A DNA stretch of 64,000 nt from Sphingopyxis panaciterrae (GTDB lineage Bacteria; Pseudomonadota; Alphaproteobacteria; Sphingomonadales; Sphingomonadaceae). Under the pieces are notes generated by a model, which ran no database searches, was not told where the DNA came from, and saw only the letters and a list, made by a program, of their open reading frames with translations. The stretch spans positions 186,001-250,000 of the forward strand of contig NZ_JAASQN010000003.1 of NCBI RefSeq assembly GCF_011762125.1. Direction: 5' to 3'. A program made the position numbers and the translations under genes. Position 1 is the first letter of the stretch. Each line of letters opens with the position of its first letter. Of the stretch, positions 1 through 64,000 are shown piece after piece.

Positions 1-594
1 CCGTTGGAGGTCCGGCTGCGCACGATGCAGAAGAACCTCGCGCACGCCTCGCTCGTCGCCGACAGCCTCGACTGCGGCATTGCATCGGGCGACTATCTGC
101 TCCTTTTTCGCCGCGACGGTGAAAATCCGATCCCGGTCAAGCATCCTGTCGGCTTGCTCGAATATTCAGGCGAACGGGCGATCCCGTCCGACGTGCTCGG
201 CTATCGCGGCTGGACGGGCAAGCAGACTGAGAACCGCTACTCTCATTGGATATGGCGTCAATATGCCGACTGCATGTGGGACGATATCCGGTTTCAGCGC
301 GTGCTGCCGTTCCAGTCGTGCCGCGAAGAGGACGATGAAAAGCACGTCCACCCGCTGCAACTCGACGTTATTGATCGCTGCGTCGTGCTTCGTAGCAATC
401 CCGGCGAGACGGTTTTTACCCCGTTCATGGGCGTTGGCAGCGAGGTGTATAGCCCGATCCTGCTCGGCCGCCGCGGCATCGGCGCCGAACTCAAGGAAAG
501 CTATTTCCGGCAGGCGGTGAAGAATGTTCAGGCGGCCGTTGACGGTCACCGCTTCGATCGAACCAGCTTCGAAATTCCTTTCGAAGTCGCATGA
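1..594 (+). CDS. DNA methyltransferase, C-terminal part (5' end outside window)
   Basis: The reading frame is open from base 1, so the start lies upstream; about 197 residues are visible. The sequence TPFMGVGSEVY followed by RRGIGAELKESYF matches the glycine-rich S-adenosylmethionine-binding motif (FxGxG) and the downstream GIELxxxY segment of N4-cytosine/N6-adenine DNA methyltransferases. The upstream KHVHPLQ stretch fits the segment that precedes this motif in the family. The catalytic (D/S)PP(Y/W) motif must lie before the window. Phages use such enzymes to protect their DNA from host restriction or to change its regulation. It overlaps the next gene by ATGA, so it belongs to the phage operon. 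The family is confident; the target base and specificity are not determinable. Confidence 0.8.
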   Translation, partial: PLEVRLRTMQKNLAHASLVADSLDCGIASGDYLLLFRRDGENPIPVKHPVGLLEYSGERAIPSDVLGYRGWTGKQTENRYSHWIWRQYADCMWDDIRFQRVLPFQSCREEDDEKHVHPLQLDVIDRCVVLRSNPGETVFTPFMGVGSEVYSPILLGRRGIGAELKESYFRQAVKNVQAAVDGHRFDRTSFEIPFEVA

Positions 595-797
595 GCGCCT
601 TGTCCGATCTTGGCCCCGTGCTGCCATCGGCCGGTGACCTGCGCTTTGCGGCGATCGAGGCGCGGCAGCTGGCGAATTTGATTGTCGAACTGACTGCCGA
701 CGGCCCGCACCGCGATGTGCCGCGCGCGGCGCGGGCGATGGAAAAATTGCGCGCGGTGGTCGGGCCGCCCGCCGAGGCATCCGAAAAGGGAGAATGA
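591..797 (+). CDS. small phage protein of unknown function (68 aa)
   Basis: The start codon overlaps the stop of the methyltransferase (ATGA), and the stop overlaps the start of the clamp gene, the tight coupling seen throughout this replication block. The 68-residue product is mostly predicted helix with no cysteine cluster, signal peptide or membrane segment, and I recognise no family. Its coupling at both ends and lack of any gap support it being real. Function unknown. Confidence 0.6.
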   Translation: MSALSDLGPVLPSAGDLRFAAIEARQLANLIVELTADGPHRDVPRAARAMEKLRAVVGPPAEASEKGE

Positions 798-1942
798 CGA
801 TGGTGAAAGCGAAAGAAGCGCCAAACGGCGCGGCGATGTTGGTCGCCGATCGCGCGGAATTGCTGCGGGCGGCGACGGTGGCGAGCATCGTGCAGACGAA
901 AGAAACGATACCGGTGCTGGCCAATATGGTGATCGAAGGCACGGCCGACGAGATTGCGATGTCGGCGACCGACCTGGACATATTGGTGCGGGTGACGGTG
1001 CCCGGGCGGTGCGCGGGGGCGCCGTTCGCGACGACGATCGCCGCGAAGCGGTTCGCCGCGCTGATCGGTTCGGCGGACGAGGGCTGTCAGGTCAGCCTGA
1101 AGATGGACGCCGGCGGGCGCGACGTGGAGCTGAACGCGCCGCGGATGCGGTGCAAGATGCCGATGCTGCCGGTCGAGGATTTTCCGATGATCGCGTTCAA
1201 CGGCGGGCAGATGTCCTTTACCCTGCCCGCGAAATTGCTGGCGGCGGTGCTGGCGCGCACGGCAGATGCCGAAAGCAGCGAACAGACGCGATATTATTTG
1301 TGCGGGACATTGCTGGCGGTAGCCGACGGCCGACTGCTGGCGGTGGCGACCAATGGCCATATGGCGGCCGAAATCGACCTGGGCGAAGCACCCGGCGAAT
1401 GGCCGAATTGCATCGTGCCGTCGAAGCTGACCGGGCTGTTGGCCCGGTTGCTGAAGGACGGAGACGGCGATGTTGACATCACGCTGGACGAGAAGGGCCA
1501 GCGCATCCGGTTCGAATGGGATGCTTGGACGATCACCGGCAAGCTGATCGAGGGAGCATTCCCCGATTGGCGGCGGGTGATCCCGCCGGCGAAACCCGAG
1601 CGGCGACTGGTGATCGACAGCGGCGGCCTGTCGCGGGCGATTGCGCGCGTATCGCAGATGTCGGGCGAAAAAACGCGGTCGGTGCTGGTCGAACTGGGCG
1701 CGGAGGGCGTGACGGTGAGTTGTTCATCGCCCGAATATGGGGCGGCAGAGGAAGATGTGCCCGCGAGCTGGAGCGGCGAGCCGTTCCGCATCCGGGTGAA
1801 CGCCACCTATTTGCGCAGCATTGCGAACGCCGCCAGCGCCGACAGCGTGGCGTTCGATTTTGGCGGCGAGCGGGATCCGGTGCGGATCGAACCGCAGGCC
1901 GGCGCCGGTTTCGTCGGTGTCCTGATGCCGATGGCACTTTGA
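794..1942 (+). CDS. phage-encoded DNA polymerase III beta-subunit-like sliding clamp
   Basis: The 382-residue protein has the length and segment pattern of DnaN. An early LLRAATVASIVQTKETIPVLANM stretch corresponds to the first clamp domain, ATDLDILVRVTVPG matches the domain-1 core, and VEDFPMI and AFPDWRRVIP match the hallmark loops of the repeated clamp fold. Known clamps encircle DNA and tether polymerase and other partners. A prophage copy could redirect host polymerase to phage DNA, which is inference. A good ribosome site (AAAAGGGAGA) precedes the ATG. The host dnaN lies elsewhere; this copy sits between phage genes and is clearly part of the phage replication block. Confidence 0.85.
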   Translation: MTMVKAKEAPNGAAMLVADRAELLRAATVASIVQTKETIPVLANMVIEGTADEIAMSATDLDILVRVTVPGRCAGAPFATTIAAKRFAALIGSADEGCQVSLKMDAGGRDVELNAPRMRCKMPMLPVEDFPMIAFNGGQMSFTLPAKLLAAVLARTADAESSEQTRYYLCGTLLAVADGRLLAVATNGHMAAEIDLGEAPGEWPNCIVPSKLTGLLARLLKDGDGDVDITLDEKGQRIRFEWDAWTITGKLIEGAFPDWRRVIPPAKPERRLVIDSGGLSRAIARVSQMSGEKTRSVLVELGAEGVTVSCSSPEYGAAEEDVPASWSGEPFRIRVNATYLRSIANAASADSVAFDFGGERDPVRIEPQAGAGFVGVLMPMAL

Positions 1943-1955
1943 CGGGAGAGAGACA

Positions 1956-2336
1956 ATGAGCAAGTTCGAATCGACGATCGAGGATTTGCGCGACGCCGTA
2001 GATTGGGCTGACGAACTCAGCGCGGAAAACCGGCGACAGATCGGCGTCGAAATTGATGCGATCGAAGGGATTTATAACCGCATGGAAGCGGAGCGCGACG
2101 AGGCTTGGGATGCTGTCGATGCGCGGCCGAGCGAGGATGAGGTCAACGCGGTTGTCCGACGTGATCTTGCGGACGATCTGGAGCCGATTTTCGGCGCAGT
2201 CTTTCGGGGTGACATCGACGATGCGGCACGGCGGGTACGGCAGCTGTCGGACATGTTGAGTGGGACCGATCCGATCCTTGTCGCGATCCAGCGCGCCAAG
2301 GCGCGACCGCACCTTTTCCTCGCGCCGGCGGCCTGA
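1956..2336 (+). CDS. hypothetical phage protein (126 aa), acidic and helical
   Basis: A GGGAGAGAG ribosome site lies just before the ATG, 13 bases after the clamp gene. The product is acidic and mostly helical (STIEDLRDAVDWADELSAEN near the N terminus), with no recognisable motif, cysteine pair or membrane segment. Its position between clamp and primase genes suggests a replication accessory role, but nothing in the sequence shows this directly. Function unknown. Confidence 0.65.
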   Translation: MSKFESTIEDLRDAVDWADELSAENRRQIGVEIDAIEGIYNRMEAERDEAWDAVDARPSEDEVNAVVRRDLADDLEPIFGAVFRGDIDDAARRVRQLSDMLSGTDPILVAIQRAKARPHLFLAPAA

Positions 2337-2344
2337 GCTGACGG

Positions 2345-4198
2345 ATGCGCTTCACACCCGCCTGGCTGGACGAATTGCGTGCGCGGGTGACGCTGTCGAC
2401 GCTGATCGGCGCCGATATCAAGCTGGACCGGGCGGGGCGCGAATATAAGGCGTGCTGCCCGTTCCACGGCGAGAAGACGCCGAGCTTTACGGTCAACGAC
2501 GACAAGGGCTTTGCCCATTGTTTCGGTTGTGCGTGGCATGGCGATGCCATCCGGTGGATGACCGACCATCGCGGACTTGGCTTTGTCGAGGCGGTCGAGG
2601 CGCTGGCGGCAGAGGCTGGGATGGCGGTTCCGGCGCCATCGGCCGAGGCGCGGCGGCATGCCGAGCGGATCGAGGGGCAGCGGCCTACTCTGGAGGAAGC
2701 GGAGCGCATTTTTCGCGATCTGTTGCGCGATGATGGCCCGGGGCGCGCGTGGATGGTCGATCGCGGCATCGACCTGACGACCGAGGTCGAGTTCGGGCTG
2801 GGCTTTGCGCCCGAAAATGGCGCGCTGCGCGATCGCGGGTTCATCCGGGCCGACCTGATCGCCGTCGGGCTGGTCGGGGCGAGCGAGGGGCGCGACGGCG
2901 GCACATTCTATTACCCGCGGTTCCGGTCGCGCATCATGATCCCGATCCACGATGCGCGCGGGCGCATCGTCGGGTTCGGCGGGCGGACGTTGCCGGGCGC
3001 GAAGGAAGGCGCCGCCAAATATATCAATTCACCCGACAGCGCGATCTTCGACAAGGGCGGGTTGCTGTTCAACCTGCACCGGGCGCGCCCTCGACTGCGC
3101 TCGGGCCAATCGGGGGGTGGTTTTAGCGGTGCGCGGCGGTTGATCATCGTCGAGGGATATTTCGACGTGGTCGCGCTGCACCGGCTGGGCGCGGCCGCGG
3201 TGGCGCCGATGGGGACGGCATTGACCGAGCGGCAGCTGGAACGCGCGTGGCGGGTCGATCATTGCCCGCTGCTGCTGTTCGACGGCGACGCGGCGGGGAT
3301 GAAGGCGGCGGTGCGCGCGGCGGAAACGGCGTTGCCGATGATCGGCCCGGGGCGGTCGTTGACGATCGGGGCGCTGCCGCCCGGCCTGGACCCCGATGAC
3401 CTGGTGCGCGCCAGCATCGCCGCCGGCGAGGATCCGGCGCAGACGCTGGCGGCGTGGCTGATGTTCAACCGACCCATGTCGGCGCAGGAATGCCTGCTGA
3501 ACCATGCGCTCGAACAAGTCGACAGCGATAGCCCCGAGGCTTGGTCGGCGGCGTGGAAGCGGCTGCAGGACTGGGCGGCGACGATCGTCGACGACGATAC
3601 GCGAGCGCTGACGGTGATGCACTGGCGGCGGCGGTGGGAGGTCGCGGCCGAGCTGATCGCCGATATACCGGTGACGGTGCGCCTGTCGGCCGATCCCGTC
3701 GACGACGACTGGGCTTGCGACGAATGCGGGCTGGCGACCGATCCCCAGTCCGGGTGTCTGAAAGCCGGATATTGCCCGCATCGCGACGGGATCGACGCGA
3801 CTATCTATGGCGGCATGCTCGCCGATGGGGACGATGCCCGGGTGCAGGCGATGGTGATGTGGCTGGTCGGCACGTACGACGACATCGCCGACATTCAGGC
3901 CGACCAGAAGTTTCGCCTAAGCATGGCCAAGGAAATGGGGTTCGACCCGCCGATGCTGCGCAAGATGGCGAAGGCAGTGATCCAGGACCGCGACAAGCCG
4001 GACACCCGCGTCCTGAAGGAGGCGCGCGAGGTGGCCTATCGCCGCGCCATCGGCCTGAAAGGGCCGCTCAACGAAGAATTTCTGCCACCGCCGTTCGCCA
4101 CGGGCGCCGCGGCGGTCGAGGGGAAGCGCGCGCCGGCGCTACCGCCGCCGACAAGGCGGATCGAGGCGATGATGGATATGATCGAGGGGAGAGGGTGA
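2345..4198 (+). CDS. DnaG-like DNA primase
   Basis: The 617-residue protein makes RNA primers for replication. A CHC2 zinc finger is visible near the N terminus (Cys38, His41, Cys59, Cys62), and the TOPRIM catalytic core shows IIVEGYFD near residue 269 and LLFDGDAAG near residue 313. This order is that of bacterial DnaG. Two oddities stand out. An Arg/Gly/Ser-rich insert of about 13 residues (PRLRSGQSGGGFS) sits just before the TOPRIM motif, and a second cluster (CDECG through GCLKAGYCPH, residues about 458-477) looks like an extra metal site in the part that usually contacts the helicase. The stop overlaps the next start (GTGATG). Confidence 0.9.
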   Translation: MRFTPAWLDELRARVTLSTLIGADIKLDRAGREYKACCPFHGEKTPSFTVNDDKGFAHCFGCAWHGDAIRWMTDHRGLGFVEAVEALAAEAGMAVPAPSAEARRHAERIEGQRPTLEEAERIFRDLLRDDGPGRAWMVDRGIDLTTEVEFGLGFAPENGALRDRGFIRADLIAVGLVGASEGRDGGTFYYPRFRSRIMIPIHDARGRIVGFGGRTLPGAKEGAAKYINSPDSAIFDKGGLLFNLHRARPRLRSGQSGGGFSGARRLIIVEGYFDVVALHRLGAAAVAPMGTALTERQLERAWRVDHCPLLLFDGDAAGMKAAVRAAETALPMIGPGRSLTIGALPPGLDPDDLVRASIAAGEDPAQTLAAWLMFNRPMSAQECLLNHALEQVDSDSPEAWSAAWKRLQDWAATIVDDDTRALTVMHWRRRWEVAAELIADIPVTVRLSADPVDDDWACDECGLATDPQSGCLKAGYCPHRDGIDATIYGGMLADGDDARVQAMVMWLVGTYDDIADIQADQKFRLSMAKEMGFDPPMLRKMAKAVIQDRDKPDTRVLKEAREVAYRRAIGLKGPLNEEFLPPPFATGAAAVEGKRAPALPPPTRRIEAMMDMIEGRG

Positions 4199-4464
4199 TG
4201 GGGCTTCCGAAGAGGGAATTTTCGCGGGCGGAAGCGCTGATCCTTGGCGAGATTGGCGATCCCGCCGACTGTAAATGCCTGAGTTTTCGTCACCTAGCCG
4301 AGCGAACAGGCTTACCCCGCGATGAGGTCATAGATGCGTGCAGGACGTTAAAGGCCGACGGCTTCGCGGATTGCTACACTGGTTTGTGGACTGATGACGG
4401 CGAGCCCTATGGTTCGGGGTACGGATTGAGCCGTGCATATCTCGCGGAAATGCAGAGCGAATAG
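4198..4464 (+). CDS. small helix-turn-helix phage protein (88 aa)
   Basis: The ATG overlaps the primase stop codon, so translation is probably coupled. The segment LSFRHLAERTGLPRDEVIDACRTLKADGFA fits a winged helix-turn-helix with a recognition helix and a following helix, as in MarR/DprA-like small DNA-binding folds. At 88 residues the protein has room for little else. Its place between primase and helicase suggests a replication or regulatory DNA-binding role. That role is inference; the fold call is moderate. Confidence 0.65.
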   Translation: MGLPKREFSRAEALILGEIGDPADCKCLSFRHLAERTGLPRDEVIDACRTLKADGFADCYTGLWTDDGEPYGSGYGLSRAYLAEMQSE

Positions 4465-4467
4465 CCC

Positions 4468-6195
4468 GTGGCGTCCGCAGCAAATGACCCCCCGCCCCCC
4501 GATGTGGGGCAGGCTTTGCCTCCTTCCGCCATGGAAGGGGCGGCTGCGTCATTCCCCGGGGGTGCGGGGGGTGCGTCGGCGCGCATACGCGTGCTGCCCG
4601 ATCCCGAGCGCGATCGACTGTGCGCGACGTTCCCGCAGACCGATCTTGGCAATGCCGAGCGGTTTCGCGCCCGGTTCGGCCACCTGTTCCGATTTTGCCC
4701 CGATATCGGCTGGCTGAAGTGGGACGGCCGGCGCTGGGCGCTGTTGACGCAGGAAAAAGACGAACTGCCCGGCGAGGTCATGCAGGCGATCTATGTCACC
4801 GTGCGCGCGATCGGCAACGAGGCGGCGGCGGTCGCGGAATCGGGGCGCATCGACGAGGTCGAGCCCGAGCTGGCGCGCGAGGAAAGCCGGATGGACTTCG
4901 TCGTCCGTTACAAGTCGAATATCGCGATCCTGTTCAGCGACACGCTGCGCGACCATGCCAAGGCGAGCGAGAGCCAGGCGCGGCTGGGCGCTATCCCCTC
5001 GCTGGCCCGCAATTTCGCGACGACGCTGGTCCGCGCCGCCGATCTGGACGTCGACCGGATGGCGATCAACGTGCTCAACGGCACGCTGCGGCTGGAAAAC
5101 AACGGCAATATGCTGTGTGTCCGGTTGCACGACCATAATCCCGACGACCTGATCACCAAGGTCGCGAACGTCGTTTACGACCCCGACGCGACCTGCGCCG
5201 ATTATGACGGGTTCTTTGAACGGGTGATGCCCGATCCCGACGACAGGCGTTTTCTGCACCAATGGGCAGGCCTGTCGGCGACCGGCGACGTGTCGTATCA
5301 CAAGATGGCGTTTTTCTGGGGCAAGGGGCGCAACGGCAAATCAACCTGGGTCGAAGCCGTCGCCTCGCTGCTCGGCGAATATGCGCAGGTGATCAAGTTC
5401 GACACCTTCCTCGAGCAGGCAGCCAAGCGCAAGGGGGCCGATGCGACGCCCGACCTTGCCCGCCTGCCCGGCATCCGATTTCTGCGCACAAGCGAGCCCG
5501 AAAAGGGCGCGAAGCTTGCCGAGGCGCTGATCAAGGAAGTGACTGGCGGCGAACCGATGTCGGCGCGGCACCTGAACAAGGGCTTTTTCGATTTCCTGCC
5601 GTCGTTCAAGCTGACGGCGCAGGGCAATTATCGGCCGAAAATCACCGGCCATGACGACGGTATCTGGGGGCGCGTGCGCCTGGTGCCGTGGACGGTGCGC
5701 ATCCCCGACAAGGAGATCGACACCGAGTTGCCCGCCAAGCTGAAGCGCGAGGCATCGGGCATATTGAACCGGATGCTCGACGGGCTGCTCGACCTGAAGA
5801 TGAACGGGCTGGCCGAGAGCGACAATATCCGCGCGGCGACGGCCAAGTATCGCGACCAGAGCGACCAGCTCGGCCGCTTCCTCCACGATTGCACAGCCGA
5901 CAAGGCGGGCGAGAAGGTCCGATCCGGCGCGCTGTTCGACCTGTTCAAGGCATGGGCGGCGGTGACCGGCGCCGGCGAGTGGCAGCCGCAGGGCTTCGCC
6001 AAGGCGATGGAGGATCGCGGCTATGAGCGCAAGACGTCGAACGGCGTCTGGTGGCTCGACCTGATCACGACGGTCACCGAAGAGGACGTCAAGGACGGTC
6101 GGTTCGGCAGCGTAGCGGGCGGTGACGACGCGGCGCCCGCGACCTATGCGCCGCCGCCGTTGGACGATGATGACGCTTATGATCCATTCGGATGA
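4468..6195 (+). CDS. D5/P4-type phage primase-helicase (SF3 helicase)
   Basis: The 575-residue protein starts at GTG 4468, three bases after the previous gene. A D5-N-like region occupies roughly residues 60-280. The superfamily 3 helicase core follows: Walker A GKGRNGKST near residue 285-293, and the sensor-type motif QGNYRPKI near residue 381 followed by GRVRLVPW. Such proteins unwind phage or plasmid origins, often binding nearby repeated sites. The C terminus (FLHDCTADKAGEKV onward) resembles the winged-helix end of this family. The GGAAGGA motif cluster lies immediately downstream, a plausible target. The family is confident; any primase activity of its own is uncertain because a DnaG-like primase is encoded just before it. 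Confidence 0.9.
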   Translation: MASAANDPPPPDVGQALPPSAMEGAAASFPGGAGGASARIRVLPDPERDRLCATFPQTDLGNAERFRARFGHLFRFCPDIGWLKWDGRRWALLTQEKDELPGEVMQAIYVTVRAIGNEAAAVAESGRIDEVEPELAREESRMDFVVRYKSNIAILFSDTLRDHAKASESQARLGAIPSLARNFATTLVRAADLDVDRMAINVLNGTLRLENNGNMLCVRLHDHNPDDLITKVANVVYDPDATCADYDGFFERVMPDPDDRRFLHQWAGLSATGDVSYHKMAFFWGKGRNGKSTWVEAVASLLGEYAQVIKFDTFLEQAAKRKGADATPDLARLPGIRFLRTSEPEKGAKLAEALIKEVTGGEPMSARHLNKGFFDFLPSFKLTAQGNYRPKITGHDDGIWGRVRLVPWTVRIPDKEIDTELPAKLKREASGILNRMLDGLLDLKMNGLAESDNIRAATAKYRDQSDQLGRFLHDCTADKAGEKVRSGALFDLFKAWAAVTGAGEWQPQGFAKAMEDRGYERKTSNGVWWLDLITTVTEEDVKDGRFGSVAGGDDAAPATYAPPPLDDDDAYDPFG

Positions 6196-6238
6196 GCGCG
6201 CGCCTGATCCCCCTGCACCCCCGTTTCAGCGGGGTCGA

Positions 6239-6512
6239 ATGGAAGGAGAAGTCCTTCCACGGAAGGAGCCCGTTCGGCCAGTGGAAGGAGGCGCGGCGCC
6301 AGCATTTCTGCGGGTTTGGAGGGAGTGGAGGGAGGTTTCGCCCCGGTCCCCATATGCGGGCGCGGGCGCGCGGGCATGCGCGAACAGGTCTATATGTCCT
6401 TCCACTCCTTCCATTTCATCCAATCAGGGTGATCAGGGGTTTGAATTTCATGGGGAAATTAATGCCGTCAGCGACGGCTCACCGTCCTTCCATCGTGGTT
6501 GTGACGGAAGGA
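6239..6512. repeat. cluster of eight GGAAGGA motifs, candidate phage origin or control region
   Basis: Eight exact copies of GGAAGGA lie in 274 bases: direct at 6241, 6261, 6283 and 6506, inverted (TCCTTCC) at 6252, 6397, 6406 and 6485. Six of them extend to TGGAAGGA. Two near-copies (GGAGGGA) lie at about 6318 and 6327. An A/T-richer stretch follows at about 6425-6465. This fits an iteron-like origin next to a D5/SF3 helicase, or a multi-site operator. A 119-codon frame (6192-6551) spans the region and overlaps both neighbours, but its second half has poor third-position GC and it is not called as a gene. Confidence 0.55.
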
Positions 6513-6544
6513 GGCGGGGTTCCGCCGCAAATGGGAGTATGGAA

Positions 6545-7084
6545 ATGGTGAGTATCAGGCGTTCGGGCATGGCGGCGCTGGCGGTGCGGATCGATGCGGC
6601 GCCGGTCGCGCTCGACGTGCCGCGCGGGCGCGAGGCGTTGGAGGCGGCGATGGCCGAGGCGGTGCGGCTGTCGTGGTTGTTGACCGATCGTACGGGATCG
6701 TCGCCGTTCGCCAGCGACGGGCCCTGGCATCTGATGACGCGCGACCTGCGCGCGGGCGACTATGATGCGCGTGGCGGTGACATGGACGACGCGCCGGCAC
6801 CGCGCGAGACGCTGGGCGTCGTGGACATGGCGTTGATCGAACGACTTGGCGGATGGCTGACGCTGCTGGCGCGGCGGCACCGGCGCGGGAGCGAGCGGGC
6901 GGGTGCGGTGTCCGATGGCGCGGTGGTCGCCGCGGTGATGCGGCAATATGCGACGGGGCGGTCGCAGGTGGACTGGGGCCGGGTGATGAAGGCGGTCGGG
7001 CTGGATCGCGGCAAGGGTGCGCTGCGTCATCGCTATGACAGAGCAATGGACTGGTTGGCCGCCGAGGTAGCGAAGGGGCGCTGA
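6545..7084 (+). CDS. phage protein of unknown function, possible DNA-binding (179 aa)
   Basis: The preferred ATG is 6545; an in-frame ATG at 6539 is an alternative. The C-terminal half (ALIERLGGWLTLLARRHRRG, then VDWGRVMKAVGLDRGKGALRHRYDRAMDWLA) looks like a helix-turn-helix that might bind DNA. The arrangement is like small conserved proteins found just before packaging genes in alphaproteobacterial prophages (DUF6362-like, from memory and unverified). The GGAAGGA cluster lies directly upstream, so this protein is a candidate to bind it, which is inference. Function unknown. Confidence 0.6.
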   Translation: MVSIRRSGMAALAVRIDAAPVALDVPRGREALEAAMAEAVRLSWLLTDRTGSSPFASDGPWHLMTRDLRAGDYDARGGDMDDAPAPRETLGVVDMALIERLGGWLTLLARRHRRGSERAGAVSDGAVVAAVMRQYATGRSQVDWGRVMKAVGLDRGKGALRHRYDRAMDWLAAEVAKGR

Positions 7085-7360
7085 CGCGTCTTGCCGCTGC
7101 ATGCGTCGATGTACGACGAAATGACTAAGCCAATGATATCCAGCCTTAAACATCGTCAAGGCCTAAAGATGTTTAGCCCCTGCAAATATCTTACGAGCGG
7201 ATATGGGCATCAAATGCTACATCGGTCAGGCATCGTGGTGACGGTGCGCCCGGGCGACGGGGCGCTCTTCGATCGGCGATGCATCCTCTCCCTGACTGGC
7301 GGGCGCGGTGGCAGCAATGCTTCCGCGCCCGTCTGTTTATCGGGGAGCGTGAGGGACATC
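7085..7360. other. intergenic region before the HNH and packaging genes
   Basis: This 276-base gap is A/T-richer than its surroundings (about 7100-7215) and separates replication from packaging genes, so it is the natural place for a late promoter. It contains an 8-bp inverted repeat at 7147-7175. I see no convincing -35/-10 pair and no tRNA. An open frame runs into it from the HNH gene, but the ribosome site favours the start at 7361. Confidence 0.4.
7147..7175. promoter_or_regulatory. inverted repeat TAAACATC-N13-GATGTTTA
   Basis: A perfect 8-bp inverted repeat with a 13-base spacer lies between the replication and packaging blocks. It could be an operator or a transcript hairpin. No T-run follows, so a terminator is unlikely. 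Confidence 0.4.
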
Positions 7361-7666
7361 ATGGGAAAGCTGACGGCATTGGGATCGAGGGTGGCGACGC
7401 TGCCGCCGCGCGTCGCAGTGCCAGCGAAGCGCGCCGATACGCTGTACACCTCGCCCGAATGGAGGGCGCTGGTCAGGGCGATCAAGGCGGCGCGCGGCCC
7501 ATACTGCGAGCGCTGCGGGTCGAGCCATCGGGTGGCGGGCGATCACATCGTCGAGGTGAAGGATGGCGGGGCGCCGCTCGACGCTGCGAACGTCGAGCTG
7601 CTTTGTCAGTCCTGCCACAACCGCAAGACCGCGGCAGCACGGGCGAAGCGCGCCGGGCTGGCCTGA
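7361..7666 (+). CDS. HNH endonuclease
   Basis: The 101-residue protein starts at ATG 7361 behind a GAGG ribosome site; an upstream extension in the same frame is less likely. It shows the HNH core: Cys-x2-Cys (YCERCG), then GDHIVEVKDGGAPLD, then NVELLCQSCHNRKT. The paired CxxC motifs bind structural zinc and the His/Asn residues form the metal-dependent nuclease site. In HK97-type cos phages an HNH protein beside the terminase genes is needed for packaging-site cleavage. The location just before the terminase small subunit fits that role. Confidence 0.88.
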   Translation: MGKLTALGSRVATLPPRVAVPAKRADTLYTSPEWRALVRAIKAARGPYCERCGSSHRVAGDHIVEVKDGGAPLDAANVELLCQSCHNRKTAAARAKRAGLA

Positions 7667-7786
7667 CGCGCAGCGGCGGGGCGGTGAGAGGGGCGGGGTC
7701 GAAAGTTCGGAAGCCTCTAGGCCCCGGAAACCCCATGCCTCGCATCGACAGATTTTTTTTCGGATTGGTGATTTTTGGAGGGCGAA
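7667..7786. other. short gap before terminase, possible cos region
   Basis: This 120-base segment between the HNH and terminase small-subunit genes contains G-runs and an eight-T run near 7750. In cos-type phages the cohesive-end site often lies next to these genes. No defined cos sequence can be recognised here, so this is only a location guess. Confidence 0.25.
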
Positions 7787-8263
7787 TTGAGCGAGGACGG
7801 GGTCGATCTGTTCGGGAACCCTGTCTTGTTCGCGAAGCCGCGCGGGCGCGGGCGTCCGCAGCACGTTCCAACTATCGAAAATCACAACAGAATTTTGCTG
7901 TTGGCCGCGACTGGTCGCAGTGAAGAAGAATGCGCGGCGGCGATTGGCGTCAGTCCGCCGACGTTGCGGAAGCATTATTTTTCGGCCGTGCAGTCGTTCG
8001 ACCGCGCCAAGCTGGTGCTGCAGGGTGAGCGCCTGTCGCTGCTTGCGGCCGAAGGCGCGAAGGGCAACGTCGCGGCGATCAAGGAGCTGGGCAAGGAGAT
8101 CGAGCGGGGCGAGTTGCGCGCGCTGGGCGAGCGGGTCAAGGATCGCGGCAAGAGCGAACAGCTCACGAAAGCCAAGGGGTTGAAGGAGCAGCGGAAAGAG
8201 GCCGCGCAGGGCGTCAAGGGGCTGTTCGAGCCCCGCAAGCCGCCGTCGTCGCTGGCGCACTGA
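7787..8263 (+). CDS. terminase small subunit
   Basis: TTG 7787 is preferred because GGAGGG lies 5-10 bases upstream; an in-frame TTG at 7775 would put that site inside the gene. The protein (about 158 aa) has a helix-turn-helix (GRSEEECAAAIGVSPPTLRKHY, about residues 42-63) followed by a helical, basic region, the layout of small terminases that recognise the packaging site and recruit the large subunit. The position between HNH nuclease and large terminase confirms the call. Confidence 0.8.
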   Translation: MSEDGVDLFGNPVLFAKPRGRGRPQHVPTIENHNRILLLAATGRSEEECAAAIGVSPPTLRKHYFSAVQSFDRAKLVLQGERLSLLAAEGAKGNVAAIKELGKEIERGELRALGERVKDRGKSEQLTKAKGLKEQRKEAAQGVKGLFEPRKPPSSLAH

Positions 8264-8269
8264 TGTCAT

Positions 8270-10009
8270 ATGGCGGTGCCGCGATGGACGACGGCGTGCC
8301 CGGACTGGGCCGACCGGATCGTCGCGCGCGATTCGCTGGTGCCGGTCGGGGCGCTGTTCCCCGAGGTCGCGGCGCACGCGCTGGGCGTATTCAAGAGTCT
8401 GCAGGTCACCGACCTGCCGCAGAAAGGAGACGGTACTTACCCGACGCTGGGTGAGATTTGCGACGAGTTCGTTTTCGACCTGGTCGCGGCGCTGTTCGGA
8501 GCCGAAGATGGCGAAACCGGCGAACGGTTGATCAAGGAAGTCTTGCTGTTGATCAGCAAGAAGAACGGCAAATCGCTGATCGCGGCGGGCATCATGGTCA
8601 CCGCGCTGATCATCAACTGGCGCCACCATAACGAACTGCTGATCCTCGCGCCGACGATCGAGGTCGCGGGGAACAGTTTCAATCCGGCGGCGGGCATGGT
8701 CCGCGCGGATCCGGAACTGGACGCGCTGATGCACGTCGTCGAGAATACACGGACGATCAAGCATCGCGTCACCGGCGCCGAGCTGAAAATCGTGGCGGCG
8801 GACAGCGGCGTCGTCGGCGGCAAGAAGGCCGGTTTCGTGCTGGTTGAGGAATTGTGGCTGTTCGGCAAGAACAGCAAGGCGGCGGCAATGCTGGCCGAGG
8901 CCACGGGCGGCCTTGCCACCAAGCCCGAAGGTTTCGTCGTGTTCATCACGACGCACAGCGACGAGCCGCCGGCAGGCGTGTTCAAGGAAAAGCTGGCCTA
9001 TGCCCGCGACGTTCGCGACGGCAATATCGACGATCCGGCGTTTCTGCCGATCTTGTACGAGTGGCCGGAGGATATGCTGGAGGACGAGTCCTATTTGGAC
9101 CCGGACTTCTTCTATGTGACCAACCCCAGCCTGGGGCGGTCGGTGACGATGGCGTTCCTTAAGCGCGAGCTGGGGAAAGCGCAATCGGGTGACGGCGACG
9201 AGACGATACAGGTCTTCCTTGCGAAGCATCTGAACGTCGAGATCGGCTTGCGGCTGCGGCGCGACCGCTGGTCGGCGGCGACGGTGTGGGAGGATGCGGC
9301 AGACGACGGCCTTGACCTCGACGCGCTACTGGCCCGGTGCGAGGTCGCGATCGTCGGGATTGACGGTGGCGGCAGTGATGACCTGTTCGGCCTGGCAGTT
9401 GTCGGTCGCGAGCGCGACACGGGAATTTGGCTGGCGTGGGCGCATGCATGGGTTCAGCGCATCGCGTTGACGCGCCGTCAGTCCATTGTGTCGCTACTGC
9501 ACGGGTTCGAGGCCGATGGGGATTTGACGATCTGCGATAGCGGGATCGTCTTGCTCGACCAGATGGCGACGGTCGCGGCCAAGGTTCGGGCGACTGGCCT
9601 GATGCCAAAGGAAGGTGGGATTGCAATCGACCCGTGGAGCATGGGGCCGATTGTCGATGCGCTGGTCGAGGCCGGGTTCGACCCCGGCGACGAATCGGCA
9701 AAGCGCGCCGGGCATATGTTCGGGATCAAGCAGGGGGTCGCGCTGTCGAGCGCGATCCACACGGTTGAGTTCAAGCTGAACAACGACTTGCTGCGCCATG
9801 ACGGGTCGGAAATGATGAACTGGTGCGTATCGAACGCGCTGGTCCAGCTGCGCGGGTCGAACCGATTCGTCAGCAAGGAATTGTCGGGGGCGGGCAAGAT
9901 CGACCCGCTGATCGCCGTGCTGAACGCGGTGAAGGTCATGGAAACGGGCCCGGTGGCGGGCGGGTTGGATATTTCGCCGTACCGGAAGCGCGGGCTTTTG
10001 GTGGTTTGA
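8270..10009 (+). CDS. terminase large subunit (packaging ATPase and nuclease)
   Basis: The 579-residue protein pumps DNA into the prohead and cuts it. The ATPase domain shows a Walker A-like SKKNGKS near residues 97-103 and a Walker B VLVEELW near residue 190. The C-terminal RNase H-like nuclease domain begins at VAIVGIDGGGSDD near residue 360, with further acidic residues (LTICDSGIV) downstream. This is the HK97/lambda-like TerL architecture and its length is normal. It starts at ATG 8270, seven bases after the small subunit. Confidence 0.93.
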   Translation: MAVPRWTTACPDWADRIVARDSLVPVGALFPEVAAHALGVFKSLQVTDLPQKGDGTYPTLGEICDEFVFDLVAALFGAEDGETGERLIKEVLLLISKKNGKSLIAAGIMVTALIINWRHHNELLILAPTIEVAGNSFNPAAGMVRADPELDALMHVVENTRTIKHRVTGAELKIVAADSGVVGGKKAGFVLVEELWLFGKNSKAAAMLAEATGGLATKPEGFVVFITTHSDEPPAGVFKEKLAYARDVRDGNIDDPAFLPILYEWPEDMLEDESYLDPDFFYVTNPSLGRSVTMAFLKRELGKAQSGDGDETIQVFLAKHLNVEIGLRLRRDRWSAATVWEDAADDGLDLDALLARCEVAIVGIDGGGSDDLFGLAVVGRERDTGIWLAWAHAWVQRIALTRRQSIVSLLHGFEADGDLTICDSGIVLLDQMATVAAKVRATGLMPKEGGIAIDPWSMGPIVDALVEAGFDPGDESAKRAGHMFGIKQGVALSSAIHTVEFKLNNDLLRHDGSEMMNWCVSNALVQLRGSNRFVSKELSGAGKIDPLIAVLNAVKVMETGPVAGGLDISPYRKRGLLVV

Positions 10010-10019
10010 AGGGATCGAC

Positions 10020-11288
10020 GTGGGCTGGTTTCGGGATTTCGTATCGGCGGTGATGGCCTCCGATGCGCCGCAACCGGTGCGCCCGCGCGCGTCGTCGGAC
10101 GGCGGCGTGATCATTTCGACCGCCGCCGATCTGGACGCCTGGGTGCGATCGCAGGATGGCGGCGGGTCGGTCAACGATGCGATGAAGGTCGCCGCGATTT
10201 TCGCGTGCGTCCGGATTATTTGCGGATCGGTCAGCACCTTGCCGTTTCAGGTCAAGCGACGGATCGACGAGAGGACCCGCGCGGATGCGGGCGACCACGG
10301 ACTGAACGCGGTGATCAACCGCCGCCCCAATCGGTGGCAGAAGCCGGCGCAGTTCAAATCCATGATGCAGGCGCATGTCCTGCTCCGCGGCAATGCCTAT
10401 GCGGCGATTACGCGCGGCGTCGGCGGTCGGGTCATCGCGCTGACGCCGCTTCACCCTGACCGGGTGCAGGTCAAACAACGCGAAGATTTGACGGTCGAGT
10501 ATATCTGGACCCGCAAGAATGGCGGGCAGGTCACCTTCGCGCAGAGCGAGGTCATGCACCTGTTCGGGCTTACCCTCGACGGCGTCAAAGGCGTCTCGAC
10601 GATCACATACGCGCGCGAGACGATCGAAGAAGCGCGCGCCATGGCTGGTCACGGCCGCGCGATGTTCAAAAACGGGGCCAGTGTCTCGGGGGCACTGCAG
10701 ATGCCCAAAGGTTCGTCGCTTACCGAAGAGCAAGTCGAGCGGTTGCGCGCCAACATGGACGAATACCGTCAGGGCGGCGCACGCGAGGGCCGGGTCATCA
10801 TTCTGGAGGATGGCCTAGAGTTCAAGCAGATGGCCCTGTCGTCCGAGGATGCGCAGTGGATCGACGGGCGAAAGTTCAGCCGCAGCGACATCGCGATGTT
10901 TTTCGGGATGCCGCCGCACATGATCGGTGACACCGAAAAGTCGACGAGCTGGGGCACAGGCATTGTCGAGCAAACGCAAGGTTATCGGGCGTTCACGCTC
11001 GAGCCGCATCTGGTGATGTGGGAAGAAGGGGTCAACGGCGATTGCCTCGATCCCGACCGCCGCCGCGACGATGTCGGCATTTACGTCCGGTTTAATCGCA
11101 ATGCCATCGTGCGGAGTGACATCAACAAACGATGGGAAGCCTATCAGAAGGGCCTGCAGTGGGGTGTCTACAGCCCGAACAAGGTGCTGGAAATGGAAGA
11201 CGAAAACCCGCGTCCCGATGGCGATATCTATTATCCGCCGCCGAACATGACGGCGGACAGCGAAGGGAAGAAAGATGTCTCTGCGTAA
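10020..11288 (+). CDS. portal protein, HK97 family
   Basis: The 422-residue product starts at GTG 10020. The segments VAAIFACVRIICGSVSTLPFQV, LLRGNAYAAITR and TLDGVKGVSTITYARETIEEA are typical of HK97-type portals, the dodecameric ring at the capsid vertex through which DNA enters and to which the tail attaches. Its C terminus overlaps the protease start by 14 bases. Length and gene order (terminase, portal, protease, capsid) are standard. Confidence 0.93.
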   Translation: MGWFRDFVSAVMASDAPQPVRPRASSDGGVIISTAADLDAWVRSQDGGGSVNDAMKVAAIFACVRIICGSVSTLPFQVKRRIDERTRADAGDHGLNAVINRRPNRWQKPAQFKSMMQAHVLLRGNAYAAITRGVGGRVIALTPLHPDRVQVKQREDLTVEYIWTRKNGGQVTFAQSEVMHLFGLTLDGVKGVSTITYARETIEEARAMAGHGRAMFKNGASVSGALQMPKGSSLTEEQVERLRANMDEYRQGGAREGRVIILEDGLEFKQMALSSEDAQWIDGRKFSRSDIAMFFGMPPHMIGDTEKSTSWGTGIVEQTQGYRAFTLEPHLVMWEEGVNGDCLDPDRRRDDVGIYVRFNRNAIVRSDINKRWEAYQKGLQWGVYSPNKVLEMEDENPRPDGDIYYPPPNMTADSEGKKDVSA

Positions 11289-12126
11289 GCCGCCGCAGGC
11301 GAAGGCGCCCGCGCGCCCCAAGGGGTTTCAGTGGGACCCGCCGAGCGATGCGCTGTCGAAGTGGGCCGAGCGCCCCGTTGCGGTCGCGGGCGACGACGAC
11401 ACGGTGATCAACATCCTCGAACTGATCGGCGAGGATTGGTGGACCGGCGGCGGTTTCACGGCGCAGGATATGGCGGCGGCGCTGAAGCGCGCAAACGGGC
11501 GCGCGGTGACGGTCAACATCAATTCGCCGGGCGGCGATATGTTCGAAGGGATCGCGATCTATAACCAGCTCGCGCAATATTCGGGCGAGGTCACGGTGAA
11601 CGTGCTTGCGCTGGCGGCGTCGGCGGCGTCGTTCATCGCGATGGCGGGCGACACGGTGCGGATGGCGCTGGGGTCGTTCCTGATGATACATAATTGCTGG
11701 GGGCTGGTGATCGGCAACCAAAAGGATCTGCGCGACGCGGCCGAGCTGTTCGCGACCTTCGACGGAGCGCTCGCCGAAATCTATGAGGGGCGCGCGAAAA
11801 TCGACATCGCCGCGATCGCGGCGATGATGGACGCCGAAACATTCCTGTCGCCAACGAAGGCGATCGAGGCGGGCTTCGCCGACGAAACGATGGCCGACGA
11901 ACCTAAGACGCAGGCGCGTGCGGATGCGAAGCCCGACAGCGCCCTGATCGCACGCCGCCAGATAGAGGCGGCGCTGGCAAAGAATGGAATTTCGCGCAGC
12001 GACCGGCGCCATCTGGTCGAGGCGCTGGGGACCCCGCGCGATGCAAGTCCCCGAACCGGCGCCCTGCGGGATGCAAGCGTCAGCGACGGGCTGAAAAGCC
12101 TGATTTCGACGATGTCGGGCAAGTGA
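11275..12126 (+). CDS. prohead protease, ClpP-like (S14 type)
   Basis: The 283-residue protein contains a ClpP fold: NSPGGDMFEG near residue 83, the nucleophile serine in LAASAASFIAMAG (Ser116 by alignment with ClpP), and the catalytic histidine in MIHN (His139). Such phage proteases trim the capsid protein and scaffold during head maturation. The C-terminal 80 residues are charged and low in structure, as in protease-scaffold fusions. It overlaps the portal gene and is followed directly by the capsid gene. Confidence 0.92.
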   Translation: MSLRKPPQAKAPARPKGFQWDPPSDALSKWAERPVAVAGDDDTVINILELIGEDWWTGGGFTAQDMAAALKRANGRAVTVNINSPGGDMFEGIAIYNQLAQYSGEVTVNVLALAASAASFIAMAGDTVRMALGSFLMIHNCWGLVIGNQKDLRDAAELFATFDGALAEIYEGRAKIDIAAIAAMMDAETFLSPTKAIEAGFADETMADEPKTQARADAKPDSALIARRQIEAALAKNGISRSDRRHLVEALGTPRDASPRTGALRDASVSDGLKSLISTMSGK

Positions 12127-12148
12127 GCCCGCAAACGGAGTAGCGACA

Positions 12149-13426
12149 ATGAAGAATTTCAATCCCACCCGCGCTCGCGGGATCGCCCGCGTGCGGGCAC
12201 AAGACGACGTCGCCGCGCTGATCGCGCAGGTGAAGACGTCGTTCGAAGCGTTCAAGGCCGAACAGACGGCGGCGATCTCCGATCTGAAAAAGGGTCAGGA
12301 GGATGTTGTGCGCGCCGAGAAGATCGGCCGCATCGAGACGTCGATCACTGACCTGACGACGGCGGTTGAAGATGCCAAGGCCGCGGTCGATGCGATGAAG
12401 ATCGGCGGCGGTGCGGGCGATGCGCCGACCGCCGCGGTGCGCGAATATGCGAAGGCGTTCGACGCCTATGCCCGCCGCGGCAAGCGCGAGGACGAGTTGC
12501 CCGAACTGGCAGTGAGGGCGGCGTTGACGACCGACAGCGATCCCGACGGCGGCTATTTCGTGCCCGAGAATGTCGACAGCACCGTCACGCGCGTGCTGGG
12601 CGTCAATTCGGCAGTGCGATCGGTCGCGCGGGTCGTTTCGGTCGGCAGTGACAGCTTCAAGATGCTGGTCGGCCAGGGCGGCGCGGACGCGGGCTGGGTC
12701 GCCGAAAAGGACGCGCGTCCCGAAACCGGCACGCCGCGCATGGCGCAGCTCGATCTGGTGTTCGGCGAGCTTTATGCCAATCCGGCGGCGAGCCAGCGAA
12801 CGCTCGATGATGCGATGTTCAAAGTCGAAAGCTGGCTGGCGGGCGAGATCGCGATTGCGTTCGCCGAGGCCGAGGGTGCGGCCTACATCAATGGTGACGG
12901 CAACAAGAAGCCGCGCGGACTGCTCTCCTATGATATGGTCGCGAATGCGAGCTACGCCTGGGGCAAGATCGGCTATATCGCGTCGGGCAAGGCAGACGGC
13001 TTCCTCGCCCCGACGACCTCGGCATCCCCCGCCGATGCGCTGGTCGATCTGTTCTATGCGCTGAAGGCCGGTTACCGGAACGGTGCATCGTTCCTGATGG
13101 GCGACGCGACGGTCGGCACGATCCGGAAGTTCAAGGACGGCGACGGCACCTGGCTGTGGCAACCGCCGACGGCCGAAGGGCCGGCGACGATCCTGGGCAA
13201 GCCGGTGATCACCGACGACAATATGCCGGGGGTTGCCGCCGGCGAATTCCCCATCCTGTTCGGGGATTTCGCGCGTGGCTATACCATCGCCGACGTCGTC
13301 GGGACGCGCGTGCTGCGCGATCCCTTCACCAACAAGCCCTTCGTCCATTTCTATACGACGAAGCGTGTTGGCGGCGGCGTGTCGAACTATGAGGCCGTCA
13401 AGGCGCTCAAGATCGCCACGAGCTGA
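12149..13426 (+). CDS. major capsid protein, HK97 fold
   Basis: The 425-residue product has an N-terminal helical, coiled-coil-like delta domain (about residues 20-95) that acts as a built-in scaffold and is normally removed by the prohead protease. The HK97 core begins near residue 115 (ALTTDSDPDGGYFVPENV). The segments GWVAEKDARPETGTP, INGDGNKKPRGLLSYD and ILGKPVITDDNMPG match the E-loop and P-domain surroundings of this family. An AACGGAG site precedes the ATG. A hairpin terminator follows at 13434-13456. Confidence 0.95.
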   Translation: MKNFNPTRARGIARVRAQDDVAALIAQVKTSFEAFKAEQTAAISDLKKGQEDVVRAEKIGRIETSITDLTTAVEDAKAAVDAMKIGGGAGDAPTAAVREYAKAFDAYARRGKREDELPELAVRAALTTDSDPDGGYFVPENVDSTVTRVLGVNSAVRSVARVVSVGSDSFKMLVGQGGADAGWVAEKDARPETGTPRMAQLDLVFGELYANPAASQRTLDDAMFKVESWLAGEIAIAFAEAEGAAYINGDGNKKPRGLLSYDMVANASYAWGKIGYIASGKADGFLAPTTSASPADALVDLFYALKAGYRNGASFLMGDATVGTIRKFKDGDGTWLWQPPTAEGPATILGKPVITDDNMPGVAAGEFPILFGDFARGYTIADVVGTRVLRDPFTNKPFVHFYTTKRVGGGVSNYEAVKALKIATS

Positions 13427-13433
13427 TCGGGCC

Positions 13434-13456
13434 GGGCGGGGCCGCTGGTCCCGCCC
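13434..13456 (+). terminator. hairpin terminator after the capsid gene
   Basis: GGGCGGG and CCCGCCC form a 7-bp stem with a 9-base loop, followed by TTTGCTTATCCGTTTTT. It lies eight bases after the capsid stop and probably reduces read-through downstream. Confidence 0.55.
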
Positions 13457-13485
13457 TTTGCTTATCCGTTTTTCGAAAGGATCGA

Positions 13486-13929
13486 ATGATGAAAGACCTT
13501 CACAGCAATGTGGCGGCGCTGACGATGATCGGCGCCGCCGCCCTGTCCGCCGACAACACGCCGCTGGCGATCCATCTTCAGGGTTTCAACGCCGCCGAAA
13601 TCCTGCTTGCCATCGGCACAGGCGGGATCACGTTCAGCGGCACGAACAAGATCGAGTTCAAGCTGACGCACAGCGATGACGGTTCGACCTATGAAGCCGT
13701 GACGATCGACGATGTGCTTGGCGTCGACGCGGTCGGGACTGGTGGAATCATCAAGGCTCTGATCGCTGCACACGCCGATCCGGCGACCTATCGTTTCGGC
13801 TATGTCGGCGGTCGCGCCTATCTCAAGTTGCTCGCCGACTTCAGCGGCACGCACGGGTCGGGCACACCGATCGCGGCGATCGCCCTGCTCGGCCATCCGC
13901 AACTCGCCCCGGTCGCGAACGCGGCCTGA
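13486..13929 (+). CDS. probable head decoration protein (147 aa)
   Basis: The gene has a good AAAGGA ribosome site and either ATG 13486 or 13489 as start. The 147-residue product is rich in small and beta-forming residues (GGITFSGTNKIEFKLTHSDDG) with no cysteines or membrane segments. No family is recognised with certainty. It follows the capsid gene, where decoration or stabilisation proteins usually lie, and it is bracketed by two hairpin terminators (13434-13456 and 13935-13974), suggesting its own high, separately set expression. The decoration role is inference from position. Confidence 0.6.
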   Translation: MMKDLHSNVAALTMIGAAALSADNTPLAIHLQGFNAAEILLAIGTGGITFSGTNKIEFKLTHSDDGSTYEAVTIDDVLGVDAVGTGGIIKALIAAHADPATYRFGYVGGRAYLKLLADFSGTHGSGTPIAAIALLGHPQLAPVANAA

Positions 13930-13934
13930 GGCGG

Positions 13935-13974
13935 CGGGCGCGCGGCGGTTTCAACCCTTGCCCCCGCGCGCCCG
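13935..13974 (+). terminator. hairpin terminator after the decoration-protein gene
   Basis: An 11-bp perfect stem (CGGGCGCGCGG and CCGCGCGCCCG) with an 18-base loop is followed by TTTTCCTG. It lies just after the stop of the 147-residue protein and before the connector genes. Confidence 0.6.
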
Positions 13975-14005
13975 TTTTCCTGTCTGATCGAAGCGAGGCC
14001 CGGCG

Positions 14006-14587
14006 ATGATCTTCACGCTCGACCTTTCCGCGATGCCGGAAGACTATGGCGACGCGGTGGTGTCGCTCGAGGCGGCGAAGGCGCATTTGCGGGTGCTGGA
14101 GGATGACGAGGACGATCTGATCGCGGCGCTGCGCGATGCGGCGGTGCAGATGGTCGAGAATTATACGGGGCTGGTGTTGCAGCCGCGCGAGGGCGCGGCG
14201 GCGATGGTGTGGCGGGCCGAGGGTCTGCCGATCGGCGGCGGGCCGGTGTCGATGGGGTGCCGCCCGGTCCGTGAGGTGCTGTCGGTGACCTATCTGGATT
14301 TCGCCGGCGCCGAGCAGACGGTCGATGTCGATACGCTGCGGATCGTCGATCAGGGCAGCATTGCGGCGCCGCCGGGCGCGAACTGGCCTGCCGGGGTCGC
14401 GGGCGGTGTCGTGGTGACCTTTGCCGCCGGGCTGGACGATGTGCCGCCGGCGCTGGTCACGGCGGTGAAGATGTTCCTGGCGACGCTGTACGCCCAGCGC
14501 GAGACGATCGTGCTGCGCGGGGCGGGGGGCCAAGTCACGGCGGGTTTCAAGATGCTCTGCCACCCCTACCGGCGGTTGCGCGTCTGA
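14006..14587 (+). CDS. head-tail connector protein, gp6-like
   Basis: The 193-residue protein begins with a helical region typical of gp6/YqbG-type connectors (SLEAAKAHLRVLEDDEDDLIAALRDAAVQMVENYTG, cited here as residues 20-55), then a beta-rich middle and a C-terminal helix (LVTAVKMFLATLYAQRE). These proteins form the ring under the portal. The stop overlaps the next start (TGATG). Confidence 0.85.
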   Translation: MIFTLDLSAMPEDYGDAVVSLEAAKAHLRVLEDDEDDLIAALRDAAVQMVENYTGLVLQPREGAAAMVWRAEGLPIGGGPVSMGCRPVREVLSVTYLDFAGAEQTVDVDTLRIVDQGSIAAPPGANWPAGVAGGVVVTFAAGLDDVPPALVTAVKMFLATLYAQRETIVLRGAGGQVTAGFKMLCHPYRRLRV

Positions 14588-14943
14588 TGCTGGGCGCGGG
14601 CGATTATGACCGCAAGGTGTCGTTCCATGCATCTGCGGGCGCGGAGGATGGCATGGGGACGGTCGGCAACGGCTTTGCCGAGGCGGTGCATTGCCAGGCG
14701 TGGGCGAATGTCCGCTTCGGATCGTCGGCCGACCGGCGGGCGAGCGCCGAGGCGCGAGTGGCGGATGGCGTGGTGCCGTCGCAATCGGCGACGTTCCGGG
14801 TGCGGTCGACGGCGAAGCTGCGCGCGGTGACGCAGGGCTTTGCCGTCGCCTATGCCGGGTCGCTGTGGGGCATCGCCTCGATCGCCGAGATTGGGGGGGG
14901 CGCCGACGAGATCGAATTTACCGCGACGCGGGTCGGGGCGTGA
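14587..14943 (+). CDS. head closure / head-tail adaptor protein
   Basis: The 118-residue beta-rich protein matches the size, position and pattern of SPP1 gp16-like head completion proteins: an N-terminal LGAGDYDRKVSFHA, a central QAWANVRFGSS and a C-terminal SLWGIASIAEIG. Such proteins plug the head and join it to the tail. It overlaps the connector gene and nearly touches the next start. Confidence 0.78.
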   Translation: MLGAGDYDRKVSFHASAGAEDGMGTVGNGFAEAVHCQAWANVRFGSSADRRASAEARVADGVVPSQSATFRVRSTAKLRAVTQGFAVAYAGSLWGIASIAEIGGGADEIEFTATRVGA

Positions 14944-14944
14944 G

Positions 14945-15463
14945 ATGAAGTTCAAGATGGAAATGCAGGGCGGCGCCGATCTGTTGCGCGGGCTGAAAGC
15001 GATGGCGCGCGATGACGAGTTGGACATCGTGAAGATGGTCGCGCTGGAGGATGCAGGCGCGCCGATCCGAGACGCCGTGAAGCTGGAGGCGCCGTTCGAC
15101 GAGGGTCGCCTGTTCACGGCGGTCGAGATGGAAAGCGATTTCAGTGCGCCGAAGAAGGTGAAAACGCGGACGGGTCTGGCGATCTGGGTCCGGCATACGA
15201 ATGATTATCGTCCGCTGAAACGAGTGCCTGAGGGTAAGGCCAAGCGGAGCCGGTACGGTTACGTCAAGCGTGACTATCAGAAAGGGTCGGTGCCCGCCGT
15301 GTATGGTGCTTTCCTGAACTTCCTCGCCCGCTTTGGTGGTGCGGTCGGATGGATGGATCGCGGCTGGGACGCGGAGGGCGGCCAGCCCGCCATCGATCGC
15401 GCGAAACGCTCGCTGGCAAGCTCGCTCGTCATACTCGTCAAGCGGCGGTTTTCGGGCCGCTGA
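14945..15463 (+). CDS. HK97 gp10-like tail-joining protein
   Basis: ATG 14945 follows the previous stop by one base; a longer frame reading back to 14840 is an overlap artefact. The 172-residue product starts MKFKMEMQGGADLLRGLKAM and contains LEDAGAPIRDAVKLEAP, the usual N-terminal pattern of HK97 gp10 family proteins, which act at the head-tail interface. The C terminus has two basic segments. Gene order supports the call. Confidence 0.78.
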   Translation: MKFKMEMQGGADLLRGLKAMARDDELDIVKMVALEDAGAPIRDAVKLEAPFDEGRLFTAVEMESDFSAPKKVKTRTGLAIWVRHTNDYRPLKRVPEGKAKRSRYGYVKRDYQKGSVPAVYGAFLNFLARFGGAVGWMDRGWDAEGGQPAIDRAKRSLASSLVILVKRRFSGR

Positions 15464-15464
15464 G

Positions 15465-15863
15465 ATGGTGTGGACGTCGGACCTGCTGACGCGGGCGCGG
15501 GCGGCGCTGCCCGGAGCGGCGAACCGCATCGCCTGGTACGAGCGGCAGCGCGGGTGGGGTGATAAGCTGTCGGTTCTGTTGAACCTTGACGACGACGGGC
15601 GGCTTTACTCGCACGACGGGCCTAGTGGGCTGGACGACAAGGATATCACGGTCGACGTGTTCGGCGCGACAGGCGAACCGGTGGAGGTCGCGGTCGAGAC
15701 GCTGCGGACGATGTTCGAGACGCGCGACGTGACGGTCGGCGGGACGATTTTCGGAATGGGTTTCGTGCGCACCGGACGCACGCTGGGGCCCGAGGATATG
15801 CCGGACGGGGCGCGGGTGTTCCGTCGCCGGATGCTGGTGCGATTTTCTGTAGAAGCTGCCTGA
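15465..15863 (+). CDS. tail terminator / completion protein (DUF3168-like)
   Basis: ATG 15465 follows the previous stop by one base. The 132-residue product has the pattern of DUF3168-type tail terminator proteins (SVLLNLDDDGRLYSHDG, then ITVDVFGATGEPVEVAVETLRTMF). These form the ring that caps the tail tube and joins it to the head. The assignment relies mainly on size and position between the gp10-like gene and the tube protein. Confidence 0.7.
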   Translation: MVWTSDLLTRARAALPGAANRIAWYERQRGWGDKLSVLLNLDDDGRLYSHDGPSGLDDKDITVDVFGATGEPVEVAVETLRTMFETRDVTVGGTIFGMGFVRTGRTLGPEDMPDGARVFRRRMLVRFSVEAA

Positions 15864-15879
15864 TGAAAGGATTTGAGCC

Positions 15880-16332
15880 ATGACGGCTAGCGCAAAGAAG
15901 ACGTTTGGGGGCGAGCTGTGGGCCGCCGAAGTGGGCGACCCGTTGGTGAAGGTCGCGGAATCGCTGTCGATTGCCTTGCCGGTGATGACGCGCGCCGCGA
16001 CGAACGTCACGACGCATGATGGCGGGCAGGCGCAGGAATTTTCGCCCGAGGGCACCTATGATCCCGGCGAACTGAACCTGACTGGCCATTATATCGCCGG
16101 GTCGACCGACGATGATCTTTTCATGCTGTCGGTGACGACCGGCGCGCTGCTGGAGTTCAAAGGCGTCGCCAAGGCCGCATCGGGGACCGAAGACCTGGAG
16201 GGTGTGGCCTTTGTCACCAGCTATGGTCCGAACGCGTTCGAAGTGAACGGGGTGCAGATGTTCAGCGTGACGCTGAAGGTCACCGGCGAAGTCGACCAGT
16301 CGCCGACCCCGACGCCCACGCCCACCCCGTAA
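15880..16332 (+). CDS. major tail tube protein
   Basis: The 150-residue product follows a GAAAGGA ribosome site. It is beta-rich, with TYDPGELNLTGHYIAGSTDDDLF typical of tail tube proteins of the TP901-1/lambda gpV class. The C terminus ends in a short Pro-Thr tract (TPTPTPTP), encoded by an ACGCCC-type repeat at 16308-16329 that could vary in length by slippage. The protein is expected in many copies per virion. Confidence 0.82.
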   Translation: MTASAKKTFGGELWAAEVGDPLVKVAESLSIALPVMTRAATNVTTHDGGQAQEFSPEGTYDPGELNLTGHYIAGSTDDDLFMLSVTTGALLEFKGVAKAASGTEDLEGVAFVTSYGPNAFEVNGVQMFSVTLKVTGEVDQSPTPTPTPTP

Positions 16333-16337
16333 TCGCG

Positions 16338-16742
16338 ATGGTGGAAACTGTCAGCGGCGAGGTCGCGGTGCCGTTCGGCGGCGCGACCTATCGCCTGATC
16401 TTTGATTTCGGCGCGATCGAACATTTCGAGATCGCGACCGACGTGTCGTTTGCCGAATTCCTGATCCAGATGACGCTGGCGCAGGCGGGCGCGGCGGCGT
16501 TGCCGAAGCTGTCGATGCTGGCGCGGTTCGTCCATGCGGGCCTGCAGCGCCATCATGACGACGTGCCGCTGGAGCAGGCGTTCGTCATGTGGAACGACGC
16601 GAAGGTGCAGGCTGCGCTGGGACAGGCATCGAACAAGGCGCTGCCGAAGGGGGAGCGGGGGCCCGCGGCGAAAAGCCGGTCGACGCGGGCGAAGCCAGGC
16701 GCGCCATCGCGGCGGCGTGGATCGAGGCCGGCGAAAGCCTGA
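16338..16742 (+). CDS. tail assembly chaperone, upstream frame (gpG-like)
   Basis: The 134-residue protein starts at ATG 16338. Its N-terminal 80 residues (VAVPFGGATYRLIFDFGAIEHFE and following) resemble the tail assembly chaperones that lie between tube and tape-measure genes in siphophages and gene transfer agents. The C-terminal quarter is Arg/Pro-rich and overlaps a different frame, which looks like the better coding sequence there. This is the layout of the lambda G/GT pair, in which ribosomal slippage fuses the two frames. See the following entry. Confidence 0.75.
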   Translation: MVETVSGEVAVPFGGATYRLIFDFGAIEHFEIATDVSFAEFLIQMTLAQAGAAALPKLSMLARFVHAGLQRHHDDVPLEQAFVMWNDAKVQAALGQASNKALPKGERGPAAKSRSTRAKPGAPSRRRGSRPAKA

Positions 16743-16996
16743 GCGATTTCTGGCGCGCGACGCCGCGCCAGGTCGAATTGGTGATCGTGGCGGCGGCCGA
16801 GCGGCGCGACCATCTGGCGTGGCAAATCGCGCGCGGGGTGCGGGGGACGAATATCCGTACCTATGAAGAATTTTCCGGACGGTCGACCGAGGCCACCGGA
16901 AGCGTGTTGCCGAAGGAGCAAAGCGCCGATGAGGTGGCGCGGCGGTTCCGGCTGTGGCGGCAGGCGTTGAAGGCGAAGTTTCGGAAGAAGGATTAG
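16589..16996 (+). CDS. tail assembly chaperone, -1 frame (gpT-like)
   Basis: The frame lies -1 relative to the preceding gene and overlaps it by about 150 bases. From about 16680 it carries the conserved-looking part (ARRAIAAAWIEAGESLSDFW, then TPRQVELVIVAAAERRDHLAW), like the C-terminal half of tail chaperones. GTG 16589 is the only early start and has no good ribosome site, so a -1 slip in the overlap is more likely. Candidate slip sites are the five-G runs at 16649-16653 and 16657-16661 (CGG GGG CCC in the first frame). The family call is moderate; the exact slip site is a guess. Confidence 0.65.
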   Translation: MERREGAGCAGTGIEQGAAEGGAGARGEKPVDAGEARRAIAAAWIEAGESLSDFWRATPRQVELVIVAAAERRDHLAWQIARGVRGTNIRTYEEFSGRSTEATGSVLPKEQSADEVARRFRLWRQALKAKFRKKD

Positions 16997-17316
16997 AGGC
17001 AGGCCTTGACCTTATCCGAACCCGATCCGACGGGGAGGCTGGACCTCAGTTCCAGGCGGCTGCCGGTGTCAGTGCCGATGATGTCCCAGCGTATAACCGG
17101 TGCGCCGAACCCGTTCTTGCGTACGACCACATAGTGATTTTCGTCAGCGCGAATGGCGGGGTTGTCGCCTTGGAGGCTCAGGGCAATGCAGCCCGCCACG
17201 ACGTCGGGCTTTTTCGGGCTGACCAAGGTCATGTCGATTTCGTCCTTGCCGAGGCCGGCGGGACTTGCGGCGCAACCGGTCAGGGCGAGAGCGGCGATTG
17301 CAACAGTTAAACGCAT
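16993..17316 (-). CDS. lipoprotein moron (107 aa), minus strand
   Basis: ATG 17316 is chosen because GGAGGGGG lies just upstream. The product begins MRLTVAIAALALTGCAAS: a short signal peptide with a clear LTGC lipobox (Cys15), so it is a predicted lipoprotein, probably exposed in the periplasm. Two further cysteines (CIA near residue 48 and the penultimate KACL) could pair. It is the only minus-strand gene among the phage structural genes and is placed between chaperone and tape measure, the pattern of a moron expressed from its own promoter in the lysogen. A superinfection-exclusion or surface-change role is possible but unproven. Confidence 0.75.
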   Translation of the reverse strand: MRLTVAIAALALTGCAASPAGLGKDEIDMTLVSPKKPDVVAGCIALSLQGDNPAIRADENHYVVVRKNGFGAPVIRWDIIGTDTGSRLELRSSLPVGSGSDKVKACL

Positions 17317-17350
17317 AGTTTCCCCCTCCGAATAGGCGGGCAACAATAGG

Positions 17351-17366
17351 CCGGATACATGTCCGG
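17351..17366. promoter_or_regulatory. palindrome in the promoter region of the lipoprotein moron
   Basis: CCGGA and TCCGG flank TACATG, a 16-base inverted repeat 35 bases upstream of the minus-strand lipoprotein start. A TTGAAA-like -35 on the minus strand lies further up. It may be an operator for the moron promoter. Confidence 0.35.
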
Positions 17367-17424
17367 CGCGAGCTTTTTCAACATTCCGGCATCCAATTGG
17401 CCGGTTCAACGATGGGAGTAGACC

Positions 17425-19524
17425 GTGGCCGATAATGTCGTCGCGCGGCTGCGCATCCTGTTGGGGATGGACAGCGCGGAGGTGAATGCCAGCGCGCGGC
17501 AGACCGACAAGGAAGTGACGAAGATGTCGAAAGGCATCGCGTCGGCAGCCAAGATCGCGACGACGGCGCTGGGCGCGTTAGGGGCGGCGTTCACCGTCGA
17601 TGCGGTGGTCCGGGTCACCAAGGAAGCGATCAAATATACGACGGCGATCAAGGACCAGGCGCGCGAAGCGGGCGTGACGACGAAGTCGCTGCAGGAATAT
17701 CGCTATGCGGCGCTGATGGCCGGGGTGTCGAACGATCAGCTTGCCGACGGACTGAAGGAGCTGACGCTGAAAATCGGTGAGGCGGCAGACGGGAGCAAGT
17801 CGGCCGCGGCGATGTTCGGCGATTATGGCGTCAGCATCCGCGATGCCAATGGCCAGGTGCGCAACGCGGCCGATATCCTGCCCGAGCTGGCCGATGCCTA
17901 TATGAGCCTGCAATCGCCCGCCGAACGGGCAACCTTCGCGGCGAAGCTGTTCGGCGAGGAAGCCGGGCCGAAGATGCAGGCGCTGCTGGAGCAGGGCAAG
18001 GCGGGGATGAACAATTATCGCGCGGCGGCCGAAGAGCTGGGCATGGTCATCAGCGACGTCAACATCAAGAAGGCCGAGGATGCCGAAAAGAAGATGGCGG
18101 CGCTCAGCCGGGTGTTGTCGGTCAATATCGCCACGTTCGTTGCCGAAAATGCCGATGCGATCGCCAATCTGACCGACAAGCTGCTGGAGCTGGCCGGAGC
18201 GGCGGTGCGGGCCATGAATGCGTGGAACAAGTGGCAGGGCGGTCCCGGCAGTCCGTCGGCGCAGGCCGAAAATCTGCGCATCATTCGTCAGAACCGGGGC
18301 GACGTGCAGACGGGGTCGTCGATGATCGGCGACACCTATGCGGTTGGCGATCGAGGCACGACACGGCGCACGGGCTACATCGATGCGTTCGGTAATCCCT
18401 ACAAAAAGGATCGGCGCATCCGGTTGCCCAAGGGCGGGCGTGGCGGCGGCGGTGGTGCCAATGCCATCGGATCCTCGCTGTTCGGTGGCACAGACTTTGC
18501 GCAGTTCATGCCGGGGACAGCGGGGCCGGACTGGATCAAGGCGGCGGCGAACGATTATGTCGATATCGCCGCGTCGGCCGCCGAAATGGCACGGGAGAAT
18601 GACAAGGCGCGGGCGACGCTGGCCGAAATGGCGAACGAGCATTCGCCGCGCCTGCTGAGCAACGTCAAGGCGCTGGTGCCCGAGATGGCCCGGCTGGACG
18701 CCGACCTGCAGCGAATATTGGATCGTCTGTATCCCGAAGAGGCACGGGCGCGCGAATATCGGGACGAGGTGGCGTTGCTCAACGAAGGGCTGAAGGCCGG
18801 GCGGATCAGTGCCGAGGATCATCGCCGCGCGATCGCCGACCTGCGCAACGAATATACGGGTCTGACCGAAGCGTTGCGCGAAACGCAGATTGCCGTCGTC
18901 GATGGCGGCAAGTCGCTGGACGATATTTCAGACGATATTTCCGACCGGCTGCCGAAGGCGCTGCGCAGTGTCGACGACGCCGCCGACGAGCTGCGCGTGC
19001 GGTTTGTCGGCAGCTTTGCGCAGATGACCGACGGGGCGCTGCGCGAGGTCAACCGGTTCGTGAACGGCATCAAATCGGGCAATTTCCTGGACATCATCGG
19101 CGGGCTGCTGGGTGCGATCGACGGGATCGCGGGTATCGTGACGGGCGGCAAGGGAACGAAGATTTTCGGCATGTCGTTCGGGGGTGGCGGACGCGTGCCA
19201 GGTGCGGCGACGGGGATCGATGGGACGCTGGGCGGATATTCGGGGATCGACCGCAATTTGTTGTCGATGAACGGCGAACCGATGTTGCGGGTGTCGCGCG
19301 GCGAAAAGCTGACGATCACGCCGGCGAACGACCGTGACGGCATGGGCGGCGGCGGCCAGGATGGCACCCTGACGGTGCGGTTGGAGAAGGACGGGTCGAT
19401 GTCGGCGTATCTGGCGGGCATCGCCGGTCAGGTGGTCGACGCACGCACCCCGGCGATCGCCAAGGGGGCGGCGTCGGCGGCGGTGGCGAAGGTCGGCCGC
19501 ATGCAGCAGAAAATGATTAGCTGA
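17425..19524 (+). CDS. tail tape measure protein
   Basis: The 699-residue protein starts at GTG 17425. It is long, largely helical and alanine-rich, with an N-terminal hydrophobic helix (AAKIATTALGALGAAFTVDAV, about residues 38-57) and a second glycine-rich region near the C terminus (GLLGAIDGIAGIVTGGKG). The segment EYRYAALMAGVSNDQLADGLKELTLKIGEAA-type repeat (residues about 88-115) is typical of tape measures in this group. The protein sets tail length and passes DNA at infection. Its gene follows the chaperones as expected. Confidence 0.88.
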   Translation: MADNVVARLRILLGMDSAEVNASARQTDKEVTKMSKGIASAAKIATTALGALGAAFTVDAVVRVTKEAIKYTTAIKDQAREAGVTTKSLQEYRYAALMAGVSNDQLADGLKELTLKIGEAADGSKSAAAMFGDYGVSIRDANGQVRNAADILPELADAYMSLQSPAERATFAAKLFGEEAGPKMQALLEQGKAGMNNYRAAAEELGMVISDVNIKKAEDAEKKMAALSRVLSVNIATFVAENADAIANLTDKLLELAGAAVRAMNAWNKWQGGPGSPSAQAENLRIIRQNRGDVQTGSSMIGDTYAVGDRGTTRRTGYIDAFGNPYKKDRRIRLPKGGRGGGGGANAIGSSLFGGTDFAQFMPGTAGPDWIKAAANDYVDIAASAAEMARENDKARATLAEMANEHSPRLLSNVKALVPEMARLDADLQRILDRLYPEEARAREYRDEVALLNEGLKAGRISAEDHRRAIADLRNEYTGLTEALRETQIAVVDGGKSLDDISDDISDRLPKALRSVDDAADELRVRFVGSFAQMTDGALREVNRFVNGIKSGNFLDIIGGLLGAIDGIAGIVTGGKGTKIFGMSFGGGGRVPGAATGIDGTLGGYSGIDRNLLSMNGEPMLRVSRGEKLTITPANDRDGMGGGGQDGTLTVRLEKDGSMSAYLAGIAGQVVDARTPAIAKGAASAAVAKVGRMQQKMIS

Positions 19525-19534
19525 GCCAGACGAG

Positions 19535-20122
19535 ATGATCGACCTTCCCGACACGCCGGGTCCGGCGGATTCCGAATGGCATCCGCTCGACTTTGGCTCG
19601 ACGCGCGTCCCGCCGCTGGGCGGGGCGGTGCAGCGGATCAATCGCAACGGCAATCGTTATGCCATCCAGGTGCAGCTGCCGTCGCTATCATTGTCGGATG
19701 CCCTAAGGTGGCGGGCGCGGCTGACCAGTGCAGTTCGCGAGGGTGCGCGCTGGAAAATCCGGCAAGTGGGGCTACCGATTGCGTCATTCGGGGATGTGCG
19801 CGTCGCAGGCGCCGAGCAGACGGGAATGTTCCTGACCGTCGATGGCGGCACCGCAGGGGCGCCGTGGGCGCTTGGTCAATTCGTGAATCTGATCGTCGGC
19901 GGGCAGCGGTATTTGCATCAAATGGCCGAGCCTGGTGCGTTCGCCGCTGACGGAACCGCGACGTTGCCGTTGGTCGAGCCGCTGCGCGTGGTGCCCGGCG
20001 ATAATGATGTCATCGACTGGGCGCCACGGATCGAAGGATTTGTGCCCCAAGAATCCGCGGTGATGCGGATTGGCAGCGATCGGCGCGGCTATGGCGGATT
20101 TTACATCGAGGAAATGGGCTGA
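19535..20122 (+). CDS. distal tail protein (195 aa)
   Basis: The 195-residue beta-rich product follows the tape measure, the place of distal tail proteins that form the hub ring in siphophages and gene transfer agents (the gene transfer agent counterpart is g12). No enzyme motif is visible. The stop overlaps the next start (GATGGC). The role is assigned from position and general composition only. Confidence 0.6.
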   Translation: MIDLPDTPGPADSEWHPLDFGSTRVPPLGGAVQRINRNGNRYAIQVQLPSLSLSDALRWRARLTSAVREGARWKIRQVGLPIASFGDVRVAGAEQTGMFLTVDGGTAGAPWALGQFVNLIVGGQRYLHQMAEPGAFAADGTATLPLVEPLRVVPGDNDVIDWAPRIEGFVPQESAVMRIGSDRRGYGGFYIEEMG

Positions 20123-20730
20123 TGGCGCTGGGCGATCGCTTCATCGCGCTGGTCGGGCTGGCGCAGTTCGACTTTCCGGGGCGAACGGTGCGGCTGGCCG
20201 ACGGCGGTGTCGCGAAAATGGACGGGGAGTTGTTTCACGCCAAAGATGAGGTGTTCGGCGCCTTGGCTGAGGCCGACCCGATCGACGAAGCGATGGGCGA
20301 TGCACTGCCAGATGGCGGCATCACCCTGTTCATACCCCAGGAAACGGCGCTGTCGGTTGTCATGAACCCGGCACTGCAAGGTTGCCGCGTCCGGTTCTGG
20401 CACGGCGAACTGGACATGGCGACGGGGGTAGCGACGGGGGAGATGCTGCGCGACACGCTGGTCGACCAGGTGATGTGGGATCCGATCGAGCGAAAGCTGT
20501 CGCTGACGCTGATGGGGCGGACCGAGCGGCTGGCGGTGATCAACCGCGGCAATTACGCCTGCGCGGCGTTTCACAAGTCGGTGTATCCGGGCGAGCGCGG
20601 GTTCGACAATTGTACCGACGCGCAGTTTCAGAAGGCGTGGGGCACGGCGGGGGCGCCGCGCGGCGTGACGTCGGGGTCGGGTGGCGGCGGGGCGCGCAAC
20701 GCAGCGGACCTGATGCGGGGGCTGCGATGA
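20122..20730 (+). CDS. baseplate hub protein, DUF2163/BR0599-like
   Basis: The 202-residue protein ends with FHKSVYPGERGFDNCTD, close to the Cys-containing C-terminal pattern of the DUF2163-type hub proteins (the R. capsulatus gene transfer agent g13 family). The rest is beta-rich. The neighbours match the same order: tape measure, distal protein, this protein, peptidase, tip protein. It probably forms the baseplate hub around the tube tip. Confidence 0.7.
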   Translation: MALGDRFIALVGLAQFDFPGRTVRLADGGVAKMDGELFHAKDEVFGALAEADPIDEAMGDALPDGGITLFIPQETALSVVMNPALQGCRVRFWHGELDMATGVATGEMLRDTLVDQVMWDPIERKLSLTLMGRTERLAVINRGNYACAAFHKSVYPGERGFDNCTDAQFQKAWGTAGAPRGVTSGSGGGGARNAADLMRGLR

Positions 20731-21191
20731 AGCGCCGCGCACGGGACCGCCAGACGGGGCGGTATGTGAAATCGCTGGCGGCGCGGGTCGAGCGGACCGA
20801 ACGGACGCTGCGCGATTGGCGCGAGCGGCCGTTTCAGTGGTGCTGCGTCCATCTGGCGCGCGCGCATGCGCGTAACATGGGGCATCGCAAGTTGCCCGTC
20901 GTGCCCGATGTGGCGAGCGCGGCCGATGCGGTGCGGGCTCTGAAAGCGATGGGGTATCGGTCGATCGCCGAGATGATGGACGCGCATTTCGAGCGGCTGC
21001 AGGCGCCCGCCTTTGCACTGGTCGGCGATCTGTTGCTGTTGCCCGGCGAGGATGGCCGCGCGGACGTGCTGGGGGCAATCGGCATTGCCGACGGCGCGGG
21101 TAATATCTGGGCCTGGCACGATGCAGGTACGGGCAAGCTAGACGTGATCAAGCAGGCGCAGGCGGCGGCGGTAGCGGGGTGGCGGCTGTGA
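20727..21191 (+). CDS. tail peptidase-like protein (NlpC/P60-type candidate)
   Basis: ATG 20727 overlaps the preceding stop; the upstream frame extension is an overlap artefact. The 154-residue protein contains WRERPFQWCCVHLARAHARN (residues about 31-50), the context of the catalytic cysteine in NlpC/P60-type or DUF6950-type peptidases, and later DGAGNIWAWHDAGTG. The counterpart in gene transfer agents (g14) is a cell-wall peptidase that helps tail entry. A complete Cys-His dyad cannot be confirmed by eye, so the enzyme call is moderate. Confidence 0.6.
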   Translation: MKRRARDRQTGRYVKSLAARVERTERTLRDWRERPFQWCCVHLARAHARNMGHRKLPVVPDVASAADAVRALKAMGYRSIAEMMDAHFERLQAPAFALVGDLLLLPGEDGRADVLGAIGIADGAGNIWAWHDAGTGKLDVIKQAQAAAVAGWRL

Positions 21192-23095
21192 GCAAGGTTT
21201 TTCGCGCCGTCGGCGTAGTCGCGGGCGTGGTGTCTTCGGTCGCGGCCTTTGTCCCGGGCGGGCAGTTGGTGGCGGCTATTGCGGGCGCTGTGTCGGTTGC
21301 AGCCAGTATCGGTGCGCAGTTGACCGTGAAAAAGCCGCGCGTGACGGGGGCGATCAATAACCGGATGATCGGTGGCAGCAACCCGATGCCCTATCTGATG
21401 GGGCTGGCCTTTTCCGCCGGGGCGCAGGTGGTCGATGAGGGGTATGGCGGGCGGGTCGACAAGGTCGATAATCCGTACAGCTTTACCGGCGTCGTCCATA
21501 GCTGTTGCGGGCCGTGCGACGGGATCGACAGTTATCTGGTCGATTGGAACACCGTGTCGATCAGTGGCGGCGCGGCGAGCGGATATTATGCCGGGTTCCT
21601 GTTCGTCGGTAGCCAGTTGGGGCAGCGGCCCGAGCCGGGGGTATTGACGCCGCAATGGGGTGGATGCCCGAACTGGGGCAGCGCATACAAGCTGTCGTCG
21701 ATGTTCGCGACCGGATGGTCGATGAAGTTCGACAAGAAGGGCAAGGTTTACGCGGGCGGACAGCCGCCGTTCGGGATCGTCGGGCGTGGGGTGCGGGTTT
21801 ACGATCCGCGACTGGACAGCACGTTCCCAGGCGGGTCGGGCCCGCAGCGCGTCACCGACGAATCGACCTGGGCCTATTCGCGCAACCCGGCGCTGCACGC
21901 CGGCACCTATGCCTATGGCCGCTGGGTCAATGGCAAGCTGGTGTTCGGGATCGACCAGGGCGACGCGGTCGATTTCGGGGCGGTCGCGGCGTGGGCGAAT
22001 GTGTGCGACGCGAACGGGTGGACGGTCAACGGGACGATTTACGAACCGGTCGAAAGCCGGTGGAACAATCTGAAGAAAATATGCCAGGCTGGCGGCGGCG
22101 AGCCCATCCCAGGGCCGGTAATTGGGTTTTCGTGGCGGGCGCCGCGCGTTGCGCTGGACACGATCCGCGCCGCCGATCTGGCGCCGGGGCCGTTGGGCAC
22201 GACGGCGATGCAGGGGTGGGCGACACGGATCAACACGATGCGGCCGAAGTTCCGCAGCCCGGCGCATCAGTGGTCGGACACGCCCGCCGATGCGGTGAAG
22301 GTCGCGGCGTTCGTCACCGCCGACGGAGAGGAAAAGAGCGAAGAGAATGTGCTGGAGCTGGTCACCGACGTCGACCAGGGGGCCGAGCTGACGCTGTACG
22401 AGATATACGAGCGGCGCGAAGCGGGGCCTTTCACGGTGACGGTCGGGCCGCGGCTGCAGGCCTATGGCGTCGGCGACAGCCTGACGATCGCCGAGGATTG
22501 CGAGTTGTGGCCGGTGGAGATCGTCGGGACGGTCAAGAGCCGGTCTATCGACCCGGCGACGGGATATTCGACGCTGGAACTGATCGGGGAGACGCCGTCG
22601 AAGCATGCGGCGGTGCTGGGCGCAACGGGCGGCGTTTCCGACGCGCCGACCCCGCCGGCGCCGGGGACGTCCGACGGGGTGCTGGGGAACAACAGCGATC
22701 CGTTTGGCTATGTTTCGAACTTGATCGGGACCAGCTACGCCGTCGGGCTGACGGTGACGGCGACCGACAGCAGCATCACGATCAGCGACCATGACCGGTC
22801 TTATAGCGACCGCGAGGCGCTGACCCCGGTCGACGGCGTCGTGATATCGTCCGGCATCGATCCCGCAACGAATTATTACGGATATTATGACGACGGCGAC
22901 CGGCTGGGCGGCGCGGTGTCGTGGCAGGTGACCGAGGATTATTTCGAGGCGCAGAACAGCGTCACGCACCCCGACCGGCATTTCGGATTCTACATCACGA
23001 CCGATGTCGTTGGCGGCAGCGGCTCTTCGGGCGGCGGTTCGCTGCCGCCGGCGGGCGGTGGGTACAATCCGTATCGCCCGGTCGACGATTCATAA
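21179..23095 (+). CDS. tail tip / central fibre protein, J-like
   Basis: The 638-residue protein starts at GTG 21179 (or GTG 21188) and overlaps the peptidase gene. The N terminus is hydrophobic (GVVAGVVSSVAAFVPGGQLVAAIAG), followed by GNNPMPY-like IGGSNPMPYLMG, typical of J-like tip proteins. Middle domains show PAHQWSDTPADAVKVAAFVT and SRSIDPATGYSTLELIGETPSK, the hub-domain signatures. The C terminus is Gly/Ser/Pro-rich. It probably carries the fibres and contacts the host receptor. Confidence 0.78.
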   Translation: MAAVSKVFRAVGVVAGVVSSVAAFVPGGQLVAAIAGAVSVAASIGAQLTVKKPRVTGAINNRMIGGSNPMPYLMGLAFSAGAQVVDEGYGGRVDKVDNPYSFTGVVHSCCGPCDGIDSYLVDWNTVSISGGAASGYYAGFLFVGSQLGQRPEPGVLTPQWGGCPNWGSAYKLSSMFATGWSMKFDKKGKVYAGGQPPFGIVGRGVRVYDPRLDSTFPGGSGPQRVTDESTWAYSRNPALHAGTYAYGRWVNGKLVFGIDQGDAVDFGAVAAWANVCDANGWTVNGTIYEPVESRWNNLKKICQAGGGEPIPGPVIGFSWRAPRVALDTIRAADLAPGPLGTTAMQGWATRINTMRPKFRSPAHQWSDTPADAVKVAAFVTADGEEKSEENVLELVTDVDQGAELTLYEIYERREAGPFTVTVGPRLQAYGVGDSLTIAEDCELWPVEIVGTVKSRSIDPATGYSTLELIGETPSKHAAVLGATGGVSDAPTPPAPGTSDGVLGNNSDPFGYVSNLIGTSYAVGLTVTATDSSITISDHDRSYSDREALTPVDGVVISSGIDPATNYYGYYDDGDRLGGAVSWQVTEDYFEAQNSVTHPDRHFGFYITTDVVGGSGSSGGGSLPPAGGGYNPYRPVDDS

Positions 23096-23109
23096 CGAAG
23101 GAGGGCCGA

Positions 23110-23499
23110 GTGGCGGCGCAAAATAACTATCCGGCGCGGGTGCGAGCGGGCGGGGCGGCTTATATCCCGCTGACCGCCTTCAACAACCGTGATTATCCGT
23201 TGCTGATCGTCTTTCGCGGCGTCGACCTGACCACCGCGACTTTTCGCGGGCAGGTGCGGTCACGGCCCGACGCCGACGGCGCCCCGCAGGCAGAATTCAG
23301 CTTCACGTCGGAACTGGTCGACGGATCGACGGTGGTTACGGGGTCGATCGCCAAGGCCGACATCGTGGCGTTGCCAGTGGCGGCCGAGCCAGGCGCGGCG
23401 TCGCTGTCTTACTACGACATCAGCATCGAGATGGTCGGCGGCATCGAGGAAACCAAATTCGCGGGAGAATTTTACCGGGCAGGGAGTATCACGAAATGA
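23110..23499 (+). CDS. small tail-associated protein (129 aa)
   Basis: GTG 23110 is preferred because a perfect GAAGGAGG lies just upstream. The 129-residue beta-rich product (PLLIVFRGVDLTTATFRGQV, FAGEFYRAGSI at the end) lies between tip protein and tail-fibre gene and overlaps the fibre start. It resembles small virion proteins that attach fibres, but no named family is certain. Confidence 0.6.
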   Translation: MAAQNNYPARVRAGGAAYIPLTAFNNRDYPLLIVFRGVDLTTATFRGQVRSRPDADGAPQAEFSFTSELVDGSTVVTGSIAKADIVALPVAAEPGAASLSYYDISIEMVGGIEETKFAGEFYRAGSITK

Positions 23500-25388
23500 G
23501 CACGCCGATCACGTTGGGCGGTACACCGATTGTCGTCGAATTCGGCGACAGCACGCTTTTGGCGCAGAAGGCGGCGGAGAATGCCGCAGCCGAGGTCGGC
23601 CTGGCGCAGGCAGAGAGGGTGCTGGCCGAAGCCGCGCGGGACAAGGCACGCGATTGGTCGCAGGGCACCACTCCCGACGGACCTGGTACGAAGAGCGCGA
23701 AAGAATGGTCCGAGGCCGCTTCCTCGATCGTCTCGGGCGTCGATGTTAAAGCGACCGACTCGCTCAAAGACACCTACAGTTCTGACCGTAATGCAGCCGC
23801 TCAACGCCAGATGTATTGGCCGGTAAAAGCGGTGTTCGAACAGGGCTATTTCAACGGCAGCGGCGTTGAGACGGCGAACACGACCTATCTGCGCACGGTC
23901 GATCGGATCCCGGTCAAGGCTGGCGATGTGTTCACGACATCGACCACGGGTCTTTGGGTGATGGCGGCGTATATTTTTGACGCTGCAGGCACTTTCATAG
24001 CCGCGACGACGGTGCAGGCCACCAAGGGCGGTGTGACGCTGATCCCGAACGACGGTTTTGCGCGGCTGATCATTCGGAAAAATCCAGCCGTCAACGTGAC
24101 CCCTGCCGATGTGCTGAACCATGATCCTGGCATACGCATGGTGCCGAACCTGAAGCTTGCCCGCCCGCTCAATCCCGGATTGGGGCCGGAAAGCGTCCCC
24201 CGCGGCGCCCTCGCTTCGGCAACGAAAACGGTCACCAATTTGCCCATTCTGCTTGGCGGCTTTCTGGGTGATAACAGCCCTGCTGCCAACGCAACACGGG
24301 CATCGACGACCTTCCTGCATCTCGGCAAGGGCAGCGTCATCACCACGACGGACGGCTTCGAGTTTGCGCGATATATCTACAATTCCGCGCGCGAAAACAT
24401 CGGCGGCGATTCGACGTGGAACACCAGCATCACGGTCGCCAACGACATGCTGGTTCGCCTGCACCTCCATAAGAGCGACAACAGCTCGCTTGTCGGCATC
24501 GACACGGCGCCATGGCTGACGATTGATTGGGTTCAGCCCGCCCTTGTGACCAAGGCCGGCGATATCGCGGACGGCGTTATCACTATCGATCATCTGTCAT
24601 TCGACATTCCCGGAGCGCAGCCAGCGCCGGACTCCTTTCATCTGGTTTGGCTCTTGGGCGAAAGTCATGTTGCCGGGCGCGCGCCGACCATGCCTGATCC
24701 CGTCATAGCGGGAAGCGGGTATAAATATATCCGCTCTAGCACTTCGCTTGGCCAGCTTGCGGACCCCACCGGCAATGATTCGACAGCCTTGCTCGGCCGC
24801 GGCTCCTATGGCCCCGCAATCGGCAAATCCATGCTGTCGGCATCAGGCGGATCGACCGGCGCCATCATCGTCAACAGTGCGATGGGCGGATCCAAAATTA
24901 GCGAATGGGCCTCGGGACAGCCCAACTGGACTCAAGCCCTCGCCGACATCGCGGGGGCTATAGCTGCAATCAAGGCCGCTAAAATCGCGATATCGGGGTG
25001 CTCGATCGTGATCGGCCTCGGCAGCAATGATGCCGGGGTGCCTACACCCAAAGCGGACTTCAAGGCCGGCGAGCTAGACCTGATCGGGCGAGCGCGCACT
25101 GCGCTGAATGCGGGTGAAGTGCCTGCCGGGATCGTGCTGACCGCGCCGTTCGCGAATGGCACCTCTTATGCCGCCGCTGTCGCCTACATTCAGGAGGCTG
25201 AAGTCGAACTTGCCAATGAGGAGTCAGGCGTCTTCCTTCTGACCGACGTGACGCGCTACGCCATTTCGCGAGGCTGGTACATCGACACCGTCCATATGAA
25301 CCAGACGGCCAATGACAACATCGGTCGGGCGGGTGGCCCCGCACTTTTCGTGCACGGCGCTGGCCGAGCACCGGCGGGCTTGGCGTGA
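23496..25388 (+). CDS. tail fibre/spike with SGNH-type esterase domain
   Basis: The 630-residue protein has an N-terminal helical region (residues about 20-75) rich in Ala and Glu, a beta-rich middle, and a C-terminal SGNH hydrolase domain. The SGNH blocks are visible: LLGESHVAG with nucleophile Ser390, IGLGSNDAG with Asn511 near it, and DTVHMN with Asp597 and His600. SGNH enzymes remove O-acetyl or similar ester groups, so this tail protein probably modifies an acetylated surface polysaccharide during adsorption. The substrate is unknown. Base composition is slightly less GC-rich than the structural genes, as often seen for swapped fibre genes. Confidence 0.82.
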   Translation: MSTPITLGGTPIVVEFGDSTLLAQKAAENAAAEVGLAQAERVLAEAARDKARDWSQGTTPDGPGTKSAKEWSEAASSIVSGVDVKATDSLKDTYSSDRNAAAQRQMYWPVKAVFEQGYFNGSGVETANTTYLRTVDRIPVKAGDVFTTSTTGLWVMAAYIFDAAGTFIAATTVQATKGGVTLIPNDGFARLIIRKNPAVNVTPADVLNHDPGIRMVPNLKLARPLNPGLGPESVPRGALASATKTVTNLPILLGGFLGDNSPAANATRASTTFLHLGKGSVITTTDGFEFARYIYNSARENIGGDSTWNTSITVANDMLVRLHLHKSDNSSLVGIDTAPWLTIDWVQPALVTKAGDIADGVITIDHLSFDIPGAQPAPDSFHLVWLLGESHVAGRAPTMPDPVIAGSGYKYIRSSTSLGQLADPTGNDSTALLGRGSYGPAIGKSMLSASGGSTGAIIVNSAMGGSKISEWASGQPNWTQALADIAGAIAAIKAAKIAISGCSIVIGLGSNDAGVPTPKADFKAGELDLIGRARTALNAGEVPAGIVLTAPFANGTSYAAAVAYIQEAEVELANEESGVFLLTDVTRYAISRGWYIDTVHMNQTANDNIGRAGGPALFVHGAGRAPAGLA

Positions 25389-25440
25389 TGCCGGACAGCC
25401 ACGGCAACACCGAACAATCCCCAGCAAAAGGAAATTCGAT

Positions 25441-25983
25441 ATGAGCATCGAAACGATGATCGACGCCACGATCGGCAAGGAAGGCGGCTACAGCAATCAC
25501 CCCGCCGACAAGGGCGGCCCGACCCGCTGGGGAATGACCGAACGGGTGGCGCGCGCGAACGGCTATCAGGGCGATATGCGGACGCTGCCGCGCGAAACGG
25601 CGGTGGCGATTTATCGCCTGGTCTATGCGATCCGCCCGGGCTTTGCCGCGGTGGCCGAGATCGACAGTGCAGTCGGCGAGGAATTGTTCGACACGGGCGT
25701 CAACATGGGGCCGTCGGTGCCAGCGCTGTGGTTCCAGCAGGCGCTGAATGCGCTGAACGATGGCGGCAAGCTGTACGCCGACATCAAGGAAGATGGCGAC
25801 ATCGGCCCGGCGACGCTGGGGGCGTTCAGGGCGTATCTACGCGCGCGTGGCAGCGAGGCCAGCAAAGTCATGCTGCGGGCACTGAATGCGATGCAGGGGG
25901 CGCGCTATATCGAACTGTCGCGGATGCGGGTCGCGAACGAAGCCTTTACCTATGGGTGGCTGCGCACGCGCGTCGCGGTGTGA
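25441..25983 (+). CDS. endolysin, GH108 family N-acetylmuramidase
   Basis: ATG 25441 gives 180 residues, the normal length. The N terminus IDATIGKEGGYSNHPADKGGPTRWGMT is diagnostic of GH108 (catalytic Glu14). The C-terminal half matches the peptidoglycan-binding part (LFDTGVNMGPSVPALWFQQALNAL). The enzyme cuts the glycan backbone of peptidoglycan at lysis. It stands first in the lysis cassette, before holin and spanins. Confidence 0.92.
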   Translation: MSIETMIDATIGKEGGYSNHPADKGGPTRWGMTERVARANGYQGDMRTLPRETAVAIYRLVYAIRPGFAAVAEIDSAVGEELFDTGVNMGPSVPALWFQQALNALNDGGKLYADIKEDGDIGPATLGAFRAYLRARGSEASKVMLRALNAMQGARYIELSRMRVANEAFTYGWLRTRVAV

Positions 25984-26017
25984 ACCACGAAAACCAACGA
26001 TAATCAGGGGCGCGCCC

Positions 26018-26398
26018 ATGGAAAATTTCTCCCTATCCGACTGGATCACGGCGGCGGGCTACACGTTGCTGGCGTCGGTCGCGGGGCTGCTGGGGCATGT
26101 GATGCGCGAGCATGACAAGGGCAATCCGCTGTCGTGGTGGCGTGCCGCGGCCGAGACATTCTCTTCGGGGCTCGTCGGCTTCCTCGTCATGCTGCTTTGC
26201 CGCGCGATGGATATCGACCCTTTGTGGTCGGGGTTCATCGTCGGCATCTTCGGTTGGCTGGGTGCGAATGCGTCGATCCGGCTGCTCGAGCGGCTGGTCT
26301 ATGAAAAACTGGGGCTGAAGCTGCGCGCCAACACCGACAAGCGGGTTAAGGCGGCGCGGAGCGGGGGAGACAGGGCAACCGAAGGAGAGCAGCCATGA
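26018..26398 (+). CDS. holin-like membrane protein (126 aa)
   Basis: ATG 26018 follows a CAGGGG site. The product has three likely membrane segments (TAAGYTLLASVAGLLGHVM, SSGLVGFLVMLLCRAM, WSGFIVGIFGWLGANAS) and a charged C-terminal tail, typical of class I-like phage holins. Its place between endolysin and spanins fits a holin that opens the inner membrane. The stop overlaps the next start (ATGA). Confidence 0.78.
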   Translation: MENFSLSDWITAAGYTLLASVAGLLGHVMREHDKGNPLSWWRAAAETFSSGLVGFLVMLLCRAMDIDPLWSGFIVGIFGWLGANASIRLLERLVYEKLGLKLRANTDKRVKAARSGGDRATEGEQP

Positions 26399-26787
26399 CC
26401 TGGCTCAGCAAATTCATCACGCCCGGCATCCGATCGCATCTGCTGGGCGCGATCGGCGTCGTCGCGGTGTGCGGGATCGTCATGAGCACGATCGCGGGTT
26501 TCTATATCCGGCAGCAGAATCAGACGATCCGCGCCAAGGATGCGGTGATCGCGCACAAGGAAGCGCAGGTCGACGGGCTGGCGAAGTCCGTCGCGTCGAT
26601 GGCGGCGCTGCGCGAGCTGGAGCATCGGAATGCCCGGCTGTTGCAGGAGAAGTTGACGCTGATCGAGACGCAATCAGTCGAAATGTCGGATCAACTCAGA
26701 AAGCTGGAGGCGTCGAATGCCGAGGTCAAAGAATATATGTCTCGCCCTATTCCTGCCGATCTGCGCCGCCTGCTCGAACAAAAGTGA
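26395..26787 (+). CDS. i-spanin (Rz-like)
   Basis: The 130-residue protein has an N-terminal membrane anchor (about residues 16-38, IGVVAVCGIVMSTIAGFYI) and a long periplasmic coiled coil. This is the inner-membrane spanin layout. It starts inside the holin stop and contains the Rz1 start in another frame. Together with the outer lipoprotein it fuses inner and outer membranes in the last step of lysis. Confidence 0.82.
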   Translation: MTWLSKFITPGIRSHLLGAIGVVAVCGIVMSTIAGFYIRQQNQTIRAKDAVIAHKEAQVDGLAKSVASMAALRELEHRNARLLQEKLTLIETQSVEMSDQLRKLEASNAEVKEYMSRPIPADLRRLLEQK

Positions 26788-26986
26788 ACTGGTGCGGGTG
26801 CCGGTCTATGCCGGATTGCCCGCCGAGATGCTGGCGCCGTGCGTCGTCCAGGACGTGCAGCTGGTGACGACCGGCGACATCGTGGTCAGCCGCAATCGAT
26901 ATGTCGAGGCGTTTCAGAAGTGCGCGGCAAAGGTCGATGCGATCCGCAAGCATGATGCGGAGGCGCGGGTAGCGCCCGCTAAATAA
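26717..26986 (+). CDS. o-spanin (Rz1-like lipoprotein), nested in Rz
   Basis: The 89-residue frame starts inside the i-spanin gene, shifted by one base, and extends 200 bases beyond it. It begins with a short signal peptide and a lipobox-like PICAACS (Cys19), so the mature protein is probably an outer-membrane lipoprotein. Overlapping Rz/Rz1 pairs are a well-known spanin arrangement. The mature part is longer than lambda Rz1 and not proline-rich, so function is inferred from context. Confidence 0.72.
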   Translation: MPRSKNICLALFLPICAACSNKSELVRVPVYAGLPAEMLAPCVVQDVQLVTTGDIVVSRNRYVEAFQKCAAKVDAIRKHDAEARVAPAK

Positions 26987-27644
26987 GGCCCGGTTGGACG
27001 CTTGGCTTCGGCGGTCGCGGGGCGGTCCATGGTTCGGCGGTACGATCGACCAGCAGGCGGTCGGCGGGATATTGGGTCGCCAGCTCCATCGCTTCGTCGG
27101 CGGGCGCGGACAGCCAGGCATCGTAATCGTCGGGGTGCAGGATGACGGGCATGCGATCATGAATGGCGAGCATGCGTTCGTCGGTCGCGTCGACCATCAC
27201 CATCGAATGGCAATTGCCGAATTCGTCGGTCGGGCGCCATATTCCGGCGCAAGCCGCGATCGGTTGATCGGCGATGCTGATCCATGCGCGCGTCATATGC
27301 CTCTTTTCTCCCACGGCTTCGCAAAAGGCGGTGATCGGAATCAGACAGCGGTGCGCCGGATCCAGAAACCATGGCCGCCATAGCCCCTTTGGCGCCAGCA
27401 GCTTGTCGTCGCGGGCGTTGTTGACCGCCAGCGGCTTGCTGGTCGGCTTCATGCCGGCGGGGCGAAAGGGAAAGCCCCAGTGCATCGCCTCCAACACCCG
27501 CTCGCCGGCGTCGTCGCGCACGACGAAACCCATGCCGCCCTTCCACACCTCGCCCGGCCCGGCGTTAGTCGGCTTTTTCCGCCTTGCCTTGAAATGGGCG
27601 GCGACCACGTCGACCGCGACGTCGCTGCGGATCAGGTTGCACAT
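26979..27644 (-). CDS. SOS response-associated peptidase (SRAP, YedK/HMCES type)
   Basis: The 221-residue protein keeps all four catalytic positions known from E. coli YedK: Cys2 (MCNLIR), Asn in NNARDD, Glu in AFCEAVG, and His in AIHDRMPVIL. This family covalently captures abasic sites in single-stranded DNA through a thiazolidine link on Cys2, shielding them from breakage. It is the last gene of a four-gene minus-strand operon behind a LexA box (28718-28732). Its stop overlaps the o-spanin stop by eight bases, so the operon is convergent with the lysis genes. Whether it belongs to the prophage or the host is unclear. Confidence 0.9.
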   Translation of the reverse strand: MCNLIRSDVAVDVVAAHFKARRKKPTNAGPGEVWKGGMGFVVRDDAGERVLEAMHWGFPFRPAGMKPTSKPLAVNNARDDKLLAPKGLWRPWFLDPAHRCLIPITAFCEAVGEKRHMTRAWISIADQPIAACAGIWRPTDEFGNCHSMVMVDATDERMLAIHDRMPVILHPDDYDAWLSAPADEAMELATQYPADRLLVDRTAEPWTAPRPPKPSVQPGLI

Positions 27645-27663
27645 CGGCGGCTCCCGGTTCGGG

Positions 27664-28173
27664 CTATAGCGCCAGGCTGGATTGCACCGGCGGGCCCTTC
27701 ACGATGAAGCTATTCTTGGGGAAGGGGCGCAAGATGTCCAGCGGGTCGCGGGTCTGGTCCATCCAGTCGTCCCAGTCGTCGGGGTGGACGACCGCGACAT
27801 GGCGATCCTTATAGGGCGCGAGATCGGGATAGGCGGGCACCGTCAGCGCGGCGAAGCTGTCGGGCCAGTCGCGATGGCCGCCGCGGGGGCGCCAGACGCC
27901 GGCAATGCAAAAGAAAGGTTCGTCGGTGATCAGTCGGGCGCGGTAATGTGCGCCACCGCCCTCGCGCTGCATGCCGAATTCGGTGGCGATGATCAGGCAC
28001 GGCCGATCGATGCGCGCGCGTTCGGATTGCAGCAACGCGATTTTTTTGATGCCGGGATCGTTCGACGGCAGGCCCCAATACATCGAAATCGGTTCATCGA
28101 TCGCGGCGTGCATCACCATATGCCGGCGGCCCGGGCCATCCAGCGAGGGATCGAGGTCAATGGCGTCGTTCAT
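27664..28173 (-). CDS. SRAP-like protein lacking all four catalytic residues
   Basis: ATG 28173 has AGGAG eight bases upstream; the frame runs further up but without a good start. The 169-residue protein aligns with its downstream neighbour over the SRAP core: SMYWGLPS against AMHWGFPF, CIAGVWRP against ACAGIWRP, and HVAVVHPDDWDDWM against MPVILHPDDYDAWL. Cys2 is absent (the protein starts MNDAID), the Asn segment is deleted or replaced (LLQSERAR), the Glu position reads Met, and the His of IHDRMP is Lys. It should be unable to crosslink abasic DNA, but could bind DNA or the active partner. The gene is 19 bases from the active SRAP gene. Confidence 0.8.
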   Translation of the reverse strand: MNDAIDLDPSLDGPGRRHMVMHAAIDEPISMYWGLPSNDPGIKKIALLQSERARIDRPCLIIATEFGMQREGGGAHYRARLITDEPFFCIAGVWRPRGGHRDWPDSFAALTVPAYPDLAPYKDRHVAVVHPDDWDDWMDQTRDPLDILRPFPKNSFIVKGPPVQSSLAL

Positions 28174-28184
28174 GACGTTCACTC

Positions 28185-28514
28185 CTATGATCGGAAGCGA
28201 CGAAGCGCGTTTTTCCACACCCTCTCTTCGGGTTCCGGTAGCCGAATATCGGCGGTGCTTTCCGCGACCAGCACGATGCGCACCGGCGTGACGCGGCGCC
28301 CGATCCGCCCGGCGCAGGCGCGGCACCAAAAGCGTCGCCGCGCATCGCGCAGATGATCGTTCCACCCCCGCTTTTCGAAATGCCACCACAGCCCGTGCGG
28401 GCTGAAGGTCGCGCTATGGCCGCAGCGACAGACCGGCTTGACGGCATAATGCCATGCCGCGGCCTCGAATATATGCGTCGCGCGGCGCAGGCCGTCCCTG
28501 GTGTTGACGGACAC
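28185..28514 (-). CDS. small four-cysteine, probable zinc-ribbon protein (109 aa)
   Basis: GTG 28514 is preferred because it follows the upstream stop by one base. The product has Cys-x-Cys (VCRCGHSATF) and a second pair RFWCRACAGRIGRR 35 residues later, which together could bind one metal ion, with an aromatic, charged segment between (WWHFEKRGWNDHLRDARR). It looks like a small zinc-ribbon nucleic-acid-binding protein. No named family is recalled. It is second in the LexA-box operon; 11 bases separate it from the SRAP-like gene. Confidence 0.65.
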   Translation of the reverse strand: MSVNTRDGLRRATHIFEAAAWHYAVKPVCRCGHSATFSPHGLWWHFEKRGWNDHLRDARRRFWCRACAGRIGRRVTPVRIVLVAESTADIRLPEPEERVWKNALRRFRS

Positions 28515-28515
28515 G

Positions 28516-28713
28516 TCACAGAGACAAAGCCAGCTGCGCCGGATCGGCGGGCTGGCCCTTTCCTTCAAGATGGTCGGCGATCGATTGCGCCAGCTCGCGC
28601 AGCGACTGGCGGCGCTGATGTTCGGCGGGCGAAGTCAGGCCGACGCGTGCCCAGCCGGGCGCGTCGAGAATCGCATTTTCGATAATCTGGGGGTCGAGTC
28701 GTTCCATGCGCAT
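28516..28713 (-). CDS. small conserved protein (65 aa, DUF6771-like), first gene of SOS operon
   Basis: Starts considered are ATG 28713 and ATG 28707; the frame continues to TTG 28734. The core (IIENAILDAPGWARVGLTSPAEHQRRQSLRELAQSIADHL, cited as residues about 10-49) is like a short sphingomonad family I recall as DUF6771, unverified. It is helical and has no cysteines. It is separated from the next gene by one base and lies directly behind the LexA box. Function unknown. Confidence 0.6.
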   Translation of the reverse strand: MRMERLDPQIIENAILDAPGWARVGLTSPAEHQRRQSLRELAQSIADHLEGKGQPADPAQLALSL

Positions 28714-28717
28714 ATGA

Positions 28718-28732
28718 GAACGCAAGGAGAAC
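28718..28732 (-). promoter_or_regulatory. LexA (SOS) box, alphaproteobacterial type
   Basis: The plus strand reads GAAC-GCAAGGA-GAAC, i.e. GTTC-N7-GTTC on the coding strand. This is the established alphaproteobacterial LexA site (Rhizobium, Rhodobacter, Caulobacter). It ends five bases before ATG 28713. A TTGCAA at 28736-28741 on the minus strand with TCTCAT 17 bases later could be the promoter, overlapped by the box. LexA would therefore repress the four-gene SRAP operon until DNA damage. Confidence 0.8.
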
Positions 28733-28746
28733 AAAATTGCAAGTGG

Positions 28747-28829
28747 GGTTAGACATTGAATGTGGGACGCCGCAGGAAAGCGTGGGTGAAGCTGAGGCGG
28801 TTAGACGCTGAAGACGCGCAGGAAAACGT
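28747..28829. repeat. imperfect direct repeat between SOS operon and transporter gene
   Basis: GGTTAGAC at 28747 and 28799 are each followed, 17 and 11 bases later, by GCAGGAAAGCGT and GCAGGAAAACGT. No gene is seen in 28735-28985. The repeat could be a prophage-junction remnant or a regulatory site; neither is shown. Confidence 0.3.
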
Positions 28830-28985
28830 AATTATGGGAGCCCGGCTCGGGCCTCCAGCTTTCCCGAATCCTTGAGATGCCGACGGCGAACGCTGCTGTC
28901 GGCTTTATATGCTGCCCGCGAAAGGGAACTCCCGCTCCCGTCGGCGCTTCTCTCCATGAAGCCATGTTCGACCAACGGAAGTGCC

Positions 28986-29954
28986 ATGCCGCAAGCCTCC
29001 GTCCTTCGCCACGTCAAGGCGAACATCGTGCTGTACGGCGCGCTGTTCGCGAACCTTGGCATCGCGATCGCCAAATTCTTCGCGGCGGCGGTCAGCGGCT
29101 CGTCGTCGATGCTCACCGAAGGCGTGCATTCGCTCGTCGATAGCGGCAACCAGTTGCTGCTGCTCTATGGGCAGGCGCGCGCGCGGCGGCCGGCCGATCG
29201 CTTCCACCCCTTTGGATATGGCCGTGAGCTCTATTTCTGGGCGTTCGTCGTCGCGATCCTGATCTTCGCGGTCGGCGCGGGCGTCTCGCTTTACGAGGGA
29301 TGGCGCCATCTCGCCGATCCCGAACCGCTGCGCGATCCGACGATAAACTATGTCGTGCTCGGCATCGCGGCGCTGCTCGAGGGCACATCGTGGGGAATCG
29401 CGGTGCGCGAATTCAACGGCGCGCGCGGCGGGCTCGGCTGGTGGACGGCGGTCAAGCGTTCGAAGGATCCCGCGGGTTTCATCGTCCTGTTCGAAGATAG
29501 TGCCGCGCTGCTTGGTCTGGCCATCGCCGGCACCGGTATCTGGGTGAGCCATTGGACCGGCGATCCGCGCTTCGACGGTTATGCGTCGCTGGCGATCGGG
29601 GGCATATTGGCCGCGGTCGCGGTGCTGCTCGCGCGCGAGGCGAAGGGCTTGCTCATCGGCGAAAGCGCCGACCCCGAGCTGGTTTGCGCAATCTGGGACC
29701 TGCTGGAACAGCGCCCCCAAATCACCGCCGTCAACCATGTCCGGACGATCCACACCGCACCCGAGGCGGTGTTCGTCGCCGTCAGCGCCGATTTCGACGA
29801 CGATCTTTTGATGGGCGATGCCGAAAGCCTCATCGAAATCATGGAAGCGGAACTGAAGGCGGCCGACAGCCGGATCACCTCAATCTATATCCGGCCGGAA
29901 AAGCAGGCCGACGCGGTGGTTTATTCCAGGCCGCGGCGCCGCACCGTCCTTTGA
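28986..29954 (+). CDS. cation diffusion facilitator (CDF) family metal exporter
   Basis: ATG 28986 is chosen from the CGGAAG site and the homologous N terminus VLRHVKANIVLYGALFANLGIA. The 322-residue inner-membrane protein shows the CDF signature in helix 2 (SMLTEGVHSLVDSGNQ, with the H-x3-D metal pair), HPFGYGRELYFWAFV before helix 3, a paired site region RFDGYASLAIGG in helix 5, and a C-terminal cytoplasmic domain (about 90 residues). CDF proteins export zinc and other divalent metals in exchange for protons. The metal is not predictable with certainty. Confidence 0.88.
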   Translation: MPQASVLRHVKANIVLYGALFANLGIAIAKFFAAAVSGSSSMLTEGVHSLVDSGNQLLLLYGQARARRPADRFHPFGYGRELYFWAFVVAILIFAVGAGVSLYEGWRHLADPEPLRDPTINYVVLGIAALLEGTSWGIAVREFNGARGGLGWWTAVKRSKDPAGFIVLFEDSAALLGLAIAGTGIWVSHWTGDPRFDGYASLAIGGILAAVAVLLAREAKGLLIGESADPELVCAIWDLLEQRPQITAVNHVRTIHTAPEAVFVAVSADFDDDLLMGDAESLIEIMEAELKAADSRITSIYIRPEKQADAVVYSRPRRRTVL

Positions 29955-30135
29955 TGCGCGCAAAGCGGCTGGATAAGCACTTCTCCCGCTTCTCTCCCGC
30001 CGACCGCCATGGTGAATTCGGACCAAAAGCTAGCGGGTCGTTGCCGTCGATTGATCTGATCGCGAGATTCCGGCATTCATGCAGAGTCGCATTCTTTTCC
30101 GGCGGCGCGACAGCCGGGACCTGTGAACCATCGCC

Positions 30136-30891
30136 ATGAACAGCAAGCTTTCCGTCGTCATCTCCCCCGCCTTCACGAGTTTCGTCGGGCGGGGCCCCTG
30201 CGACCCGGGCAAGCTGCCGCCCGAGGCCGTGATCATGGGTTTCGGGGATATCGGCGAACCGGCGGTCATGATGCTCGCCCCCGCCGATCTGGGAGAGGGC
30301 GCCAAGGACCATCTGATCGTCTTCGCGATCAGCGAAAGCGAATGCCAGCGCCTGTTCGGCCTGCTGCCCAAGGATGGCGGCCGCTGGTACCTGCCCGCCA
30401 ATCTGCGCGGACTGGGGCGCGCCGTCGTTGCGGTCGAGGGCGGCGGCGCAGTTCCCGAGATGCTGCGCGTCGCAAGGAGCATGGAACTGCTGTGTCAGCT
30501 CTTCGCCGCGCTCCAGGCGAACGATATGGTCGAAGTTGGCGGCGTCACGACGCTCAGCGAGCAGGACATCACGCGCATCGCGGCGGCGCATCAGATGGTG
30601 AACGAGCGCTGGCAGGAAAAGCTGACCGTCGGCAACGTCGCGCGCCGGTGCGGCCTCAGCAAGGCCAAGCTGACCTATGGTTTTCGCGAACTCTACCAAT
30701 GCACCGTGCCCGAGGCGGTCAGCGAACGCCGGCTGGAGCATGCCAAGCGGCTGCTGGCGCAAAGCGACCTGCCGATTTCGAGTATCGGTTATCGCTGCGG
30801 CTATATGAGCAATGCCAGCTTCACGCGCGCCTTCGCGCGGCGCTTTGGTATGGCTCCGACCGAGATGCGGCGGCTCGAAACCACGGCGTAA
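30136..30891 (+). CDS. AraC-family transcriptional regulator
   Basis: The 251-residue protein has a non-conserved N-terminal sensor region and a C-terminal pair of helix-turn-helix motifs: NVARRCGLSKAKLTYGFRELY and ISSIGYRCGYMSNASFTRAF, followed by RRFGMAPTEMRR. The N-terminal part is the kind seen in PchR-like siderophore regulators, which is only a possibility. The OsmC-like gene follows 25 bases after its stop in the same direction, suggesting co-transcription or joint control. Confidence 0.88.
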   Translation: MNSKLSVVISPAFTSFVGRGPCDPGKLPPEAVIMGFGDIGEPAVMMLAPADLGEGAKDHLIVFAISESECQRLFGLLPKDGGRWYLPANLRGLGRAVVAVEGGGAVPEMLRVARSMELLCQLFAALQANDMVEVGGVTTLSEQDITRIAAAHQMVNERWQEKLTVGNVARRCGLSKAKLTYGFRELYQCTVPEAVSERRLEHAKRLLAQSDLPISSIGYRCGYMSNASFTRAFARRFGMAPTEMRRLETTA

Positions 30892-30915
30892 CACCTACCC
30901 GGAAAGGAGACGGAC

Positions 30916-31296
30916 ATGGCCCAGGGCACCGCGCGGATCGGCAACGACCATTATCGCACCGAAATCAGCGTTGGCGGTCACGCCATCACCGCCGATGAAC
31001 CCGCTGCGCTCGGCGGGCGGGGAGCGGGGCCCGCGCCCTATGACCTGCTGCTCGCCAGTCTTGGCGCCTGCACTGCGATCACGCTGCGCATGTATGCCGA
31101 CCGCAAGGGCTGGCCGATGGAATCGGTCGAGGTCGCCCTGCGCCTGCACGGCAAGGACGAACGGCGGATCGACCGGGTGCTGACGATCGCCGGCCTCGAC
31201 GACGAGCAGATGGCCCGGATGGCCGACATTGCCGAGCGCACGCCGGTGACGCTGACGCTGAAGAACGGCCTGCCCATCGACACGCGGCTGGCCTGA
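30916..31296 (+). CDS. OsmC-like protein with only one of the two usual cysteines
   Basis: The 126-residue protein matches the OsmC/Ohr family: PYDLLLASLGACTAITLRMYADRKGW with the first redox cysteine, and IAERTPVTLTLKNG where the second cysteine (CPV in OsmC-like proteins) should be. There the residue is Thr, so a peroxidase disulphide cycle is unlikely unless another partner is used. GGAAAGGAG lies before the start. It may be a redox-inactive or thiol-dependent relative. Confidence 0.82.
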   Translation: MAQGTARIGNDHYRTEISVGGHAITADEPAALGGRGAGPAPYDLLLASLGACTAITLRMYADRKGWPMESVEVALRLHGKDERRIDRVLTIAGLDDEQMARMADIAERTPVTLTLKNGLPIDTRLA

Positions 31297-31343
31297 TCCT
31301 CCCTATCGCGCAGCGACGGCGCGGATCGAAGAAGCGCACCACT

Positions 31344-31356
31344 GGACAAAGTGTCC
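31344..31356. promoter_or_regulatory. inverted repeat GGACA-N3-TGTCC before the TetR gene
   Basis: A perfect 5-bp inverted repeat lies 25 bases before the TetR start, the usual place for an autoregulatory operator. A second shared element, TATATACC, follows at 31366-31373 and reappears at 32047-32054 before the efflux operon. Confidence 0.4.
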
Positions 31357-31380
31357 CAGGCTACATATATACCGTCCGTT

Positions 31381-31992
31381 ATGGAACTCGATTCCCTCCC
31401 CGCCGTCAAAGGGCGCCCGCGTGAATTCTGCGTCGATGCCGCGCTCGCGGCGGCGCTTCGCGTGTTCTGGAGCAAGGGGTATGAGGGCGCGTCGATGGCC
31501 GACCTCACCGACGCGATGGGGATCACCAAGCCCAGCCTCTACGCCGCTTTCGGCAACAAGGAGGCGCTCTTCAACAAGGCGCTCGACCTCTATGAGCGCG
31601 AAAAGGCCGATTATATGCACGCGGCGCTCGACGCGCCGACCGCGCGCGGCGTCGCCGAACGGCTGATGTACGGCGCGCTCGACATGTATGCTTGTCCCGA
31701 GAATCCGAACGGGTGCCTGGGCGTGATCAGTTCGGTCGCCTGCGGCGCCGAGGCCGAATGCATTCGCGAAGCCGTCGTTGCGCGCGGTGCGGCGGCGAAA
31801 CGCGCGATGCTCGAACGCTTCGCGCGTGCGGCGGAAGAGGGCGATTTTCCCGAGGGCACCGATCCCCAGGGGCTCGCGTCCTTCCTGACCGCGGTGAACC
31901 AGGGGATGGCCGTACAGGCCGGCGCAGGTGCGACGCGCGCCGAACTTGAACGGCTGGTCGAAACCAGCCTGAAGCTGTGGCCGGGGCGCTGA
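31381..31992 (+). CDS. TetR/AcrR-family regulator
   Basis: ATG 31381 gives 203 residues; an upstream in-frame start at 31351 is possible but lies in the operator-like region. The N-terminal helix-turn-helix (ALRVFWSKGYEGASMADLTDAMGITKPSLYAAFGNKEALF) is typical. The C-terminal ligand domain has CPENPNGCLGVISSVACGAEAE, a cysteine-containing stretch. The RND pump genes follow in the same direction after a 406-base leader, so it is the likely repressor of the pump. Confidence 0.85.
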   Translation: MELDSLPAVKGRPREFCVDAALAAALRVFWSKGYEGASMADLTDAMGITKPSLYAAFGNKEALFNKALDLYEREKADYMHAALDAPTARGVAERLMYGALDMYACPENPNGCLGVISSVACGAEAECIREAVVARGAAAKRAMLERFARAAEEGDFPEGTDPQGLASFLTAVNQGMAVQAGAGATRAELERLVETSLKLWPGR

Positions 31993-32398
31993 TAGAAATA
32001 TTTTACTGCCCGGTACAATATGGTCTTGACGCAGCGCAACATTGATTATATACCAATCAGTACATAAAAATAGGAATAGATGACCGGCATCGGGGGGCGT
32101 TTCTGTAGCGCTCATCCGGACAAGCAAGGTCGCGTTCGAAAGGAAACAGTCTCTCCCCGACCGGCCGCCGCACCCCGTCCGTGCGGCGGCCGGGAAGAAT
32201 AGCTCCGCCTACCCCACCGGGGGCGGTTTCAGATCCGACAGAAAATCAACAACCGGCAGCCGCGATGAAGCGGCTGTCCAGGGAGGGCGGCGCTTTGCCG
32301 CTTCTCGACAAGGGATGACCCGATCCGGCCCGGAAGATGTGCTTCCGGGATCGGGTGCGTGTGCCCGATCGACCGAACAAAAAAGAAGAGGCCCAGCG
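31993..32398 (+). promoter_or_regulatory. long structured leader before the RND pump
   Basis: No gene is seen in these 406 bases. The first part carries an A/T-rich promoter region with the inverted repeat TGATT-N7-AATCA (32043-32059) and the TATATACC element shared with the TetR promoter. A 13-bp perfect hairpin follows at 32161-32193, and another strong hairpin (CCCGATCC through GATCGGG, about 32319-32357) lies close to the start of the pump. The hairpins lack U-runs, so they may be mRNA leader structures rather than terminators. Confidence 0.5.
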
Positions 32399-33667
32399 AT
32401 GACCGTTCACACCCCGATCGAAAAATTCGATCCCGCCGATGCCAAGGTCCGCCGCGACCTGAAAGAATTGCTCCACCCCGGACGCGGGCGCCGCGCCGCG
32501 TGGATCGGCGCGCTGCTTGTCCTGATCGCGGGCGCCTGGTGGCTGCTCGGCGACCGGACCCCGCAAGCCGCGGCGGCGCCTGCGCCGGTGCTGACCGTCG
32601 CCGCGCCGCTGTCGCGCCAGATCACCGAATGGGACGATTATATCGGCCGCTTCGAGGCGAGCAAATCGGTCGAGGTGCGCCCGCGCGTCTCGGGCGCGAT
32701 CACCGCGATCCACTTCACCGACGGCCAGATCGTTCGCCAGGGCCAGGCGCTGTTCACCATCGATCCGCGCCCCTATCGCGCTGCGCTCGCCGAAGCGCGG
32801 GCGTCGGCGGCAAGCGCGCGCAGCGACCTTGCGCTCGCGCAGCTCGAACTCGAACGCGCCGGCCGGCTCGTCGATATCGAGGCGGTGTCGCAGAGCGAGA
32901 TCGATCGGCTGCGGGCGCGCGTCCGCGCCGCCAACGCCGCGCTCGCCGGCGCCGATGCCCGCATCGCTGCGCGCGCGCTCGACGTCGAATTCACCACCGT
33001 CCGCGCACCGCTCAGCGGCCGTATTTCGGACCGGCAGATCGACGCGGGCAACCTCGTCTCGGCGGGCGACGCCGGCGGGACCCTGCTGACCACGATCAAC
33101 GCGCTCGATCCGATCTATTTCAGCTTCCAGGGCTCCGAAGCCCTGTTCCTGAAGGCCAAGCGCGCGGCCGCCGAAAAGGGCTCGACGGTCGAGGTGCGGT
33201 TGCAGGACGAAGGCGATTATCGCTGGAAAGGCCAGCTCGATTTCACCGATAACGGGCTCGACCCGCGCTCGGGGACGATCCGCGCCCGCGCCCGCTTCGC
33301 CAACCCCGACATGTTCCTGACCCCCGGCCTGTTCGGCAACATGCGGCTGTCGACCGGCGCGACGGTGCAGGCGCTGCTCGTCCCCGCCGCCGCGGTGCAG
33401 ACCGATCAGGCGCGCAAGATCGTCTATGTCGTCGGCAAGGACGGCATGGTTGCCGCCAAGCCGGTCGAGCTTGGCCCCGAAGTCGACGGCCTGCGCGTCA
33501 TCCGCGCCGGGCTCGCCGCGACCGACCGCGTCGTGATCACCGGTTATCAGTTCGCGCGGCCCGGCGAGAAGGCGGCAACCAAGCCCGGCCGGATCGCGGC
33601 CACGGCGGAGAAGAAAGCCGCATCGGCCAGCGAACCGCTGTCGGCGCAGGCGACCTTCGCGAAGTGA
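32399..33667 (+). CDS. RND efflux pump, periplasmic adaptor (membrane fusion protein)
   Basis: ATG 32399 follows AAGAAGAGG. The 422-residue protein has one N-terminal membrane anchor (AAWIGALLVLIAGAWWLLG, about residues 36-54), then the paired biotinyl-lipoyl-like halves: VEVRPRVSGAITAIHFTDGQIVRQGQALFTIDPRPY and, after the coiled-coil hairpin (about 125-205), FTTVRAPLSGRISDRQIDAGNLV. These define the HlyD/AcrA-type adaptor that joins the inner-membrane pump to the outer channel. The pump genes follow. Confidence 0.92.
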   Translation: MTVHTPIEKFDPADAKVRRDLKELLHPGRGRRAAWIGALLVLIAGAWWLLGDRTPQAAAAPAPVLTVAAPLSRQITEWDDYIGRFEASKSVEVRPRVSGAITAIHFTDGQIVRQGQALFTIDPRPYRAALAEARASAASARSDLALAQLELERAGRLVDIEAVSQSEIDRLRARVRAANAALAGADARIAARALDVEFTTVRAPLSGRISDRQIDAGNLVSAGDAGGTLLTTINALDPIYFSFQGSEALFLKAKRAAAEKGSTVEVRLQDEGDYRWKGQLDFTDNGLDPRSGTIRARARFANPDMFLTPGLFGNMRLSTGATVQALLVPAAAVQTDQARKIVYVVGKDGMVAAKPVELGPEVDGLRVIRAGLAATDRVVITGYQFARPGEKAATKPGRIAATAEKKAASASEPLSAQATFAK

Positions 33668-33677
33668 GTTGAAACAG

Positions 33678-33748
33678 CCCCTCGCCTGCGGGTGAGGGGC
33701 CGGGGTGGGGGCCTGCGGCTACCCGCAAAGGCCAGCGGCCCCCGCCCC
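33678..33748. repeat. GC-rich intergenic hairpin repeat
   Basis: Two hairpins lie between adaptor and pump genes: CCCCTCGCCTGCGGGTGAGGGG (22 bases, given as positions 33678-33699) and a longer one at 33702-33748 (GGGGTGGGGGCC with GGCCCCCGCCCC). It resembles a dispersed extragenic palindromic repeat of sphingomonads and may tune mRNA stability between the two genes. Confidence 0.5.
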
Positions 33749-33784
33749 ATAAATTCGAAATCATCTTAGAACAGGGGCTCTCCC

Positions 33785-36700
33785 ATGCGCCTATCGCGTT
33801 TCTTCATCGACCGGCCGATCTTCGCGGCGGTTCTCGCGGTGATCATCACCATCGTCGGGGCGGTCGCCTATATCGGGCTTCCCGTCTCGCAATATCCCGA
33901 CATCGTCCCGCCGACGGTGACGGTCACCGCCAGCTACCCCGGCGCGTCGGCCGAAACCGTCGCCGACACGGTGGCGGCGCCGATCGAACAGGAAATCAAC
34001 GGCGTCGACAACATGCTTTATATGAGCAGCCAGTCGACCGGCGACGGCGCGGTGACGATCACCGTGACCTTCAAGATCGGCACCGACCTCGATGCCGCGC
34101 AGGTGCTGGTGCAGAACCGCGTCGCGATCGCGACCCCGCGCCTGCCCGAAACGGTGCAGCGGCTGGGCGTCGTGACGCGCAAGACGTCGCCCGACTTCCT
34201 GCTGATCGTCAACCTCGTCTCGCCCGACAAGTCGCTCGATCGCGCCTATATCTCCAACTATGCGCTGACCCAGCTGCGCGACCGGCTGTCGCGTATCGAC
34301 GGCGTCGGCGACGTGCGGCTGTTCGGCAGCCGCGACTATGCGATGCGTGTGTGGATCGACCCCGGCCGCGCCGCGGCGCTCGATCTGACCGCGGGCGAGA
34401 TCGTCGCCGCGCTGCGCCGCGAAAATGTCCAGGTCGCCGCCGGCTCGCTCGGCCAGCCGCCCTATGCCAATGGCAGCAGCTTTCAGTTGAACGTCGAAAC
34501 GCAGGGCCGCCTGGCCGATCCCAAGGATTTTGCCAATATCGTCATCCGCAGCGACGCCGAGGGCCGGCAGGTCCGGGTGTCCGACGTCGCGCGCGTCGAA
34601 CTCGGCGCGTCGGACTATAATTCGAACACCTATTTGTCGGGCGATCCGACGGTGATCCTTGCCACCTTCCAGCGCCCGGGATCGAATGCGCTCGCCGCCG
34701 CGCAGGCGGTCGAGGCCGAAATGCAGGCAGCGTCGAAAAGCTTCCCCAAGGGACTCGAATATCGCGTCATCTACAATCCCACCGAATTCATCGCCCAGTC
34801 GATCGATGCGGTGATGGACACCTTGTTCGAAGCCGTCGTGCTCGTCGTCATCGTCATCCTCGTTTTCCTCCAGAAATGGCGCGCGGCGGTCATCCCCGTG
34901 CTCGCGATCCCGGTGTCCCTGATCGGGACCTTCGCGGTCCTCGCCGGGCTTGGCTACAGCCTCAACAACCTGTCGCTGTTCGGCATGGTGCTGGCGATCG
35001 GGATCGTCGTCGATGACGCCATCGTCGTCGTCGAGAATGTCGAGCGCAATCTCGAAAAGGGGATGAGCGCATTGGAAGCGGCGCGCACGTCGATGGACGA
35101 AGTGTCGGGGGCCTTGGTTGCGATCGTCCTCGTGCTGTGCGCGGTGTTCGTGCCGACCTTGTTCCTCACCGGCCTGTCGGGCGCCTTCTACCAGCAGTTC
35201 GCGGTCACCATCTCGACCGCGACGATCATCTCGCTCGTCCTGTCGCTCACCCTGTCGCCCGCGCTGGCGGCGATCCTGCTCCGGCCGCATGCGGCACCGG
35301 CAGGCGAAGGCCGCGGCATGCAGTTCGTCCGCCGCGCCGGCGATGCGTTCAACCGCGCTTTCGATCGCATGGGCGACGCCTATGCGGCGCTCACCGCGCG
35401 GCTGGTGCGCGCGCCGAAGAAGGTGATGGCAACCTATGTCGGGCTGATCGCGGCCACCGTTGCCTTGTTCTGGGCGACCCCGACCGGCTTCATTCCGGCG
35501 CAGGACCAGGGCTATTTCCTCGTCGTCGCCAAGCTGCCCTCGGGCGCCTCGGTCGAACGCACCGATGCGGTGCTCCAAAAGGTCGCCCAGCGCGTGCTGC
35601 CGGTCGACGGTGTGCTCGGTTCGGTGATGCTCGCGGGCTTCGACGGCCCGTCGCAGACGCTCGCGCCCAATTCGGCGGCCGCCTATTTCCCGCTCAAGAG
35701 CTTTGCCGAACGCAAGAAACTGGGTGTCACCTTGCAGGACATCATGGGGGAAGCGCAAAAGCGCACCGCCGACATCACCGAGGCGCAGATCGTCATCATC
35801 CCGCCGCCGCTGATCCAGGGGATCGGCACCGCGGGCGGCTACCGGATGATCGTGCAGGACCGCGGCGGCCACGGTTATGCCGAACTGGCGAAGGAAGTGA
35901 ACGGCCTGATCGGCAAGGCGAACCAGACGCCGGGCCTTGCCAATGTCTTCACCTTCTTCGACCCCAGCAACCCGCGCATCTATGCCGATATCGACCGCGC
36001 CAAGGCGAACGCGCTCGGCGTCCCCGCCGACCGGGTGTTCGAAGCCTTGCAGGTCTATCTGGGATCGGCGTTCGTCAACGACTTCAACCTGCTCGGCCGC
36101 ACCTACCGCGTCACCGCGCAGGCCGATGCGCCCTATCGCCAGACGGTCGCCGATATCGCGAACCTCAGAACCCGGTCGAATTCGGGCGCGATGGTGCCGA
36201 TCGGGTCGGTCGCCAATTTCGAGGACCGCACCGGGCCGTATCGCGTCACGCGCTATAACCTGTTCCCCGCGGTCGAGGTCGATGGCGACACCGCCCCCGG
36301 GTCATCGTCCGGCGCATCGCTGACGACGATGGAGAAGGTGGCCACTGAAACGCTGCCCGCCGGCTATGGCACCGAATGGACCGGCATCGCGTTCCAGCAG
36401 AAGGCGGCGGCGAACACCGCGGGTATCGTCTTTGCGCTCGCGGTATTGTTCGTCTTCCTCGTGTTGGCCGCACAATATGAAAGCCTGACCTTGCCGCTGG
36501 CGATCATCTTGATCGTGCCGATGTGCCTGCTTGCGGCGATGGCGGGGGTCAATCTGCGCGGCATGGACAATAATGTCCTGACGCAGATCGGGCTGGTCGT
36601 GCTCATCGCGCTCGCGGCGAAGAATGCGATCCTGATCGTCGAATTCGCCAAGCAGGCGGAGGAACAGGACGGGCTGTCGCCGGTCGAGGCGGCGGTGCGC

Positions 36701-36973
36701 GCGGCGCGCGACCGCTTGCGCCCGATCCTGATGACCAGCTTTGCCTTCATCCTCGGCGCGGTGCCGCTGCTGATCGCGAGCGGGGCGGGGGCGGAACTGC
36801 GCCAGGCGCTCGGCACCGCCGTCTTCTTCGGCATGCTCGGCGTGACGGCGTTCGGCCTCATCTTCACCCCGACCTTCTACGTCGTCTGCCGCGCGCTCGG
36901 CGAATGGTTCGCCGCACGGCGGCGGGGTGGATCCGACGACCATGGCGCGGCGCTGCCCGTGCCGGCGGAGTGA
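33785..36973 (+). CDS. RND efflux pump, inner-membrane transporter (HAE1/AcrB type)
   Basis: The 1062-residue protein is a full-length RND transporter. The proton-relay pair is visible in VVDDAIVVVENVER (Asp about 409 and 410) and the partner lysine in ALAAKNAILIVEFAK. The N terminus MRLSRFFIDRPIFAAVLAVIIT and the repeated periplasmic porter domains are typical of hydrophobe/amphiphile exporters. It works with the adaptor upstream and the outer channel downstream and uses the proton gradient. The substrates are not predictable from sequence. Confidence 0.95.
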   Translation: MRLSRFFIDRPIFAAVLAVIITIVGAVAYIGLPVSQYPDIVPPTVTVTASYPGASAETVADTVAAPIEQEINGVDNMLYMSSQSTGDGAVTITVTFKIGTDLDAAQVLVQNRVAIATPRLPETVQRLGVVTRKTSPDFLLIVNLVSPDKSLDRAYISNYALTQLRDRLSRIDGVGDVRLFGSRDYAMRVWIDPGRAAALDLTAGEIVAALRRENVQVAAGSLGQPPYANGSSFQLNVETQGRLADPKDFANIVIRSDAEGRQVRVSDVARVELGASDYNSNTYLSGDPTVILATFQRPGSNALAAAQAVEAEMQAASKSFPKGLEYRVIYNPTEFIAQSIDAVMDTLFEAVVLVVIVILVFLQKWRAAVIPVLAIPVSLIGTFAVLAGLGYSLNNLSLFGMVLAIGIVVDDAIVVVENVERNLEKGMSALEAARTSMDEVSGALVAIVLVLCAVFVPTLFLTGLSGAFYQQFAVTISTATIISLVLSLTLSPALAAILLRPHAAPAGEGRGMQFVRRAGDAFNRAFDRMGDAYAALTARLVRAPKKVMATYVGLIAATVALFWATPTGFIPAQDQGYFLVVAKLPSGASVERTDAVLQKVAQRVLPVDGVLGSVMLAGFDGPSQTLAPNSAAAYFPLKSFAERKKLGVTLQDIMGEAQKRTADITEAQIVIIPPPLIQGIGTAGGYRMIVQDRGGHGYAELAKEVNGLIGKANQTPGLANVFTFFDPSNPRIYADIDRAKANALGVPADRVFEALQVYLGSAFVNDFNLLGRTYRVTAQADAPYRQTVADIANLRTRSNSGAMVPIGSVANFEDRTGPYRVTRYNLFPAVEVDGDTAPGSSSGASLTTMEKVATETLPAGYGTEWTGIAFQQKAAANTAGIVFALAVLFVFLVLAAQYESLTLPLAIILIVPMCLLAAMAGVNLRGMDNNVLTQIGLVVLIALAAKNAILIVEFAKQAEEQDGLSPVEAAVRAARDRLRPILMTSFAFILGAVPLLIASGAGAELRQALGTAVFFGMLGVTAFGLIFTPTFYVVCRALGEWFAARRRGGSDDHGAALPVPAE

Positions 36974-36994
36974 TGAGTGAACCACATCATTTCC

Positions 36995-37080
36995 GTGTAC
37001 CCCCGCGAAGGCGGGGGTCCATCTCCGGAAGGTGCAAAATTGCACCGGTGGGAGATGGGTCCCCGCCTTCGCGGGGACAC
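36995..37080. repeat. 86-bp palindromic extragenic repeat
   Basis: The element runs from GTGTACCCCCGCGAAGG to CCTTCGCGGGGACAC with only a few mismatches, and its centre is GGTGCAA-AA-TTGCACC. It can fold into one long hairpin. Such CCCCGCGAAGGCGGGG elements are dispersed in sphingomonad genomes (recalled, not searched). It lies between the pump and the outer-membrane channel genes. Confidence 0.7.
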
Positions 37081-37108
37081 GGGGCCTTTTGAATTCAGGA
37101 GAAACCTC

Positions 37109-38518
37109 ATGACCCTCCGCAACATCCTCGCCGCCGCATCGGCGCTCGCGCTCGCCGCTTGTGCCGTCGGCCCCGACTATAAGGCGCCGCAGTCCGCGTC
37201 GGCGCCTGCCGCGACCGGTCCGTTCCTCTCGGCAAGCAGTCCCGCCGTGAGCCTCGATCCGGTCGCGGCCGACTGGTGGCGGCTGTACAACGACCCCGTG
37301 CTCGACGGGCTTGTCGCCGACGCGCTGTCCGCGAACACCGACGTCCGCGTCGCGGTTGCCAATATCGCGAAGGCGCGCGCCTCCTTGCGCGGCGCGCGCG
37401 CCGACCGGCTGCCGCAGGGCGAGATCGGTGCCGGCGCCGATTACGGCCGCAGCCCCGAGGGGCAGCGCCTCCCCGGCGCGACCCGCGAAGACTGGAACGT
37501 CGATGTCGGATTGAACGTCGCCTATGAGGTCGACCTGTTCGGGCGCGTCGACCGCTCGGTCGAGGCGGCGCGCGGCGATAGCGAAGCCGCCGAGGCCGAC
37601 GCCGATGCGGTGCGCGTGATGGTCGTCTCCGACACGACGCTCGCCTATGCCGATGCCGCGTCGGGCGCGGCGCGGCTGGACGTCGCGCGGCACATCGTCG
37701 AATTGCTCGACCAGCAGGTCAGGCTGACCGAGCGGCGCAAGGAAGCGGGGCTCGCAACCGGCCTCGATCTTGCCCGCATCACGACGCTGCGCGACCAGCG
37801 CGCCGCGGATATTCCCGACATCGAGGCCGACCGGCAGGCGGCATTATTTCGTCTCGCAACGCTTACCGGCCGCCCCCCCGCGGCGTTGCCGACGATCGCC
37901 GCCGACCGCAACATCAGCCTCGAGATCACCGACCCGATCCCGGTCGGTGACGGGGCGGCGCTGCTGAAGCGCCGCCCCGACGTCCGCGCCGCCGAACGGC
38001 GGCTGGCCGCCGATACGGCGCGCATCGGGGTCGCGACCGCCGACCTCTATCCGCGCATCACGCTCGGCGGCTCGGTCGGTTCGACGGGGTCGGGTTTCGG
38101 CGACGTCTTTGGCGGCGGGCCGCTGCGCTGGCTGCTCGGGCCGCTGCTCAACTGGGCTTTCCCGAACCAGGAGCCCGCGCGCGCGCGTATCGCGTCGGCC
38201 GAGGCCGAGACGCAGGCGTCGCTCGCGCGCTTCGACGGCACCGTGCTGCGCGCGATCGAGGAAACCGAGACGGCGCTGTCGTCCTACGCCCGCTCGCTCG
38301 ACCGGCGGCAGGCGCTGCGCGCGGCGCGCGACCAGTCCGAACGCGCGGCGCGGATCGTGCGCGCGAAGCGGGCCGAGGGCGCCTCCGATTCGCTCGAATG
38401 GCTCGACGCCGAACGCACCTTCGCCGAGGCCGAGGGCGTGCTCGCGGCACAGGATGCACAAATCTCGCGCCGCCAGATCGCGCTGTTCCGCGCGCTTGCG
38501 GGCGGGTGGTCGAGCTGA
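37109..38518 (+). CDS. RND efflux pump, outer-membrane channel lipoprotein (NodT/OprM family)
   Basis: ATG 37109 is preferred because AGGAGAAAC lies upstream and it yields a signal peptide with lipobox LALAAC (Cys18), followed by AVGPDYKAP, the usual start of NodT-type channels. The 469-residue protein has the two TolC-like repeats (DPVAADWWRLYNDPVLDGLV, then DLFGRVDRSVEAARGD). It completes the tripartite pump. The 86-bp repeat separates it from the transporter gene. Confidence 0.93.
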   Translation: MTLRNILAAASALALAACAVGPDYKAPQSASAPAATGPFLSASSPAVSLDPVAADWWRLYNDPVLDGLVADALSANTDVRVAVANIAKARASLRGARADRLPQGEIGAGADYGRSPEGQRLPGATREDWNVDVGLNVAYEVDLFGRVDRSVEAARGDSEAAEADADAVRVMVVSDTTLAYADAASGAARLDVARHIVELLDQQVRLTERRKEAGLATGLDLARITTLRDQRAADIPDIEADRQAALFRLATLTGRPPAALPTIAADRNISLEITDPIPVGDGAALLKRRPDVRAAERRLAADTARIGVATADLYPRITLGGSVGSTGSGFGDVFGGGPLRWLLGPLLNWAFPNQEPARARIASAEAETQASLARFDGTVLRAIEETETALSSYARSLDRRQALRAARDQSERAARIVRAKRAEGASDSLEWLDAERTFAEAEGVLAAQDAQISRRQIALFRALAGGWSS

Positions 38519-38522
38519 ATGC

Positions 38523-39908
38523 TCAGATCACCGGCTGCGCCTGTGCGGCCGGTGATCTGAGATGCCCATCGAGCGTGCGCAGTCCGCGCGCCAGAATGGA
38601 ATGGTCGATCGCGCCGCCGAGCGAAACGCGGAGCGCCTTTGGCGCGCCCCCGGCCACCGCGAAACGGTCCGATGTCACCGCCGACAGCCCTTCAAGATTG
38701 AGGGCCGCGGCCAGCACTTCGGGCGCAAGGCCGGGGCCCAGCGGCAGCCAGAGGTGATAGCCCTCGGGATGCGCCGCGCAGGGCGCGTCGCCGAGCATCG
38801 TTCCCGCGAGCCGCTGGCGCCACGCCGCCTCCTTGCGGACCGCGCTGACCAGGCGGTCGAAGCTGCCGTCGGTGAGCCAGAGCGAGACCATCGCGGCGTT
38901 GACCGGCGGTGCCATCACCGCGCTTTCATGCTGGCACGCCGCGAGCTGCATCGCCTGCGTCACGCCGGGGGCGCGGACGAAAGCGACGCGCAGCGCGGGC
39001 GAAATTACCTTGGCCATGCTGGCGATATACCAGCCCATATCGGGGGCGAAGCTGGTGATCGCGGGCAGCGGCTTTTCGGGGAGCAGGCCATAGGCGTCGT
39101 CTTCGATGATCTGGACCCCGGCATCCCGCGCCCATGCCGCGATCGCCGCGCGATCACTGGCGCCGATCGTGTGTGCGGTCGGGTTGTCGTTGGTCGGGAC
39201 GATATAGAGCGCGCGCAGCGGCGCCGCGTCATGCGCCGTCGCGAGCGCGGCGGGGGTCAGGTCGGCCAAGGGGATGAGGGTGAAGCCGATCCGCCGCGCC
39301 AGAGCCTGGAAACCCGGATAGAGATATTGCCCGCACGCCACGCGGTCGCCAGGGCGGAGCAGGCTCGACGCGATCGCGTGCAGGGCATTTTGCCCGCCCG
39401 CGGTCACGACCATTTGTTCGGAATCCGATGCCAAGCCAACCCGCGCGAGCAGGTCGGCGCCGGTCTCGCGGTCCGCCGCCGCGCCGCCGGGACGCTGATA
39501 ATGAAGCCGCGCAAGATCGCCCGACCGCGTCAGCGCGGTCATCGCCGCCGCCATCGCTTCGGGCAGTCCTGCTTCGACCGGGATCGGCGGGCTGTTCATC
39601 ATGACGTCGGTCTGCGCCGCGGTCGCTGCGGCGGCGCCCCGTGCCTGCGGCCCGATGAAACTTCCCGCGCGCCCGCGCGCGACGATCAGCCCGCGCTGGC
39701 GCGCGAGGTCATAACCCTTGGTGACGGTGGTCAGGTCGATGCCGAGTTGCGCCGCCAGTTCGCGCTGTGGCGGCAGGCGGTCGCCATGGTGCAGCCGGCC
39801 GCGCGCGATGTCGGCGGCGATGGCCGCCGCGACGGCGCGATATTTCGGCCCCGCGTCGGCCGACAGGTCGGGCAGCCAGCTCCCGCTTGCCCGCGCGTCA
39901 CTTCCCAT
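38523..39908 (-). CDS. MocR-type regulator (GntR domain plus aminotransferase-like domain)
   Basis: The 461-residue protein has an N-terminal winged helix (DRLPPQRELAAQLGIDLTTVTKGYDLARQRGLIVA, residues about 43-78) and a C-terminal PLP-type aminotransferase fold. The PLP lysine region reads YIASMAKVISPALRVAFVRAP, so the cofactor lysine is present. MocR proteins regulate genes of PLP, GABA or related metabolism, often acting as their own sensors. The gene overlaps the upstream DUF983 gene by 11 bases and ends four bases from the efflux channel, tail to tail. Confidence 0.92.
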   Translation of the reverse strand: MGSDARASGSWLPDLSADAGPKYRAVAAAIAADIARGRLHHGDRLPPQRELAAQLGIDLTTVTKGYDLARQRGLIVARGRAGSFIGPQARGAAAATAAQTDVMMNSPPIPVEAGLPEAMAAAMTALTRSGDLARLHYQRPGGAAADRETGADLLARVGLASDSEQMVVTAGGQNALHAIASSLLRPGDRVACGQYLYPGFQALARRIGFTLIPLADLTPAALATAHDAAPLRALYIVPTNDNPTAHTIGASDRAAIAAWARDAGVQIIEDDAYGLLPEKPLPAITSFAPDMGWYIASMAKVISPALRVAFVRAPGVTQAMQLAACQHESAVMAPPVNAAMVSLWLTDGSFDRLVSAVRKEAAWRQRLAGTMLGDAPCAAHPEGYHLWLPLGPGLAPEVLAAALNLEGLSAVTSDRFAVAGGAPKALRVSLGGAIDHSILARGLRTLDGHLRSPAAQAQPVI

Positions 39909-40329
39909 GCAGCTTGTCCGCCTCCTCGCGCGCGTGCAGCTTGGCCCACAAATGCTCGGTCCCCGATTCCTGCGCCTTGTTCACATATTGCGAAGCGACG
40001 AGCCAGCCCTTGATCGGGCGGAGCGGCAGGACGCAGCCGACGATCATCAGCGGGATCGAAAAGACGAGGTGAACCCACATCGGCGGATCGAAGGCGATCT
40101 CGAGCCAGAGGACGAGGAACGTCAGCGGAAAGGCGATGAAGCATTGCGAGAAAAAGGCCGGACCGTCGTCGGGTGCAGCAAAGCGATAATCGAGCCCGCA
40201 ATGATCGCAGCGATCGGACAGTTTCAGCCACGACCGGAACATCCGACCCTCCCCGCATTCGGGACAGCGGCCGTGCCATCCCGTCTGCAATATCCAGCGC
40301 AGCTTCTCGTTGCCCATCTTGTCGAACAT
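39898..40329 (-). CDS. DUF983 membrane protein with zinc-ribbon start
   Basis: The 143-residue protein begins with two CxxC pairs (GRCPECGEGRMF, DRCDHCGLDYRF), then two membrane segments (FFSQCFIAFPLTFLVLWLEI, VHLVFSIPLMIVGCVLPL). This is the DUF983 pattern; the function of this small family is not established. It overlaps the MocR gene and probably forms an operon with it. Two palindromes lie in its upstream region. Confidence 0.85.
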   Translation of the reverse strand: MFDKMGNEKLRWILQTGWHGRCPECGEGRMFRSWLKLSDRCDHCGLDYRFAAPDDGPAFFSQCFIAFPLTFLVLWLEIAFDPPMWVHLVFSIPLMIVGCVLPLRPIKGWLVASQYVNKAQESGTEHLWAKLHAREEADKLHGK

Positions 40330-40344
40330 CGTCCTGCCTCTTCC

Positions 40345-40363
40345 ATGGCATGCAATATGCCAT
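40345..40363. promoter_or_regulatory. palindrome ATGGCAT-N5-ATGCCAT before the DUF983 gene
   Basis: A perfect 7-bp inverted repeat lies 16 bases upstream of the DUF983 start. It is a candidate operator for the MocR-type regulator encoded in the same operon. Confidence 0.5.
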
Positions 40364-40451
40364 ACATAGAGTTGATTTCATGGAAGTCCAGAGGGTGATA
40401 TTTCTGATAATATATGTTAAAAACAATGAATTAATAAATGGAAGGTGATAT

Positions 40452-40484
40452 TGCATGGATATTTTCCGATATAAATACCATGCA
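40452..40484. promoter_or_regulatory. palindrome TGCATGG-N19-CCATGCA in the divergent promoter
   Basis: A perfect 7-bp inverted repeat with a 19-base spacer, in the most A/T-rich part of the region. It shares the GCATGG core with the palindrome at 40345 and may be a second operator half-pair. Confidence 0.4.
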
Positions 40485-40631
40485 TTTATAGGAATGGATA
40501 TCGACTCACTTGCCTGGTGAGGGAGGGGCGCGGCTCGCAATCTGCCGCCTCACCGGTCCGCGGCGCATCGTTTACGCCGCTTTTACCAGTCCTGTTGCAT
40601 GGTGTTTACCAATGTTTGCGACTGGGGATGA

Positions 40632-41966
40632 ATGATGGACAGCATGCGCGGACTGCTTTCGGGCAGTCACGATCAGGATGATGGCGCGATCGATGCCCCT
40701 GTCGCCGTCGGTGTCGACGAACGGCGGATGCAGGTGCGCGCCTATAATTACTGGGCGTCGCTGCTGGCCGACCGCGCCTATCCGTCGGTCGAGGATCTCG
40801 ATCTCGCCAATGTAGGCGATTTCGGGCCGCATTCGGTGCTTCTCGATTTCACCACCGGGGTGGAAAACCCGGGCATCGCCTTCATCGGCGACCGGTTGCG
40901 CGAGGAATCGCAGATCGACGAGGACGTCCATTATATCAATCAGATACCCGGGCGCTCGCTGCTGTCGCGGCTGACCGACCATTATCTGCAGATCATCGCC
41001 AACCGCGCCCCGATCGGCTTCGAGGCCGAATTCGAAAGCGATCGCGGCGTGACGATCATGTACCGCGGCATCCTGCTGCCCTTTTCGTCCGACGGCGACA
41101 TGATCGACTTCATCCTCGGCGTGATCAACTGGAAGGAAGCGGTCGCCGCCGGCGAGGCCGAAGAATTACAGCACTCGGTCGAGCAATCGCTGCGCAGCGC
41201 ACCGCCGCTGACCGCGCCCGTCCCGGTGTGGGCCGATGGCCCCGACTCGGGACATATGGACGACGATGCGGCGCCGGGCTTTGCCGGGCTTGGCGACGGC
41301 AGCGAATTGCTGTCGGCGCGCGGCAGCGCGGTGCATGCCGACCTTTCGCCCGCCGGCCCGGACGAGGAAGCCGAACTCGCCGACTGGCTCGCGCTGGCGC
41401 GCGAAACCGCCGATCGCGCGAATGTCGCCGATAGCCGCAGCCGCAGCGCGCTCTATCAGGCGGTCGGGCAGGCGTGGGATTTCGCGCTCGTCGCGGAACG
41501 CCAGCCCGAAGCCTTTGCCGCGCTGCTCGAAGATGCTGGGCTGAAGGTGCAGAACCGCGCGCCGATGACGCCGCTGGTCAAGCTGGTCTTCGGCGCCGGT
41601 TACGACAAGACGCGGCTTGCCGAATACGCCTGCGTGCTCGGTCACGCCAAGGACGAAGGCGTCGGGCAGGGCGAGCTTGCGGCCTATCTCGATCGCTATT
41701 CCGGCGGGCTCAAGGGGCTGGTCAAGGATGTGCGCGCACGGGGGAGGCCCGATGCCGGCGCGGCCGGGAAGAGCGGGTCGACCATCGACACGCTACGCAG
41801 CGCGCGCCCCGCAGTCATCCTCGAGCATGATGCGGGGGAGGCGGAATTCGTCGTCCTGATCGCCCGGGCGCTGCCCGGCGGGCAGATCGGAATCGTCGCG
41901 CGAGCCGCCGACGATGCGGCGCTCGTCACGCGGCTGGCGCGAAAGGCGAGCCCGATTTCGTCTTGA
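40632..41966 (+). CDS. PAS-like (PAS_5 type) sensor protein of unknown role
   Basis: The 444-residue protein has an N-terminal PAS-like domain of the alphaproteobacterial PAS_5 type: MQVRAYNYWASLLADRAYPSVEDLDL, then LDFTTGVENPGIAFIGDRLREE, then RSLLSRLTDHYLQIIANRAPIGFEAEF and RGILLPFSSDGDMIDFILGVINWKE. The rest (residues about 175-444) is helical, acidic and not recognised. It stands alone, with its own A/T-rich promoter. No kinase or cyclase output domain is visible, so it may be an adaptor or sensor. Confidence 0.75.
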   Translation: MMDSMRGLLSGSHDQDDGAIDAPVAVGVDERRMQVRAYNYWASLLADRAYPSVEDLDLANVGDFGPHSVLLDFTTGVENPGIAFIGDRLREESQIDEDVHYINQIPGRSLLSRLTDHYLQIIANRAPIGFEAEFESDRGVTIMYRGILLPFSSDGDMIDFILGVINWKEAVAAGEAEELQHSVEQSLRSAPPLTAPVPVWADGPDSGHMDDDAAPGFAGLGDGSELLSARGSAVHADLSPAGPDEEAELADWLALARETADRANVADSRSRSALYQAVGQAWDFALVAERQPEAFAALLEDAGLKVQNRAPMTPLVKLVFGAGYDKTRLAEYACVLGHAKDEGVGQGELAAYLDRYSGGLKGLVKDVRARGRPDAGAAGKSGSTIDTLRSARPAVILEHDAGEAEFVVLIARALPGGQIGIVARAADDAALVTRLARKASPISS

Positions 41967-42114
41967 TGTGACGTTTATGTAACAGACGATCAATTTCTTG
42001 ATATTTATTTTCGCGGGCCGCGGCACAGGGGGTTGAGCCGCGCGCGGCGCGGGCGCATAGGGGCCGGAGCGAACGGACCAGCCGATCGTCGGCAAGGGTT
42101 CGCCTCGGTTCAGG

Positions 42115-45100
42115 ATGCCGCACCCCATGCCTAAAATATTGTCCGACGCCCCCCAAGCGGACGCAACGCCTTCGATCCCCAAAATTCCCGCAAAAATCGC
42201 CGCCGCCTATCTGGCCGCGCTCCGTGGCAGCGCGCTGCCCGGCGAAGGCGACGATCTCGACCAGGTCGCGCTTGCCGATGCCGCGCAGTTCGTCGCGCGC
42301 GCCTCGATTACGCGCACGCCGGGCAAGCCGTCGTTGCTGCTCGAACCCGTTGCCGCCGATGGCACCGACCGTCGCATGCGGCTCGCGATCGTCAACGACG
42401 ACATGCCGTTCCTGGTCGATTCGACGTCGCAGATCGTTGGCGCGCAGGGCTTGGTCGTCCACCGCATCCTTCACCCCGTCGTTGCGGCAAAGCGTGATGC
42501 CAAGGGCCAGCTCGAGGAAGCCGGCGATGCGCAGCCCGGCAGCGCAGGGCGCGAATCGGTCATCTATATGGAGCTGGAGCGCGGCGACGCGCGCGCGCGC
42601 CGGCGGCTGCTCGACGCGCTCGAGGAAGCGCTCGGCGACGTTCGCGCGGCGGTTGCCGACTGGAAGGCGATGCGCGCCGCGATGCTCGCCGACGCCGCAA
42701 TGCGCGCCGATGGCGAAGCCGCCGAACTGCTGCGCTGGTTCGAGGGCGGCGCGATGACGCAGCTCGGCCATGAATGGCGCGCGCGCTCGGGGCCGGCACA
42801 AAACCCGCTCGGTATCTCCGCCTCGGGTGCGGGCGACCTGTTGTCGGCCGCGGCACTGGAAGCGGCCTTCGCCTGGTTCGACAAGGGCAATCAGGGCCCG
42901 CTGCTCATCAAGTCGAACCGCCTGTCGGCGGTCCACCGCCGCGTGTTGCTCGACCTGGTCATCGTCCCCGAATATCAGGGCAGGAAGGCCGATCGCCTGT
43001 CGATCCATGCCGGGCTGTGGACCAGCGCCGCGCTGTCGGCGCGTCCCGACAAGGTGCCGATGCTGCGCGCGCAGCTCGGCGCGCTGATGGCCAAATTCGG
43101 CTTCGATCCGACGGGCCATGCGGGCAAGGCGCTGACCCACGCGCTGACCGCGTTGCCGCACGATCTGTTGATCGCCTTCGACGCCGCCTCGCTCGAGGAA
43201 CTGGTACTGACGTCGATGTCGATCACCGACCGGCCGCGGCCGCGGATCGTGATGGTGCAGAGCGCGCTGGGCCGCCATCTCTTCGCCTTCGTCTGGCTGC
43301 CGCGCGACGAGGTGTCGACCGGCCGCCGCATCGCGGTCGAGGGCTTGCTGGTGCGCGAAGCGAAAGCAGGGGTGATCGGCTGGACGATGGTGCTGGAAGA
43401 CGGCGGCGCCGCGCTGCTCCGCTACACGCTCGACCTGCGCAGTGGCGGGGTGGTGCCCGACACCGACCTGCTCAACGCGCAGCTCGAACAGATGGTGCGC
43501 GGCTGGCAGCCCGAGGTCGAGGCCGAACTGGCGAAGCGCGGCGATCCGGGGCGTGCGGCGGCGCTTGCCTCGCGTTTCGGCGGGCGCTTCCCTGCCAATT
43601 ACCGCAATCTCTATTCGCCCGAGGAGGCGGCGCGCGACATATTGCGGCTGCGCGACCTCGACGCCGACAGCCCGCGCGGTGTGCGCCTCGCGCGCAAGAG
43701 CCTCGACGGCGACGACCGATTGCGACTGAAGGTCTATAGTTCGGCCGGCGCGCTTGCGCTGTCCGACGTCGTCCCCGCGCTCGAACATTTCGGTTTCGAG
43801 GTGCTCGAGGAAATTCCGACCGCGCTGGGGCAGGGCCGCGCGCCCGGTGCCGAGGGCGAAGAGCAGCCCGCCTTCATCCATGATTTCACCTTGCGCGTCC
43901 CCGCCAATGTCGATGAAACCGCGCTGATTCCCTATACCGATGTGATCGAAGGCGCGATCACCGCGGTGCTCGACGGCACCGCCGAAAACGACGCCTTCAA
44001 CGAACTGGTCATCGCGACGCAGACCGACCCGCAGGCGATCGTCTGGCTGCGCGCCTGGTTCCGCTATATGCGCCAGGGCGGGTCGAGCTACGGCATGGAC
44101 ACCGTCGTCGCGGCGCTCCGCCACGCGCCCGAACTGACCGCGAAGCTGATCGAGCGTTTCTGCGCGCTCCACGACCCGAAGCGCGCCGATGCGGCGCGTG
44201 CGGCGGCGCTGGGCGAAGAGATTGTCGCAGGATTTGCCGACATCAAGTCGATCGATGACGATCGCATCCTGCGGCTCTTCCACGCGGTGATCGGCGCGAC
44301 GCTGCGCACCAACGCCTTTGCGCCCGCAGCCGCCGAGGGGCTGGCGTTCAAGATCGACTCCAGCCTGATCCCGGGCCTCCCCAAGCCGCTGCCGTGGCGC
44401 GAAGTCTGGGTCTATTCGCCCCGCGTCGAGGGCATCCACCTGCGCGCCGGCCCGGTGGCGCGCGGCGGGCTGCGCTGGTCCGATCGCCGCGACGACTTCC
44501 GCACCGAAATCCTTGGCCTGATGAAGGCGCAGCGCGTCAAGAATGCGGTGATCGTGCCGACCGGCGCCAAGGGCGGCTTCTATCCCAAGGCGCTGCCCGA
44601 TGTCGCGCTCGACCGTGATGCCTGGTTTGCCGAGGGCACCGAATGCTACCGGATCTTCATCCGCTCGCTGCTGTCGATCACCGACAATATCGTCGCCGGC
44701 AAGGTCGTCCATCCGAAGGGCGTCAAGATCCATGATGGCGAGGACCCCTATTTCGTCGTCGCCGCCGACAAGGGCACCGCGACCTTCTCCGACGTCGCCA
44801 ACGGCCTCGCGATGGAGCGCGACTTCTGGCTCGGCGACGCCTTCGCGAGCGGCGGGTCGAAGGGCTATGACCATAAGGCGATGGGCATCACCGCCAAGGG
44901 CGCGTGGGTTTCGGTCCAGCGCCACTTCGCCGAAATGGGCGTCGATGTGCAGACCGACAGTATTCGCGTCGTCGGCTGCGGCGACATGTCGGGCGACGTG
45001 TTCGGTAACGGCATGCTGCTGTCGAAGGCGCTGAAACTCGTCGCGGCGTTCGATCACCGCCATATCTTCCTCGATCCCGATCCCGATCCGGCGAAAAGCT

Positions 45101-46839
45101 GGAAGGAACGTGACCGCATGTTCAGCCTGCCACGGTCGAGCTGGGAAGATTATGACAAGAAGCTGATCTCGAAGGGCGGCGGCGTCTTCCCGCGCAGCCA
45201 GAAGAGCATCCCGCTGACCGCCGAAGTGCAGGCGGCGCTCGGCCTGTCGGTGTCCGAAATCGATCCCGGTTCGCTGATCTCGGCGATCCTGAAGGCGCCC
45301 GCCGACCTGCTCTGGTTCGGCGGCATCGGCACCTATGTGAAGGCCGCCAGCCAGAATAATGCCGAGGTCGGCGATCCCGCGAACGACGGCTTGCGCGTCG
45401 ATGCCGAGGATCTGCGCGTCAAGGCGGTGGGCGAAGGCGCGAACCTGGGCGTCACGCAGGCGGCGCGCATCGCCTTTTCGGCGAAGGGCGGGCGGATCAA
45501 CACCGACTTCATCGACAACAGCGCCGGCGTCGATTGCTCGGATAACGAGGTCAACATCAAGATCGCGCTCAATCGCGAGATGGCCGAAGGGCGGCTGTCG
45601 CAGGACGACCGCGACGCGCTGCTCGTGCGGATGACCGACGATGTGTCGGCGCTGGTGCTCGAAGACAACCGGCTCCAGGCGCTCGCGCTGTCGATCGCCG
45701 AAAAGGGCGGCTCGGCAGCGGTGCCGTCGCTGGTACGGATCATGGAGACGTTCGAGGCGTCGGGCCGGCTCGACCGCAAGGTCGAAGGACTCGCCGCGAA
45801 CGACGAACTGCTCCGCCGCTCGGCCGAAGGCCGCGGGCTGACGCGGCCCGAACTCGCGGTGCTGCTGTCGACCGCGAAGCTTGCGCTGCAGGACGCGATC
45901 GAAAATAGCGAACTGCCCGGCGATCCGGCGCTCGGCTCCGATCTTGCGGCCGCCTTTCCGACCGAAATGCAGCGCGACTTTGGGCAAGCGATCGCCGATC
46001 ATCAACTGCGCCGCGAAATCATCGCGACCAAGCTCGCCAACCGGATGATCAACCGCATGGGCGTTGTCCATCCGTTCGAACTGGTTGAAGAGGAAGGCTG
46101 CGCGCTTGGTGACATTGCGGCGGCATTCGTCGCGGTCGAACGGCTGCTCGACATGCCGGCGATCTGGTCGGCGCTCGACGCGGCGAAGATCGACGAGGCG
46201 ATCCGCCTGTCGCTCTTTGCGCAGGCGGCATCGGCGATGACCTCGCAAATGGCCGATCTGCTCCGCGTCAACCCGACGCTGACGCATCCGGGGCCAGTCG
46301 TTGCCCGCCTCGAACCGGGGGTCGACCGCCTGACGTCGGGTGTCGACGAACTGCTCAGCCCGTCGGTCAAGCGTCAGTGGGACATGCTGAGCCAGCAATT
46401 GCTCGACGCGGGCGCGCCCGAAGCGCTGGCGGCGTCGGTGGTGCGCCTGTTCAAGACCGACGGCGCGATCGGCATCGTCGATCTCGCCGAACGGCGCGGC
46501 GACGACGAGATTGCGGTGACGCGCGCCTTCACCCATCTGGGCGAGGCGCTGGGGCTTGACTGGGCGCAGACGCTGGCGGCGCATATGAGCCCCGCCGATC
46601 CATGGGAGCGCCTGCTCGTCAACAGCCTGGCGCGCGATTTCCAGCAGATGCGATTGAGCTTCCTCGGCCAATTGCCGAAGGGCGATCTCGATGCGGCGGT
46701 GACCAAATGGCTCGCCGACCACGCGCCGCGCGTCGGGCAATTCCGCACGACGGTCGACCGCGCGCGGATGATCCCGAACCCCAACGGCGCGATGCTGTCG
46801 CATATCGCCGGGCAGGCGCGCGGATTGCTGGGACGCTAG
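42115..46839 (+). CDS. large NAD-dependent glutamate dehydrogenase (about 180 kDa type)
   Basis: The 1574-residue protein matches the giant bacterial NAD-GDH family in length and layout: a long N-terminal regulatory region, then the catalytic part with YSPRVEGIHLRAGPVARGGLRWSDR, the substrate-lysine motif VIVPTGAKGGFYPK, and the nucleotide-binding part with VVGCGDMSGDVFGNGML. It oxidises glutamate to 2-oxoglutarate and ammonia, feeding carbon from amino acids to the TCA cycle. ATG 42115 or 42127 may be the start. The stop codon lies in the end of a miniature inverted-repeat element. A long minus-strand open frame over it is a GC artefact. Confidence 0.95.
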   Translation: MPHPMPKILSDAPQADATPSIPKIPAKIAAAYLAALRGSALPGEGDDLDQVALADAAQFVARASITRTPGKPSLLLEPVAADGTDRRMRLAIVNDDMPFLVDSTSQIVGAQGLVVHRILHPVVAAKRDAKGQLEEAGDAQPGSAGRESVIYMELERGDARARRRLLDALEEALGDVRAAVADWKAMRAAMLADAAMRADGEAAELLRWFEGGAMTQLGHEWRARSGPAQNPLGISASGAGDLLSAAALEAAFAWFDKGNQGPLLIKSNRLSAVHRRVLLDLVIVPEYQGRKADRLSIHAGLWTSAALSARPDKVPMLRAQLGALMAKFGFDPTGHAGKALTHALTALPHDLLIAFDAASLEELVLTSMSITDRPRPRIVMVQSALGRHLFAFVWLPRDEVSTGRRIAVEGLLVREAKAGVIGWTMVLEDGGAALLRYTLDLRSGGVVPDTDLLNAQLEQMVRGWQPEVEAELAKRGDPGRAAALASRFGGRFPANYRNLYSPEEAARDILRLRDLDADSPRGVRLARKSLDGDDRLRLKVYSSAGALALSDVVPALEHFGFEVLEEIPTALGQGRAPGAEGEEQPAFIHDFTLRVPANVDETALIPYTDVIEGAITAVLDGTAENDAFNELVIATQTDPQAIVWLRAWFRYMRQGGSSYGMDTVVAALRHAPELTAKLIERFCALHDPKRADAARAAALGEEIVAGFADIKSIDDDRILRLFHAVIGATLRTNAFAPAAAEGLAFKIDSSLIPGLPKPLPWREVWVYSPRVEGIHLRAGPVARGGLRWSDRRDDFRTEILGLMKAQRVKNAVIVPTGAKGGFYPKALPDVALDRDAWFAEGTECYRIFIRSLLSITDNIVAGKVVHPKGVKIHDGEDPYFVVAADKGTATFSDVANGLAMERDFWLGDAFASGGSKGYDHKAMGITAKGAWVSVQRHFAEMGVDVQTDSIRVVGCGDMSGDVFGNGMLLSKALKLVAAFDHRHIFLDPDPDPAKSWKERDRMFSLPRSSWEDYDKKLISKGGGVFPRSQKSIPLTAEVQAALGLSVSEIDPGSLISAILKAPADLLWFGGIGTYVKAASQNNAEVGDPANDGLRVDAEDLRVKAVGEGANLGVTQAARIAFSAKGGRINTDFIDNSAGVDCSDNEVNIKIALNREMAEGRLSQDDRDALLVRMTDDVSALVLEDNRLQALALSIAEKGGSAAVPSLVRIMETFEASGRLDRKVEGLAANDELLRRSAEGRGLTRPELAVLLSTAKLALQDAIENSELPGDPALGSDLAAAFPTEMQRDFGQAIADHQLRREIIATKLANRMINRMGVVHPFELVEEEGCALGDIAAAFVAVERLLDMPAIWSALDAAKIDEAIRLSLFAQAASAMTSQMADLLRVNPTLTHPGPVVARLEPGVDRLTSGVDELLSPSVKRQWDMLSQQLLDAGAPEALAASVVRLFKTDGAIGIVDLAERRGDDEIAVTRAFTHLGEALGLDWAQTLAAHMSPADPWERLLVNSLARDFQQMRLSFLGQLPKGDLDAAVTKWLADHAPRVGQFRTTVDRARMIPNPNGAMLSHIAGQARGLLGR

Positions 46840-46982
46840 GACGGATCGACATTCAGGAGATGGCGGGCGGAAAAGGGTGGTTTTCCGAGACCCGGAGCGC
46901 AGCGTACTTCAGTAGGTGAGCACCGGAAGCTCGGGAAAGTGTCATTTGCAGGCCGCCAGAACTGAATGTCGATCCGTCCTAG
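46836..46982. mobile_element. 147-bp miniature inverted-repeat element (MITE) at the gdh stop codon
   Basis: The ends are perfect inverted repeats of 21 bases (46836-46856 and 46962-46982) beginning CTAGGACGGATCGACATTC and ending with its complement. CTAG at each end could be a 4-base target duplication as in IS5-type elements. Insertion into CTAG kept the TAG stop codon of the glutamate dehydrogenase. The interior has no coding frame worth calling, so it would depend on a transposase elsewhere. Confidence 0.75.
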
Positions 46983-46988
46983 TCAGAC

Positions 46989-47008
46989 GCCTCCCCTATG
47001 AAGGGGAG
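46989..47008 (+). terminator. small hairpin after the MITE
   Basis: CCTCCCCT and AGGGGAGG form an 8-bp stem with a 4-base loop just after the element. A T-run is not evident, so it is a weak terminator candidate, or a small extragenic repeat, before the ATP-grasp gene. Confidence 0.35.
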
Positions 47009-47031
47009 GGCCCTTCAGGAAAGTCTCTTTC

Positions 47032-47889
47032 ATGCCCTACCAGCCGCGGGTCGCGATCCTCGTGCCGACACCCGATTATCCCGAGAAATGGCAGTCCGCC
47101 TTCGCGCGCAAGGCGGCGGCGCTGTCCGCTGCCGGGCTGCTCGTCGAGCAGCGGGTGTGGACGGACCCCGGCGACCTTTCGGGTTTTGACCTTGTCCTGG
47201 CGCTTTTTTCATGGGGATATCAGCGCGACGTCGCGGCCTGGTATGCGCTGCTCGACCGGCTGGAGAGCGAAGGGCTGCCGGTGGCCAACCCGGTGGCCGT
47301 GCTGCGCTGGAACAGCGACAAGGCCTATCTGGCCGAGCTTGGTGCGGCGGGTGTCGCGGTCGTGCCGACGGTCGAGGTCGCCGCACTCGACCAGGCCAGC
47401 CTTGTCGCTGCGCGCGCCACGCTTGGCGCCGAAGAGGTCGTGGTCAAGCCGGCGATCTCGGCCGGTGCCGACGGGACGCATCGCATTGCGCCCGGCGCAC
47501 CGATCCCCGCCGATGCGCTGGGTCAGCGGCGGCTGGTTCAGCCGCTGATGCCGGGGATTTTGACCGAGGGCGAATATTCGCTCTTCTTCTTTGGCGGCGA
47601 GTTCAGCCACGCGATCGTCAAGCGTCCCGCCTCGGGCGACTTCCGGGTGCAGGAGCAATTCGGCGGGCGCGAGGAGAGCTGGGAGGCAAATGAGGAGGCG
47701 CGGGAGCTTGCGGCGGCGGTGCTCGCCGCGACTCCGGCACCGCCGGTTTATGCGCGCGTCGACATGGTCGGCGATGCGGCGGCTACGCTGCATATCATCG
47801 AGGTCGAAATGATCGAGCCATCGCTGTTTCTGCATCATGCGCCTGACAAGGGAGCCGCATTCGGCAGGGCGGTCTACGCCGCGATCTAG
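47032..47889 (+). CDS. ATP-grasp superfamily protein of unknown substrate
   Basis: The start follows CAGGAAAG. The 285-residue protein has the ATP-grasp layout: an N-terminal VAILVPTPDYPEKW domain, EEVVVKPAISAGADGTHRI for nucleotide binding, GEYSLFFFGGEFSHAIVKRP and, at the end, VYARVDMVGDAAATLHIIEVEMIEPSLFL, where acidic residues bind magnesium. It is similar to the small RimK/glutathione synthase-like ligases that join a carboxylate to an amine. The substrate is unknown and its neighbours give no clear clue. Confidence 0.82.
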   Translation: MPYQPRVAILVPTPDYPEKWQSAFARKAAALSAAGLLVEQRVWTDPGDLSGFDLVLALFSWGYQRDVAAWYALLDRLESEGLPVANPVAVLRWNSDKAYLAELGAAGVAVVPTVEVAALDQASLVAARATLGAEEVVVKPAISAGADGTHRIAPGAPIPADALGQRRLVQPLMPGILTEGEYSLFFFGGEFSHAIVKRPASGDFRVQEQFGGREESWEANEEARELAAAVLAATPAPPVYARVDMVGDAAATLHIIEVEMIEPSLFLHHAPDKGAAFGRAVYAAI

Positions 47890-47898
47890 GTCCCGACC

Positions 47899-48135
47899 CT
47901 AGTCGGCCGTCCGGCCGCGCCACAGCCACTGGCGGATCGCCGAGGTCAGGTTCGGCGGATCGTCGGCCTCCATGCGTTCGACGTCGATTCGTGCGACGAG
48001 CGCGTTCACCGGCAGTGACCGGCGTGCGGCTTCGGCCTCCAGCGCGTCCCAGAACATCGGTTCGAGGCTGATCGAGGTCGGGTGGCCGGCGATGGTCACC
48101 GATCGTTTGACCGGGGAGCGATAAGCGGGATTCAT
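47899..48135 (-). CDS. ribbon-helix-helix protein (78 aa)
   Basis: The 78-residue protein has the RHH layout: a beta strand (VKRSVTIAGHPTSISLEPMFW) and two helices (WDALEAEAARRSLPVNALVARI), as in the small sphingomonad RHH_4 family. It is likely a DNA-binding homodimer. It ends ten bases from the ATP-grasp gene, tail to tail. The target is unknown. Confidence 0.75.
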   Translation of the reverse strand: MNPAYRSPVKRSVTIAGHPTSISLEPMFWDALEAEAARRSLPVNALVARIDVERMEADDPPNLTSAIRQWLWRGRTAD

Positions 48136-48392
48136 GTCGGCAGCTTACCGCCTCCACTGGAGTTGCAGGTACGATTATTTGGGGTGAATCGCAATTTTGG
48201 TGCCCCTTTAAACGGAGCAGCCGACCCTACGCCCGCCGGTCGGCGGCGATGACGCGAAAACGATGGCCCGGCATTTGCGGTTGTCGGTCCACATGATCAA
48301 CGAACGGTTTCGCGCCAGCGCGATCAGCGCCCATGCGCTAAGCTTCAAAGCAGTGGGAAATGCGCGTTTCGTTTAACGCGCCGCCGCTCGAT
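48136..48392. other. gap between RHH and zur genes
   Basis: No convincing gene is seen. A 37-codon frame (48263-48376) exists but has no ribosome site and no recognisable pattern. The region may hold the RHH promoter (minus strand) and the 3' end of zur. Confidence 0.35.
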
Positions 48393-48857
48393 CTATTGGC
48401 ACTCGGCGCATTTGCCGCGCACTTCGATCACCGGGCGCTCGGCGGCGAAACCGGTCGCCTCGGCCGCAGCGCGGACGCCGCCCGACAATTTGTCGTCGTC
48501 GACATGTACGGCAGACCCGCAGCTGTCGCAGATCAGGAAAATGCAGTCGTGCAGGCAGCCGGGATGGCTGTTGGCGACAAAGGCATTGGCGCTTTCGACG
48601 CGGCGGACCAGGTTGTTGGCGACGAACAGGTCGAGGATGCGATAGACGCTGTTCGGCGCGACGCGCTTGCCGCGCTTCTGCGAGACGATGTCGGCGATTT
48701 CATAAGCGCTCGCCGGCTTGCCGATTTCGGCGACCGCGTCGAAAATCTGCGCGCGCATGTCGGTCCACGCTTCGCCCGCTTCCTCGAGCGCGCCCTGCGC
48801 CGCCTTGGCAAGCGAAGCGCCGCTGGCCTCGACGTGCGGATGATCATGTTTGCCCAT
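48393..48857 (-). CDS. zur: Fur-family regulator, zinc uptake regulator type
   Basis: ATG 48857 follows AAAGGA and gives 154 residues. The Fur winged helix is visible (ASAYEIADIVSQKRGKRVAPNSVYRILDLFVANNLV). The metal-binding C terminus has CDSCG and a final GKCAEC, the paired CxxC structural zinc site, plus NSHPGCLHDC. These features and the adjacent MerC-like membrane protein fit Zur better than Fur. Zur represses zinc-uptake genes when zinc is ample. A candidate Zur box lies upstream of the MerC-like gene. Confidence 0.8.
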   Translation of the reverse strand: MGKHDHPHVEASGASLAKAAQGALEEAGEAWTDMRAQIFDAVAEIGKPASAYEIADIVSQKRGKRVAPNSVYRILDLFVANNLVRRVESANAFVANSHPGCLHDCIFLICDSCGSAVHVDDDKLSGGVRAAAEATGFAAERPVIEVRGKCAECQ

Positions 48858-48969
48858 GGCGTTTCCTTTGCGGGACATTTCATCCCGCACCGATCATATC
48901 CCTAATGGGGACAATATAGGCTGTTCGGGGGGCGCCCGCAAGTTGCGGACCGTCCGTCCGGGCAGATGA

Positions 48970-49431
48970 TCAGTGCCGCGCGCGGCGATTGAGGTCGTGA
49001 CCCAGCGCAACGACGGCGACGCCGATCATCGTCGCCAGAATCTCGCTGCCATCATGCGGCCGCGACAGGGCGCCAGCCATCATGCCGAGCCCGAAACTGC
49101 CGACCGCAAACGGCATCATATAGCCGTGGCTGAGGACACCCGAAACGAGCGTCACCAGCGCGAAGCCGATCGCGACGATCAGGCCGATTTCGTGGAACAG
49201 ATGGTTTTCGAGAAACACGCCGCCGACCGAAGCGATCGAGGCGAAGAAGATCGTCGTCGCGAGGCAGTGGACGAGACACAGGCCCGAAAGCCCCATCGCG
49301 AGCTGGTCGCCGTTGAGCGAGGTCAGCGGCCGCGAACCACGCGCAGCTCGAACCAGCGCGCCGAGGCGCGTCAGGCCAAGGCGCGTCAGGGTAGGGGCAT
49401 GGCTGGCGACGTGCGTCACCCGATTCTCCAT
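48970..49431 (-). CDS. MerC-like inner-membrane protein
   Basis: ATG 49431 gives 153 residues; an in-frame TTG at 49470 is a weaker alternative. The protein has about four membrane segments; the first includes LSGLCLVHCLATTIFFASI with the paired cysteines (CLVHC) of MerC, a mercury-transport family. Chromosomal MerC-like proteins are often unrelated to mercury and associated with zinc regulators. Here it lies next to zur, so a zinc role is more likely. It is co-oriented and just upstream of zur. Confidence 0.75.
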   Translation of the reverse strand: MENRVTHVASHAPTLTRLGLTRLGALVRAARGSRPLTSLNGDQLAMGLSGLCLVHCLATTIFFASIASVGGVFLENHLFHEIGLIVAIGFALVTLVSGVLSHGYMMPFAVGSFGLGMMAGALSRPHDGSEILATMIGVAVVALGHDLNRRARH

Positions 49432-49470
49432 CGATTGGACCGGTTCTGGCGATATGGCATAACATGACAA

Positions 49471-49482
49471 AGGTTACAACAT
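49471..49482 (-). promoter_or_regulatory. candidate Zur box before the MerC-like gene
   Basis: On the minus strand ATGTTGTAACCT matches the alphaproteobacterial Zur palindrome core ATGTTATAACAT at 10 of 12 positions. It lies 40 bases upstream of the MerC-like ATG. Zur would thus control its neighbour. Confidence 0.45.
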
Positions 49483-49672
49483 CACATTGCCATATTTCAG
49501 CTATGCCTATTCCGGCTATCGCTTGCGCACGCCGTCTTCCCTTGTGGAGTATCGGTCAACGCGGAATCGCGATCGGCAAACCGCGCGTGCCGCACGGACG
49601 CATTCATCCCCGATGCGCTAATGCTAAGCTAACTAAGCGATTGATAAGGTGGCGGGTTTATGTATCAAGTTT

Positions 49673-49688
49673 ACATTGGTATCAATGT
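49673..49688. promoter_or_regulatory. TetR-type operator copy 1 (ACATTGGTATCAATGT)
   Basis: A 16-base imperfect palindrome (one mismatch) of the form ACATTGAY-RTCAATGT. It abuts copy 2 directly. The same site occurs at 52863 and 57053. It lies about 90 bases before the TonB receptor start. Confidence 0.65.
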
Positions 49689-49704
49689 ATATTGACATCG
49701 ATGT
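49689..49704. promoter_or_regulatory. TetR-type operator copy 2 (ATATTGACATCGATGT)
   Basis: This copy directly follows copy 1 with a centre spacing of 16 bases. It differs from the copy at 52863 at three positions. Its core is the perfect palindrome ACATCGATGT. Confidence 0.55.
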
Positions 49705-49775
49705 GAACATGGATCAGCTTCACTGGCAGGAGAAAACTCCAGCCGGCGATCCGGCACAATATCAGGGGAGAGAAT

Positions 49776-52754
49776 ATGGGAGATTTTCGGTTCGCATCGT
49801 TTTCGCGTAAGGTCAGCCTTCTTGCCCTCGGGATCGCGCTGGCGACCCCCGCCGCGGCGCAGGATGGCGCGGGACAGGATGGCCGGGGGCAGGCCGACGA
49901 TGGCGCCGGCGGCGATATCATCATCGTGACCGCGCAGAAGCGCGAGGAGGCGATCCAGGATGTGCCGATCGCGATATCGGCCTTTTCGGGCGAAACGCTC
50001 GATGCCTACAAGATCGAGAGCGGATCCGAACTGCTGCGCGCCGTGCCCAATGTGAACTTCTCCAAGAGCAATTTCAGCATGTATAATTTCTCGATCCGCG
50101 GGATCGGGACCAAGGCGATTTCGGCGGCGAGTGATCCCGCGGTGGCGGTGAGCTTCAACAATACGCCGCTGATCCGCAACCGCTTGTTCGAATCGGAACT
50201 GTTCGACATGCAGCGCGTCGAGGTGCTGCGCGGCCCGCAGGGGACGCTCTATGGCCGCAACGCGACCGGCGGCGTCGTCAACCTCATCCCCGCGCTTCCC
50301 GGCCCCGACTTCGGTCTGAATGCGAAGGTCGAGATCGGCAATTTCGACACGATGCGCGCGAACGCGATGATCAACGTTCCCATCACCGACACGCTGGGCA
50401 TTCGCGTCGCGGGCGCGCTGACCAGCCGCGAAGGTTTCGATTACAACACATTCACCGAGCGCCGCGTCAACGGCCGCGACCTCTGGTCGACGCGCACGTC
50501 GATCCAATGGGAGCCGAGTGACCGGCTGAAGGTCAGCGCAATCTGGCAGCATTTCAAAGAGGATGACAATCGCTCGCGCACCGGCAAGCAGCTTTGCACC
50601 CGCGACCCCGGGCCGACGATGGTCGGTGATACGCCCGTCCCGGCCGACCTGCAGGGCCGGCTCAGCCAAGGCTGCCTCCCGGGTTCGCTCTATGACGATG
50701 CGGCGTTCGGGGCGCCCAATGCGAGCGGTCTCGCCTTCATCGTGGCCGGCAACACCACCATCCCGATGGGGAACCGCGCGGGAACCTTCGAGTCCATATA
50801 TGGCATGCTGCCGGGCGACCCGTTCGCCAATGTGATCCAGTCGCGCAACCTGCGCGAGATCGCGACGAGCTACGACCCGGTGTTCCGCGCGAAGAACGAT
50901 GTCTTCCAGCTCAATTTCGAATATGATGTCAGCGATGCGCTGAGCTTCGTGTCGCAAACCGCTTATGCGCGGGATCGCTACTATTCTTCGCAGGATTATA
51001 ACCGCTTCGTTTCGGGACCGATCTTCAACGATTCCAGCGAAGCGGTCGACCCCTTCACCCAGCTTCCCATCAGCCAGGAGCACGCAGCGCCCGGGGGCAT
51101 TTTTGTCGACCCGCAGCTTGGCGCGTCGAACCGGCTGCTGTCGGTCGACCTCAGCCGGTCGCGCAACCGCCAATGGTCGCAGGAGTTCCGGCTGCAATCC
51201 GCGTTCGATGGACCGTTCAATTTCAACATCGGCGCCAATTATCTGAACTTCAAATCGCAGGACGATTATTTCGTCTTCAACAACGCCTTCTCGTTTATCG
51301 CCTATAATCTGTATAACCGGCCGGCGGACGTCTATCCCAACTATCACCCCTGTCCGATCGGCACGACCGGTGTCGATTGCGTCTATGTCGATCCGAACCC
51401 GATCGGTTCGCTCGACGAACAGGGGCATAATTATTTCCTGAGCCGCAACATCGTCAAAACCAAATCCTGGGCGATTTTCGGCGAGGCCTATTGGAATGTT
51501 TCCGACAATGTGAAGATCACCGCCGGGCTGCGCTGGACAAAGGATATCAAGGTCGCGACGCCGGTTCCCAGCCAGCTGCTTCTGGGCGGCGCCGGGACCC
51601 TGGGCACCAGTGGCGGTTCAAACAGTTTCGGTTACCCGGCCGACCCGGACATCAAGCAGCGCTGGTCGAAACCGACCGGCCGGCTCGTGATCGACTGGGA
51701 ACCCGACCTGTCCTTCACCGATCACAGCTTGATCTATGCCTCGGCCTCGCGCGGCTACAAGGGCGGCGGCACCAATCCGCCGCGCCCCAATCTGGATGAG
51801 CGGATCGTGCAGTTCCAGCCGCTGCCGGCCACGTTCAAGCCGGAATATATCAACGCGTTTGAAATCGGCACCAAGAACAGCTTCGACGGCGGTCGCTTCA
51901 CCCTGAACGCCACGGCCTTCTATTATGACTATAAGGACTATCAGGTCTCGCAGATCGTCGATCGCATCTCGCTCAACGAGAATTTCGATGCGACGAGCTG
52001 GGGGCTGGAACTCGAAACCGCGTGGCGGCCATCGCGCGCTTTCCGCGTCGATGCCAATCTGGGCTATCTGCGGACGCGGCTCAAGGAAGGTTCGCAATCG
52101 ATCGACGTGATGAACCGGACGCAGGGCAACGAAGACTGGGTGCTGTTGCGGCCGTGGATTCAGATCCCGTCGAACTGCATCGCGCCGCGCAAGCATGTCG
52201 AAACCATCTTGAACTCGCCGCTTGCGCCCTTCCTCGGGCTCAACGCGCTGGGTGCGCTGTGCGGCGGTTCCAAGGAGACCGGCACCTTCAATCCGGCGGT
52301 CGATGGCCTTCGCCTCGACCAGTTTTTCGGCTTCACCTATAATCCGCTCACCGATGCGCCGAATGGCGGGCGCGGCTTCTATGCCGATCTTGAGGGCAAT
52401 GAACTGCCCAACGCGCCGCGCCTGACGTTCAACATCGGGGCGCAATATACCTTCTTCATCGATGGCGGCGATTGGGAACTGACGCTGCGCGGCGACTATT
52501 ACCGCCAGTCCAAAAGCTATGCCCGCGTCTACAACACCGAATATGACCGGCTGAAGGGATGGGACAACGCCAACGTCGCGGTCACGCTTGAGCGGCCGGC
52601 GGATGCGCTCGCTTTCCAATTCTATGTGAAGAATCTGTTCAACAAGACCCCGATCACCGATTTCTTCACCAATAGTGATGATTCTGGATTGAGTTCCAAT
52701 ATTTTCACTCTCGATCCCCGGATTTATGGATTTAGCGTATCGAAGAAGTTCTGA
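49776..52754 (+). CDS. TonB-dependent outer-membrane receptor
   Basis: The 992-residue protein begins with a signal peptide (cleavage near ATPAAAQ, residue 30), then a TonB-box-like IIIVTAQK and the plug domain (VPIAISAFSGETLDAYKIES through the GIGTKAI segment, about residues 60-180). The barrel ends in FSVSKKF with a terminal aromatic residue as usual. Such receptors import large or hydrophobic ligands with TonB energy. It is preceded by two TetR-type operator copies and so is probably induced with the hydrolase operon at 57094. Confidence 0.93.
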   Translation: MGDFRFASFSRKVSLLALGIALATPAAAQDGAGQDGRGQADDGAGGDIIIVTAQKREEAIQDVPIAISAFSGETLDAYKIESGSELLRAVPNVNFSKSNFSMYNFSIRGIGTKAISAASDPAVAVSFNNTPLIRNRLFESELFDMQRVEVLRGPQGTLYGRNATGGVVNLIPALPGPDFGLNAKVEIGNFDTMRANAMINVPITDTLGIRVAGALTSREGFDYNTFTERRVNGRDLWSTRTSIQWEPSDRLKVSAIWQHFKEDDNRSRTGKQLCTRDPGPTMVGDTPVPADLQGRLSQGCLPGSLYDDAAFGAPNASGLAFIVAGNTTIPMGNRAGTFESIYGMLPGDPFANVIQSRNLREIATSYDPVFRAKNDVFQLNFEYDVSDALSFVSQTAYARDRYYSSQDYNRFVSGPIFNDSSEAVDPFTQLPISQEHAAPGGIFVDPQLGASNRLLSVDLSRSRNRQWSQEFRLQSAFDGPFNFNIGANYLNFKSQDDYFVFNNAFSFIAYNLYNRPADVYPNYHPCPIGTTGVDCVYVDPNPIGSLDEQGHNYFLSRNIVKTKSWAIFGEAYWNVSDNVKITAGLRWTKDIKVATPVPSQLLLGGAGTLGTSGGSNSFGYPADPDIKQRWSKPTGRLVIDWEPDLSFTDHSLIYASASRGYKGGGTNPPRPNLDERIVQFQPLPATFKPEYINAFEIGTKNSFDGGRFTLNATAFYYDYKDYQVSQIVDRISLNENFDATSWGLELETAWRPSRAFRVDANLGYLRTRLKEGSQSIDVMNRTQGNEDWVLLRPWIQIPSNCIAPRKHVETILNSPLAPFLGLNALGALCGGSKETGTFNPAVDGLRLDQFFGFTYNPLTDAPNGGRGFYADLEGNELPNAPRLTFNIGAQYTFFIDGGDWELTLRGDYYRQSKSYARVYNTEYDRLKGWDNANVAVTLERPADALAFQFYVKNLFNKTPITDFFTNSDDSGLSSNIFTLDPRIYGFSVSKKF

Positions 52755-52956
52755 TCCCCCCAAATTAAAACTAATTAAATCGCAATTAATCCTGCCGAAT
52801 TTTTGGCGGGAAGGGAATTGTACAACTTTAAATATATGATAAAAAACATAATTTTAGTTTTTACATTGACGTCCATGTTAAATCAAATACTATGATCGAG
52901 TACAGCTGAGTCGCAGTACAAATTATACAGAATCAATAACTGGAGAGGAGAGTATC
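52755..52956. other. A/T-rich intergenic region with operator, before the secreted protein
   Basis: This 202-base gap is strongly A/T-rich and holds operator copy 3 (52863-52878) and the ribosome site GGAGAGGAG before ATG 52957. A weak hairpin (CCTGCC/GGCGGG, about 52792-52811) may end the receptor transcript. Confidence 0.5.
52863..52878. promoter_or_regulatory. TetR-type operator copy 3 (ACATTGACGTCCATGT)
   Basis: A 16-base palindrome with one mismatch, about 80 bases before the small secreted protein. The flanks (TT and TAAA) extend it to roughly 20 bases of dyad symmetry. Confidence 0.65.
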
Positions 52957-53463
52957 ATGAGAAAAGTCACGGCACTTCTTGCCGCCAGCGCCCTTGTATT
53001 CGGCGCCACCTCCGCAGCCGCGGCGACCTTCGGGCCGACATCCCCGCTCCCCAACACGCACCGCTATTCGGGGGCGGTTGCGGTGAAGAAGGACGGCCTG
53101 ACCTATAACTGCACGCTCGCGATCGACATCAAGGTCAACAGTGCGTCCGACGTCGACGTGAATGTCGTCGGCGGCGCGCTGTCGGGCGGTTTCCCCTGCG
53201 CGCTGATCGCGATCACCGGCACGGGCAACGTCGATCATGACGGCACGAACTGGGGCCTCACCGGCCTCACCATCGATCCGCCGCTGAGCGCCGGCGTCTG
53301 CACCGGGCGGATCAAGTTCGTGTGGGGCGGCAACACTGCCAATCCGCGCACGATCGCACTGACCAACGGCTTCTCGGATTCGAGCGATCCGGGCGGCGGC
53401 AACCCCTGCAAGATGCAGGGCACGCTTTCGTCGGCGGGTGACACCCTCACGGCCACTCCCTGA
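52957..53463 (+). CDS. small secreted protein, PraA/PraB-like (tentative)
   Basis: The 168-residue product follows a strong GGAGAGGAG site. It has a signal peptide (MRKVTALLAASALVFGATSAAAA) and a beta-rich mature part with paired cysteines (YNCTLAI, GFPCALIAI, GVCTGRI, GNPCKMQ). Overall layout and cysteine spacing recall the PraA/PraB alkane-oxidation activator family of Pseudomonas, but this is from memory and weak. It follows the receptor and shares its operator type, so it could be a periplasmic or surface partner in binding a hydrophobic substrate. Confidence 0.6.
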   Translation: MRKVTALLAASALVFGATSAAAATFGPTSPLPNTHRYSGAVAVKKDGLTYNCTLAIDIKVNSASDVDVNVVGGALSGGFPCALIAITGTGNVDHDGTNWGLTGLTIDPPLSAGVCTGRIKFVWGGNTANPRTIALTNGFSDSSDPGGGNPCKMQGTLSSAGDTLTATP

Positions 53464-53477
53464 TCGAACGTCCGGTT

Positions 53478-53506
53478 CGGAGGGGCGTCGCACCGGCGCC
53501 CCTCCG
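53478..53506 (+). terminator. hairpin terminator after the secreted protein
   Basis: CGGAGGGGCG and CGCCCCTCCG form a perfect 10-bp stem with a 9-base loop, 15 bases after the stop. Only a short T-run (CGACTTTGG) follows, so it is a weak intrinsic terminator. Confidence 0.5.
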
Positions 53507-53677
53507 CGACTTTGGAGATGCGAGCATCGGGCGCTCATCATCACCCATCCCTCGATTGTCGTCATTCCTTGCAATGGCGGCAATCTCCGCACCTTGAAGC
53601 GCGTGATGGTTCGCGCGCTTCTTTTTTTCCGGCAAGGAAACGGGATAGAGTCGATACGGACGGGCCGCGCTGACGAA

Positions 53678-56248
53678 ATGCCATCGCCGCGCCCGATCGT
53701 CCTGTCTTGTTTGCGAGAGCGGCCTGGTTGCGAGAGCGGGTTGAGAGTTTCGGTTTCCCATGATGCCGCCCCGTCTGCCGGCCGGTCCCCGTCCCGGCCG
53801 CGACCATGGCATCTGTCGACGCCCCCCTTTCTGCTCCTGATATGCTTGGCCGTTACGGGGCCGTGCGAGGCCGGAATTTCGTCTGAAGCCGATGACGGCG
53901 GCGGCGCCGCCGCCGCGGACCAGCGCCCGTCCGCACCGCAGTCCGCCATCGTCGCCACGCCACAGGATGAAATCGTCGTCACCGGCAAGCGCTGGGGGCA
54001 GGCCGATATCGCATCCGAGACCGAGGTCGATGCCGACGAAATCGGTGTCTATGGCGCCGATGATATCGGCGAACTGCTCAAAGGCCTGGCGCCGCTGATC
54101 GACGGTACCGGCGGCACCCCCGCCATTCTCGTCAACGGACGGCGCATCGGCAACCCGTCGGAAATCACCGGCTACCCGCCCGAAGCGCTGAACCGCGTCG
54201 CGATCCTCCCGCCCGAGGCCGCCGCGCGATACGGCTATCCGGCGGGGCAGCGGGTGGTCAATCTCGAGCTCAAGCAAAAATATGCCAGTTGGAGCGCCGA
54301 TGGCGGGATCACCGTTCCGACCGCGGGCGGGCGCCGCAGCGCGCAGACGTCGGTCGGGCGCACCGCGATCGACGGCAATACGCGCTGGAATGCCGAGGTC
54401 ACGGTTGCGGACGACGGCGCGCTGCTGAAAAGCGCGCGCGATATCCCGGTTCGCGACGATGTGCTGGCGCTGCTCCCGACGCTTCAGGGCGGGGCGGCGG
54501 CGGACATCGACCCGAACCGGTTCGAATCGCTGTCGGGGACATTACGGTCGGTGGGCCTCAACGCGGGGGTCACGCGGCCGCTCGGCAGCTTTTCGGCGTC
54601 GCTCGGGCTCAACGCGGGGCTGAGCCGCAGCAAACAGCTGATCGGTATTCCGATCGGATCGATCATCCTGCCGCCCGGCAGCCCATGGGTGCCGCCGGGC
54701 GGGGAGGCGGTCACCACCAGCCGGCTGCTCGGCGATACGCCGCTGCAAAGCGGGCAGCGATCCGAAACCTTCGGTGTATCGGTGACCCTGTCGGGGCTGA
54801 TCGCGGGATGGCAGACCAGCCTTTCCGCCTTCTACTCGCACAATCGCAACGCCAACATCTATGACCGGGGTTATGACACGAACGCGGCCCAGGCGCGCGT
54901 CGATGCCGGCGACCCGGACTTCGACCCTTTCGGCGCATGGCCGGCGACGCCGCTGCTTTCCGACCGGACCCGATTCCGCTCCGACATGCTGGGTGCGAAC
55001 TTCAATGTGTCGAACAGCATCCTGAAGCTTCCCGCCGGCGATGTCGGCACCAGCCTCACCGTCAATGCGAACCGCACCCGCTCGCGCTTCACCGCGGCCG
55101 GAGCCGCGCAATCGGAGCCCTCGGGTAGCGACCAGCTCGACGGCCGCCTGTCATTCACCATCCCCGTTACCAGCCGCGCGCTGGGTGTCCTTGCCCCGCT
55201 CGGCGACATCGCGCTCGATTTCACGGCGGAGATCGGCATTGCGACACGCACCCCGACACGCCGCAAATGGAATGCCGGTGTCCGCTGGGTCCCCTTTTCC
55301 TTCGTCGACCTGCGCGCGAGCATCGAACGCGAAAATGCCGAACCCAATTTCGACCAGCTCCATGGCCCGCGGATCGAGGTCGTCACGCGCCTGTTCGACT
55401 TCGCACGGCAGGAATATGTCCAGCCGATCAGCATCTTCGGCGGAAACCCCGATCTTCGGGGGGGCAGCATCGACAATCTGTCGGTGAGCGCGATGATACG
55501 CCCGTTCGAAGGCGATCTTGCCACGCTCAACATCGGCTATCGCAGGCGCGTCGCGCAGGGCGGCATCGCATCGCTGCCGACCCTCACGCCCGATGTCGAA
55601 GCCGCCTTTCCCGAACGGATCACCCGCGATGCGAGCGGGCGGCTGATTTCGATCGATGCGCGCCCGATCAACATTTCGCACGACCGGACCGAAGCGATCA
55701 CCACGGGCCTGACCCTACGCTATACCGCCAGGACGAAGGTGCCCCCCGGCGTCCCGCCCGCGCCGGATGGTGCGCGGCCGTGGACGTTCAGCCTGTCGAT
55801 CATCCACAACTGGCAACTCGCCAGCGAAATGGTGATCCGCCCGGGACTTCCCGTGCTCGACCGGTTGCAGGGCAGCGGACAAGCGCAGCATAATGTCGCA
55901 CTGAACCTTGTCGTCGGCCGGCGCGGGATGGGGGCGTCGCTGAACGGAAACTGGAACGGCGCCGCGCGCGTCCGTTCGATCGGCGAGGCAGGCGGCGGGT
56001 CCGAGTTTCGCTATGCGCCGTCAATTCTCTTCAATCTCGGGCTGTTCGCCGAACCCGAACATTGGGCAGGGGTACCGGGCGAACGCAACTGGGCATCCGA
56101 TCTCAGGATTTCGCTCGATATCCAGAATATCCTGAACGGCTACCGGAAAGTCTCGGTGCTGGGCGGCGGCACCCCGCGGGGTTTCTCGCGCGACGAAATC
56201 GATCCGCTAGGCCGCACCGTCCGGCTCAGCATCCGCAAGCAATTCTAG
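53678..56248 (+). CDS. TonB-dependent receptor-like outer-membrane protein
   Basis: The start is uncertain: ATG 53678 is the first good in-frame ATG, giving 856 residues, but a signal peptide (LSTPPFLLLICLAVTGPCEA) only appears some 50 residues later, so a later TTG start (about 53743) is possible. A TonB-box-like DEIVVTGK precedes a small plug domain (ILVNGRRIGNPSEITGYPPEALNRVAILPPEAAARYGYP, cited as a 39-residue stretch), then a beta-barrel ending in RLSIRKQF. It belongs to the sphingomonad receptor class with reduced plug. No operator copy is seen before it. Confidence 0.8.
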   Translation: MPSPRPIVLSCLRERPGCESGLRVSVSHDAAPSAGRSPSRPRPWHLSTPPFLLLICLAVTGPCEAGISSEADDGGGAAAADQRPSAPQSAIVATPQDEIVVTGKRWGQADIASETEVDADEIGVYGADDIGELLKGLAPLIDGTGGTPAILVNGRRIGNPSEITGYPPEALNRVAILPPEAAARYGYPAGQRVVNLELKQKYASWSADGGITVPTAGGRRSAQTSVGRTAIDGNTRWNAEVTVADDGALLKSARDIPVRDDVLALLPTLQGGAAADIDPNRFESLSGTLRSVGLNAGVTRPLGSFSASLGLNAGLSRSKQLIGIPIGSIILPPGSPWVPPGGEAVTTSRLLGDTPLQSGQRSETFGVSVTLSGLIAGWQTSLSAFYSHNRNANIYDRGYDTNAAQARVDAGDPDFDPFGAWPATPLLSDRTRFRSDMLGANFNVSNSILKLPAGDVGTSLTVNANRTRSRFTAAGAAQSEPSGSDQLDGRLSFTIPVTSRALGVLAPLGDIALDFTAEIGIATRTPTRRKWNAGVRWVPFSFVDLRASIERENAEPNFDQLHGPRIEVVTRLFDFARQEYVQPISIFGGNPDLRGGSIDNLSVSAMIRPFEGDLATLNIGYRRRVAQGGIASLPTLTPDVEAAFPERITRDASGRLISIDARPINISHDRTEAITTGLTLRYTARTKVPPGVPPAPDGARPWTFSLSIIHNWQLASEMVIRPGLPVLDRLQGSGQAQHNVALNLVVGRRGMGASLNGNWNGAARVRSIGEAGGGSEFRYAPSILFNLGLFAEPEHWAGVPGERNWASDLRISLDIQNILNGYRKVSVLGGGTPRGFSRDEIDPLGRTVRLSIRKQF

Positions 56249-56259
56249 CGACCGGCCGG

Positions 56260-56892
56260 TCAGGATATCGCGGGCGGTATCCCCGACGGGATCAGGAACA
56301 GTGGCAGGATGCGGGCGATCAGGTCGCGCATCGCATCGTCCTTCTGGTCGAGCATGCTGCGGATATGGGGGCCGATCACCGCGTCGCCGAATGCGCTCAC
56401 CGCCATCATCAGCACCGCCGCGCGCACCCGTTCGGGCGCCGCATCGTCGCGCGACTGGCCGACGATCGCCTCGACCAGCGAACGCACCGCCTCGCGTACG
56501 GGCTCCAGATGCGCGACATCGCCCGACAGGATGATCCACGCCGCCAGCGGGCCCGCGCCGCCTTTGTCGAAAGCATCGAAAACATGGTCGGCGATCGTCC
56601 GCGGCGCCGCGGCGTCGGTCTTGAGAAGCTCGACGACATTGTCGAGCGCTGTCGTCAGATCCTCGATCATCGACCCCATCAGTGCCGATTGCAGGCTTGC
56701 AGCCGATCCGAAATGATGCAGCACATTGGCGTGCGACATGCCGATCTCGTCGCCGATATTGGCCAGCGTCACCGCGCCGGGTCCGCCCTCCAGCAACAGC
56801 CGCCGCGCGGCCGCCAGCCCTTCCTCGCGGACTTCGGGCCCCAGCCGCTTGCGCCGCTTCTGTCGCGGTGGCGCTTGCTTGTACATCGTCAT
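56260..56892 (-). CDS. TetR-family regulator (candidate regulator of the shared operators)
   Basis: ATG 56892 is preferred because GAGGAACG lies before it; the frame opens at 56913. The 210-residue protein has an N-terminal helix-turn-helix (VTLANIGDEIGMSHANVLHHFGSAASL) and a C-terminal helical ligand domain. It stands between the receptor genes and the divergent hydrolase operon; operator copy 4 lies in the shared region. It is the best candidate to bind the 16-bp sites at 49673, 49689, 52863 and 57053. Confidence 0.85.
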   Translation of the reverse strand: MTMYKQAPPRQKRRKRLGPEVREEGLAAARRLLLEGGPGAVTLANIGDEIGMSHANVLHHFGSAASLQSALMGSMIEDLTTALDNVVELLKTDAAAPRTIADHVFDAFDKGGAGPLAAWIILSGDVAHLEPVREAVRSLVEAIVGQSRDDAAPERVRAAVLMMAVSAFGDAVIGPHIRSMLDQKDDAMRDLIARILPLFLIPSGIPPAIS

Positions 56893-57093
56893 CGTTCCTC
56901 GCGGCCTTCCCACCCCACATGGGCCGTACCGCTTAGGTCTTTAATGCAAAGCACGCGTTTGTCACTTGCAACCGTACGGCGTGGCCGCGCGGCGCCGCCA
57001 TCCTGACCCACATGGAAACACCGCTTGCATGGGCGGCCCATGCATCATATATACATTGATGTTAATGTAATTTGAGTCGGTGAAAGGTGCAGC
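56893..57093. other. divergent promoter region of tetR and the hydrolase operon
   Basis: These 201 bases carry operator copy 4 (57053-57068). The ribosome site GGTGAAAGGTG precedes ATG 57094. The tetR promoter lies on the other strand. Confidence 0.5.
57053..57068. promoter_or_regulatory. TetR-type operator copy 4 (ACATTGATGTTAATGT)
   Basis: A 16-base palindrome with two mismatches (18 bases with flanking T and A). It lies 25 bases before the hydrolase start and in the divergent region of the TetR gene. Confidence 0.65.
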
Positions 57094-57951
57094 ATGACCC
57101 ACAACACCCCAACGCCCCAGGATTTGCGGATCGAAAAGCGCGACATGAAATTCGGGAGGGAGATATCCCCGCCGCGCTGGTGGCACAGCGGCGATCCCGG
57201 CCGCACCGCCTTCTTCAACGCCTTGTCCTCGACCTTTCCGGTGGGGGAGAAATTCTTCATGACCGCGGTGCGCCATTACCGCGACGGCGCGCCCGAACCG
57301 CTGCGCGGCCAGATCGACGATTTTCTCTATCAGGAATCGATGCATTCGCGCGAACATGTCGTGTTCAACCGCCAGGCCGAGGACGCAGGGTTCGATATCG
57401 CGCCGCTCGAGGACCGGGCGCGGCGCACGATCGCCTGGGTCAAGCGCCGCTCGCCGCTCCAGCAACTCGCCGCGACCTGTGCGCTCGAACATTTCACCGC
57501 GACGCTCGCGCACGACGCGCTGGCCGACCCCCGGCACCTCGACGGCGCGACTGAAGAGGCGAAGCGCCTGTGGCAATGGCATGCGATGGAAGAAATCGAG
57601 CATAAGGCGGTGGCGTTCGATACCTATCTTCACGCGACGCGAAACATGACGCCGTTCCGCCGCTGGCTGAAACGCAGCCTCGTCATGTGCGTGACGACGA
57701 TGCGCTTTCATTATGTGATCTTCCGCAACACCGCCGATCTGCTGCGCCAGGATGAGCGTAATGATTTCGCGACATGGCGAAAACTGCTGTCCTATCTCTA
57801 CGGCCGCCCCGGCACGCTGCGCTTGCTGCTGCTCGGCGTCTTCACCTATATGCGGCCGGGCTTCCATCCGTGGCAGATCGATGACCGGTCGCTGCTGACG
57901 AAAGCGCTCGCGATGCTCGAAACGGGCGAACCGAAAAGGACTGCGGCATGA
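57094..57951 (+). CDS. predicted metal-dependent hydrolase (PF10118 type, diiron-like)
   Basis: The 285-residue protein matches a family of predicted metal-dependent hydrolases with ferritin-like metal motifs: FLYQESMHSREH (residues about 76-87), CALEHFTATLAH (about 129-140) and WHAMEEIEHKAVAFD (about 163-177), spaced like four-helix-bundle diiron sites. The substrate of the family is unknown. The start overlaps operator copy 4 by only 25 bases, and the DUF2147 gene overlaps its stop, so it is regulated with the TonB receptor. A role in oxidising or hydrolysing a hydrophobic ligand is inference. Confidence 0.82.
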   Translation: MTHNTPTPQDLRIEKRDMKFGREISPPRWWHSGDPGRTAFFNALSSTFPVGEKFFMTAVRHYRDGAPEPLRGQIDDFLYQESMHSREHVVFNRQAEDAGFDIAPLEDRARRTIAWVKRRSPLQQLAATCALEHFTATLAHDALADPRHLDGATEEAKRLWQWHAMEEIEHKAVAFDTYLHATRNMTPFRRWLKRSLVMCVTTMRFHYVIFRNTADLLRQDERNDFATWRKLLSYLYGRPGTLRLLLLGVFTYMRPGFHPWQIDDRSLLTKALAMLETGEPKRTAA

Positions 57952-58370
57952 AGAAACTGGCTCTCCCTCTGGCCGCCGCCGCACTATTTGCGGCGCCGGC
58001 GGCGGCATCGGCTGCCGACCTCACTGGAATCTGGGCGACCGGCAGCGAAGGCGGCCGCGTCCAAATCTATCGCTGCGGCGCTGCGCTGTGCGGCAAGGTC
58101 GTCGATGCGGCGCGGCTGCGCGGCAATCCCGACCTGCGCGATGTGCGTAATTCGGATGCGAAGCTGCGGGCGCGCCGGATCAAGGGGCTGGTGGTGCTGA
58201 ACGGCTTCACCGGCGGGCCGGTCGAGTGGAAGGGCGGGCCGGTCTATGACCCCGAAACCGGCGATGGCGCCTCGCGCGGCTTTCTGAAACTGCTGGCGAA
58301 CGGCAAGCTCGAACTCAAGGGCTGCGTGGCGTTTATCTGTCGCACGAAGATCTGGACGAAGGCAGGGTAG
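57948..58370 (+). CDS. secreted DUF2147 protein
   Basis: The start overlaps the hydrolase stop (ATGA), so the two are one operon. The 140-residue protein has a signal peptide (ending AAASAA) and the DUF2147 pattern: LTGIWATGSEGGRVQIYRCGAALCGKVV, then VYDPETGDGASRGFLKLLANGKLELKG. A cysteine pair at YRCGAALCG and another at GCVAFICR are typical of this periplasmic domain. Its function is unknown; it is found with stress and envelope genes. Confidence 0.85.
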   Translation: MKKLALPLAAAALFAAPAAASAADLTGIWATGSEGGRVQIYRCGAALCGKVVDAARLRGNPDLRDVRNSDAKLRARRIKGLVVLNGFTGGPVEWKGGPVYDPETGDGASRGFLKLLANGKLELKGCVAFICRTKIWTKAG

Positions 58371-58442
58371 GCGGGGGCGACGGTTATGTCGCGGGCCGCA
58401 GACGCGTGACCGCTTTCGGCCGATTGCCGCCATTACCCTTAT

Positions 58443-58534
58443 CGTCACCCCGGACTTGATCCGGGGTCCCGCTCGAAGTCAAAGACGGATTATGCGGTCA
58501 AAAAGCGGGATCCCGGGTCAAGCCCGGGATGACG
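58443..58534. repeat. 92-bp extragenic palindromic repeat
   Basis: CGTCACCCCGGACTTGATCC at 58443 and its imperfect complement (GGGTCAAGCCCGGGATGACG, ending 58534) form a long inverted repeat. It lies between two convergent genes. The CCCGGACTTGATCCGGGG type is a common dispersed repeat in sphingomonads (recalled, not searched). Confidence 0.7.
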
Positions 58535-58582
58535 AGAGTGGGTGGTGCCTGTGGCAGCTCTCCACCCCAAAGCGGAAACCTC

Positions 58583-60253
58583 CTACCCCGCCGTCTCTTC
58601 CGCCCGCAGCGCCTTGCGGTCGAGCTTGCCGATCATCGTCTTCGGCAGATTGAGCCGCACCTCGACCGTGCTCACCCGTTCATGCTTGCCGAGCTGCGGG
58701 TTGAGCCAGGCGGCGAGGGCGTCGCCCGAAATGTCGAACCCGTCCTCCAACGTGACGAACGCCTTGGGCACTTCGCCGCGATAGGAGTCGGGCACGCCGA
58801 GCACGATCGCTTCCTTCACCGCGGGATGCTCGTGAAGATGCGCCTCGATCACGCTGGGGTAGACCTTGAAGCCGCCAACCGCGATCATGTCCTTCAGCCG
58901 GTCGACGATGCGGACATAGCCTTCGTCGTCGATCGTCGCGACGTCGCCGGTGCGCAGCCAGCCGTCTTCGGTGAAGCTGTCCTTGTCGGCGTCGGGGCGG
59001 TTCCAATAGCCCTGCATGATCTGTGGCCCCTTGACCACCAGCTCGCCGGGCTCGCCCGCGGGAGCGGGCCGCATCGGGTCTTCCTTGTCGACGAGGCGGA
59101 GGTGCGTCGCCGGGATCGGCTGGCCGATCGTGCCGGGCTTGACCGGGCCTTCATAGGGGTTGGTCGCGACGACGCCCGAGCTTTCGGTCAGGCCATAGCC
59201 TTCGACCAGTGACGCGCCGGTCGCGGCGACGAATTTTTCGCGGAGTTCGGCCGGCATGGGCGCGCCGCCCGAGATGCAGACGCGCAAGGACGAGAAGTCG
59301 GTCGTGGCCAGATCGGGGTGGTCGAGCAGCGCCTGATACATCGTCGGCACGCCGGGAAGCGCGGTCGTTTTCGTCCGCGTGATGGCCTGCAGTGCCTGTT
59401 TGGCGTCGAAGCGCGGCAGCATCGTGATCGTCCCGCCATTGAGGATGGTGCGATTGAGCACGCAGGTGTTGGCAAAGACGTGGAAGAAGGGAAGCACGCC
59501 GAGGATGCGGTCCTCGGCGTCGTGATCGGGATCGATCGCATTCACTTGTCGCGCGTTGGCGGTCAGATTCTGGTGGGTCAGCTTCGCCCCCTTCGGCGTT
59601 CCGGTCGTGCCGCCGGTGTACTGGATCAGCGCGATGTCGGTGACGGGGGCGATCGCGACCGGATCGGGGCGCCCGTCATTGGCGACGAGGGCCGAAAAGC
59701 GCGTGATGCGCGGATCGTCGGGCAGCGCGGCAACCTCGCTGCGTTTCAGCAAGCGATACAGCATCGACTTGGCGGCGGGCAGTCCGCCCGCCACCGATCC
59801 GACGACGAGCTGGCGCAGGCTCGACCCGTCGAGCACCGCGAGCGCGGTGGGCAGCAGCGCTGCGGCGCTGATCGTGAACAGCGTGTCGGTGCCCGAATCC
59901 TCGACCTGCGCCTCCAGTTCGGCGAGGGTATAGAGCGGCGAGAAATTGACCACCGTCGCCCCGGCGGCGAGGGCGCCATAATAGGCGGCGACATAGTGCG
60001 GGACATTGGGCAGGAACAGACCGACGCGGCTGCCCTTGCCGATCCCGCGCTGCTGCAACCCGCGGGCGACGCGGGCGGCGGCGCTCGCGACCTCGGCATA
60101 GCTGAACCGCCGCCCGAGAAAATCGAGCATCGGCGCATCGCCCCGCTTCGCGACGCTCGCGGCGAGCATATCGGGAAGCGACAAGGGCATGAATTCCTGA
60201 CCCCAGGGCGTCGGGTGGCGATAGTTCGTCGACCAGTCATAGGGGCTGTCCAT
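58583..60253 (-). CDS. long-chain fatty-acid-CoA ligase (AMP-binding)
   Basis: ATG 60253 gives 556 residues; an upstream ATG at 60292 is possible. The protein has the AMP-binding motif YTGGTTGTPKGAKLTHQNL, the acyl pocket motif GYGLTESSG, the hinge DRLKDMIAVGGFKVYP and the C-terminal catalytic lysine region NLPKTMIGKLDRKAL. It activates fatty acids to acyl-CoA for degradation or lipid use. It lies next to the presumed hydrophobic-substrate operon, which is consistent but not shown to be co-regulated. Confidence 0.92.
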   Translation of the reverse strand: MDSPYDWSTNYRHPTPWGQEFMPLSLPDMLAASVAKRGDAPMLDFLGRRFSYAEVASAAARVARGLQQRGIGKGSRVGLFLPNVPHYVAAYYGALAAGATVVNFSPLYTLAELEAQVEDSGTDTLFTISAAALLPTALAVLDGSSLRQLVVGSVAGGLPAAKSMLYRLLKRSEVAALPDDPRITRFSALVANDGRPDPVAIAPVTDIALIQYTGGTTGTPKGAKLTHQNLTANARQVNAIDPDHDAEDRILGVLPFFHVFANTCVLNRTILNGGTITMLPRFDAKQALQAITRTKTTALPGVPTMYQALLDHPDLATTDFSSLRVCISGGAPMPAELREKFVAATGASLVEGYGLTESSGVVATNPYEGPVKPGTIGQPIPATHLRLVDKEDPMRPAPAGEPGELVVKGPQIMQGYWNRPDADKDSFTEDGWLRTGDVATIDDEGYVRIVDRLKDMIAVGGFKVYPSVIEAHLHEHPAVKEAIVLGVPDSYRGEVPKAFVTLEDGFDISGDALAAWLNPQLGKHERVSTVEVRLNLPKTMIGKLDRKALRAEETAG

Positions 60254-60392
60254 TGCCGGGATTCGTCCTTTGCGCTGCGTTACTGACATCACTTAAAGCA
60301 GCGTTCTGCTCGTATCGCAATCGGGGTGCGGCGCTTGCGATGCGGCGGCGGCGCGGCTAGGCAGGGGCGGTCCGAAAATCTGGGGGATCGCC

Positions 60393-60926
60393 ATGCCGCA
60401 CCTGTCCATGCGCCTGATCGCGCCATTCGTCTTGCTTGCCGTGGCGGCGCCCGCCGCCGCGAAGGACAAGGAACCGCCGCCGCGCCCGGCGCAGATTCAG
60501 GAACTCTATAATTGCCGCACGATTGCGGAGCAGAGCGCACGGCTCGCCTGTTTCGATCGCGAAGTCGGCGAACTGGAAACCGCCGATACGCAGCGCGACA
60601 TCACCTTTGCCGACCGCGAAACGGTGAAGAAGGCCCGGCGTGGGCTGTTCGGCTTCACCTTGCCCAGCCTCGGCCTGTTCGGCGGCGACGATGACGAGGA
60701 CGAACTCAAGAGCGTCGATACGACCGTGGCGTCGGCGTCGCAGGTTGCGGACGGGCGCTATCGTATCGCGATGGCGGACGAGACGGTTTGGGTGCAGATC
60801 GACGACCGCCGGATGCCGCTGGCGCCCCGCCCGGGCCAGAAGGTCCAGATCAAGACCGCGGCGCTCGGCAGCTATTTTCTGAGCGTCGAAGGGCGGGCCT
60901 CCATTCGCGTGCGCCGCGAACGATAG
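60393..60926 (+). CDS. small secreted protein of unknown function (177 aa)
   Basis: The start follows GGGGGATCG. The protein has a signal peptide (MRLIAPFVLLAVAAPAAAKD) and a mature part with YNCRTIAEQSARLACFDRE, a Cys-x10-Cys-Phe-Asp pattern also seen in T6SS-associated VasI-like proteins, though the context does not support that link. The middle is glycine- and aspartate-rich (GLFGGDDDEDELK), the C terminus beta-rich. Function unknown. Confidence 0.6.
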   Translation: MPHLSMRLIAPFVLLAVAAPAAAKDKEPPPRPAQIQELYNCRTIAEQSARLACFDREVGELETADTQRDITFADRETVKKARRGLFGFTLPSLGLFGGDDDEDELKSVDTTVASASQVADGRYRIAMADETVWVQIDDRRMPLAPRPGQKVQIKTAALGSYFLSVEGRASIRVRRER

Positions 60927-60969
60927 GCCGGCCCGCGGTTTCGGTTCATTCTGCGGACGGACGTTTGCG

Positions 60970-62805
60970 ATGCTGAAAGGCCTGCCGATCGGCGAGGGCG
61001 CCGCGCCCTTCGTGCTGCTCGATGACGCGCGGCAGAGCGGCGCGGCGCCGGCGCGGCTGTTCCGCAATCCCGTCGATATCATCGTCGCGGCCGGTGCGGC
61101 GGACATTCCCGCGCTGCTCGACGCGCTCGATGCGGCGAATGCGCGCGGCCTCCATGTCGCCGGCTATCTCGCTTATGAGGCGGGGAGGGGCCTCGCGCCG
61201 GCATGGCGCGGCGCGGTCGCGGGCGGGCCTGACGGCGCGGACGAGGATATGCCGCTTGGCTGGTTCGGATTGTTCGAGGGGGTCGAGCGGATCGACGCCG
61301 CTGCGGTGGCGGGGCTGCTCCCCGATCCGGCCGGCGCGTGGATCGGCCGGGTCGAACCGCGGATCGCCCGCCCCGATTATGAAGCGGCGGTCGAACGCGT
61401 GCTGGCCTACATTCGCGCGGGCGACATCTATCAGGCGAACCTGACCTTTCGCGCCGATGTGTCCGTCCTGGGCAATCCGCTCGCCATCCACGCCCGGCTG
61501 CGGCGGACTGCGTGCGCGGGCTATGGCGGGGTCATCTGGACCGGCGCGCAGGCGATCGTCTCGCATTCGCCCGAGCTGTTCTTTGCCTTGCGCGGGCGCG
61601 AGGTGATGGCGCGGCCGATGAAGGGGACCGCGACGCGGCTTGCCGATCCGGACGCCGATGCGCGCGCGGCGACCGGGCTCGCGAGTGATCCGAAGCAGCG
61701 CGCCGAAAATCTGATGATCGTCGACCTGATCCGCAACGACCTGTCGCGCGTCGCGGCGCCGGGGTCGGTCGCGGTGCCCGACCTGTTCCGCGTCGAAAGC
61801 TTTCCGACGATCCACCAGCTGGTGTCCGACGTCAGCGCGCGGCTTCCGGATGGCACGGGCGCCGTCGACGTGCTGCGTGCCGCCTTTCCGTGCGGATCGA
61901 TCACCGGCGCGCCGAAGGTGCGCGCGATGGAGATCATCGACGAACTGGAAGGCGATGCGCGCGGGATCTACACGGGCTCGATCGGTTTCATCGAGCCCGG
62001 CGGCGATGCGGCGTTCAATGTCGCGATCCGCACATTGGTCTTTCCACACAGTGGCTTGCGGGACGGCGCAAATCAGGCCACGCTGGGATTGGGATCGGGA
62101 ATTGTCGCCGACAGCGTGCCGGGCGAGGAATGGCGCGAATGTCTGGCCAAGGGGGAATTTGTGAGCAGAGCGGGCGAAAGCTTCGACCTATTGGAAACGA
62201 TGCTTTTCGATCCGGTCGAGGGTGTCCAGCGGCTCGAGGGGCATCTGGCGCGGCTGAAGGCGAGCGCCGATGCGCTCGGTTTCGCCTTTGACCGCCACGG
62301 CGCTCGCAACAGCCTGCAGTCGGCGACCTTCCGTTTGCGCAGCGTGGCGCGGGTTCGGATGCGGCTTGCACCCTCGGGCGCGCTCGCGGTCGAGGTGTCG
62401 CCGCTGCCGCGCCTCGCCGAACTGCCGGTACCTGTCGCGGTACGGCCCTCGCCGATGACGGCCGACGATTTCCGCCTTGCGCATAAGACCAGTCTGCGCG
62501 GCGCCTATGATGCGGCGCGGCAGGACAGCGGCGCCGCTGAAGTGATTTTCGTCGACGAACCGGGCTTCATCACCGAGGGCAGCTGGAGCAATATCTTCGT
62601 CGAGCGCGACGGCCTCCTTCTCACCCCGCCGCTGGCGCTCGGGCTGCTTCCCGGCGTGCTGCGCGCCGAATTGATCGACAAGGGGCGAGCGGTCGAATCG
62701 CATCTGCGCCCGGCCGATCTCGCCGACGGATTTTTCATCGGCAATTCGCTGCGCGGGCTGATTCCGGCGCGGCTGCAGGACGGTACGGAAACCGCGATAG
62801 GCTGA
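60970..62805 (+). CDS. pabB: fused aminodeoxychorismate synthase I and lyase (PabB-PabC)
   Basis: The 611-residue protein makes p-aminobenzoate for folate. Residues about 1-400 are the chorismate-binding PabB part, with RPMKGTATR, IVDLIRNDLSRVA and GSITGAPKVRAMEIIDELE. Residues about 400-611 are a class IV aminotransferase-like lyase: KTSLRGAYDAARQ with the PLP lysine, and FVDEPGFITEGSWSNIF. The fusion of both steps in one protein is common in alphaproteobacteria. Confidence 0.92.
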   Translation: MLKGLPIGEGAAPFVLLDDARQSGAAPARLFRNPVDIIVAAGAADIPALLDALDAANARGLHVAGYLAYEAGRGLAPAWRGAVAGGPDGADEDMPLGWFGLFEGVERIDAAAVAGLLPDPAGAWIGRVEPRIARPDYEAAVERVLAYIRAGDIYQANLTFRADVSVLGNPLAIHARLRRTACAGYGGVIWTGAQAIVSHSPELFFALRGREVMARPMKGTATRLADPDADARAATGLASDPKQRAENLMIVDLIRNDLSRVAAPGSVAVPDLFRVESFPTIHQLVSDVSARLPDGTGAVDVLRAAFPCGSITGAPKVRAMEIIDELEGDARGIYTGSIGFIEPGGDAAFNVAIRTLVFPHSGLRDGANQATLGLGSGIVADSVPGEEWRECLAKGEFVSRAGESFDLLETMLFDPVEGVQRLEGHLARLKASADALGFAFDRHGARNSLQSATFRLRSVARVRMRLAPSGALAVEVSPLPRLAELPVPVAVRPSPMTADDFRLAHKTSLRGAYDAARQDSGAAEVIFVDEPGFITEGSWSNIFVERDGLLLTPPLALGLLPGVLRAELIDKGRAVESHLRPADLADGFFIGNSLRGLIPARLQDGTETAIG

Positions 62806-62932
62806 CCTGCCCGCCGCATAGGTAAATTATCAACCTGCGCGCTTGCGAATGTCATCGGGACGCTATAGGCGCGGCCGCGCGCAATTTTCTGCCAATTCAT
62901 CGTCGCCCGCCCTCTCGCAAGGACGCTTTCCC

Positions 62933-64000
62933 ATGTCGACTTTCCAGCCCCACGTTTCGGCCGCCCTCAAGCGCATCCAGCCCTCGGCCACGCTCGCGAT
63001 GACCGCACGCGTGACCAAGCTGAAAGCCGAAGGTGTCGACGTCATCGGCCTCAGCGCCGGCGAGCCCGATTTCGATACCCCCGACTTCGTCAAGGAAGCG
63101 GCGATCGAGGCGATCCGCAATGGCCAGACCAAATATACGCTGGTTGACGGTACGGTGGCGTTGAAGGACGCGATCCGCGGCAAGTTCCGCCGCGACAACG
63201 GCCTCGAATACGGGCTCGACCAGATTTCGGTCAACGTCGGCGGCAAGCATACGCTGTTCAACGCGCTTGTCGCGACGGTCGACAAGGGCGACGAGGTGAT
63301 CATCCCCGCGCCCTATTGGGTCAGCTATCCCGACATTGTCGCCTTCGCCGGCGGCACCCCGGTGATCATCGAGGGCACCGCCGCCCAGAATTACAAGATC
63401 ACACCGGCGCAACTCGACGCCGCGATCACGCCGAAGACGCGCTGGGTCATGTTCAACTCGCCGTCGAACCCGTCGGGCGCCGCTTACTCGCCGGAAGAAC
63501 TCGATGCGATCGGCGACGTGATCCGCCGCCATCCGCATGTGATGGTGATGACCGACGATATGTACGAGCATGTCTGGTACGCCGATTTCGCCTTCTCGAC
63601 GATCGGTCAGCGCTGCCCCGACCTCATCGACCGGATCCTGACCGTCAACGGCTGTTCGAAGGCCTATGCGATGACCGGCTGGCGCATCGGCTATGCCGGC
63701 GGCCCGGCGTGGATCATCAAGGCGATGGGCAAGCTGCAGTCGCAGTCGACGTCGAATCCCTGCTCGATCGCCCAGGCGGCCGCCGCTGCCGCGCTCGGCG
63801 GGCCGCAGCAGTTCCTCGACGATCGCAATGCCGCTTTCAAGAAGCGCCGCGACATGGTCGTCGCGATGCTCAACGATGCGCCCGGTCTGAACTGTCCCGT
63901 CCCCGACGGCGCCTTCTACGTCTATCCCGACGCGTCGGGCTGCATCGGGAAGAAGACTCCCGACGGCAAGCTGATCGACAGCGACGAAGCGCTGATCGAC
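62933..64000 (+). CDS. aspartate aminotransferase, class I (3' end outside window)
   Basis: The frame starts at ATG 62933 and is open to base 64000 without a stop; 356 residues are visible of about 400. It has the class I fold features: VIGLSAGEPDFDTP, the substrate region NSPSNPSGAAYSPEEL, the PLP-lysine region GCSKAYAMTGWRIGYAGG, and the arginine-containing segments near it. It transfers amino groups between aspartate and 2-oxoglutarate, or related pairs. The C-terminal end lies outside. Confidence 0.92.
   Translation, partial: MSTFQPHVSAALKRIQPSATLAMTARVTKLKAEGVDVIGLSAGEPDFDTPDFVKEAAIEAIRNGQTKYTLVDGTVALKDAIRGKFRRDNGLEYGLDQISVNVGGKHTLFNALVATVDKGDEVIIPAPYWVSYPDIVAFAGGTPVIIEGTAAQNYKITPAQLDAAITPKTRWVMFNSPSNPSGAAYSPEELDAIGDVIRRHPHVMVMTDDMYEHVWYADFAFSTIGQRCPDLIDRILTVNGCSKAYAMTGWRIGYAGGPAWIIKAMGKLQSQSTSNPCSIAQAAAAAALGGPQQFLDDRNAAFKKRRDMVVAMLNDAPGLNCPVPDGAFYVYPDASGCIGKKTPDGKLIDSDEALID

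Follow-up and report, generated by a model that had tools for sequence, protein, structure and literature searches.

Layout, conservation and mobility of the operon

The 64,000-nucleotide stretch of Sphingopyxis panaciterrae DNA analysed here (the window) carries, at the edge of a prophage, four closely spaced minus-strand genes preceded by a LexA-type box. The features are listed below in window positions.

25432..25983, plus strand: prophage endolysin near the operon (PHROG 315, 1.8e-40)
26395..26787, plus strand: prophage Rz-like spanin adjoining the operon (PHROG 89, 1.8e-9)
26979-28707, minus strand: the whole operon, four genes with intergenic gaps of 1, 11 and 19 nt
26979..27644, minus strand: gene 4, a SRAP of 221 aa with intact catalytic residues (Pfam SRAP, 1.8e-24, over the curated cut-off)
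27664..28173, minus strand: gene 3, a truncated, Cys2-less SRAP of 169 aa (Pfam SRAP, 1.7e-8)
27667..27684, minus strand: QSSLAL, the clamp-binding-like C-terminus of gene 3, the sole such end among 13 intact orthologs compared
28185..28514, minus strand: gene 2, a putative metal binder of 109 aa
28516..28707, minus strand: gene 1, a DUF6771 protein of 63 aa (Pfam PF20561, 4.7e-22) with a predicted helical body and flexible tail
28519..28536, minus strand: QLALSL, the clamp-binding-like motif at the C-terminus of gene 1, counted across the family below
28718..28732, minus strand: LexA box GAACGCAAGGAGAAC (coding strand GTTCTCCTTGCGTTC), a perfect GAAC-N7-GAAC = GTTC-N7-GTTC, in the same place in 19/19 operon loci
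28740..28742, minus strand: -35-like TTG, 7 nt upstream of the LexA box (TTG-N7-GTTCN7GTTC in 19/19 operon loci)
28842..28859, no strand assigned: putative attR core CCGGCTCGGGCCTCCAGC, an 18-bp repeat whose partner attL lies 13 kb to the left of the window, within the 3' end of a tRNA-Cys gene

The four open reading frames and their spacing were recovered as a previous sequence-only reading had described them, and the perfect box is present at the position it gave. The distance from the box to the operon, however, had to be revised: the box had been placed five bases before the start codon of a 65-residue protein, and while it does lie near the start, it is 4 nt away from that codon (28713). 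Since the orthologs begin at the codon matching the ATG at 28707, the start at 28713 is probably wrong, giving a gene 1 product of 63 residues with the box 10 nt upstream.

Taken by itself, the box was not used as evidence, because GAAC-N7-GAAC occurs in the window at chance level (2 found versus 2.05 expected from shuffles). Many single boxes in the genome as a whole are likewise attributable to chance, given 121 occurrences of the pattern against 68 of a reversed control pattern. It is conservation that lifts the observation above this background, as the same four genes follow one another in the same order, with the box, in 19/19 loci (the window, two plasmids and 16 stretches from 15 other genomes, all chosen by a match to gene 3). 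The check that had been proposed, to look for the box upstream of orthologous operons, thus found it kept in every case, with GTTC-N7-GTTC 10 nt (once 11 nt) before gene 1 and a seven-base spacer of varied sequence, which makes the original observation stronger than it was stated. The exceptions within the operon are gene 3, which is broken in L040 and L041 and hence dispensable in these two loci, and gene 4, which in L032 is truncated close to the end of the contig. Operon conservation and the presence of the box are well supported, and we consider it close to certain that this is a conserved operon behind a LexA-type box. A separate scan of genome contigs with two short peptide patterns found 26 loci with a relative of gene 3, in records assigned to Sphingopyxis or, lacking a genus, to Sphingomonadaceae, Sphingomonadales, Alphaproteobacteria or Proteobacteria.

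Both GTTCN7GTTC and GAACN7GAAC are cited as alphaproteobacterial LexA sites (PMC3091678). In the same genome, boxes of this type lie upstream of recA (box C1:923995-924009, RecA match from 924146) and of lexA (box C1:1382222-1382236, LexA match 1381995-1382183, minus strand), and the operon carries GTTC-N7-GTTC at its promoter in the same way. In all 19 loci the TTG stands exactly seven bases before the box, an arrangement that, as far as its sequence goes, is that of a LexA-covered promoter; the TTG-N7-GTTCN7GTTC string also recurs in 52 of the 58 box-bearing DUF6771 instances described below. LexA would be expected to bind here, and DNA damage probably induces all four genes. Among 11 genome boxes chosen for their spacers, some are followed by genes that look by eye like those of RmuC, AlkB and radical-SAM proteins, and for several others no SOS gene is obvious.

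The operon had been suspected to be phage-borne from its proximity to lysis genes, and the att repeat and an integrase-like reading frame support this. The attL copy of the 18-bp repeat lies at C3:172819-172836, in the 3' end of the tRNA-Cys gene, and the integrase-like frame (identified by eye) is found 90-1416 bases inside the left prophage end. The repeat pair therefore delimits a prophage of about 42 kb with the operon and its box inside, some 110 bp short of attR. An independent entry in IMG/VR is a provirus of 41,805 bases that ends at window position 28713, leaving the genes in and the box out. An empty attachment site was not found among 36 genomes searched: 35 of them (this genome included) gave matches, mostly via the tRNA-Cys side, and outside this genome none extended beyond base 178 of the 318-base query, the right flank being unconserved. 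The best plasmid matches are from Sphingopyxis granuli and S. indica, and on two plasmids the operon lies near conjugation genes or a ParB gene. A search of a phage collection returned no relative of gene 3 at E 1e-3, and a scan of IMG/VR with gene 3, again with two short peptide patterns, confirmed the window's own prophage only. The operon is mobile cargo, borne by phage and plasmids.

The SRAP pair and the four-cysteine protein

Genes 3 and 4 had both been read as SRAP-like, one residue-dead and the other intact, and each part of this holds. Both proteins exceed the Pfam SRAP cut-off (34.7 bits for gene 3, against 27.1). Gene 4 keeps Cys2 and the catalytic Asn, Glu and His, with C2, N75, N76, E109 and H162 invariant in 12 rows; roles for Cys2, Glu105 and His160 have been described in YedK (PMC9436759). 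Gene 3 lacks all four: it has no MC start, the Asn is lost, and the Glu and His positions are taken by Met66 and Lys122, the latter being Lys in 17/17 aligned rows. A phmmer search of the PDB with gene 3 gave nothing useful.

Gene 3 shows the same median dN/dS as gene 4 (0.226, calculated without L032, L040, L041 and pairs outside dS 0.1-1.5), and its intact copies are thus kept by purifying selection. Gene 3 was also considered as a decaying pseudogene, a reading that the dN/dS of the intact copies does not support, although two of the 19 copies are broken. In a tree built with a quick method, and with long branches flagged, gene 3 falls among truncated SRAPs that lack Cys2 (SH-aLRT 96) and apart from gene 4. 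The same tree gives no support to a duplication of gene 4 as the origin of gene 3, as it puts the two on opposite sides of a branch with an SH-aLRT of 97. Gene 3 is a non-catalytic SRAP and probably partners or regulates the active SRAP.

Comparable pairs exist elsewhere. Divergently oriented pairs of a truncated and a live SRAP are found in Sphingopyxis genomes, on one Sphingobium plasmid and in four stretches that belong to three genomes from other families. A LexA box lies between the two genes in 15/15 of the pairs examined, of which L018 has a catalytic-type member with no in-frame MC start. On a Rhizobium plasmid, a truncated SRAP that stands alone next to dinB is also accompanied by the box. 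The truncated SRAPs of the non-sphingomonad type keep the His and have lost Cys2 and Glu. The combination of an active and a non-catalytic SRAP is real, under selection and recurrent.

Gene 2 had been read as a probable zinc-ribbon protein with four cysteines, and these (C29, C31, C64 and C67, together with H33) are invariant in 21 rows, in a CxC...CxxC pattern. The structural model of the protein is confident (pLDDT 90). A fold search gave a best PDB match at E 1.3 and none below E 1, and no credible family was found in Pfam, NCBIfam or PHROGs, so that gene 2 is a candidate zinc ribbon by its cysteines. Two Zn-chelating domains are mentioned beside SRAP and Ku by Aravind 2013 (PMC3765255).

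DUF6771 and clamp-binding-like C-termini

With 78 bits against a Pfam cut-off of 23.7, gene 1 belongs to DUF6771. Its Pfam entry carries no assigned function, a literature search found no paper naming the family, and a PDB fold search gave no match below E 1. AlphaFold places helices at residues 6-15, 18-23 and 29-47, with a pLDDT of 61 for this block and 47 from residue 51 onwards; a more confidently predicted helical body followed by a low-confidence tail is what would be expected of a docking tail. The C-terminal residues of gene 1 are QLALSL. The published clamp-binding motif is QL[S/D]LF, Pol IV has QLVLGL, and in Pol II and Pol IV the motif lies at the extreme C-terminus (PMC3716654).

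For the comparison across the family, 68 DUF6771 rows were collected, partly via gene 3 and partly via DUF6771 itself, and one was dropped for a weak E-value. The remaining 67 instances are distinct in the gene plus 30 nt upstream and hold 64 distinct proteins (the window copy occurs twice, once as an IMG/VR contig cut at the box). By rules that were set with the published motif in mind, yet after some of the tails had been seen, a clamp-binding-like C-terminus is present in 53/64 distinct proteins in a loose form and in 41/64 in a strict form; per instance the counts are 56 and 44 of 67, versus shuffled-tail means of about 1.0 and 0.14. Among 333 neighbour proteins used as a control, 7 tails matched the loose rule and 0 the strict one. 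As the set is unevenly spread, clustered counts were made as well: 29 loose and 23 strict of 36 at 70% identity, and 10 loose and 10 strict of 17 at 50%. While the body diverges widely, the C-terminus stays QLxLxL-like (QLALSL, QLVLAL, QLGLSL, QLNLPL, QMSLPL and others). The 11 distinct proteins that fail the loose rule include two with the motif further from the end and one with Q replaced by R, the others having no motif. These failures, the count at 50% clustering and the shortness of the motif speak against a clamp-binding role.

A LexA box is found no more than 60 nt upstream in 58 of the 67 instances (56/64 distinct proteins), in 54 of them at -24 to -27. The nine instances without an exact box in this interval include the IMG/VR copy cut at the box. 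We know of no earlier report of a LexA box or a clamp-like tail for DUF6771. Within the genome samples searched, the family was seen in Sphingomonadaceae only: in at least 36 of 298 Sphingomonadaceae genomes and at least 21 of 96 genera, and in at least 2 of 289 genomes of an alphaproteobacterial sample, both of them Sphingomonadaceae (the counts are minima since the candidates of the first look were scored in part).

Similar ends occur on SRAPs. Among the truncated SRAPs, 13/16 end in a QxxLxL-like sequence such as QTELPL. The tail of gene 4 offers at best a weak motif, QPGLI (QPELL in two orthologs), and in the pairs from outside Sphingomonadaceae (L300, L373-L375) the live SRAP has no clamp-like end. 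In a class-wide sample of 82 SRAP rows (from 81 stretches of the class matches listed, leaving out this genome and one fragment), 33 end in the loose motif and 26 in QxxLF, against 0.49 and 0.04 in shuffles, so that most rows lack a clamp motif; QLSLF and QGSLF are examples of such ends. Outside the class, the corresponding numbers are 5/39 and 4/39 (null 0.18 and 0.02) in a sample that covers part of the matches and was examined alongside 32 class rows overlapping the first sample. Rows identical in the last 80 residues (comparison of gene 3 and gene 4 orthologs) or in the last 60 (sample outside the class) were counted once.

Proposed mechanism and rival explanations

These findings suggest the following model. 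LexA, whose box separates the -35-like TTG from the gene 1 start codon, would be inactivated by DNA damage, and all four genes would come on at once. Gene 4 would work in the usual way of a Cys2 SRAP, capping single-stranded DNA at abasic sites. Gene 3 would be its non-catalytic counterpart, from a clade in which most other members examined have a live SRAP next to them and a LexA box in the interval. The small helical protein DUF6771 would dock on the beta sliding clamp by its C-terminal QLxLxL tail and, helped in the window copy by the QSSLAL end of gene 3, would bring the set to stalled forks, where exposed single-stranded templates would be capped. A metal-binding adaptor is the putative role of gene 2, and the four proteins may interact. 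Of the interpretation drawn earlier from the letters, the conserved box, the active and non-catalytic SRAP pair and phage carriage are supported; the operon may also be the abasic-site or single-strand DNA module that was proposed.

The tail of gene 1 resembles those that dock repair proteins on the replication machinery, which suggests how caps may reach damaged forks, and we lean moderately towards such a link to the clamp. The mechanism as a whole, a mobile, SOS-induced set for abasic-site protection brought to the replisome via the clamp, stands at about an even chance. A wider reading is that bacterial SRAP caps are clamp-tethered, either by a C-terminal QxxLF of their own or by an SOS-induced partner (a Cys2-less SRAP or DUF6771), and that in Sphingopyxis the operon represents this scheme in a mobile and fully split version; this we offer more tentatively, at slightly less than an even chance. 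It finds a parallel in the eukaryotic relative HMCES, which is said to have a PCNA-binding box. A literature search joining 'SOS response-associated peptidase' with 'sliding clamp' found no paper, and the main text of Aravind 2013 (PMC3765255) contains no word beginning 'clamp'.

Two other explanations are the strongest rivals. DUF6771 may be a small protein by which mobile elements, on SOS induction, fill the peptide pocket of the clamp and thereby slow host replication or swap polymerases, the SRAPs being separate cargo. Boxed DUF6771 genes do occur where the stretch examined has neither SRAP nor gene 2 (L086, L087, L096, L164 and L166, the first three of about 3 kb only), so the role of the family may be independent of abasic sites, and a short, variable body with a retained tail is what a blocker might look like. 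Gene 2 and SRAP genes nevertheless recur beside DUF6771 in other genera and viral contigs (L108-L110, L168, L170), and the Sphingopyxis operons retain all four genes with short gaps. We judge this explanation unlikely, at perhaps half the weight of an even call. In the second rival, base-removing enzymes or DNA-glycosylase defences of the host create abasic sites in phage and plasmid DNA, incoming or replicating, and the SRAP pair caps them to the benefit of the element and not of the host. Carriage on a prophage and plasmids would fit, as would the existence of glycosylase-based antiphage defence; yet loss of the host YedK left Brig1 immunity unaltered (PMC11078745 for both), and similar SRAP pairs with LexA boxes sit in many genomes with no known mobile context. 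We hold counter-defence to be distinctly improbable.

Least probable of all, and by our estimate very improbable, is that the operon senses damage through a SRAP autoproteolytic switch that helps to trigger prophage lysis or translesion polymerases. Phage SRAPs were suggested to sense damage for a lysis pathway by Aravind 2013 (PMC3765255), and the operon adjoins lysis genes, but its plasmid copies show no named phage lysis genes in the stretch displayed, and later biochemistry shows crosslinking to abasic sites, while the first Met was removed there without any need for the active-site residues (PMC9436759).

Returning to the proposed clamp-directed protection set, its parts can be set beside known systems. 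Gene 4 is like YedK and HMCES in its Cys2, its catalytic Asn, Glu and His and its Pfam score; unlike them, it shares a single LexA box with DUF6771, a four-cysteine protein and a second SRAP that lacks Cys2, on phage and plasmids. The SOS neighbourhoods compiled by Aravind 2013 (ImuA-ImuB-DnaE2, DinB, and Ku with two Zn-chelating proteins; PMC3765255) likewise link SRAP to SOS genes and small Zn-chelating proteins, and prophage SRAPs were already noted there, whereas the present operon has no polymerase, Ku or ligase and includes a non-catalytic SRAP, the cysteine being called absolutely conserved in that work. DUF6771 and many SRAPs end in peptides matching those of QLxLF-type clamp binders (Pol II QLGLF, Pol IV QLVLGL, UmuC QLNLF), but DUF6771 is a candidate binder of a different kind, a non-polymerase of about 62 aa for which no fold relative was found.

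We know of no account of the route by which SRAP proteins in bacteria get to abasic sites at forks. Clamp-docking tails on SRAPs and on a small SOS partner would offer a direct and cheap test of fork recruitment, and the model provides a first hypothesis for the Pfam family DUF6771. The recurrent pairing of live and truncated SRAPs with a LexA box extends through Sphingomonadaceae to other alphaproteobacterial families. The assignment of gene 1 to DUF6771, its clamp-binding-like C-terminus, the like motifs on SRAPs and the wider SRAP pairs with LexA boxes all go beyond what the sequence-only reading had noticed.

Neighborhood of the operon

Just upstream of the operon, genes of the ParB family and of the DUF2958 type turn up repeatedly (L022, L141, L152, L157 and others), a recurrence that suggests a common plasmid or integrative-element context for these loci. 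In two of the Sphingopyxis loci, L040 and L041, only gene 3, the SRAP gene without Cys2, is disrupted, and the remaining three operon genes are still open.

DNA-modification genes

Inspection by eye of L216, the stretch just inside attL (the left end of the prophage that carries the operon), revealed an integrase-like gene followed by the 831-aa cytosine-methyltransferase-like ORF of this prophage. In L096, also read by eye, a LexA box and DUF6771 lie upstream of the following genes:

348-1694 nt after the DUF6771 start: putative very-short-patch-repair endonuclease and cytosine methyltransferase genes

Clamp-like motifs and a third SRAP

A clamp-binding-like motif, QxxLF or QxxLL, forms the C-terminus of many SRAPs in Alphaproteobacteria and now and then of SRAPs elsewhere in the phylum (L223-L303, L313-L381). 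By eye, another clamp-like motif, QGDLFG, is located near the N-terminus of an AlkB-like protein whose gene is preceded by a LexA box (L210).

The third SRAP of the genome itself (G000:C3:363731-364282; stretches L043 and L209) starts with MTSLYRLDA, without Cys2; the catalytic Glu, judged by eye, is apparently missing too, which makes this protein a further, probably non-catalytic member. A row resembling this protein is present in L311.
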